Shown here one piece after another: positions 1-29,436 of a DNA stretch of 29,436 nucleotides (within the stretch, counting starts at the first letter, position 1; the number at the start of each line of letters is the position of its first letter). A model generated the notes under the pieces. It saw only the letters and a list, made by a program, of their open reading frames with translations, made no database searches and had not been told where the DNA came from. The DNA lies in IMG/VR virus record IMGVR_UViG_3300043595_000018, positions 1-29,436 of that record; one strand, given 5' to 3'. Made by a program: the position numbers and the translations under genes. The DNA is from a virus.

Positions 1-2
1 CG

Positions 3-719
3 GCTCCAGCAGCGGCACCCGCACCCGCAGCGGCACCCGTCACTGCGCCTGTCGCTGCGGCCCCGCCAACGACTTTGCTCGGTGGAGACCCGTCCGCAGC
101 GCCGGCCGCCGATCCGGCGAAGGCCGCTGCAGATCCAGCCAAGCCGGCGGACCCCGCTGCGAAACCAACCGTTGATCCTGCCAAGCCTGTTGTCACCGGT
201 GCGCCCGAGAAGTACGAATTCAAGTTTGCGCCTGACGTGGTCGTCGATACCGCCGCGCTCGAGGCGTTCACTCCGGTGCTCAAGGGCCTGAACCTTACGC
301 AGGACCAGGCACAGCAGCTCGTCGACATCTACGCCGCGCAGACGCAGGCTCAGTCCACCGCCTTCGGCGCCAAGCTGCAAGACCCGGCGTTCGCGGTCGA
401 GCAAGCTGGCTTGATGCTGGCCAACCATCGTGATACGTGGGCCAGCGCCATCAAGGCTGACAAGGACATCGGCGGCGCCAACTTCGACGCCAACGTGCAG
501 ACCGCGCAGCGCGCACTGGCACGCTTCGGCTCGCCTGAACTCAAAGGGCTGCTCGAGACCACCGGCCTGGGCAACCACCCCGCGCTGGTCAGGGCCTTCG
601 TGCAGATCGGAAAGCAAATCCGCGAGGACACCCCGGACTACGGCTCCTTGAACGGTGGTGCCCGCAAATCCAATGCTGAAGTTTTCTACGGCGGCAACCC
701 CGCCACTGCCGGAGCGTAA
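3..719 (+). CDS. Capsid scaffolding protein, 5' truncated
   Basis: The frame is open to the left edge, so the true start lies outside the window; a TTG at 75 is only an internal codon that could initiate. The visible N-terminal third is almost pure Ala/Pro/Asp/Lys (repeats such as DPAKAA, DPAKPA), as in flexible scaffolds. The C-terminal part is soluble and helical, with a region around bases 430-600 containing DKDIGGANFD and GLLETTGLGNHPALVR. I recognise this pattern from phage scaffold proteins encoded directly before the major capsid gene. The expected role is to shape the procapsid from inside and leave on maturation. It sits 3 bp upstream of the capsid gene, and its last codons carry that gene's GGAG ribosome binding site. 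Order and motifs support scaffold; a protease-scaffold fusion upstream cannot be excluded. Confidence 0.75.
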   Translation, partial: APAAAPAPAAAPVTAPVAAAPPTTLLGGDPSAAPAADPAKAAADPAKPADPAAKPTVDPAKPVVTGAPEKYEFKFAPDVVVDTAALEAFTPVLKGLNLTQDQAQQLVDIYAAQTQAQSTAFGAKLQDPAFAVEQAGLMLANHRDTWASAIKADKDIGGANFDANVQTAQRALARFGSPELKGLLETTGLGNHPALVRAFVQIGKQIREDTPDYGSLNGGARKSNAEVFYGGNPATAGA

Positions 720-722
720 CGA

Positions 723-1766
723 ATGGCCACACTGAACGGCGCCGCACTCACCTTGTTGGATCTCGCGAAGACGTGGGATCCGAACGGGCAGCACGCACGC
801 ATCGTCGAGATGCTTCACCAGAACAATGAAATTCTGGCGGACATGCTCTGGCTCGAGGGCAACCTACCGACTGGCCACCGCACCACGGTGCGCACGGGTC
901 TCGCCTCGGCTGCATGGCGCCTCTTTAACCAGGGCGTCGCCATCACCAAGAACACGAACGCCCAGATCGATGAGGCGTGCGGCTTGCTGACTACGTGGGG
1001 CGAGGTCGACGTGGACCTGGCGGAGCTCAACGGAAACTCCGCTGCGTTCCGCCTGGGCGAAGCGCAGGGCCACCTGGAGGGCATGAACCAGGAAATGGCT
1101 GGAACGCTAATCTACGGCAACCAGGGCACGGCGCCGGAGGAGTTCACCGGCTTCATGCCGCGCTACAGCGCGCTCGGCAACAACTGCATCAGCGGCGGTG
1201 GCTCGGGCTCGGACAACGCAAGTATTTTGCTCGTTGGCTGGGGTCCGCTGACGGTTCACGGCATTTATCCAAAGGGTACGCCGGCGGGCCTGCAGCACAT
1301 GGATCATGGCCGGCAAACGGTCGACACCACCGCGGGCATCGGCGGCGCGCGCCTCTCGGTCTTTCAGGACGAGTGGAAGTGGAAGGCTGGCCTGGCTGTC
1401 CGCGACTGGCGCTACGTCGTTCGCATCGCGAACATCGATGTGTCCAACCTGGTGGCTGAATCCTCGGCCGCGAACCTCATCAAGCTGATGATCAAGGCCT
1501 GGTATCAGCTGCCGGCGACGCTCGGCGGCATGACGAAAGACCAGGGCTTCGTCGGTGTCAAGCCCTGTTGGTACATGAACCGCACCACGGCGCAGATGCT
1601 CGACATTCAGCGCTTTAACGTCATGGCCGGCGCCGGCACTGGCTCACAGAACCTCGGCGGTTCGATCCAGTACTCGGAAGTCGACGGCAAGCAGATCCCC
1701 ACGTTTCGCGGGGCACCGATCCGCATCGTCGATCAGATGTTGGAAACTGAGGCCACGGTAGCATAA
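723..1766 (+). CDS. Major capsid protein
   Basis: A 347-residue protein, expected to form the icosahedral shell with an HK97-type fold. The N-terminus (LLDLAKTWDPNGQHARIVEM) and the segment MNRTTAQMLDIQ near residue 285, followed by FRGAPIRIVDQM near the C-terminus, match the capsid family of BPP-1-like and related short-tailed phages. The length fits that family. The start ATG at 723 has GGAG eight bases upstream (711-714). It lies between scaffold and cement genes, the usual capsid order. The assignment is by pattern recognition, without an alignment, but position and motifs agree. There is no fused scaffold or protease domain. Confidence 0.88.
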   Translation: MATLNGAALTLLDLAKTWDPNGQHARIVEMLHQNNEILADMLWLEGNLPTGHRTTVRTGLASAAWRLFNQGVAITKNTNAQIDEACGLLTTWGEVDVDLAELNGNSAAFRLGEAQGHLEGMNQEMAGTLIYGNQGTAPEEFTGFMPRYSALGNNCISGGGSGSDNASILLVGWGPLTVHGIYPKGTPAGLQHMDHGRQTVDTTAGIGGARLSVFQDEWKWKAGLAVRDWRYVVRIANIDVSNLVAESSAANLIKLMIKAWYQLPATLGGMTKDQGFVGVKPCWYMNRTTAQMLDIQRFNVMAGAGTGSQNLGGSIQYSEVDGKQIPTFRGAPIRIVDQMLETEATVA

Positions 1767-1818
1767 GCCGCCTGGTCGAGAGCGCAACGACACCTGCAAG
1801 CATTGGAGTACAAGCACC

Positions 1819-2295
1819 ATGCAAATCGACGCACAACATCTCTTCAGCGACGCACAGGCGATCACCGCCGATGCGGTCGGCACCAACGTCATCTCACTGG
1901 GCAGCGACCGCAGCATCGGCAATGGTGAGCCGATGTGCGTCGTCTTCCAGGTGGATGTCGCCGCGGACCAGACCACCGGGGATGAGGACTACACCTTCGA
2001 AGTGGAGTACGCATCCAACGCCGCGCAGAGCACCGGTCGCCAGCTCATCGGCCGGCGTGCGTTCGAGTCCGGCACGCCCACCGCGCCGGCGCAGGATGCT
2101 GACCTGCTGGTCGCAGGCTTCATCTTCTTCATCCCGATCCCGCCCACGGCGCTCACAGAGTCCGAGGCTTTCCTCGGCATTCGCTACGACGTCAGCGGCA
2201 CCACGCCCACCATCACCGTGACTGCATTCCTGCAGCCGCTGAACATGGTGCAGGCGTTCAACAAGTACCCGCGCGGCTACACGATCACCAGCTGA
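1819..2295 (+). CDS. Bbp16-family capsid cement protein
   Basis: A 158-residue beta-rich protein. The ending YPRGYTITS, the central FIPIPPTA segment and the N-terminal start on an acidic, mostly extended chain recall the Bbp16 cement protein of Bordetella phage BPP-1, a jelly-roll protein that sits on the outside of the capsid and stabilises it. It lies just after the major capsid gene, as in BPP-1. The start ATG has GGAG about ten bases upstream. The 52-bp gap before it (1767-1818) shows no clear terminator, so it is probably co-transcribed with the capsid gene. It contains no cysteine, fitting a surface beta protein that does not rely on disulfides. Confidence 0.75.
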   Translation: MQIDAQHLFSDAQAITADAVGTNVISLGSDRSIGNGEPMCVVFQVDVAADQTTGDEDYTFEVEYASNAAQSTGRQLIGRRAFESGTPTAPAQDADLLVAGFIFFIPIPPTALTESEAFLGIRYDVSGTTPTITVTAFLQPLNMVQAFNKYPRGYTITS

Positions 2296-2315
2296 TCCTA
2301 ATCCTGATCCTGATC
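2292..2315 (+). repeat. Four tandem CTNATC hexamers
   Basis: Four head-to-tail hexamers (CTGATC, CTAATC, CTGATC, CTGATC) begin inside the stop codon of the cement gene and extend into the 49-bp spacer. GATC occurs several times, giving potential Dam-type sites. No function can be assigned; it may be a slippage product. Confidence 0.6.
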
Positions 2316-2344
2316 GCGTAACGCAAGTCACTGGAGCTGCCCTT

Positions 2345-2806
2345 ATGGCCCGATCGATCCCGGCTCAAGTCATCGTCACCAGCGAGCGCCAAGGTACGGT
2401 GCGGGTTCGCGCCAAGCCCCTCAGTGGCCGCGAGGGCGATGCCAGGCCTCTGTGCGGCTTCGACGGAGCGCGGCGACGCTACGCTGGTGAAGTGTTCTTG
2501 ATCACCGAGCCGCAAGAGTTCTCGCCACGCTGGATGGATTTCGTGGACGCCAGCGGCAAGGTCATCGACCCGCCGGAGGCGTGGAAGGACATTGTTGGCC
2601 GGCGCCGAGCGGAGCTCGAGGAGCTGATTGTGAGCTCCCGCACCCCGCAGCTCGAGGCGCTGCGAAAGCAAAACGGCGAACTGGCGCAGCAGTACTCGAT
2701 GGCTCAGGTACAGGCGCGCGAGAACGGCAGCAAGGCAGCGGCGCTCGAGACCGAGAACGCCAAGCTTCGTGCTGAGCTCGAGGCCGCCAAATCCACCAAG
2801 AAGTAA
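2345..2806 (+). CDS. Unassigned structural-region protein with C-terminal coiled coil
   Basis: A 153-residue protein that I cannot name. Residues 1-75 look like a small beta domain (SERQGTVRVRAKPLSGREGD; a W-M-D-F-V segment near residue 60). From about residue 80 to the end the chain is highly charged with heptad-like spacing (LEELI, LEALRKQNGELAQQ, ALETENAKLRAELEAAK), a confident coiled coil. GGAG lies eight bases before the ATG. Its place between cement and adaptor genes suggests a minor capsid or assembly component, but that is inference from position only. The next gene begins four bases after its stop. Confidence 0.7.
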   Translation: MARSIPAQVIVTSERQGTVRVRAKPLSGREGDARPLCGFDGARRRYAGEVFLITEPQEFSPRWMDFVDASGKVIDPPEAWKDIVGRRRAELEELIVSSRTPQLEALRKQNGELAQQYSMAQVQARENGSKAAALETENAKLRAELEAAKSTKK

Positions 2807-2809
2807 GCC

Positions 2810-3121
2810 GTGGCGATCTCGACGAAGCAGCTGCACCACACCAACGTCCTCGACTGGTCGGACATCGAGGACTACGTCGGCGGGCAGGTCATCCTGGCGG
2901 CTGGAGAGGTCAACAGTGGCGCGCTCAGCGAGGGCGTCTACGAGCTCAACACCGATACGCTGTGCTACATCAAGGTCGGGCCCGCCGCGGCCGGCGTGCT
3001 CGCGACCACGGGCTACAAGCTCTCAGCCAACGTGCCACGCTTGGTGCTGATTCGCGAGGGCAGCCGCATCAACACCATTGCCGGCGGCGCCGGGATCCTG
3101 AGCTACCACAAGGTGGCGTGA
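2810..3121 (+). CDS. Small unassigned structural-region protein
   Basis: A 103-residue protein starting with GTG at 2810, three bases after the upstream TAA, which makes translational coupling likely because no strong Shine-Dalgarno sequence is visible. It is rich in Gly, Ala, Val and Thr with alternating polar and hydrophobic residues (GGQVILAAGEV, YIKVGPAAAGVLATTG), suggesting a compact beta fold. There is no signal peptide or membrane span. It could be a decoration or stoichiometrically minor head protein; this rests only on location. The following 44 bp (3122-3165) are non-coding and show no clear signal. Confidence 0.65.
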   Translation: MAISTKQLHHTNVLDWSDIEDYVGGQVILAAGEVNSGALSEGVYELNTDTLCYIKVGPAAAGVLATTGYKLSANVPRLVLIREGSRINTIAGGAGILSYHKVA

Positions 3122-3165
3122 AGCTGGATTTCTAAGCCGCTGCGCGCCTGCTGTATCTGGGCAGC

Positions 3166-3813
3166 ATGGTCGACCAAGTTCAGCTCTTCAACATGGCCAT
3201 CTCCCGCATCGGGATTGGCGAAACCATCGATGACATCACCGACCGCAAGGAGACGCGGCGGCAGTGCTCGAGGTGGTTCGAGTTCTGCCGCGACAAGGTG
3301 CTTAAGAATCACCCGTATGCCTTTGCGCGCAAAGCACGCGCGCTGTCGCTGCTCGACCAGACCTATCCCGGGTATGCGTTCGTCTACGACTACCCGAACG
3401 ACTGCCTGGATATGCTCGAGATCATCCCCGAGGACGGCTTGCGCTGGCAGCAGGGCTCGATCCTCTTTTGCAACTGGGATGAGCGTGAGAGCTGGCGCGT
3501 GCCGCGGATCGCCTACGAGCGCATCCTGCGAACGGACGGCCAGGCCCAGGCGATTGCTACTGACCTCGCGGACGCGTGGGGCGTGTACACCTCGAACGCC
3601 GCGGCGCTTGCCGTGTGGCCGCACGATGTTATCGACGCGCTTGCGTGGTGTCTTGCTGCAGAGGTGGGCGGGCCGCTCAAGGCCAATCCGCAGTTGATCC
3701 AACTCGCCTGGAACACCTACGAGATCCACAAGCAGCGGGCCGGCGGCAATGATTTGAACGAGGGCTACCCGGACCCTGAGCCGGATTCGCCCTCCGTCAA
3801 CGCGAGGATGTAA
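3166..3813 (+). CDS. Head-tail adaptor, T7 gp11-like (tail tubular protein A type)
   Basis: A 215-residue helical protein. The N-terminus has the hallmark pattern of gp11-like adaptors: LFNMAISRIG, then DRKETRRQCSRWFEFCRDKVLKNHPYAFA (about residues 24-52), where a run of helical residues ends in HP-aromatic-FA. The family binds below the portal and joins the head to the tail nozzle. The last base of its stop codon lies at 3813, where the downstream nozzle gene begins, and in T7-like phages these two partners are also adjacent. The length matches the family. The Shine-Dalgarno sequence for 3166 is weak. Confidence 0.8.
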   Translation: MVDQVQLFNMAISRIGIGETIDDITDRKETRRQCSRWFEFCRDKVLKNHPYAFARKARALSLLDQTYPGYAFVYDYPNDCLDMLEIIPEDGLRWQQGSILFCNWDERESWRVPRIAYERILRTDGQAQAIATDLADAWGVYTSNAAALAVWPHDVIDALAWCLAAEVGGPLKANPQLIQLAWNTYEIHKQRAGGNDLNEGYPDPEPDSPSVNARM

Positions 3814-6812
3814 TGGCGCGGCTGCTGCAGCCTGCGTTCACGCGTGGCGAGCTCTCACCGCTCCTGCGTGCACGCGTCGACACCGCGCTCTATCAGGTCG
3901 GGCTGCGCAAGCTGCGCAACATGTTTGTACGCACCCAGGGCGGCGTGTCGAATAGAGCCGGGCTGCCGTTCGTTGGGATCGCGGCCAGCAACGATGAGGG
4001 CGGCTCGGTCCTGATCCCCTTCATCTTCTCGACCGAGCAGGCCTACATTCTGGAGTTCTCTGCTGGCGCGATTCGGGTGTTCGCCAATGGCGCGTTCATC
4101 CCGTCCGGTGTCGGCACGGCCACGATCACCAACGTTGTGGTATCGGGCGGGCCCGCGCTCTTCTTCCGTACCATCACCACCTCGGCGCCGCACGGCTACA
4201 ACATTGGCGACCTGGTGCACATCGCTGGCCTCGTGGCGAGCGGCACCTACCAGGTCAATGGCTCGCACCGGATCACGGGCACCAGCGCCAATACGTTCGA
4301 CATCAATGAAATGCCGGCCCTCGCCGATAAGGGCAGCTACATCAGCGGTGGCACGGTGTCGCTCGATGTGAACGTGGTAAATCCGTACGACGCCGATGAG
4401 CTCGCCGACCTGCGCTTTGCCCAGAGCGCTGACGTGCTCACGGTGACGCACCCGGCCCACCCGCAGTACGAATTCCGCCGGCTCTCGGCCAGCAGCTTCG
4501 AGTTCGTGCAGGCTGAGTTCGAGGACGGCCCATTCCTGGACACCAACCTCGACTTCAGCTACCAGATGCACGCATCGCAGGTGCTCGGCACCGTCTCGAT
4601 CACCGGAACGCGCAGTGTGTTCCTCGAGGCACACGAGGGAGCATTGCTCCGCCTGCAGAGTCGCAACCTGAGCCTCATCCAGCCTTGGGAATCCGGCGGC
4701 ATCATCAAGCGCGACAGCGGCTCAACCCTCGGCGTGCTTCGCCGCTCGGAAGGCCGGGTGTACAAGTGCGTCACCGATCAGACACCCAGCGGCGCCAACA
4801 AGATTATCCGCTCGGGCAGCGTGCGCCCGGTGCACGAGTTCGGCGTGCAGCCTGATGGCTCGGGCCTCGCAATCTCAGCTGACATCGAGCGCGAGGGGGT
4901 GTCCTGGGAGTATCTGCATTCGGGCTTCGGCATCGCGCGTATCACGAGCTATTCAAGCGGTACGGTGGTGCTGGCGCAGGTGCTGCGCCGCTTACCCGAT
5001 GACTGCGCAGGGGGTGTCTCCACCGCCTTCGGCCCGTTCACCATGACGGGCGATGGCGTCGACGTCACGCTCTCCATTGCCGGCGCCACCTCTCACAACA
5101 AATACGACTTCGAGGTCACCTACAACGGCGTCATCCAGGAACCCGCACTGTTCGAGGTGAACGCCACAACCGATGTGCTGACGTTCTACGCCGCACCGGC
5201 AACCGGCGTGAGCGTCTCCGCACGCCAACTGAGCACCGCGACGTTCAGCAGCCGCACCGATCTGTGGGCCTTCGGCGCGTGGAGCGACGTGCAGGGCTAT
5301 CCATCGGTGGTGAGCTACCACCAGGACCGGCTGTTCTACGGCGCCTCCACTGAGCAGCCACAAACGGTGTGGGGCAGCCGCACCGGCTCGTACAAGGATT
5401 ACGGCGTGTCGGTGCCGATCGCCGATGACGACTCCGTGAACTTCACCATGAACGGGCGGCAGATCAATGCGATCCGCGATCTGATCCCGCTCGACAAGCT
5501 TGTTGCGATGACCGCCGCCGGCGCCTGGGTGGTGACGGACGGCGAGAATGAGGTGCTCACTCCCAGCACCGTGGGTTTCAAGCCGCAGAGCTACCGCGGC
5601 GCCAAGCGACTGCGCACCATCCTGGTCGGGGATGAAGCCGTGTTCGTGCACGACGCTGGCCGCAAGATCCGCACGCTGGGCTATCGCTTCGACACCAACA
5701 AGTTCGGCGGGGTGGATCTCATCGTTGCTGCCGAGCACCTGCTGACCAAGGACAACACCGCGGTCGACATGGACTATGCCGAGGAGCCGCACACCCTGCT
5801 GCACGTGGTGCGCGAGGACGGTGAGATGCCGGTGCTCACGTACGAGCCCGAGCAGGAGGTCACGGCCTGGAGTCACTACGACACGCTCGACGGGCAGTTC
5901 GAGCGCGTGTGCGTGATCCCGGAGGACACGGACAGCGCAGCGTACGTGATCGTGCGCCGCGAGATCGGCAGCAACACCGTGCGCTACATCGAGCGATTCG
6001 CGGATCGCTTCGATGAGGATCCCATTGGCGGGGTCTACGCAGACAGCGCGCTGAGCTTCGATGGGCGAAACACATCCGATGTTACGCTGACGCTCGAGTT
6101 TCCCATCGGCCCCGGGACCATCATCCTGACCGCCTCAGATGATGTCTTCTCGCTGGCCAATCCGCCTGACCTGGTGACACTGACCATCGAGGATGCCGAC
6201 GGCAACTCGTACAGCATCCGCGGGACCTTTGCCTCGATCAGCGACCCGACGCAGATGGAGATCACGTCGATCGAGGCGCTCGCCGCCGAGGTCCAAGACG
6301 CGCTCGAGGGCAGGTCGACCACGGTGTGGGCGCTGGGCTTCGATGAGTTCAACGGACTGCATCACCTGGAGGGCGCGACGGTGTGCATCCTGGCGGATGG
6401 CGGCGTCGAGGAAGATCAACTTGTGACTGGGGGGCAGATCACCTTGGCCAGCCCGGCCACCGTGGTGCACGTCGGGCTGCGCGTCACGGCCGAGATGGAA
6501 ACCCTCGATGTGAACATCCCCGGTGAGCAAACGGTGCGCGGCAACGCCAAGCACATCGGCAAGGTGGACGTGATCTGCTATCGCTCGCGCAACATCCTGG
6601 TGGGCCCGGATGCCGATCACCTGGATGAGATCGCGACCCGCACGCCGGAGGACGATGAGTACGATGCGGAGTCACTCAAGGAGGACATCCAAGATCTCTA
6701 CATCGCAACCACACTGTCCAAGAACGGCCGCGTGTTGATTAGACACGATGAGCCGCTGCCATTGACGGTGCTGGGCGTGATTCCCTCGGTCGAGTTTGGG
6801 ACGAACGGATGA
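3813..6812 (+). CDS. Tail nozzle / tail tubular protein B-like
   Basis: A 999-residue, beta-rich protein. The N-terminus (LLQPAFTRGELSPLLRARVD then GLRKLRNMFVRTQGGVSNR) is the recognisable signature of a large family of podovirus tail proteins that form the tube or nozzle below the adaptor. Around residues 125-165 the stretch PHGYNIGDLVHIAGL and the following GTYQVNGSHRIT resemble the FCCH-type beta domain seen in many phage tail proteins. Residues about 485-640 (VVSYHQDRLFYGAS, VWGSRTGSYKDY, VTDGENEVLTPST) form a propeller-like section. It begins within TAATG of the adaptor stop and ends in an ATGA overlap with the next gene. Confidence 0.8.
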   Translation: MARLLQPAFTRGELSPLLRARVDTALYQVGLRKLRNMFVRTQGGVSNRAGLPFVGIAASNDEGGSVLIPFIFSTEQAYILEFSAGAIRVFANGAFIPSGVGTATITNVVVSGGPALFFRTITTSAPHGYNIGDLVHIAGLVASGTYQVNGSHRITGTSANTFDINEMPALADKGSYISGGTVSLDVNVVNPYDADELADLRFAQSADVLTVTHPAHPQYEFRRLSASSFEFVQAEFEDGPFLDTNLDFSYQMHASQVLGTVSITGTRSVFLEAHEGALLRLQSRNLSLIQPWESGGIIKRDSGSTLGVLRRSEGRVYKCVTDQTPSGANKIIRSGSVRPVHEFGVQPDGSGLAISADIEREGVSWEYLHSGFGIARITSYSSGTVVLAQVLRRLPDDCAGGVSTAFGPFTMTGDGVDVTLSIAGATSHNKYDFEVTYNGVIQEPALFEVNATTDVLTFYAAPATGVSVSARQLSTATFSSRTDLWAFGAWSDVQGYPSVVSYHQDRLFYGASTEQPQTVWGSRTGSYKDYGVSVPIADDDSVNFTMNGRQINAIRDLIPLDKLVAMTAAGAWVVTDGENEVLTPSTVGFKPQSYRGAKRLRTILVGDEAVFVHDAGRKIRTLGYRFDTNKFGGVDLIVAAEHLLTKDNTAVDMDYAEEPHTLLHVVREDGEMPVLTYEPEQEVTAWSHYDTLDGQFERVCVIPEDTDSAAYVIVRREIGSNTVRYIERFADRFDEDPIGGVYADSALSFDGRNTSDVTLTLEFPIGPGTIILTASDDVFSLANPPDLVTLTIEDADGNSYSIRGTFASISDPTQMEITSIEALAAEVQDALEGRSTTVWALGFDEFNGLHHLEGATVCILADGGVEEDQLVTGGQITLASPATVVHVGLRVTAEMETLDVNIPGEQTVRGNAKHIGKVDVICYRSRNILVGPDADHLDEIATRTPEDDEYDAESLKEDIQDLYIATTLSKNGRVLIRHDEPLPLTVLGVIPSVEFGTNG

Positions 6813-7294
6813 GCCTGCCTGCCGCGAAGCTCGGCGTTGACTGGTGTGTGACCGCATCGAAGGCGTGGCACATCGATCGCATGGCGCCGCACGTGCGCGA
6901 GGCCGACCGTGCCGAGCTGTGGGCCGGCTGGCACAGCACACCAGAGCAGTCACTGCGCCACGGCCTCGCGCGCTCCTCGCACTGCTGGACGGCGCTGATC
7001 AACTTCCAGCCTGTGTGCATGCTAGGGGTCGTGCCGCAATCTCTCCTGGGCGCCTCTGGCGTCGTCTGGCTGATCGGTACCGACGCCGTGCTCGAGCGCC
7101 AGATTGGATTCCTGCGCAGGTGCAGGCCGCACTTGAGGCGCATCCAACAGACGTACGCGCACCTGCAGAACTATGTCTCGGTGGAGAACACGGCCGCCAT
7201 CGGCTGGCTGCGCTGGCTTGGCTTTTCAATCGCGGATCCCGCGCCGTTCGGGCCGCAGGGCGTGCCGTTCCATCACTTCGAGTGGATGCGCTGA
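6809..7294 (+). CDS. Gp13-family internal virion protein with GNAT-like fold
   Basis: A 161-residue protein whose start overlaps the nozzle stop (ATGA). The C-terminal half (QTYAHLQNYVSVENTAAIGW, then LRWLGF) has the typical end of a GNAT acyltransferase fold, in which N-x-x-A-I-x-W-L-x-x-LGF closes the acyl-CoA site. T7 gp13-family ejection proteins show the same resemblance and occupy the same genome position between nozzle and gp14-like genes, so a virion-assembly role is more likely than catalysis. I do not see a clear pyrophosphate-binding Q/R-x-x-G-x-G/A loop, which argues against acetyl-CoA binding. It is followed after 1 bp by the gp14-like gene. Confidence 0.72.
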   Translation: MSLPAAKLGVDWCVTASKAWHIDRMAPHVREADRAELWAGWHSTPEQSLRHGLARSSHCWTALINFQPVCMLGVVPQSLLGASGVVWLIGTDAVLERQIGFLRRCRPHLRRIQQTYAHLQNYVSVENTAAIGWLRWLGFSIADPAPFGPQGVPFHHFEWMR

Positions 7295-7295
7295 A

Positions 7296-7859
7296 ATGTG
7301 TGAACCCACCACGATTGCCCTGGTTGCCGGATTCGCCGGATCAGGCGTTGCCGCGTACAGCTCCTACGAGAGCGGCCAGGCCCAGAAGGCATTGGCCAAC
7401 ACCAACGCCCGGCTTGCCGATGAGCAGGCCGCAGACTCCACGCGCCGTGGTCAGATCGAGGAAGACCGCCGCCGCGCACTGACGCGCCAGCAGCTCGGCG
7501 CGCAACGCGTGGCACTCGGGGCCAACAACGTGGTCTCGAGCACGGGCACGCCCCTGGGGCTGCTCGCCGAGACTGCCGAGTACGGGGAGCTCGACGCGCT
7601 CACGATCCGCAACAACGCCGCGCGCGAGGCGTTCGGCTACAAGGTCGAAGCCGGGAACTCACGCACCCGCGGGCGCATCGCTTCGCGCGAGGGCACGCTT
7701 GGCGCCTTCTCGACCATCCTCGGCGGTGGCGCGCAGGCTTACGGCAGCTATAGGAAAAACAGATCCGGGGCCGGTGGCGGTGGCGCCAAAGGAATCACCC
7801 CTGGCGGTACGCGAGTAGATGTCTCGGCAAGGTCCCCGAGCACTCGAGGGTATGCCTGA
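7296..7859 (+). CDS. Virion core protein, T7 gp14-like
   Basis: A 187-residue protein; I place the start at the ATG at 7296, one base after the upstream stop, rather than at earlier in-frame ATGs inside the gp13-like gene. The N-terminus MCEPTTIALVAGFAGSGVAA is a short hydrophobic helix beginning with Met-Cys, followed by a long polar helix rich in Ala, Gln and Arg and a Gly-rich tail. This is the layout of gp14-type ejection proteins, thought to form the outer-membrane part of the DNA-translocation channel. Its stop TGA (7857-7859) overlaps the next ATG by one base. Confidence 0.75.
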   Translation: MCEPTTIALVAGFAGSGVAAYSSYESGQAQKALANTNARLADEQAADSTRRGQIEEDRRRALTRQQLGAQRVALGANNVVSSTGTPLGLLAETAEYGELDALTIRNNAAREAFGYKVEAGNSRTRGRIASREGTLGAFSTILGGGAQAYGSYRKNRSGAGGGGAKGITPGGTRVDVSARSPSTRGYA

Positions 7860-9958
7860 TGCCAACCGTTCCAAGGTTCAATCAAGGCACCGTCGAGGCA
7901 CGCGGGATCCCGAACGCACGTGTATTCGAGGGCACCTCAAACAGCGCCGGCGCGTTCCGAGAGATCGCTGGCGCAGCCGCGGGCCTCGGGCAGGTCTTCG
8001 CGCAGGAAGCGCAGGAGGAGCGCGATCGCGCGGACAACGCCTCGGTGATCGAGGCTGAGACCGCGCTCGATGCGTTCGAGAATGATTCGCTGTTCAACCC
8101 GACTGCGGGCGCTTTCGCGAAGTCCGGAAAGGACGCCTTCGACCTTCCGAACCAGGTGCTGCCGGGCTATGACAGCGAGGTCACCCGGATAGAGGAGGGA
8201 CTCGGCAGTGACCGCGCCAAGCTTGTGTTCAAGCAACGCGCGGCCCGGCGGCGCAACGGCATCGGACAGCAGCTGAACCGCAAGGAGTCTCAAGAGCGCG
8301 AGGTTTACTACGACCAGCAGGATGTCTCGGGCCTGCAGTCGAGCCAAGCCGTCGCGGCCAACTTCTACAACAATCCCACGCGTATCGGTGAGGAGCTGGC
8401 CAAGCAAGATGCGATCATCGATGCGCGCGGGGCTCGCAAGGGGCTCTCCCCGGAGCAGGTTGCCGAGGCCAAGCGTGCATCGCGCTCAGGCACGCTCACC
8501 GACGTCGTGCAGCGCTACATCGCGCGCGGTGATTACAAGTCCGGCGCCAAGTACTTCGAATCTGTGCGCGAGGGGATCGCCGCCGATGACGCCACCCGCA
8601 TAGAGTCAGCGCTGACCGTCGAGCGGCGGCGTGAGGCCGAGCAGCTCGAGCGCGATGCGTTGCGCCGCGAAGCTCGAGCCGAGCGCACCATCGGCGCCAT
8701 TGATCGACAGATCGCAAGCGGCATCCCGGCCACTCCGGAGATGTGGCGCGACTGGGAATCTCAGGTCAAGGGCACCCCGCTCGCAGCTGAGTTCCAAGCA
8801 CGCCTCGCCGATGAACGTGAGGTTCAGGACCTGCTGGGCAAGCCCGTGCAGGATCAGCTTGCATTCATCCAGCAGAAGGAAACCGCGCTGGCCCAGGGCG
8901 GCACACTCACCCAGGCGGCGAATCTGAATCGCCTCAAGGCCGTGGTGAGCCAGAACCTGCAGCTTCTCAGCCAGTCCCCGCTGATATTCAACGAGCGTCG
9001 CACGGGCACGCCGACCGAGCCGCTGAGCCTGGACCTGCTGGCCTCGGGCGACGGCGGCACGACGCTGCAGCTGCGCGATCGGGTCGAGGAGTTGCGCTCG
9101 ATGCAGAAACAGCTCGGGGCCGCGGTACCGTTGAAGCCCCTGTTGCCACAGGAAGCGCAGCAGCTCACCTCGACGCTTCAAGCCGTCCCGCCGGCGCGGC
9201 AGGCCGAACTACTCGATGGCCTGGCAGTGAGCTTCGCGGATCCGGAAGCGTTCCGGGCGGCCATGCAGCAGATCGCCCCGGATGCGCCAGTGACTGCGCT
9301 CGCCGGCCTGCTCGCTGGTAAGGCGGAGGAGATCACCACGAAGCGGCGCCTCTTCGGACCCAACACCACCGTGAGTGGCAAGAAGGTGGCGCAGACGCTG
9401 CTCGAGGGCCAGGCCATTCTCGCGCCGAACTCGACGGAGAAGGCGCAGGACGGCAGGCCGAAGGTAGCGCTGTACCTGCCCGAGCAGAACCTGCTGCAGC
9501 AGGAGTTCACCGACCTGGTGGGCGATGCGTTTCGCGGCCGCCCCGGAGCTGCAGACATCGCCTTCCAGGCAGCGATGTCCTACTACGTGGGCCGCGCCGC
9601 GCAGACCGGGCGCATTGCGAGCAGCAAGGAGGATGTAGATACCGCGCTGGTCAGCGAGGCGGTGACCGCAGTGCTCGGCTCGGTGAGCGACTACAACGGT
9701 GCGGGCAAGGTACTAGCACCGTGGGGCATGGATGAGGATCGTTTTGAGGATCTCGCTGATCAGGCCTTCCGACGCACAGCTGCAGATCGTGGACTGCCTG
9801 CCGAGCGTATCGACGATCTGGCCGGCGACATTGGATTGCAGAACGCTGGCGAGGGACGCTATCGAGTCACGATTGGTAACAACTATCTGACCGACTCCCT
9901 GGGCACACCGCTGGTGCTCGAGCTCGGCAAGGGCGAGGGCGCGAGGGGCTTGCGGTGA
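7859..9958 (+). CDS. Internal virion / ejection protein, gp15-like
   Basis: A 699-residue, almost wholly helical and highly charged protein with many Ala/Glu/Arg heptads (for example around residues 245-280). There is no signal peptide and no membrane span. The N-terminal pattern VPRFNQGTVEARGIPNARV is typical of a family that follows the gp14-like gene in BPP-1-like and related podoviruses. By analogy with T7 gp15 it would be packed inside the head and ejected to form the periplasmic tunnel for DNA. It ends in a GTGA overlap with the next gene. The positional and compositional evidence is good; direct homology to T7 gp15 is probably too weak to see by eye. Confidence 0.68.
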   Translation: MPTVPRFNQGTVEARGIPNARVFEGTSNSAGAFREIAGAAAGLGQVFAQEAQEERDRADNASVIEAETALDAFENDSLFNPTAGAFAKSGKDAFDLPNQVLPGYDSEVTRIEEGLGSDRAKLVFKQRAARRRNGIGQQLNRKESQEREVYYDQQDVSGLQSSQAVAANFYNNPTRIGEELAKQDAIIDARGARKGLSPEQVAEAKRASRSGTLTDVVQRYIARGDYKSGAKYFESVREGIAADDATRIESALTVERRREAEQLERDALRREARAERTIGAIDRQIASGIPATPEMWRDWESQVKGTPLAAEFQARLADEREVQDLLGKPVQDQLAFIQQKETALAQGGTLTQAANLNRLKAVVSQNLQLLSQSPLIFNERRTGTPTEPLSLDLLASGDGGTTLQLRDRVEELRSMQKQLGAAVPLKPLLPQEAQQLTSTLQAVPPARQAELLDGLAVSFADPEAFRAAMQQIAPDAPVTALAGLLAGKAEEITTKRRLFGPNTTVSGKKVAQTLLEGQAILAPNSTEKAQDGRPKVALYLPEQNLLQQEFTDLVGDAFRGRPGAADIAFQAAMSYYVGRAAQTGRIASSKEDVDTALVSEAVTAVLGSVSDYNGAGKVLAPWGMDEDRFEDLADQAFRRTAADRGLPAERIDDLAGDIGLQNAGEGRYRVTIGNNYLTDSLGTPLVLELGKGEGARGLR

Positions 9959-11607
9959 GCGTGTTTGATCTGGATGAGGATGGAAACACGGCCATCGCTG
10001 AGCAGGTTCAAGCGCTCGGCGTCGCGGCCGATGATGTGCAGCCTGGCTTCTTTGAAGGCGGACTCACCGGCACGGGCATGGGCTTCGCGCGTGGCTTCTC
10101 CAAGCTCGGCCGTGCTGGCGCGCTGGCCGTAGGCGCGGGCCTCACGGCAGCAGAGAAACTCGGCGGATACGAGCAGGGCGAGATCGCCGACTCGTATTTC
10201 GACACCGCCATCAAGCTGACCGATGAGTCCGTGGAGTTCTTTACTCCGCGCGCCACCGAAGTCGGTACCGCCGGCCGCGTGCTCGGAGGCCTTGCTGAGA
10301 TCGTGGCGCCGCTCGCCGCCGGCGGCGGCAATCCCGCGCTGCTGATCGGCAGCACCGGGCTCAACACCACGTATGACCTCGCCCAGCAGGGCGTTGATCC
10401 AACAACAGCGACTACTGTCGGCCTGGTGGATGCGACCGCCGTGGGCATTGGCTTTCGTCTGCCGTTCCTCGGCTCAACCTTCGCCAAGAAGGCGGCCACC
10501 GGCGCTGCTGGCAGCCTTGCCCTTGGTATCGGCGCAACCGCGGCTGATCGAGAGATATTGGAATCCGGCGGGTATCCCGAGCTCTCGCAACTCTACAACC
10601 CGCTGGACCTCGAGGCGCGCACGGTCGACATCCTGACGGGCATTGCCTTCGGCGGCCTTGCCCAACTGCAAGCCAGCGGCCGCGCACCAGAGATCGCCCG
10701 CAGCGATCGCGATGCAGCGCTGACCGCGCTCAATGCGAAGCACTTTCAGAACGACACCGCGCCGGGCAGGCCTGCAGATGAGGGGGCGCTCATTGCTCAC
10801 CAGAGCGCGCTAGAGCAGGCGATACGAGACCTGCAAGAGGGGCGGCCGGTCGATGTCTCTGAGTCGCGAGTCACGGAAGCAAAGTTCCTGGATCCACGTG
10901 AAACATCGAGCACGCGCGAGCCCGATGTGATCAGGCTGACCGAGGCAGTCGAGCGGGTGCTCGATGATCTTGGGATCAAGGGGCTTAAATCCGAGCGTGC
11001 AGAGGCGGACGCTGCGGAGCCCACGGCCGAAGCGACGCTGCGGCTGAAGCCGCCGGTGCTGACCGACGTAGTCGTTAGAAAGCCGCCCGTGCTGACAGAC
11101 GTTGTAGCGCGTAAGCCGCCAGTGCTTAACGAGGCCGTGGAAACTCCGGCCGGTGAACGCAGGTTCATGACCAGAGAGGATGCGTTCAGCGCCACTCGCC
11201 CCATAGATGCAATCGTTGACACACCCGCAGCTCTGGGGGAGGCGCCGCGCGGTGATGCGCTGGCGCCCGGTCGGACAGTAACCGCGGCAGCAGCAGACGC
11301 AGCGCCGGTGCTGACTCCTGGCGCGAAGGATGGCACGCCAGTCCCGCCTAGAGCGGACGCAGAGCCTGCGCGCCAGCAGAGTGAGCGTGCCGAGATCGAT
11401 GACCCGGATGTGATCGCCGCCGAGCGCTCGCTGCTCGAGCGGGACATCGAAATAGAAGCGGGCGATCTCGATGCCGACGGCGCTGCGCGTACCGCCTCGG
11501 CTCGTGAGTCGCTCGCGGCCGCACGCCAGGAAGTTCAGGCAGCCAAACAGGAGGCAACAGCGTTTGAAGCTGCGGTCGCCTGCGCACTATCGTTCGGTGA
11601 CGCATGA
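9955..11607 (+). CDS. Putative ejection protein with hydrophobic centre and disordered repeat-bearing tail
   Basis: A 550-residue protein starting at GTG 9955 in a GTGA overlap. Residues about 25-60 and 105-190 are rich in Gly, Ala, Leu and Val (AAGGGNPALLIGSTG, AATGAAGSLALGIGATAAD) and could insert into a membrane. From about residue 330 the chain is Pro/Ala/Glu-rich and likely disordered. It contains three tandem 11-residue units (KPPVLTDVVVR, KPPVLTDVVAR, KPPVLNEAVET). Position between the gp15-like and the 1026-residue genes suggests it is ejected with them. I see no lysozyme or transglycosylase motif. It ends in an ATGA overlap. Confidence 0.62.
   Translation: MSVFDLDEDGNTAIAEQVQALGVAADDVQPGFFEGGLTGTGMGFARGFSKLGRAGALAVGAGLTAAEKLGGYEQGEIADSYFDTAIKLTDESVEFFTPRATEVGTAGRVLGGLAEIVAPLAAGGGNPALLIGSTGLNTTYDLAQQGVDPTTATTVGLVDATAVGIGFRLPFLGSTFAKKAATGAAGSLALGIGATAADREILESGGYPELSQLYNPLDLEARTVDILTGIAFGGLAQLQASGRAPEIARSDRDAALTALNAKHFQNDTAPGRPADEGALIAHQSALEQAIRDLQEGRPVDVSESRVTEAKFLDPRETSSTREPDVIRLTEAVERVLDDLGIKGLKSERAEADAAEPTAEATLRLKPPVLTDVVVRKPPVLTDVVARKPPVLNEAVETPAGERRFMTREDAFSATRPIDAIVDTPAALGEAPRGDALAPGRTVTAAAADAAPVLTPGAKDGTPVPPRADAEPARQQSERAEIDDPDVIAAERSLLERDIEIEAGDLDADGAARTASARESLAAARQEVQAAKQEATAFEAAVACALSFGDA
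11047..11145 (+). repeat. Three 33-bp in-frame tandem repeats
   Basis: Units start at 11047, 11080 and 11113, each encoding 11 residues that begin KPPVL. The nucleotide copies differ at many third positions while the first two protein copies are nearly identical, which suggests an older duplication kept by selection on the protein. Confidence 0.8.
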
Positions 11608-14600
11608 GATCTCAATGCATCAAGGCCGTGTCCCAAGCGCTGGGCCGGCAACTCACCAAAGCCGAGGCGGATGCGATCACCGGCAAAATCACTGCATCAC
11701 TGCGCAACCTGGCGCGGCGCGACCCGGCCGGCTTTGGCGGAAAGTCCACCGCGCAACGGTTGCAGGAAGCCGCAATCGAGGCCGGCAAGTCTGTGCTGGC
11801 AGAAGCCAAGCTGAAGCAGACGCGCGTGGCCCTGCAGGTGCAGGCGCACCAGCGCATCCAGTCATTCATCGCTGAGCGCGTGGCCGAGGGAATGTCGCCA
11901 CTGCAGGCGCTCGACCGGCTCATTGCCTTCGACGCCGACATGCGCAGCAAGACCGTGAGCATCGAGTCATGGGCGGAAGGCGTGAACGCGGACCTGGTGA
12001 GCCGCATGCTGGATGCGCTCGATGTCGCGAAAGCACGCTGGTTTGGCCTCGCCGACAACCCCAAGGGCGCGCGCGATCTGATCATGGAGATCCGCGGCCA
12101 GGACAGCGGCAACCCGCAGGCGAAGGCCGGCGCAAAGGTGTGGAAGGAAGTCACTGAGTCAGCTCGGCTGCGCTTCAACCGCGCCGGCGGCGACATCGGC
12201 AAGCTCGATGATTGGGGCATGCCGCAGCACCACAGCCAGGCCCGCGTCGCGAAAGCCGGCCGTGACAAGTGGGTGGCCGATACCGCGCCGCTCCTGGACC
12301 GTGGCAACTACTTCAACCCCGACGGCACGCGCATGTCGGACGTGCAGCTCAATGACTTTCTGCGTAACGCCTACGACACCATTGCCACGGGCGGCGCCAA
12401 CAAGCTTGCGCCTGGGCAGTTTCGTGGGGCTGGCGCTCGAGCGAACCGCGGCAGCACCTCTCGGCAGATCCACTTTCGTGACGCCGACAGCTATCTGAAG
12501 TACCAGGAGAGCTACGGCGATCGCTCGCTGCCGGAGATCATCCTCGGGCACGTGGAGGGCATCAGCAAAGACATCGCGCTGGTCGAGGCCTTCGGCCCGA
12601 ATCCTGATTCGACCTACCGCTATTTTCGCGACCAGGCCGCGAAGGATTCGGTGACCGCGGATCCAACGAAGCTCGGCGGCATCGAGAGCCAGAAGGTCAA
12701 GGTCGACAATCTCTACAACGTTGTCACTGGCAAGACACTGCCCGTGGCGAACGAGCGCATTGCCAACGGCTTCGACACCGTGCGCAACTGGTTGGTCGCC
12801 TCGCGCCTGGGCTCGGCCGTGATCACCTCGCTGTCGGATGAGGCGACGATGCGCCTGGTCGCGCAGACCAATAACCTGCCGCAGCTGCGACTGATCAAGA
12901 ATCAGCTGGCCACGCTCAACGTCGCGAACCGCGTCGAGGAGCGCATGGCGAACCGCGCGGGCCTCGGCCTTCGCGCCATGCTCGGCACGCTGAATCGTTT
13001 CGGTACCGACAGCCTCGTGCGCAGCAAGAGCCGCAAGCTGGCAAACTTCGTGATCCGAGCGCAGGGATTGACGGCGATCACCGAGGCTCGGCGCCGTGCG
13101 TTCTCGGTCACGATGATGGACGCGATCGGCAGCGTCGTGCGCGACCACGGCAAGCTCTCTGACCTAGACCCGGTGGACAACGCCACGCTGCTCAGCAAGG
13201 GCGTCACCGAGGCGGATTACGCGGTCTGGAAAGCGGCGAAGGCGGAGGACTGGGGAAGCGGCAACAAGAACATGCTGACCACGGAGAGCATCTACCGAAC
13301 CTCGGATGCGGACATTGATCCGGTGATCGCGCCCAGGGTCAAGGAACTCAAGGACTCCGCGCAAGCAGAGATCGCTGACCTCTCGGCCAGGGACGCGCAG
13401 GACCAGACGTGGATCGGGAAGCGCTCGAGCGATCTCACTGCGTGGCTCAACAAGTCGATGAGCATCGTGGCGGCGCGCACGGCCAAGGCCGATGCCGCAG
13501 CCAAGCCACGATTTGAAGCCCTGTCGGAGAAGATGAACGAGATGCGCGAGGCGATCGACGGCGCGCGCGGCATGTGGGACACGCCGCGCGATGCGAACAC
13601 ACCGGGGATCGATCCTGCGCAGACGGTAGGCTTCTACGGCAAGGGCACGCTTCGGGGCCTGGGCGTAACCGAGGGCAAGGCACTGCAGTCGCTGACACGC
13701 CTCAACGAACGCGCTCGGGAGCTGAAGCGCGAACTCGACGGCTTCAAGAAGGACGAGCTGGATGCGCTGGGTCAGAAATTCGATGAGCGCCGCGTCGAAC
13801 TCACCGAGTTCATCGATCGCGCCAACGAACGCTCCAAGCGCCGCCAGCAGGTGGCCGACAGGATCAACCGCGACATCGCGCCCAAGATCGAAGCCGAGCG
13901 CATGCGCGCGCGAGAGACGGCCGCCACCAAGCTGCTCGGGATCATCCTCGAGGAGTCCGACATGGCCGTCATCCAGCCCGGAGCTCGCGAGCGCACGCTG
14001 ATGCATGCCAACATCCAGAGCGGCACCTTCAAGGGCGAGCTCGCGCGATCGTTCTTCCAGTTCAAGGCGTTCCCGATTGCGATGATCACGCGCCACGTGC
14101 GGCGCGGACTGGCTGGCAAGGCAGCCAATCCCGCCGTGTATCTCGCCGCACTGGTGGCCTCCACCACGGTGCTCGGCGTCATCTCGATGCAGGTCAATGA
14201 GGTGCTGAGCGGCCGGGACCCGCGGAACTTGAACCCAGCGGAGAAGGGCGGCGTGCGGGGCTGGTTTGCTGGAATGCTCAAGGGCGGCTCCCTGGGCCTG
14301 TACGGCGACTTTCTGTTCGGCGAGGCCTCACGCTACGGCCAGACGCCGATCGCTGCGGCGCTGGGGCCGACAGTGGGCCTGGCCGAGTCTGTGCTGCAGC
14401 TGACGCAGCAAAATGCCATGGAGGCGCTGGGCGGCAAAGACACCAGCTTTGGCGCCGAAGCTACACGCTTCGTGCGCAGCAACACACCAGGCGCCAACCT
14501 GTGGTACGCCAAGGCGGCGCTCGATCACCTGATCTTCCATCAGTTGCAGGAGTTCTTCTCGCCCGGTTACCTTGCCAAGATGCGCGCACGCAGTCGGCGA

Positions 14601-14684
14601 GAATACAACCAAGATTTCTACTGGCAGCCTGGCGAAGTGCTGCCGGACCGCGCACCAGATCTTGGCGCGCTGGTGGGTGATTAA
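11604..14684 (+). CDS. Large internal virion / ejection protein (gp16-position)
   Basis: A 1026-residue, mainly helical protein, the last and largest of the ejection genes. The N-terminal 600 residues are soluble and rich in Arg, Ala and Asp. Residues about 690-790 form a long charged coiled coil (LKRELDGFKKDELDALGQKF region). Residues about 840-865 (NPAVYLAALVASTTVLGVIS) form a convincing hydrophobic helix, followed by Gly/Leu-rich amphipathic segments. The extreme C-terminus is polar with many aromatic residues (REYNQDFYWQPGE). In T7-like phages the gp16-position protein reaches the inner membrane, which fits the hydrophobic segment. No catalytic transglycosylase motif is evident. It starts in an ATGA overlap and its stop TAA shares one base with the next ATG. 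Confidence 0.66.
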   Translation: MRSQCIKAVSQALGRQLTKAEADAITGKITASLRNLARRDPAGFGGKSTAQRLQEAAIEAGKSVLAEAKLKQTRVALQVQAHQRIQSFIAERVAEGMSPLQALDRLIAFDADMRSKTVSIESWAEGVNADLVSRMLDALDVAKARWFGLADNPKGARDLIMEIRGQDSGNPQAKAGAKVWKEVTESARLRFNRAGGDIGKLDDWGMPQHHSQARVAKAGRDKWVADTAPLLDRGNYFNPDGTRMSDVQLNDFLRNAYDTIATGGANKLAPGQFRGAGARANRGSTSRQIHFRDADSYLKYQESYGDRSLPEIILGHVEGISKDIALVEAFGPNPDSTYRYFRDQAAKDSVTADPTKLGGIESQKVKVDNLYNVVTGKTLPVANERIANGFDTVRNWLVASRLGSAVITSLSDEATMRLVAQTNNLPQLRLIKNQLATLNVANRVEERMANRAGLGLRAMLGTLNRFGTDSLVRSKSRKLANFVIRAQGLTAITEARRRAFSVTMMDAIGSVVRDHGKLSDLDPVDNATLLSKGVTEADYAVWKAAKAEDWGSGNKNMLTTESIYRTSDADIDPVIAPRVKELKDSAQAEIADLSARDAQDQTWIGKRSSDLTAWLNKSMSIVAARTAKADAAAKPRFEALSEKMNEMREAIDGARGMWDTPRDANTPGIDPAQTVGFYGKGTLRGLGVTEGKALQSLTRLNERARELKRELDGFKKDELDALGQKFDERRVELTEFIDRANERSKRRQQVADRINRDIAPKIEAERMRARETAATKLLGIILEESDMAVIQPGARERTLMHANIQSGTFKGELARSFFQFKAFPIAMITRHVRRGLAGKAANPAVYLAALVASTTVLGVISMQVNEVLSGRDPRNLNPAEKGGVRGWFAGMLKGGSLGLYGDFLFGEASRYGQTPIAAALGPTVGLAESVLQLTQQNAMEALGGKDTSFGAEATRFVRSNTPGANLWYAKAALDHLIFHQLQEFFSPGYLAKMRARSRREYNQDFYWQPGEVLPDRAPDLGALVGD

Positions 14685-14914
14685 TGGAGTGGCTCAAAGG
14701 CAACCTGTTCCTGCTGTCCCTCATCCTGGTGATCGCCGGCCTGTGGCGCGCCTACGGTGCGCTGATGTGGCGGCTCGGCCTGCCGCCTGATGATCATCCG
14801 GTGCTCAACGTGGCGGCGGCTATCGTTTGCCTGGTGGCTGGCTATTACTACTTCCGCCTCGCGATGTGGGCTCTGCACCGCTGGCAGTATGTGAAGCTTA
14901 ATTTGAGCCGCTGA
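14684..14914 (+). CDS. Small two-span membrane protein
   Basis: A 76-residue protein overlapping the previous stop by one base (TAATG). Two hydrophobic helices are clear: about residues 7-26 (LFLLSLILVIAGLWRAY) and 43-63 (VAAAIVCLVAGYYYFRLAM), separated by a short polar loop with LPPDDHP. The C-terminal tail is aromatic and basic. Size and topology would suit a holin, but the endolysin lies more than 2.8 kb away, so a role in ejection or at the membrane during entry is equally possible. I cannot assign a family. Confidence 0.62.
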   Translation: MEWLKGNLFLLSLILVIAGLWRAYGALMWRLGLPPDDHPVLNVAAAIVCLVAGYYYFRLAMWALHRWQYVKLNLSR

Positions 14915-14926
14915 TATCCGCCTCCA

Positions 14927-14958
14927 TACCCTGCCCGCATCTCAGCCGAGGCAGGGTA
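14927..14958 (+). promoter_or_regulatory. Perfect 9-bp hairpin abutting the tail-fibre start codon
   Basis: TACCCTGCC at 14927-14935 pairs perfectly with GGCAGGGTA at 14950-14958 across a 14-base loop. The 3' arm ends one base before the ATG at 14960 and includes or borders the purine-rich GAGGCAGGG that must serve as ribosome binding site. There is no T-run after the stem, so it is a poor candidate for an intrinsic terminator. It could restrict translation of the fibre gene or mark an RNA-processing site. Confidence 0.6.
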
Positions 14959-14959
14959 G

Positions 14960-16939
14960 ATGACGGTCAGCACGCAGGTCTTCTCGAACCAGTACGCCGG
15001 CAACGGCGCAACCGACGAGTTCGATTACGACTTCACCATCTACGATTCGGACGAGCTGATCGTCAGTCTCATCGATGCGGATGGCGTTGCGACCGTCCAG
15101 ACACTCACCACCGATTACAGCATCGACGGGGTGGGCGAGCCTGGCGGGGGCTCCATTGAGTTCGCGACGGCGCCGGCGGCGGGTCTGACCGTCGACATCC
15201 GCCCCGTGTACGAGCTGCTGCAGACCACGAGCATTCGCAACCAGGGGCGGTTCCTGCCTGAGGTCCACGAGACAGCATTCGATCGGCAGGTCAGCCACTC
15301 GCAGTACCTGCGCCGGCTGATCGGTACCACGCTACGCATTGCTGACAGCGAGGCTGCGGATGTTCCCACGCTCGGCGATGTCGAGACGCGCAAGGGAAAA
15401 TTCCCGTTCTTCGACGCAAGCACCGGCGCGCTGACGCTGGCCGCGAGCCTGAGTGGCACTGCGCTGACGCAGGGGCTCTTCGACAGCTTCCTGGAGGATG
15501 CCTCGCAGTCTGTGTTTGACGGGCTACTGAGCGGCTCGGACGAGTTGATCCTGGCTCAACTGCTGTTCCGTCTCACCCAACGCGAGATCGACAACAGCAT
15601 CACCCCGGTAAACTTCATCTCGAGCGACGGCCGCCCGCTCCCGGAAGGGCACCTCATTCGCTACGGCACCAATACCACGCCCGGCACGACCAATATGGAG
15701 CCTGCGTTCACCGCGGCGATTGCGCTCAAGATGCATGTCATCGTCCCTGTGGGCGTGTATCGCCACAACGGGCAGCTGGCTCAGATCACTGAAGGCGGCC
15801 TGATCGGGGAGCAGTGGCGATCGGCCTCGGGCTCAACGCGCAGCGCGCAGATCGTGTTCTATAACATCACAGGCGCGACGCAGGCGGCCGTGCGCATCGC
15901 GTACAGCGCGGCCAATCCCCTCGGTCAGAGGCGCCTGGAAAATCTCTTCCTGTTGGCGTCCTCCTGGGACAACGTCACGGGCGCGAACGGCGATGGCGTC
16001 GACGTGACCGGCGCAGTCACCATGCGCAACGTCTTTATCCAGGGATTCGAGCGCTACGGGCTGTTTCTGCACAACACCGCGAGCGACGGTGAGGCGCCGT
16101 ACGACTCGATCCTGGAGCAGGTGCGCACCGAGTACACGGGGCAGCACGGCATCGTGATCGGCACGGGCGCAAACACAGTGACCTTGATCAACTGCGGCGG
16201 CAAGTACGCCGGTTCTACCGCGTACCTCACGGCGCCTGTTTCAGCCGGCAACTACGATGGCGTGCACCTGGACTATCAGAACGCGGGCAATCCGAGCGCA
16301 GCGTTCTTCTCGTTCGTGCCCGACGGGGTGAAAATCATCGGCGGTGATTCGTCGTACAACAGTCGATACGGGTGGAACTTCATTGCGTGTCAGTCGGGCA
16401 CGTTCTTCCCCTCGTATGCAGAGGGGAATCTGCAGGCAGCGCCGGGCCAAGTGAATCTCGGAAGTGGACTGACGAACTGCTTCTTTGTTTTGGACGGCAT
16501 CGCGGGTCGCACTGCTGGTGTCAACTTCGGGATGATCGGTTCTGGTACGGAGCTTGGCGGCAACCGTGTTTTCGTCGGCGGCCGGGACTGCGGGAGCGGG
16601 GAGAGCAACACCGAGACCTCGCGCTCGAACATGTCGATGGCCCGAAAAATCAGCTATGTCGGGCACAACAACGACTTCTCTAACGCGGCCAACATCAGCG
16701 GCAGCAATACCGGGATCGCCAACCTCAACGCAGCAGGCACCGGGTACTGGAATCTGACCTCCGCGCTGAGGTTCAACGCGGTGCAGGTGCTGGCCGCGCG
16801 GCGCACCGGATGGACGGCGCCAACCGGCGCGTCATCAAAGGCAACGTACGACACTGCAACGGTAACATTGCCAAATCTGGCGGGGCGCGTGATGGCGCTC
16901 ATAGAAGACCTGATCGCACACGGGATCATCGGGGCATGA
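14960..16939 (+). CDS. Tail fibre / tailspike with beta-helix body
   Basis: A 659-residue protein. Residues 1-130 (VSTQVFSNQYAGNGATDEFD, later PEVHETAFDRQVSHSQYLRR) match the N-terminal tail-attachment domain of T7-type fibres and many podovirus tailspikes. From about residue 240 the chain becomes Gly/Asn/Thr-rich with regularly spaced hydrophobic strands (MRNVFIQGFERYGLFLHNT, then GIVIGTGANTVTLINC), the look of a right-handed parallel beta-helix as in capsule- or O-antigen-degrading spikes. This is the likely host-range determinant. I cannot point to catalytic residues, so the enzyme activity is open. The stop TGA overlaps the next ATG. Confidence 0.8.
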   Translation: MTVSTQVFSNQYAGNGATDEFDYDFTIYDSDELIVSLIDADGVATVQTLTTDYSIDGVGEPGGGSIEFATAPAAGLTVDIRPVYELLQTTSIRNQGRFLPEVHETAFDRQVSHSQYLRRLIGTTLRIADSEAADVPTLGDVETRKGKFPFFDASTGALTLAASLSGTALTQGLFDSFLEDASQSVFDGLLSGSDELILAQLLFRLTQREIDNSITPVNFISSDGRPLPEGHLIRYGTNTTPGTTNMEPAFTAAIALKMHVIVPVGVYRHNGQLAQITEGGLIGEQWRSASGSTRSAQIVFYNITGATQAAVRIAYSAANPLGQRRLENLFLLASSWDNVTGANGDGVDVTGAVTMRNVFIQGFERYGLFLHNTASDGEAPYDSILEQVRTEYTGQHGIVIGTGANTVTLINCGGKYAGSTAYLTAPVSAGNYDGVHLDYQNAGNPSAAFFSFVPDGVKIIGGDSSYNSRYGWNFIACQSGTFFPSYAEGNLQAAPGQVNLGSGLTNCFFVLDGIAGRTAGVNFGMIGSGTELGGNRVFVGGRDCGSGESNTETSRSNMSMARKISYVGHNNDFSNAANISGSNTGIANLNAAGTGYWNLTSALRFNAVQVLAARRTGWTAPTGASSKATYDTATVTLPNLAGRVMALIEDLIAHGIIGA

Positions 16940-17223
16940 CCTCGCCCGACACCCGTCCGCCCGCGATTACCCAGGCGCAGATCGACGCCATCATCGCGGC
17001 CCTGCAGCGCCCGGGCGGGGCCAACGTGAATGTGTCAGACCCTCGCGTGTCCCAGGTGCAGACCTGGATCCTGGGCGTGGTCGGTATCGGCCTGATAGGC
17101 GCTGGCACCTGGGTCGGCCAATCGATCAGCGAACTGTCGATCGCGGTGGCGACGCTACAAGCGCAGCAGGCAATCGTGGCTGACCATGAGCAGCGACTGA
17201 GGGTCTTGGAGCGCCAGCCATGA
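16936..17223 (+). CDS. Single-span membrane protein of the lysis region
   Basis: A 95-residue protein; the ATG at 16936 overlaps the fibre stop as ATGA, which fixes the start against upstream in-frame ATGs. Residues 1-40 are polar and Pro-rich, about 46-68 form one transmembrane helix (WILGVVGIGLIGAGTWVG), and 70-95 form a polar helix with heptad spacing (ISELSIAVATLQAQQAIV, EQRLRVLE). A short cytoplasmic arm, one span and a coiled-coil end resemble XhlA-like or accessory holin proteins. The position directly before other membrane and endolysin genes supports a lysis role. The function is inferred. Confidence 0.6.
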   Translation: MTSPDTRPPAITQAQIDAIIAALQRPGGANVNVSDPRVSQVQTWILGVVGIGLIGAGTWVGQSISELSIAVATLQAQQAIVADHEQRLRVLERQP

Positions 17224-17555
17224 GCGGCGAATCAGAGTACGACTGCCAGCAGCAGCCGCGCGCGTGGTGGCAGCACAACGGCAACGGCGGGGTGTATGCG
17301 CCGGTAGATGCCAGCCAGAACAAGGCACTTCCCTGGATCGTATTCAGTTGGTTTCTCTCAGGTGGCGCCCTCATCGGCCTGGTCATCCTGAGTATCGTGG
17401 CGCCCTCGCTGATTGACTCCAGGGTAGAGGCCCGGGTTGCGCGCGCAGAAGCGCTGGCGGAGCTCGCGCGCAAGGAGGCATCCAATGCCATGGACATGGT
17501 GGATCTGGATCGACAAACCCGAAAAGCCCAAGAGGCGGTGAAACATGAGCGATGA
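17220..17555 (+). CDS. Single-span membrane protein with coiled-coil tail, lysis region
   Basis: A 111-residue protein beginning in an ATGA overlap. Residues 1-37 are polar (with the sequence QQQPRAWWQHNGNGG), about 38-64 are a strong membrane helix (WIVFSWFLSGGALIGLVILS), and 67-111 are a charged helix rich in Arg, Ala and Glu. No lipobox is visible, so it is not an obvious Rz1-type spanin. A holin, antiholin or inner-membrane spanin are all possible. It overlaps the next gene by 11 bp. Confidence 0.58.
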   Translation: MSGESEYDCQQQPRAWWQHNGNGGVYAPVDASQNKALPWIVFSWFLSGGALIGLVILSIVAPSLIDSRVEARVARAEALAELARKEASNAMDMVDLDRQTRKAQEAVKHER

Positions 17556-17772
17556 AGAGGAAGAGCGCCGCCGCCGTGCTGAGGCTGCCGCGCGGGCGAT
17601 CGCGGTCGAATTGCTGCACCGGGTGGTGAACTCCGAGACCACCAACCTGGACACCTCGGATCGCGGTTATCTGCGAGAGGTTGCGATGGACATCGAAGCC
17701 GGTAAGCGCCCGGGGTGGATGGATCGGCTGTGGACGCTGCGGCTGCTCTACCGGTTCCATTTCGGGAGATGA
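17545..17772 (+). CDS. Small charged protein of the lysis region
   Basis: A 75-residue soluble protein overlapping the previous gene by 11 bp; GAGG lies nine bases before its ATG. The N-terminus is a run of Glu and Arg (SDEEEERRRRAEAAARAIAV) followed by a helical body ending WMDRLWTLRLLYRFHFGR. There is no membrane segment. It separates the membrane proteins from the endolysin, and its last bases carry the GGAG used by the endolysin. I do not recognise its family. Confidence 0.55.
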   Translation: MSDEEEERRRRAEAAARAIAVELLHRVVNSETTNLDTSDRGYLREVAMDIEAGKRPGWMDRLWTLRLLYRFHFGR

Positions 17773-17776
17773 GCGG

Positions 17777-18130
17777 ATGACCGAAAGTCTCCGCCAAAAG
17801 CAAAGCAGATTTGCGCTTGCCGTCGCCCTGCTGATCCAGGAGGCGGACAAGCGCGGCTATGCCGTGACCCTGGGCGATGCCTACCGCACGCCTGGCCAGG
17901 CCGTGGCGAACGCGCTGAGCGGCTCAGGGATATCGAACAGCCTTCACTGCGAGCGCTTGGCGATCGACCTGAACCTGTTCAAGGACGGGCGATTCCTGGC
18001 GGGCACGGAGGACCACCGGCCGCTGGGTGAGTGGTGGGAGTCTCTATCACCGGATCATCGGTGGGGCGGTAGATTCTCCCGCCCAGACGGAAATCACTAT
18101 AGTTTGTCGATCGACGGGAAAAGGGGCTAA
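17777..18130 (+). CDS. Endolysin, M15-type L,D/D,D-peptidase
   Basis: A 117-residue protein. I start it at ATG 17777, with GGAG eight bases upstream, rather than at an earlier in-frame ATG in the preceding gene. The zinc-site pattern of M15 peptidases is visible: H57 and D64 in SLHCERLAID (H-x6-D) and H107 preceded by D104 in PDGNHYSL (D-x-x-H). The conserved GDAYRTPGQA lies at residues 33-42. Such enzymes cut the peptide part of peptidoglycan, as does the T5 endolysin. No signal peptide is visible, so release would depend on a holin, fitting the membrane genes just upstream. It is the last gene on the plus strand. Confidence 0.85.
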   Translation: MTESLRQKQSRFALAVALLIQEADKRGYAVTLGDAYRTPGQAVANALSGSGISNSLHCERLAIDLNLFKDGRFLAGTEDHRPLGEWWESLSPDHRWGGRFSRPDGNHYSLSIDGKRG

Positions 18131-18157
18131 CCGCTAGCCTGCAGAGGGCGGCGCTTC

Positions 18158-18376
18158 TTAGCTCCTCGGCCAAAGCCCCTGCTGATGCTCTCGCTCCGCC
18201 CACAGCCGCCGCGCATGGATCGTGCGGTGATGCGCCTCGGCCAGGCGCTCGGCGGCATCGGCCTTGACGTCGCGCAGCACCTGCAGGAGCTCGTCGCGGG
18301 TGGCGGTGAGGTTGGTCACAATCTTGCCTGACGGGAGAATGTGACTCCATTCGAAGGCGGGGTCGGCGCGGGTCAT
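18158..18376 (-). CDS. Small unassigned protein between endolysin and attP
   Basis: A 72-residue protein on the minus strand, converging on the endolysin with 27 bp between stops. GGAGG lies four bases before its ATG. The sequence is helical and charged (ATRDELLQVLRDVKADAAER) with His and Trp near the end (HHRTIHARRLW). No known domain is recognised. It is the only minus-strand gene on the far side of the integrase attachment site, so after integration it would lie at the prophage edge opposite integrase. That is a common place for genes expressed from the lysogen, but expression is not shown by the sequence. Confidence 0.55.
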   Translation of the reverse strand: MTRADPAFEWSHILPSGKIVTNLTATRDELLQVLRDVKADAAERLAEAHHRTIHARRLWAEREHQQGLWPRS

Positions 18377-18388
18377 GACGCCTCCAAG

Positions 18389-18418
18389 TATTAGACAAGC
18401 CTGGTAGATATTAGACAG
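18389..18418 (+). repeat. Left pair of putative integrase arm-type sites
   Basis: Two direct copies of TATTAGACA occur at 18389-18397 and 18409-18417 (the second extends to TATTAGACAG), 20 bp start to start. They sit just left of the tRNA-like core. The same word recurs twice right of the core. Arm-site function is inferred from the arrangement. Confidence 0.6.
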
Positions 18419-18431
18419 GCACCCTAGAAAT

Positions 18432-18479
18432 TGGCGCCCCCGGCAGGAGTTGAACCTGCGACCTACCGCTTAGGAGGCG
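18432..18479 (-). other. attP: attP core: 3' half of a tRNA-Arg(CCT) gene
   Basis: Read on the minus strand, this stretch gives the 3' half of a tRNA: loop CTCCTAA (18476-18470) with anticodon CCT, 3' anticodon stem GCGGT, T-arm GCAGG-TTCAACT-CCTGC, acceptor strand CGGGGGC, discriminator G and encoded CCA (18434-18432). The 5' side of the anticodon stem is AGCGC, leaving one mismatch, and beyond it no D-arm or matching 5' acceptor GCCCCCG is found. A tRNA half that stops at the anticodon is what a phage attP carries when integration restores the host tRNA. The integrase gene lies about 120 bp away. The exact crossover bases cannot be read from one sequence. Confidence 0.8.
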
Positions 18480-18531
18480 CTGCCCCGTAACGCCTCAAGT
18501 TTCTGAAGTAGATGAGTAATTGGGGCCCCGG

Positions 18532-18541
18532 CTGTCTAATA
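18532..18541 (-). repeat. Right inverted arm-type site
   Basis: CTGTCTAATA is the exact reverse complement of TATTAGACAG seen left of the core. It begins the one AT-rich stretch (about 18536-18585) of an otherwise GC-rich window, which could also hold host-factor (IHF-type) bending sites, though no good match is evident. Confidence 0.58.
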
Positions 18542-18596
18542 TATTTTTCCGGCAATACTCTAATAACATCGGAAAATTAAGGCCTTCACCGCGAGC

Positions 18597-18606
18597 TATT
18601 AGACAG
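18597..18606 (+). repeat. Right direct arm-type site overlapping the integrase stop
   Basis: TATTAGACAG is identical to the copy at 18409-18418. It covers the integrase stop codon (18599-18601) and the last codon, so this word is constrained by coding and site function together, if it is a site. Confidence 0.5.
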
Positions 18607-19588
18607 CATCCGCCGGCACGATCCGCAGTGCCTTGGCGCGCTTGGGGAGCCTGCGGTAGACCCGCTTGGTCAGCTTCGGATCGTTGTGCCCGAGCCTCGC
18701 GGTAGCTTCCTCATCACTCTCCGCATCGGTTGCGGACTTGGCGCGCAGGTCGTGGAAGGTGAAGCGCTCAGCCAACCCGCGCTTCATTGCCTTGGCCATG
18801 AGCCGCTGCCACATCGCGCCGAACCCGTCCGCCGTGTAGCGCTTGCCGTCACGCCGGCAGATCACGAACTGCCGTACCCGCGGCGGGATCCGGAACGCGG
18901 CATCGATCGTCATGCGCAGCTCGTCGTTCCACTCGATTAGCAACAGCTTGCCGTCCTTGCTGGTCTCGATCTGGATACCATCGGCGAGGAGATGGCGGCG
19001 CTCGAGCGCTAGGATATCAGCCTTGCGGAAGCCGGCCACCAGCGCAAGGTCCATGGCCAGGCCGATCATCTGCGGGGCGAGATCGCGCACGACCAGGTAC
19101 TCGGCATCGGTGACGTAGCGCTCCCGTGCACCCGACCCCTTAAAGCGCAGACCAAAGCAGGGGTTCTCGCCATTCATCGCGCCGATGCGGCGGGCAAAGG
19201 TGAGCACGGCCGACAATGCTCGGACCTCGTGCCGTGCTTGCTCGATCTCACCGCGGGCTCGGTAGTAGTTCCAGACATCGCTCGGACGGATGGAGTCGGC
19301 CGGCATCGCGCCGAACGCCTTGCGCAGCATCCTGAACTCCTGCAGGCGGCTTTTCTGGGTGGCCTTCGCCTTCTTGGGCAGTTCCTCGGATTCGTACTTG
19401 GCGATCAGGTGATCTATGGTGCCAGTGGGGCTGCTGGCCTTCAGGAGCCTCGCCAGGGCGCTCAGGGCTTCTGGATACTCCTTTGCCAGCGGGTTCCACT
19501 TGTTGTTCCGGTCGACGTAATAGAAGGCCCCGTGCTTCTTGTACACACGCTCCGGCAGGTGGTTGTCTGTTTTTCTACGCCGCCCCAT
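18599..19588 (-). CDS. int: Tyrosine-type site-specific integrase
   Basis: A 329-residue recombinase. The catalytic set of the tyrosine recombinase family is present: R188 in LVAGFRKADIL, a lysine in the beta-hairpin (K211 or K214, SKDGK), H279 and R282 in FHDLRAKSAT, H301 in LGHNDPKLT and nucleophile Y311 in KRVYRR. The N-terminal 160 residues hold the arm-binding and core-binding helices. It would integrate and excise the phage at the tRNA-like attP beside its 3' end. ATG 19588 follows the DUF4224 stop by 9 bp with AGGA upstream, so the two are co-transcribed. All key residues are intact. Confidence 0.93.
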   Translation of the reverse strand: MGRRRKTDNHLPERVYKKHGAFYYVDRNNKWNPLAKEYPEALSALARLLKASSPTGTIDHLIAKYESEELPKKAKATQKSRLQEFRMLRKAFGAMPADSIRPSDVWNYYRARGEIEQARHEVRALSAVLTFARRIGAMNGENPCFGLRFKGSGARERYVTDAEYLVVRDLAPQMIGLAMDLALVAGFRKADILALERRHLLADGIQIETSKDGKLLLIEWNDELRMTIDAAFRIPPRVRQFVICRRDGKRYTADGFGAMWQRLMAKAMKRGLAERFTFHDLRAKSATDAESDEEATARLGHNDPKLTKRVYRRLPKRAKALRIVPADAV

Positions 19589-19597
19589 AGCGGGATC

Positions 19598-19810
19598 CTA
19601 TCTGGCGCGCCTGACGGCTTCCAGGTTGGGCTCGATCCGCGCGGCCTGGCCGACCGTCTCCGGCCGACCCTCGATTGAGGTGACCGGGACGATCGCCCGG
19701 CCATCGCACCGCACGAAGTGACGGATCCCGTTGCGCTGCAGCCAGCGAACCTGAGCGGCCTTCTGCGTGTAGCCGGTGAGCTGCTCGAGCTGGGCGGCGT
19801 CGAGGAACAT
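19598..19810 (-). CDS. DUF4224-type small protein, candidate excisionase / directionality factor
   Basis: A 70-residue protein. MFLDAAQLEQLTGYTQKAAQ followed by VRWLQRNGIRHFVRCDGRAI matches the DUF4224 pattern (ELTGY-x-x-x-x-AQ-x-x-WL-x-x-NGI), a small winged-helix-like family typically encoded next to phage integrases. By position and size a role as recombination directionality factor or DNA-binding partner of integrase is plausible but not demonstrated by sequence. Its ATG overlaps the stop of the 32-residue ORF upstream (TAATG), and integrase follows after 9 bp. Confidence 0.75.
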   Translation of the reverse strand: MFLDAAQLEQLTGYTQKAAQVRWLQRNGIRHFVRCDGRAIVPVTSIEGRPETVGQAARIEPNLEAVRRAR

Positions 19811-19908
19811 TACGACTGCCCACCCTCCGACCGCTCAGTCGCCTCACTGCAGTCCAGCGCATGCGCCGCAGCCTGGTAGTCGAGCAGCTTGGTGAGGTCG
19901 GGGATCAT
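19810..19908 (-). CDS. 32-residue coupled micro-ORF
   Basis: This ORF runs from ATG 19908 to a TAA whose last base is shared with the DUF4224 start. The product begins MIPDLTKLLDYQAAAHALDC. Its start forms an ATGA with a stop in the upstream third frame. No strong ribosome binding site is visible, so translation would depend on coupling. It may be a real leader-type gene or the downstream piece of a disrupted neighbour. Confidence 0.4.
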   Translation of the reverse strand: MIPDLTKLLDYQAAAHALDCSEATERSEGGQS

Positions 19909-19917
19909 CGAAGCAAC

Positions 19918-20091
19918 TCAATGCAGCGGTCCGCGTGCGCAGCGGTGAGGCCGATCTGATTGTCCGTCTGCACCAACGGCTGGCTCGGCAGAAAGCGAAT
20001 AGCCTGCCCACCACGTGCAGTCGTCGAGCTTGTACACGCGCACCGGCTGAGGATCCGGCGGCGAGGGCTCGAGGGCGAAGGGGGCGGTCAT
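19918..20091 (-). CDS. Small protein with VYKLDDCTWWAG motif, possibly frameshifted
   Basis: A 57-residue protein. I place the start at ATG 20091, which forms ATGA with the upstream gene and has GGAGG nine bases before it, rather than at ATG 20100. Residues 18-32 (RVYKLDDCTWWAGYS) resemble the start of a small phage protein family whose members continue with an acidic helix. Here the frame instead turns Ser/Ala/Arg-rich and stops at 19918. One frame over, the sequence reads QTDNQIGLTAAHADRCIELL and ends in an ATGA with the next ORF, a better fit to this operon. A frameshift or sequencing error is therefore possible. Confidence 0.5.
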   Translation of the reverse strand: MTAPFALEPSPPDPQPVRVYKLDDCTWWAGYSLSAEPAVGADGQSDRPHRCARGPLH

Positions 20092-20873
20092 GTTCCGCAT
20101 CCTCCCTCGCAGTCGTTCGTGAATGCATCAACCTGGTTGCGCTGGCTCTCCAGGTCGATCGAGTCGAGCGGCTTTCTTGAGTCGTGAACGAAAAGCTCTC
20201 GCGAACTGTTCACATAGCCACTGCGGATTGAGTTGTCCACGGCAACCGCCTTGGCAAATTCGGTCGGCTCCTGTTCCTTGAGCGCCAGCCACTCGCGGTC
20301 AGATCGGTAAGGGCAAAATATGCAGGCTGAACGCTGCGGCACCGGGAATCCATGATCCTTCAGCCACTCGATGCAGTGCCAGCGCGTCATCTTCATCTCA
20401 ATCAGCGGGTAGACGTTGCGCACGAATGGCAGTCGTGCCGGTTTCATGCGCATCACTTCGTCGTAGCTGAAGCCAATCAGGCATTCCAGCAGTATCTCCT
20501 TGGGGGCGCGCTGGCCTTTCGCCAAACCAATCATGCGGCGATGAGCGCGCTCAAGCGGAACTAGCTTGTGGTCCCTGGTGCACTGACGCGGCAGCATGCC
20601 TTGCCCGGCCGTGAAGAATGGAGGCCCGCCGCTGACGTTCTTCTCGCGGCGAACGCGCTTCATTATCTCCCCCTGCAAGTCACCTCCATCCAGTATCTGA
20701 ACTGGCGTTCTGCACTCGCGCTGCAGCTGAGCCACGTTGTCGAGCGTGCTCTGCGGGTCAGCCTTGTGGTTGACGAAGTGAGCCACATCGATTGGCGGGA
20801 TGAAGCCGATCTCGGCCATCCGGTACAGCGCCGTTGACTGGACGCCGCCGCCCAGGGACAGGGAGCGCTTCAC
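20088..20873 (-). CDS. PAPS-reductase-like ATP-pyrophosphatase domain protein
   Basis: A 261-residue protein. GTG 20873 overlaps the upstream stop (GTGA), has AGGAG eight bases upstream, and places the PP-loop right at the N-terminus, so I prefer it to the far-upstream ATG. The PP-loop is SLGGGVQSTAL (residues about 4-14). Later landmarks are CTRDHKLVPLERAHRR and CIFCPYRSDREW, both typical of phage proteins annotated as phosphoadenosine phosphosulfate reductase family. The fold activates a substrate by adenylation. The actual substrate in phages is mostly unknown; sulfur transfer, nucleotide or tRNA modification are candidates. The cysteine pair in CIFC could bind metal. It belongs to the early operon. 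Confidence 0.78.
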   Translation of the reverse strand: MKRSLSLGGGVQSTALYRMAEIGFIPPIDVAHFVNHKADPQSTLDNVAQLQRECRTPVQILDGGDLQGEIMKRVRREKNVSGGPPFFTAGQGMLPRQCTRDHKLVPLERAHRRMIGLAKGQRAPKEILLECLIGFSYDEVMRMKPARLPFVRNVYPLIEMKMTRWHCIEWLKDHGFPVPQRSACIFCPYRSDREWLALKEQEPTEFAKAVAVDNSIRSGYVNSSRELFVHDSRKPLDSIDLESQRNQVDAFTNDCEGGCGT

Positions 20874-21406
20874 TTCGCTTGCTCCTGCTCCACCGCCTCG
20901 GCGATCAGCGGGGCGAACTCGGGTGGCGGATTTATTTTGTGAGAGCAGCAATCGCAGCCGGCATTGCGTATACCGGGAACTGAATCTCCAGTGCCTCCGT
21001 CTGCATCTTCGTCCCAAACTAGGCATTGCTTGGCGCCATTCTCCAGGCACCACCGCAGCGCCGCCCTCAGCAACTTAGACTGTTGGTCAAGAACGTCACG
21101 CTGTCGCGCGGCGTTCGAAAGCAAAATAAGCGTGTCATCGCGTAATGCCTTCAGCCGCTGGTTCTCGGCTTCCAGTCTGTCACCGCGGCCTTTCAGCCAA
21201 GTTGGGCAACTTAGGTTGTGGTCGGAGTAGTTACCGCCGACACAGCCGCAGTTGCATTCAGCGACACTGCGCAGCCGCTGGTTCTCGGCGGTGAGCAGCG
21301 CGATGCGGGCGCGGAGTTCAACGCACTCTTTGGCGCATTCGACCAATTTGCGTGTCGCCACCATGCGCTCCTGCTCGTATGAGTCGTCGCTGTAGTAATC
21401 AGGCAT
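20870..21406 (-). CDS. Coiled-coil, cysteine-rich protein of unknown role
   Basis: A 178-residue protein. I choose ATG 21406, with AGGAG seven bases upstream and a small overlap with the preceding gene, over ATG 21439. Two coiled-coil segments carry the same motif AENQRL (in LTAENQRLRSVAE and RLEAENQRLKALRD), encoded by an 18-bp direct repeat exactly 120 bp apart. Between them lies a Cys-rich loop (ECNCGCVGGNYSDHNLSCP), and near the end another (NAGCDCCSHK), so zinc binding is plausible. It ends in a GTGA overlap with the PAPS-reductase-like gene. I recognise no family. Confidence 0.62.
   Translation of the reverse strand: MPDYYSDDSYEQERMVATRKLVECAKECVELRARIALLTAENQRLRSVAECNCGCVGGNYSDHNLSCPTWLKGRGDRLEAENQRLKALRDDTLILLSNAARQRDVLDQQSKLLRAALRWCLENGAKQCLVWDEDADGGTGDSVPGIRNAGCDCCSHKINPPPEFAPLIAEAVEQEQAK
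21152..21289 (+). repeat. Pair of 18-bp direct repeats 120 bp apart
   Basis: CAGCCGCTGGTTCTCGGC occurs at 21152-21169 and 21272-21289. The spacing is 40 codons, and on the coding (minus) strand both copies encode AENQRL, so the repeat is in frame within the coiled-coil gene and probably reflects an internal duplication. Confidence 0.75.
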
Positions 21407-23132
21407 TGCTGCTCTCCTGCCGAAGCGGGCACGTGGCACAACGAGTCTTTTGGTTTGGATAGTCAGCCGGCGGGCAGTCGGAGCAAAGCTTCAGCGCTTG
21501 CTTGTCATCTGCATCAAGGTCGCTCTCCGCCGGCGCGGGAGAGGCGGCGAGGGCGGCGCGGTCCGTGTTGACGACTGCGTTCGGGTCTGCCGGTACTTTG
21601 CAGAATCCGCCTGACCACTCACCGATAAGCTGCAGTCTCTCGTCGGCAGATCCAGGGCCGTAGACAATGTCGTCTATCTTCAAGAGGCGATCGCAGAGGC
21701 TTGTAATCGTCTCGCGCAGCTGCCGCTCGCGCTGCTGTGCTGCATCACGCTCGCCCGTAACCTTGGCCAAGCGGCCGAGCGCGATCCCAACATCCTCTCG
21801 GTTGCGCTTGATGCACGCAGCCGCTGACTCGCCGGGCTTGAGGTAACCTTTGATGCCCGAAAACTCATCGCGCGCAGCGGTCAATTGCTCCCTCAGCTCC
21901 TCCATCTCCGCCTTCCACACCACGCTGGCACGCTGCCAGGCGGCGTTGTCGCTGGCGAGGGCGTCATAGGCGGAAAGGATTAGATCTGATTCCTCAAAGA
22001 CGCACGGCCAGGGCACGCGGCAGTAGGTGCATGACACAAATCCATCTTTGTGTATGGTCGCGAGGTGGTGGTGAAGCCCGTTGGGCGGCCTGCTCTGGCG
22101 AATCTTCTCTACCATCGGATTGCGCTCCACCGCCACCGGCTTGCGCAGCTCGGCGAGCACCTCGATGCGCTTTTCGGTCTGCTCTCGCAGTGAAGCCTTG
22201 ACGTTGGCAATCTCGCCTCTCGCCCATTGCTGCTGCTCGGCAAGAGTGTTGCGCAGCCCAGCGAGTTCGCGTTCCGCAAGAACTGCGCGCGACGTGGCCA
22301 TGTCGATCGCTTCATGGTCGGGGCGAGCGCTGACCTCGGTGCGCAGCTCGGCCACCTCAGCCTGCGAATCACGCAGCGCACGTAGCAGGCGCGCGACCAG
22401 CTGCGCGGCGCCATAGAGCATGTCGTTCGACAACTGAGCCTCGATACGCTCGGCGTCCTCGACCAGACTGGGGTCGCAGGCTATCGAGCGGGCCAGCCAT
22501 TGCTGGCGCAGCTCGGCGATGGTGGCGTCTCGCTCAGCAAGCAACACCTCCAACCCCATCGCCTTCTCCTCAGCAACGAACGCGCGGCGCACATCGTGGG
22601 CAGGGTCGGCGCGCTGCTCGAGATCGTGCACGTAGCGGCGCAGGCGTGCCGGCAGGGCGAGGATCTCGGCTGCGAGGACGGGGCCGTACTTCTCCGCATC
22701 TTGCTCTGCCAGCGACTCGAGCAACTCCCTGCGTAGTTGCCCGGGCTGCCGGTCCAACACTTCGTCGTGCGCCCACGATGGAATCTGCATCAGGTCGTGC
22801 GCAAGCTTGAAGTTGACCAGCGCGAACTTCGCCGGGTCTAGATCAGATCCCTCCATCCGTTTTGCGCAGCGCACGACAAGAGCGGCCATGCGAATGAGCA
22901 CGCTGCCTGCTGTTCGGAAGATCATCGCCTTGTCGAGATGCGGATGTGCCGCTTGTGCGTCATCGCAGAACAGGGCGGCCGTGACCAGGGTCTCGAAGCC
23001 GAGGTGCTCCTGCGCCTTGCGGGTTGCGTCGCTGACGGCAGTCGCCTTGTCGAGCAGGCCATCGGGCAACGGCGCTTCGACGGCAGTGCGCAGCAGGCTG
23101 AGAATTGCGTCGTTGCTCAGATCTTTGTTCAT
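21399..23132 (-). CDS. Large coiled-coil protein with putative zinc-binding cysteine clusters
   Basis: A 577-residue protein. ATG 23132 makes an ATGA with the upstream stop and is preferred over ATG 23249. Residues 1-130 are a helical domain. About 200-325 and 390-470 are long charged coiled coils (VAELRTEVSARPDHEAIDM, ELREQLTAARDEF). Between them HHHLATIHKDGFVSC and TYCRVPWPC form a His/Cys-rich insert, and the C-terminus has C550, C553, C565 and C568 (two CxxC pairs). The mix suggests a scaffold or DNA-associated protein, but I cannot assign a function. It is the largest gene of the early operon. Confidence 0.6.
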   Translation of the reverse strand: MNKDLSNDAILSLLRTAVEAPLPDGLLDKATAVSDATRKAQEHLGFETLVTAALFCDDAQAAHPHLDKAMIFRTAGSVLIRMAALVVRCAKRMEGSDLDPAKFALVNFKLAHDLMQIPSWAHDEVLDRQPGQLRRELLESLAEQDAEKYGPVLAAEILALPARLRRYVHDLEQRADPAHDVRRAFVAEEKAMGLEVLLAERDATIAELRQQWLARSIACDPSLVEDAERIEAQLSNDMLYGAAQLVARLLRALRDSQAEVAELRTEVSARPDHEAIDMATSRAVLAERELAGLRNTLAEQQQWARGEIANVKASLREQTEKRIEVLAELRKPVAVERNPMVEKIRQSRPPNGLHHHLATIHKDGFVSCTYCRVPWPCVFEESDLILSAYDALASDNAAWQRASVVWKAEMEELREQLTAARDEFSGIKGYLKPGESAAACIKRNREDVGIALGRLAKVTGERDAAQQRERQLRETITSLCDRLLKIDDIVYGPGSADERLQLIGEWSGGFCKVPADPNAVVNTDRAALAASPAPAESDLDADDKQALKLCSDCPPADYPNQKTRCATCPLRQESSNA

Positions 23133-23989
23133 GAGCGCGCCTTGAGCTGCGCGCTCGCCCAGTCGCGCAGCGCCTGCAGCTGGTCGCCGGTGACGCAGAT
23201 GCGATCCTCGCCCTGGCTGATCGCGAAGCCATCCCCGGCGCGCTGACAATGAATCGCGCCGCTCGCCGGGATCACGAAGTCATCGCTGGTGGCGGTGGCG
23301 ATGACAGACTTCGCCGCCCGCTGCATCACCTTCGCTCGCTTGCCGCGTTTGGCTGGCTTGCCGGTGCCCTGGCGCAACTCCTTCTGACGCGCTAGTACGC
23401 ACTGCTTGCACGGCTGCACGAGCTTGCCCTTGCAGGTGTAGAACTCGCCCTCTGCCTTGGGGTCTTCGCACCTGTTGCACTTGATCTTGGCCACTGCGGG
23501 CTCCTGGGTGGTTATGGAAGGTGGCGATGCAGGCTGACTAGCGGACATGCGCAAGTTGGCAAACTGATCGGAGATGCTTGAGCGCTCTGGCTCGCAAGTC
23601 GCTGCTCGACTTTCGTCAACCGCGACTTCAGGTGCTGAAAGTTTCGCGTCGACGCGGACTGGCGGCGGTACCGGCCGGCGTATCGGCGTGGGCGCTGGTG
23701 GCTCCGGTCTCACCTCTGCCGGCGCCCTGCGCTGGCTGGCGATCGCCGCGGCCGCGCTCTCGATGGACTGACCGCGCATGCCCTTCTTGGCTGCTGCCGT
23801 GAGCGCGTAGTTGCCCTCGCTCGTCACCTCGACCAGGCCGGCCGCGGTGAGCTGGTCGATGCTGAGGTTGACCAGGTGCTCGTTGCTCGGGTGGCGACGG
23901 CGGATCGCGGCGGAGGTCGCGGCGTGGCCGAGCTCGGTGATGGCCTCGAGGACTTTGGCTTTGATGCTGCCGGGTGCGATGGCTTCCAT
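23129..23989 (-). CDS. Winged-helix protein with central zinc ribbon
   Basis: A 286-residue protein. Residues 1-70 read as a winged helix (IKAKVLEAITELGHAATSAA, then SIDQLTAAGLVEVTSEGNYA). Residues 90-165 are Pro/Ala/Ser-rich and likely a linker. Residues 171-197 carry C171, C174, C186, C194 and C197 (KCNRCEDPK, then CKQCVLARQKE), a zinc-ribbon pattern followed by a basic stretch (GKPAKRGKRAKV). The C-terminus is a small mixed domain. Two nucleic-acid-binding-type modules suggest a regulator or replication accessory protein; this is inference. It starts two bases after the upstream stop and ends in an ATGA overlap. Confidence 0.62.
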   Translation of the reverse strand: MEAIAPGSIKAKVLEAITELGHAATSAAIRRRHPSNEHLVNLSIDQLTAAGLVEVTSEGNYALTAAAKKGMRGQSIESAAAAIASQRRAPAEVRPEPPAPTPIRRPVPPPVRVDAKLSAPEVAVDESRAATCEPERSSISDQFANLRMSASQPASPPSITTQEPAVAKIKCNRCEDPKAEGEFYTCKGKLVQPCKQCVLARQKELRQGTGKPAKRGKRAKVMQRAAKSVIATATSDDFVIPASGAIHCQRAGDGFAISQGEDRICVTGDQLQALRDWASAQLKARS

Positions 23990-23991
23990 GG

Positions 23992-24264
23992 TTAGTCGCG
24001 AGCCTTCACGACCGATAGGGCCTGGCGCTGCGTCGGCCGCTCAGGTTCAGCCGCAGGCCTGTCTGCCTCGATGAACCCCGTGCCCTCGCCGAGCGTACCG
24101 CCGGTGCGTAGAAAGTCCACCTCGACCTTTGCGGTGTTGATGATCACCTGCGCCACCTCAGCGATCGCCCGAGCCCGATCGAGCTCCATGGGCTTCTTGT
24201 CGTCGCGCAGGCTTTCGAGCGTTGCGAAGAGGTGATTTCGCAGGTCCTGGATGCGATTCTTCAT
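23992..24264 (-). CDS. Conserved small phage protein (MKNRIQDLRNHLF type)
   Basis: A 90-residue protein. The helical segment RIQDLRNHLFATLESLRDD followed by RARAIAEVAQVIINTAKVEV is one I associate with small conserved proteins in early regions of proteobacterial phages, usually close to an HNH gene; no function is known to me. The last 30 residues are polar and likely flexible. Its start lies 107 bp inside the end of the HNH gene in another frame, which is unusually long for this operon. The Shine-Dalgarno sequence (GGAG, 11 bases upstream) is loosely placed. Confidence 0.65.
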   Translation of the reverse strand: MKNRIQDLRNHLFATLESLRDDKKPMELDRARAIAEVAQVIINTAKVEVDFLRTGGTLGEGTGFIEADRPAAEPERPTQRQALSVVKARD

Positions 24265-24949
24265 TGCGTTGCCGCTCCCGCTTGTTGATCTGACGATTCA
24301 AGGCGCCGCGCAGCTGGATGAGCTGCGCAATCTCCTTGGGATAGTTGTGATAGGTGTTGCGCCGCATGAGCTCGGCGCGGCTAACTAGTTCGAGGCGATC
24401 GACGGTGATCTCCTCGAGCACCGTGGTGCGCTGGCCAGGCTTGAATGCAACGGCGTGGCCGTGTGGAATTGGACCGTTGTGCTCGATCCACACCAGCCGG
24501 TGCACTGGCACCCAGTTCTTGTAAACAAGGCCCGGAGGATGGTCTGCGACCTTGCGGTCTAGATAGCCATCCCGTGTCACTCGGTAGCTGCCGATCGGCA
24601 CCCAGGTCAGCGGTCGATTGCCCTTCTTGAACTGCGTCTCACGCATGCGCCCGCTTGACCAGCCAGGTCGGCGCAGCCCCTTGTTGCGCGGCACCGCGCC
24701 CTTCTTGAAGCGGGTCTTGCCGCCGATGTCGTTGTCAGGGCGGATGCGGCCGGCGAAGGGGCCTGCGAGATATGCTGCACTCTTGTGCAGGCCCATCTGG
24801 GTCGCCTTCGCATACACCTGGTTGATGGGCCGGCCGAAGATCTTCGCGAGCTGATACGCCGGGGTATCCGCGTACAGGCGGTGCAACTCATACAGCATTG
24901 GCCGGTGCCAGGGTCGGCGTGGCGCGAGAATGCCGCGGCTCTTGGTCAT
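24158..24949 (-). CDS. HNH endonuclease with N-terminal HTH and NUMOD-like motifs
   Basis: A 263-residue protein. ATG 24949 forms an ATGA with the 29-residue ORF and is preferred over ATG 25090. Residues 19-54 (ELHRLYADTPAYQLAKIFGR, INQVYAKATQMGL) are a helix-turn-helix. TRFKKGAVPRNKG near residue 80 is a NUMOD3-like DNA-contact motif. The HNH core is at 147-198: VPVHRLVW with H150, HGHAVAFKPG with H165, then LELVSRAELMRRN. The position usually occupied by Asn in NLELV is Arg here, so the metal site may differ. Such proteins nick or cut DNA and can be free-standing phage nucleases. The last 35 residues overlap the next gene out of frame and look non-conserved. Confidence 0.82.
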   Translation of the reverse strand: MTKSRGILAPRRPWHRPMLYELHRLYADTPAYQLAKIFGRPINQVYAKATQMGLHKSAAYLAGPFAGRIRPDNDIGGKTRFKKGAVPRNKGLRRPGWSSGRMRETQFKKGNRPLTWVPIGSYRVTRDGYLDRKVADHPPGLVYKNWVPVHRLVWIEHNGPIPHGHAVAFKPGQRTTVLEEITVDRLELVSRAELMRRNTYHNYPKEIAQLIQLRGALNRQINKRERQRNEESHPGPAKSPLRNARKPARRQEAHGARSGSGDR

Positions 24950-25035
24950 GCCGGCACCTCGAACAGGCGCTCGAGCTGGGCGGCGGTGCTGCTCAGCACG
25001 ATGGCGCTGAGCGGGAGGGTGCGCAGGTCGTTCAT
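24946..25035 (-). CDS. 29-residue coupled micro-ORF
   Basis: The ORF from ATG 25035 to TGA 24946 fits exactly between two genes: its start forms ATGA with the pentapeptide-repeat gene stop, and its stop forms ATGA with the HNH start. The product (MNDLRTLPLSAIVLSSTAAQ...) ends ERLFEVPA. The double overlap bridges two genes without a gap, which supports real translation even though the peptide is too short for a family assignment. It may serve mainly to keep ribosomes coupled. Confidence 0.55.
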   Translation of the reverse strand: MNDLRTLPLSAIVLSSTAAQLERLFEVPA

Positions 25036-25913
25036 GACTGCGCTGCCTGTTCGGCCGCTCGCGCCTTGATGTCCTCCAGCGCCGCCTCATTGCCGGCGAA
25101 GAAGTGAGGGCAGTAGCCGGCGGATGCCGTGTAGATCATGCGGCCGGCAGTGGCCGGGCCGTGCTGAAGCTCGAGCTGTACGCCCTTGTCGCCGGCCAGT
25201 GTGATCGCCCAGCCGGCACGGCAATGCGTCGTCTCGCAGACATGCCAGCGGCCCATGTCCAGCGTGCCGCCGCGCTCGATGGCCTGCAGGATCTGCTGGT
25301 CGATTGCTGGTATTACCGGCACATCGGGGTTACGCGCGCGGTAGCGCTCGGCCCGGCGCTGCTCTCGCTCCCAGCGCGGACGCTTGCGCTCTTCTTCGAA
25401 CTGCTCGCGAGTCACCTCTGGTGAAGCCTCACTGCTCGTTGGCATGTTTCGGGCACCCGCCAGGTAGGCACCCGCCAGGTCGGCACCCGCCAGGTCGGCA
25501 CGCGCCAGGTAGGCACCCGCCAGGTTGGCACCCGCCAGGTAGGCACCCGCCAGGTAGGCACCCGCCAGGTAGGCACCCGCCAGGTCGGCACCCGCCAGGT
25601 CGGCACGCGCCAGGTAGGCACCCGCCAGGTAGGCACCCGCCAGGTTGGCACCCGCCAGGTCGGCACGCGCCAGGTAGGCACCCGCCAGGTTGGCACGCGC
25701 CAGGTAGGCACCCGCCAGGTAGGCACCCGCCAGGTTGGCACCCGCCAGGTCGGCACCCGCCAGGTCGGCATCCGCCAGGTAGGCACCCGCCTTGAGAGCC
25801 TCTTTGATTGCATGGCCGAGCTGACGGCCTGAAGACTGCTCGGCGATCTCTGCTGGCAGCTCACACTCGAAGAGCGTGGCGCCGCTGAATCGATGCTTGA
25901 TTTCGATCTTCAC
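25032..25913 (-). CDS. Pentapeptide-repeat protein with C-terminal Cys/His domain
   Basis: A 293-residue protein starting at GTG 25913 with GGAG seven bases upstream, preferred over ATG 25982. Residues 1-43 form a small N-cap (IEIKHRFSGATLFECELP). Residues 44-153 are 22 unbroken pentapeptides of the form A-[DNY]-L-A-[GR], predicted to build a right-handed square beta-helix of about 5.5 coils. Residues about 160-195 are a charged linker. The C-terminal domain contains WHVCETTHCRAGWAITLAG, a motif I associate with phage proteins of unknown role. Some pentapeptide proteins mimic DNA and inhibit gyrase, but this one is not notably acidic, so that role is uncertain. It follows the Gp157 gene by about 100 bp. 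Confidence 0.82.
   Translation of the reverse strand: MKIEIKHRFSGATLFECELPAEIAEQSSGRQLGHAIKEALKAGAYLADADLAGADLAGANLAGAYLAGAYLARANLAGAYLARADLAGANLAGAYLAGAYLARADLAGADLAGAYLAGAYLAGAYLAGANLAGAYLARADLAGADLAGAYLAGARNMPTSSEASPEVTREQFEEERKRPRWEREQRRAERYRARNPDVPVIPAIDQQILQAIERGGTLDMGRWHVCETTHCRAGWAITLAGDKGVQLELQHGPATAGRMIYTASAGYCPHFFAGNEAALEDIKARAAEQAAQS
25455..25784 (-). repeat. 22 tandem copies of a 15-bp unit
   Basis: Twenty-two contiguous 15-bp units (coding consensus GCCTACCTGGCGGGT) encode the pentapeptide helix. Differences are confined to the first base of codon 2 (TAC, GAC or AAC; 11 Tyr, 7 Asp, 4 Asn), the first base of codon 5 (GGT or CGT; four Arg), and one GAT. Longer blocks recur exactly: units 3-6 equal 9-12, and units 12-15 equal 19-22, counting from the protein N-terminus. 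Confidence 0.95.
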
Positions 25914-26016
25914 AAGATAACTCCGTTGTTTAGATTGTAAGTGGCGACCCGCGCCCCGCGTGCCAGTGCCGTCTATCGGCAAGGCGTATGTGCACGTCGG
26001 GGCGGCAGGTCATTGA
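25914..26016 (-). promoter_or_regulatory. 103-bp leader before the pentapeptide gene
   Basis: This is one of the few real gaps in the minus-strand operon. It holds the sequence ACAACGGAGT that supplies the ribosome binding site for GTG 25913; the same word precedes the gene at 28816. No convincing promoter or terminator is seen. Confidence 0.35.
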
Positions 26017-26514
26017 TCAGGCCTTTATCTCGAGCCGCTCGCCGGTGCTGGTGTGGCAACCCGGGACCTCTTCGCCCGCCTTGATGGCCGCTGCGATGGC
26101 CTTGCGGTCGATGACCTTGGGCGGGGTCTCGGGTTGCCGCCAGAACTTCTCCGGGATGCTGTCTGCGTGGTCGATGACTACAGCCGGCGGGTTTTTCTTC
26201 ACCGAGATCGTTAGCCACGGCGAGGTGACTTTAGTGATTCCGCACGCCTGCAAGTTGAGCAGCAGGTATGCGTCGAGCGACGCAGCACGCTTACGCAGGA
26301 CTTCGGCGCGGGCCAGCATCTTGGCTGCGGCTGCCTCGATGCTGAGCGCCACGGACTCCAGGTTGCGGGAGAAGAGAGCCACGTTGGTGGCCTTCTCCTG
26401 AAGCTCTCCCTGCAGCCCCTCAAGCGTGTCCAGGAGCACCTCGGCAGGTATGTCCTCGGAGACCTCAAGGGCCTCCAGGGACTTGAACTGCTCGGTGATT
26501 TCGTAGAGTCTCAT
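26017..26514 (-). CDS. Siphovirus Gp157-family protein
   Basis: A 165-residue protein with the Gp157 layout: RLYEITEQFKSLEALEV at the start, a central long helix (KATNVALFSRNLESVALSIE, then ARAEVLRKRAASLDAYL), then the beta segment SPWLTISVKKNPPAVVI and a C-terminal part ending PGCHTSTGERLEIK. The family is common in early regions of temperate phages next to RecT/Erf-type recombination genes and has been discussed as linked to phage resistance, but its biochemical role is not settled. The start forms an ATGA with the upstream small gene. Confidence 0.85.
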   Translation of the reverse strand: MRLYEITEQFKSLEALEVSEDIPAEVLLDTLEGLQGELQEKATNVALFSRNLESVALSIEAAAAKMLARAEVLRKRAASLDAYLLLNLQACGITKVTSPWLTISVKKNPPAVVIDHADSIPEKFWRQPETPPKVIDRKAIAAAIKAGEEVPGCHTSTGERLEIKA

Positions 26515-26744
26515 GGTTGATTCTCCGGAGCAGAAAAGTCGACCACGACCTTCCCGACCTTGGCCCAGCCATATCGTCCATTGAGAGCTGCGGCGCGTTC
26601 CCGGGCTTGTTCCAGCGAGCCAGACTTTGCGGGGTACTGCTCATGAATAAGCGGACCCTCGGGCTCAATTAGTCGCTCTCCGGGTGCGCAGAATCTGAAG
26701 TTTGAATCGCGCTCAGTGACCACGCAGTAGAACTCGAGCTTCAT
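26511..26744 (-). CDS. Small unassigned protein between Gp157 and RecT-like genes
   Basis: A 77-residue protein bounded on both sides by ATGA overlaps, which makes it a confident gene. It begins MKLEFYCVVTERDSNFRFCA, then a helical segment (SLEQARERAAALNGRYGWAK) and a terminal strand VGKVVVDF, so a small alpha/beta fold. No catalytic motif is visible. Its location inside the recombination module suggests an accessory role, by position only. Confidence 0.68.
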   Translation of the reverse strand: MKLEFYCVVTERDSNFRFCAPGERLIEPEGPLIHEQYPAKSGSLEQARERAAALNGRYGWAKVGKVVVDFSAPENQP

Positions 26745-27514
26745 GGCTGCGCCACCTCGCCCGACGCCTCGGCTTTGAGTTTGGCCGCCGCCTCTCGGAT
26801 CAGCTCCAGCTGCTCGTCGTACGCGAGCGAGAACACGCCGATGGCGTTGGTGTCCTGTTTATCCTTTGCCTCTTGCCTGGCGCCCTTGAAGACCTCACGA
26901 AGGTCTTTCTCGGTGCCGCATTCCTTGATCTGCTGCAGCCACTCATCGACGATGGATTGGAGCATGGCGGGGCGGTCGGCAATGTTGATGGCCTGCTCAA
27001 CCGACTGAGGCAACTGAGGGTCGATGTCCTGGATTTCCTCGGGAGTGTAGACACCGGAGATGACGCTCGGGAATACGGTGCGCACGCCCTCGCTGATCAC
27101 TCTGGAGCGCAGCATCGCCCGTGAGTAGGCCTGCCACACCGGCCTGTTCCAGAGCTTCGCCCGCTCCGCCATCTCCTTGGTCCAGGCGATGGTTGCCGTG
27201 CCGCCCTTCACATGAGAGAACTTCGCCTCCACCTTGACGTCGGTGAGCGTGAGCCAATCCACCTTGCCGCCGGACTCCTGGAAGCGCGCCAGCATCGTGT
27301 CGGCCTTCAGTGTCGGCTTGCCCTCGATGATGTGGTAGTCGCGCACCGCCGTCATCGGATGGATGCCCTCGGACTGCGCCAGCATCATCAGCACCAGGGC
27401 TTGCTCTGGTGTCTTCATGCCGAACATACCGCACTTCGCGACGTTCGCGGCCATCCGCTCCATAACCGGGAAGCTCATTGCTTCGGCCGGCAATCGATTC
27501 TCTGGAACTCCCAT
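26741..27514 (-). CDS. RecT-like single-strand annealing protein
   Basis: A 257-residue protein. I use ATG 27514, with GAGG nine bases upstream, over ATG 27631, whose extra residues are Arg-rich and unlike the family. The N-terminal half has the RecT/Bet-type pattern: TPEQALVLMMLAQSEGIHPM, then AVRDYHIIEGKPTLKADTML, in which a helix ending G-x-x-P-M is followed by a strand with x-x-GKP. The middle (WNRPVWQAYSRAMLRSRVIS) also fits. The protein would anneal complementary single strands during phage recombination. I see no partner exonuclease in the window; it may lie upstream. It ends in an ATGA overlap. Confidence 0.78.
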   Translation of the reverse strand: MGVPENRLPAEAMSFPVMERMAANVAKCGMFGMKTPEQALVLMMLAQSEGIHPMTAVRDYHIIEGKPTLKADTMLARFQESGGKVDWLTLTDVKVEAKFSHVKGGTATIAWTKEMAERAKLWNRPVWQAYSRAMLRSRVISEGVRTVFPSVISGVYTPEEIQDIDPQLPQSVEQAINIADRPAMLQSIVDEWLQQIKECGTEKDLREVFKGARQEAKDKQDTNAIGVFSLAYDEQLELIREAAAKLKAEASGEVAQP

Positions 27515-27536
27515 CTCTATAACCTCGTGTGAAAAT

Positions 27537-27914
27537 TTATTCGGGAATCGATCCAAAGTCCGCCCGACACTCCGGACAAGGCGTACCCACGAACCCCGCC
27601 GCCGCACCCTGCTCGCAGCAGCGCTCGGCATCTCTCAGGACGTACCGCGCCGCATGTCCGGGCTTGCCGTCGACCGTGAAGCCCGCCTCCTGTAGAGCCA
27701 GCATCGCGTCGACGAAGCGCTCGGTTTGGACCTCGATGACGAACGGCGTCAACTCTGTGGGCGCGCTCAGAGCGATCTCGTGCGTGTGCTCGAGGGCATC
27801 CGCGCCGATCTGCAGGAGTGCGCCGATCGCCGGGTACTGCAGCTCCGCGGCGAGTAGCCGCGCCTGGCGCATGCGCACGACCAGGGCAGGGTTGTCTTCG
27901 AGGGCGGGCTTCAC
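27537..27914 (-). CDS. Unassigned early protein with C-terminal Cys pair
   Basis: A 125-residue protein starting at GTG 27914 in a GTGA overlap with csrA, so the two are translationally coupled. The N-terminal half is helical ([20 protein letters not shown]); then [20 protein letters not shown], and the C-terminus holds four Cys, two in a spaced pair (AERCCEQ, TPCPEC). A zinc site is possible. I recognise no family. The RecT-like gene starts 22 bp further on. Confidence 0.62.
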
Positions 27915-28102
27915 GGCCTGCCCCTCGCGGCCGCGGCTTCCTCAGCCTTCACGCGCTCGAAAATCTCCTCACGATGGACGGCCACTTCCTTGGGTGCGTT
28001 GACGCCCACGCGCACCTGCCGGCCCTTCACCCCGAGTATGGTGACCGTCACATCGTTGCCGATGCAGATCGTCTCGCCGATGCGTCTGGAAAGGATTAAC
28101 AC
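27911..28102 (-). CDS. csrA: CsrA/RsmA-type RNA-binding translational regulator
   Basis: A 63-residue protein matching CsrA over its full length: [20 protein letters not shown], then [20 protein letters not shown] and [13 protein letters not shown]. The RNA-contact residues known for E. coli CsrA, L4 and R44, are both present, so RNA binding should be intact. The family binds GGA-containing hairpins, often over ribosome binding sites, and represses or stabilises target mRNAs. The start is GTG 28102. In a phage it could tune host physiology or phage early mRNAs. The stop overlaps the next start (GTGA). The C-terminal tail (AAAARGRP) is longer and more basic than in the bacterial protein. Confidence 0.95.
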
Positions 28103-28121
28103 CCTTACTATCTCCTTGCAG
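28103..28121 (-). promoter_or_regulatory. csrA ribosome binding site with CsrA-like GGA motif
   Basis: Read on the minus strand, the leader contains CTGCAAGGAGATAGTAAGG directly before GTG 28102. AAGGAG (28117-28112) is the Shine-Dalgarno sequence with nine-base spacing, and CAAGGAGAT is close to the CsrA consensus ACARGGAUGU. Autoregulation is inferred. Confidence 0.5.
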
Positions 28122-28128
28122 TTACGGC

Positions 28129-28248
28129 TCAGCGGCCGCGAAGTAGATCTACCAGCCAGCGCGCGATCGAGCGGCGCTGACGAAAGTTGTAGAGATCGAA
28201 CAGCCGATAGCCGGCGATCCGAGCGTCGGGGAAGCAGCGTTGCCTCAT
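28129..28248 (-). CDS. 39-residue basic protein
   Basis: This ORF starts at ATG 28248 with a very strong GGAGGAGGA ribosome binding site that lies inside the end of the upstream gene, and its start forms ATGA with that gene. The product is Arg-rich ([20 protein letters not shown] at its C-terminus) and may form an amphipathic helix. It has no recognised family. Strong initiation signals and coupling support it despite its size. Confidence 0.55.
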
Positions 28249-28382
28249 GCTTCCTCCTCCGCCATCAGGGACAGAAGCACGACCACCGCCACCACGCCCC
28301 AGCACAGAGCCGTGACTCCATCGGTCGCAATTGATGCGAGCACCAGGACCGTGAATGCCAGGGCTTTGGCGATGGCTTTCAT
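28245..28382 (-). CDS. 45-residue single-span membrane peptide
   Basis: This small ORF lies between two ATGA overlaps (28382 with the upstream stop, 28245 with the downstream start). The product starts [20 protein letters not shown] and continues with a second hydrophobic stretch ([15 protein letters not shown]) before an acidic end EEEA. The N-terminus could be a signal-like helix or a first span. No lipobox cysteine follows it. A membrane-acting early peptide such as a host-takeover or superinfection protein is possible but unproven. Confidence 0.58.
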
Positions 28383-28678
28383 GCGAGCACCTTCGCGGGC
28401 GACCACGGGCACTGATCCCAGCTGCCGGCCTGCGGCTCATCGAAGGGCGGATACTTCTTTCGAAGATCCTGCGGGAGCGCGGCGCACAGCGTCTGGTAGC
28501 CGTAGATCGGATTGACCGGCGCTGCCGGGGCATCGATCAGGTACATCAGTTCGCGTGACTGCAGTCCGTCATCGAGTGTGATGACGTCGCGCATTTCGAG
28601 CGGACCGACAATCGTCACATCGCCCCACAGCATGTGGATCGCGATCTCGCCCACGTCGAACTGTTGCGGCTCGGTCAT
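28379..28678 (-). CDS. Unassigned early protein, 99 residues
   Basis: A 99-residue acidic, mostly beta protein: EIAIHMLWGDVTIVGPLEMR, then LDDGLQSRELMYLIDAP, then a Pro/Tyr-rich C-terminus (LRKKYPPFDEPQAGSWDQCP). The first half has the rhythm of small SH3-like barrels seen in phage early proteins, but I cannot assign it. It ends in ATGA with the membrane peptide gene and starts three bases after the upstream stop. Confidence 0.62.
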   Translation of the reverse strand: MTEPQQFDVGEIAIHMLWGDVTIVGPLEMRDVITLDDGLQSRELMYLIDAPAAPVNPIYGYQTLCAALPQDLRKKYPPFDEPQAGSWDQCPWSPAKVLA

Positions 28679-28681
28679 GGA

Positions 28682-28816
28682 TTACTCCGCCAGGATCAGC
28701 GCGCCGATGCGACGCATGAATCTGAAGGCATCGAAGCGGCGCTTCACATTGCCCAGGTTCGCCCGCTTCTCGCCGGGGCCGCGCAGGTCAATCCCTGTTG
28801 GGATAGAGAGCATCAT
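28682..28816 (-). CDS. 44-residue basic early protein
   Basis: I use the double ATG at 28816/28813; GGAG is present 12-15 bases upstream in the word ACAACGGAGT. A longer version would start at 28876 and overlap the upstream gene. The product is MMLSIPTGIDLRGPGEKRAN followed by a basic helix (VKRRFDAFRFMRRIGALI). Its stop is three bases from the next start. The family is unknown; the start is uncertain. Confidence 0.48.
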   Translation of the reverse strand: MMLSIPTGIDLRGPGEKRANLGNVKRRFDAFRFMRRIGALILAE

Positions 28817-28847
28817 GGGTGGGTCACTCCGTTGTTGTTTGCGCGGG

Positions 28848-29162
28848 TCAGCCGCCGTGCTCATGGCACGTCTCAAGATCGTCCTCGCAAAGCTGCAGCA
28901 GGTCCTTGAGCGCCTTCTCGCGTGTCGTATCCCAGCCGCACTGCCGGTCGTGGTTGGCGTTCTTCGCGTTCCAACAATCGACGCTGATCTGATAGAGATC
29001 GACGTCGATCACATCGCCGTTGCTGAGCGTGAGCGTGGTGCGCTCCGGGTGCGCGAGCGGCGAGTCCTCAGGTTGTGCAGCCTCGATCGCGGGCAGGTCT
29101 AGCGTGCCGAAGAAGGCGTCGAGCGTCTGAATGGTCGACAGGAAGAGCGCGTCGTTGCTCAC
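28848..29162 (-). CDS. Unassigned early protein, 104 residues
   Basis: It starts at GTG 29162, in a GTGA overlap with the upstream gene; the alternative ATG at 29219 would overlap that gene by 60 bp and adds Arg/Ala-rich residues of poor quality. The protein has a helix-strand start (NDALFLSTIQTLDAFFGTLD), a strand pair TTLTLSNGDVIDVDLYQISV, then CWNAKNANHDRQCGWDTTRE and a C-terminal acidic helix with Cys/His (LCEDDLETCHEHGG). It may bind metal. I recognise no family. Confidence 0.6.
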   Translation of the reverse strand: MSNDALFLSTIQTLDAFFGTLDLPAIEAAQPEDSPLAHPERTTLTLSNGDVIDVDLYQISVDCWNAKNANHDRQCGWDTTREKALKDLLQLCEDDLETCHEHGG

Positions 29163-29425
29163 GGCTGCACCGGGAGCGTGTCTTTCAACTGCTGCGCCAG
29201 GTCGCACCCAGGACCCCACTCGGCGCCGGCCTTGCCGTGCGCCAAGGCGACGCCATCCATTCGCCCGTAATAAAACGCCAGGCGCGCCGCACGCAGCACG
29301 AGCTGCTTGTCACTGGCATCTCTCGCGATCAGCTCGCGCGTGCTGGCTCCGTCCGAGCTCTCCAGCCAAGGCGTGAACGGATCCGGCAGCACGGGGACCG
29401 TGCGGACCAAAGACGGGGGGCTCAC
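29159..29425 (-). CDS. Unassigned early protein, 88 residues
   Basis: The GTG at 29425 forms GTGA with a stop from a gene off the right edge. The product begins MSPPSLVRTVPVLPDPFTPW and continues with a helical body (DKQLVLRAARLAFYYGRMDG) and ends LAQQLKDTLPVQP. It is soluble, with no cysteine motif beyond one C. It is the most upstream complete gene of the minus-strand operon in the window. No family is recognised. Confidence 0.55.
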   Translation of the reverse strand: MSPPSLVRTVPVLPDPFTPWLESSDGASTRELIARDASDKQLVLRAARLAFYYGRMDGVALAHGKAGAEWGPGCDLAQQLKDTLPVQP

Positions 29426-29436
29426 TTCGCACCCCC
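29422..29436 (-). CDS. 3' end of a further early gene, cut by the window edge
   Basis: Only the last codons are present: Gly-Gly-Ala-Lys and TGA at 29424-29422, overlapping GTG 29425 in the GTGA pattern used throughout this operon. Nothing can be said of its function. Confidence 0.35.
   Translation of the reverse strand, partial: GGAK

What the first reader, a model, noticed from the sequence alone, without database searches (positions are those of the whole stretch)
18432..18479. Intact attP built on half a tRNA-Arg(CCT), broken at the anticodon
The 3' half of a tRNA (anticodon loop through CCA) is clear on the minus strand, but the 5' half is absent and the anticodon stem already mismatches. 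Integrase lies next to it and phage genes lie on both sides, so this is attP of a free or circularised genome, not attL or attR of an integrated prophage. The break near the anticodon predicts strand exchange within the anticodon loop of a host tRNA-Arg(CCT) gene. It also gives a direct route to the host: the sequence from GCCTCC to CCA should match that host's tRNA.
Basis: partly seen in the sequence, partly recalled or inferred. Interest (0 to 1): 0.72.

Follow-up and report, generated by a model that had tools for sequence, protein, structure and literature searches.

The report
Intact phage attP on half tRNA-Arg
This is the docking site by which a temperate phage inserts into a bacterial arginine-tRNA gene: it carries the back half of that gene so that the gene is rebuilt on insertion, which is a well-known trick, here pinned down to a family of likely hosts and shown to be a compact unit that has flipped direction several times in related phages.

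Summary
Confirmed. Window 18432-18479 (minus strand) is a 48-nt block identical to the 3' part of a full tRNA-Arg(CCT) gene: 3 nt of the anticodon stem, the anticodon loop, T arm, acceptor strand and CCA. Exact matches to the 45-nt half lie in five genomes of one gammaproteobacterial family and in none of a 369-genome sample of the class. The 5' half is absent. Joining a host 5' half to the phage 3' half restores a tRNA-Arg(CCT); the reciprocal join does not. The core sits between a tyrosine integrase (18599-19588) with its excisionase and late genes, flanked by four copies of TATTAGACAG laid out like lambda-type arm sites: direct at about -129, inverted at about -66, and a tandem pair beyond CCA. 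The same layout recurs in most related attP sites tested, at different tRNAs, all breaking at or beside the anticodon loop. A Solimonas prophage with 40% identical integrase shows both ends: full tRNA-Asn and a 45-bp displaced half. A known kind. Less expected: the attP cassette has flipped relative to int at least six times among 25 related integrases.

The parts
18432..18479 (-). attP common core: 48 nt identical to the 3' part of host tRNA-Arg(CCT)
   Evidence: identity block of 3 + 45 nt against the full tRNA of G433; exact 45-nt matches in five genomes
18470..18476 (-). anticodon loop CTCCTAA (anticodon CCT at 18474-18472): likely 7-bp overlap region for strand exchange
   Evidence: sequence; the Solimonas direct repeat starts at the first base of this loop; in L002 phage/host identity also starts there
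18465..18469 (-). core-type half site (3' strand of anticodon stem, GCGGT)
   Evidence: sequence; inference from the anticodon-stem palindrome (PMC8371274)
18477..18481 (-). opposing core-type half site AGCGC (host: ACCGC), 4 of 5 pairs kept
   Evidence: sequence; role inferred
18443..18459 (-). T arm GCAGG-TTCAACT-CCTGC
   Evidence: sequence, Rfam tRNA alignment
18432..18442 (-). acceptor 3' strand, discriminator and CCA (CGGGGGC-G-CCA)
   Evidence: sequence; pairs with host 5' strand GCCCCCG
18409..18418 (-). P'1 arm-type site (CTGTCTAATA on the tRNA strand)
   Evidence: repeat finder and pattern search, 4 hits in the window against 0.22 expected
18389..18398 (-). P'2 arm-type site, 20 bp from P'1, one mismatch
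18532..18541 (+). P2 arm-type site, inverted, about 66 nt upstream of the loop
   Evidence: same position in L161, L094, L085, L096, L111, L118
18597..18606 (-). P1 arm-type site, direct, about 129 nt upstream of the loop, overlapping the int stop codon
18599..19588 (-). tyrosine integrase, 329 aa
   Evidence: PF00589 and phrog_1; conserved K211, H279, R282, H301, Y311 and R188 in the Arg-I position
19598..19810 (-). excisionase-like gene upstream of int
   Evidence: phrog_8896/1266 excisionase, E about 1e-10

Best explanation
The feature is the intact attP of a temperate, epsilon15/phiV10-like podovirus. Its tyrosine integrase binds arm sites P1, P2, P'1 and P'2 and the anticodon-stem palindrome, and exchanges strands at the 7-bp anticodon loop of a host tRNA-Arg(CCT) gene. 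Integration joins the host 5' half to the phage 3' half and so restores the tRNA at attL (next to P' and the late genes), and leaves the host's own 3' half displaced at attR beside int. Shown: the half gene, its host counterpart, the arm repeats, the integrase/excisionase pair, restoration in silico, and the same breakpoint in an integrated relative. Inferred: the exact cleavage positions, arm-site binding, and that the DNA was free when sampled.
For: 48-nt identity ending 3 nt outside the loop and exactly at CCA. Full genes in five genomes of one family, 0 exact in a class-wide sample. attL join restores tRNA-Arg(CCT), attR join does not. Four arm repeats where 0.22 are expected in the whole window, all within 218 bp around the core. 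Across 19 related attP sites, P/P' repeat copies number 31 against a shuffle mean of 3.2 (maximum 11), clustering at about -129 direct and -66 inverted, or about -105 direct and -51 inverted. Solimonas fluminis carries both ends of a 40-kb prophage with a 45-bp repeat from the loop to CCA. L002 and L161, with integrases about 50% identical, carry the same tRNA-Arg(CCT) half.
Against: No integrated copy of this phage was found, so its own attL and attR are unseen. The record is a 29.4-kb fragment without end repeats, so a free circular form is not shown. No IHF-like site (up to 1 mismatch) was found in the window's att region, although most relatives read here have one beyond the CCA.
Confidence: 0.93

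Rival explanations
1. The attP lies between two phage copies in tandem (double lysogen) or in a replicating concatemer, not in a free circle.
For: A tandem lysogen also has a complete attP between phage genes; the contig shows neither end.
Against: No host sequence was recognised in the window; the phage is partial but single-copy here.
Confidence: 0.06
2. A prophage end (attL or attR) with a displaced tRNA half.
For: Displaced halves look the same, as in Solimonas and G499.
Against: Phage genes and arm sites lie on both sides of the core; in Solimonas the displaced half is followed by sequence outside the prophage.
Confidence: 0.01
3. A decayed phage-encoded tRNA gene kept for translation.
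For: Many phages carry tRNA genes, including tRNA-Arg.
Against: 48 nt without a single change from the host gene, none of the 5' half, the same breakpoint in L002, L161 and many relatives, and arm sites around it.
Confidence: 0.01
4. A tRNA-dependent lysogeny system in which integration destroys the host tRNA and a phage tRNA replaces it.
For: Known from mycobacteriophages, where attB also lies in tRNA genes (PMC10865867).
Against: Those have 8-10 bp cores and a phage tRNA gene; here the core is 48 bp, restores the tRNA, and no phage tRNA is present in the part held.
Confidence: 0.01

Closest known systems
Anticodon-loop tDNA attachment sites of tyrosine integrases (Williams 2002; Islander, PMC4383910)
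   Same: 3' tRNA fragment carried by the element, crossover at the anticodon loop, tRNA restored on integration; Islander lists 2083 anticodon-centred islands among 3919
   Different: nothing essential; host family and integrase clade are additional
Actinophage RP3 (X80661) and VWB at tRNA-Arg(AGG) of Streptomyces
   Same: attP core annotated over the same half of a tRNA-Arg; 83% identical over about 52 nt (target named in PMC8724576)
   Different: different host phylum; relationship of the integrases not tested
KplE1 prophage at argW (E. coli; anticodon CCU from my own knowledge)
   Same: same tRNA type, tyrosine integrase plus recombination directionality factor, arm-type and core-type sites
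   Different: core is only 16 nt at the tRNA 3' end, so a different sublocation (PMC2951348)
Epsilon15/phiV10-like podoviruses
   Same: major capsid protein GP7 (PF20911, E 2e-114); 49% identical to phiV10 and 50% to Pseudomonas phage Shamal
   Different: best integrase identity among the listed deposited phage records is 37%; the window lacks the terminase and portal end

Membership tests
tRNA 3'-half attP of anticodon-loop type | attP shares 30-45 bp or more with the 3' half of a host tRNA, starting at the anticodon loop | tested here: met
   48 nt from 3 nt outside the loop to CCA
tRNA 3'-half attP of anticodon-loop type | recombination restores the tRNA at one junction | tested here: met
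   in silico attL gives tRNA-Arg(CCT), attR none
tRNA 3'-half attP of anticodon-loop type | adjacent tyrosine integrase with catalytic residues | tested here: met
tRNA 3'-half attP of anticodon-loop type | strand cleavage bordering the anticodon loop | not testable with these tools
   supported by the repeat boundaries in Solimonas and L002
lambda-type attP | arm-type sites on both sides of the core | tested here: met
   repeats P1, P2, P'1, P'2; binding not tested
lambda-type attP | IHF site in the arms | tested here: not met
   no WATCAANNNNTTR match with up to 1 mismatch in 18130-18700; relatives have one. So it works like, but is not claimed as, a full lambda attP
[quoted passage not shown]
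   48-bp core, no tRNA gene in the 29.4 kb held
epsilon15/phiV10-like podovirus | GP7 major capsid and matching virion protein families | tested here: met
   capsid hit and virion families; terminase/portal end not in the window

The most novel reading that the evidence does not exclude
In this integrase clade the whole attP (P1-P2-core-P'1-P'2) is a rigid cassette that has been inverted in place relative to int at least six times, which switches which prophage end carries int and turns the prophage's direction relative to the host tRNA, possibly under selection for direction of replication or for int regulation.
Probability: 0.55. Interest if true: 0.45.

Novelty: new member of a known kind. 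Interest (0 to 1): 0.3.

Why it matters
It gives an orphan metagenomic phage a likely host family and a predicted integration site, with exact junction sequences to look for. The related loci show that one integrase clade uses at least ten different tRNAs while keeping breakpoint and, in most cases, arm geometry fixed, and that the attP cassette flips relative to int, which bears on how prophage direction and integrase regulation evolve.

Tried and rejected
Exact 45-nt search of viral contigs: no match outside the window's own record; a degenerate version found L161, L162 and L002's contig. blastn of the att/int region against deposited phages: none. A fuzzy regex search for att sites timed out and was replaced by blastn. 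Displaced 3' halves for the G555 (Pro, Val) and G411 prophages were not found on the held contigs, and in G568 only a weak partial match (27 nt, 96%). The odd G492/G500 arrangement (int beside the 5' end of an intact tRNA-Arg(CCT)) was considered as an inversion of the tRNA between its acceptor strands and rejected, because the 3' flank of G492 matches the unintegrated G475; no displaced 5' fragment was found. The Rfam 'Plastid-ycf2' hit at 18434-18478 is below its gathering score and is the tRNA half read on the other strand. The host family could not be named: genome handles are anonymous. Genomes up to 9.4 Mb suggest Steroidobacteraceae, which is a guess from memory.

Full report
What is there. 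The window is a 29,436-base virus record without end repeats. ARAGORN finds no tRNA. On the minus strand 18479-18432 carries the anticodon loop CTCCTAA, the 3' strand of the anticodon stem, the T arm, the acceptor 3' strand and CCA of a tRNA-Arg(CCT). Nothing upstream resembles the 5' half.

Host counterpart. A scan of 369 genomes of the class of Solimonas fluminis gave five matches with 1-3 mismatches and none exact. In the family of the best one, 14 of 150 genomes matched with up to 2 mismatches and five were exact: G391, G433, G475, G492, G500. All five lie in full genes with 5' half GCCCCCGTAGCTCAGTGGATAGAGCGACCGC. Joining the G433 5' half to the phage 3' half gives tRNA-Arg(CCT) by ARAGORN; phage 5' side plus host 3' half gives none.

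Surroundings. An excisionase-like gene (19598-19810) and a tyrosine integrase (18599-19588) lie on one side; a small ORF, a peptidase-type endolysin and tail/virion genes on the other. The capsid is of the GP7 type of phiV10 and epsilon15. Phage genes on both sides and no recognised host sequence mean the core is not a prophage end.

Arm sites. TATTAGACAG occurs four times (one with a mismatch), all within 18389-18606; 0.22 would be expected in the whole window. On the tRNA strand they are P1 (direct, about -129 from the loop, overlapping the int stop), P2 (inverted, about -66), and the tandem P'1/P'2 beyond CCA. For 19 attP sites (the window's and 18 relatives') I counted exact 9-mers shared between the two flanks: 31 clusters against a shuffle mean of 3.2 and maximum 11, with most falling at -126 to -132 direct and -63 to -70 inverted, or at -102 to -115 direct and -49 to -53 inverted. 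Three of the 19 showed none. The repeat sequence changes between phages but the layout mostly stays.

Relatives. L002 (integrase 53% identical) and L161 (48%) carry the same tRNA-Arg(CCT) half broken at or a few nt outside the loop. Other relatives carry halves of Arg(ACG), Arg(TCG), Asn(GTT), His(GTG), Lys(TTT), Lys(CTT), Asp(GTC), Thr(CGT) and Pro(GGG), again starting at or near the loop; L053 and L054 sit next to complete tRNA-Pro and tRNA-Val genes. Anticodons of the halves were read by a pattern search and are less certain for single cases. The Solimonas fluminis prophage shows both ends: full tRNA-Asn(GTT) at 189.8 kb and its displaced 3' half at 149.4 kb, sharing exactly 45 bp from the first loop base to CCA. 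This is the direct support for the breakpoint.

Orientation. In the window, L161 and Solimonas the tRNA half runs in the same direction as int; in L002, L013 and most others it runs opposite. On a tree of 25 integrases the direction needs at least six changes. The clearest pair is L116 and L123: int is collinear (75% DNA identity), a 113-115-bp attP segment is 90% identical but inverted, and genes beyond are collinear again. Since arm geometry is kept relative to the core, attP behaves as a cassette that is flipped as a unit. That prophages differ in int-tRNA orientation, and that this matters for int regulation, is known (PMC2951348); I found no paper describing repeated in-place inversion within one integrase clade, but this rests on two searches of an open-access library.

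How it works. Integrase bound at the arm sites and at the anticodon-stem palindrome exchanges strands across the 7-bp loop. The phage 3' half completes the host tRNA at attL; the host's own 3' half ends up at attR, next to int in this phage. This follows the general scheme for tyrosine integrases at tRNA genes (PMC4383910, PMC8371274, PMC10865867). Cleavage positions and protein binding are inferred. No IHF-like site was found in the window's att region, while most relatives read here have one just beyond CCA.

Verdict. Observation confirmed, interpretation supported, known kind. The host is narrowed to one gammaproteobacterial family, unnamed here, with the caveat that tRNA identity alone does not prove host range.

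Noticed in passing
L116:3797-3909 against L123:4120-4006: attP segment inverted in place between two close relatives with collinear int and collinear downstream genes; at least six such orientation changes on the integrase tree.
   Followed up: partly
L049:10214-10380 (G492) and L050:9572-9730 (G500): A decayed integrase with tandem AATAGTAGACAG and an IHF-like site abuts the 5' end of an intact tRNA-Arg(CCT), in place of the 5' flank seen in G475; possibly a 5'-fragment type integration (Islander lists 159 such). The short upstream flank is shared with G391.
   Followed up: partly
L051:4910-7754 (G499): A complete tRNA-Arg(CCT) and a displaced 3' half 2.7 kb apart, with what look like a transporter and an amidase gene between them and no related integrase detected: perhaps a small island remnant at the same site.
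   Followed up: no
integrases of L002, L053 and L054: The first catalytic arginine position reads S (L002, GMSQ) or D (L053/L054, GMDR) in otherwise intact integrases; the window's has R188. From memory, IntDOT also lacks Arg I.
   Followed up: no
L162:5898-7311: A different, larger tyrosine-integrase-like protein (442 aa) beside the same tRNA-Arg(CCT) sequence in another phage contig: apparently convergent use of the site.
   Followed up: no
window 20088-23989: PAPS-reductase-like gene (phrog_424) next to a 616-aa ORF (21399-23249) with no match in PHROGs, Pfam or NCBIfam.
   Followed up: no
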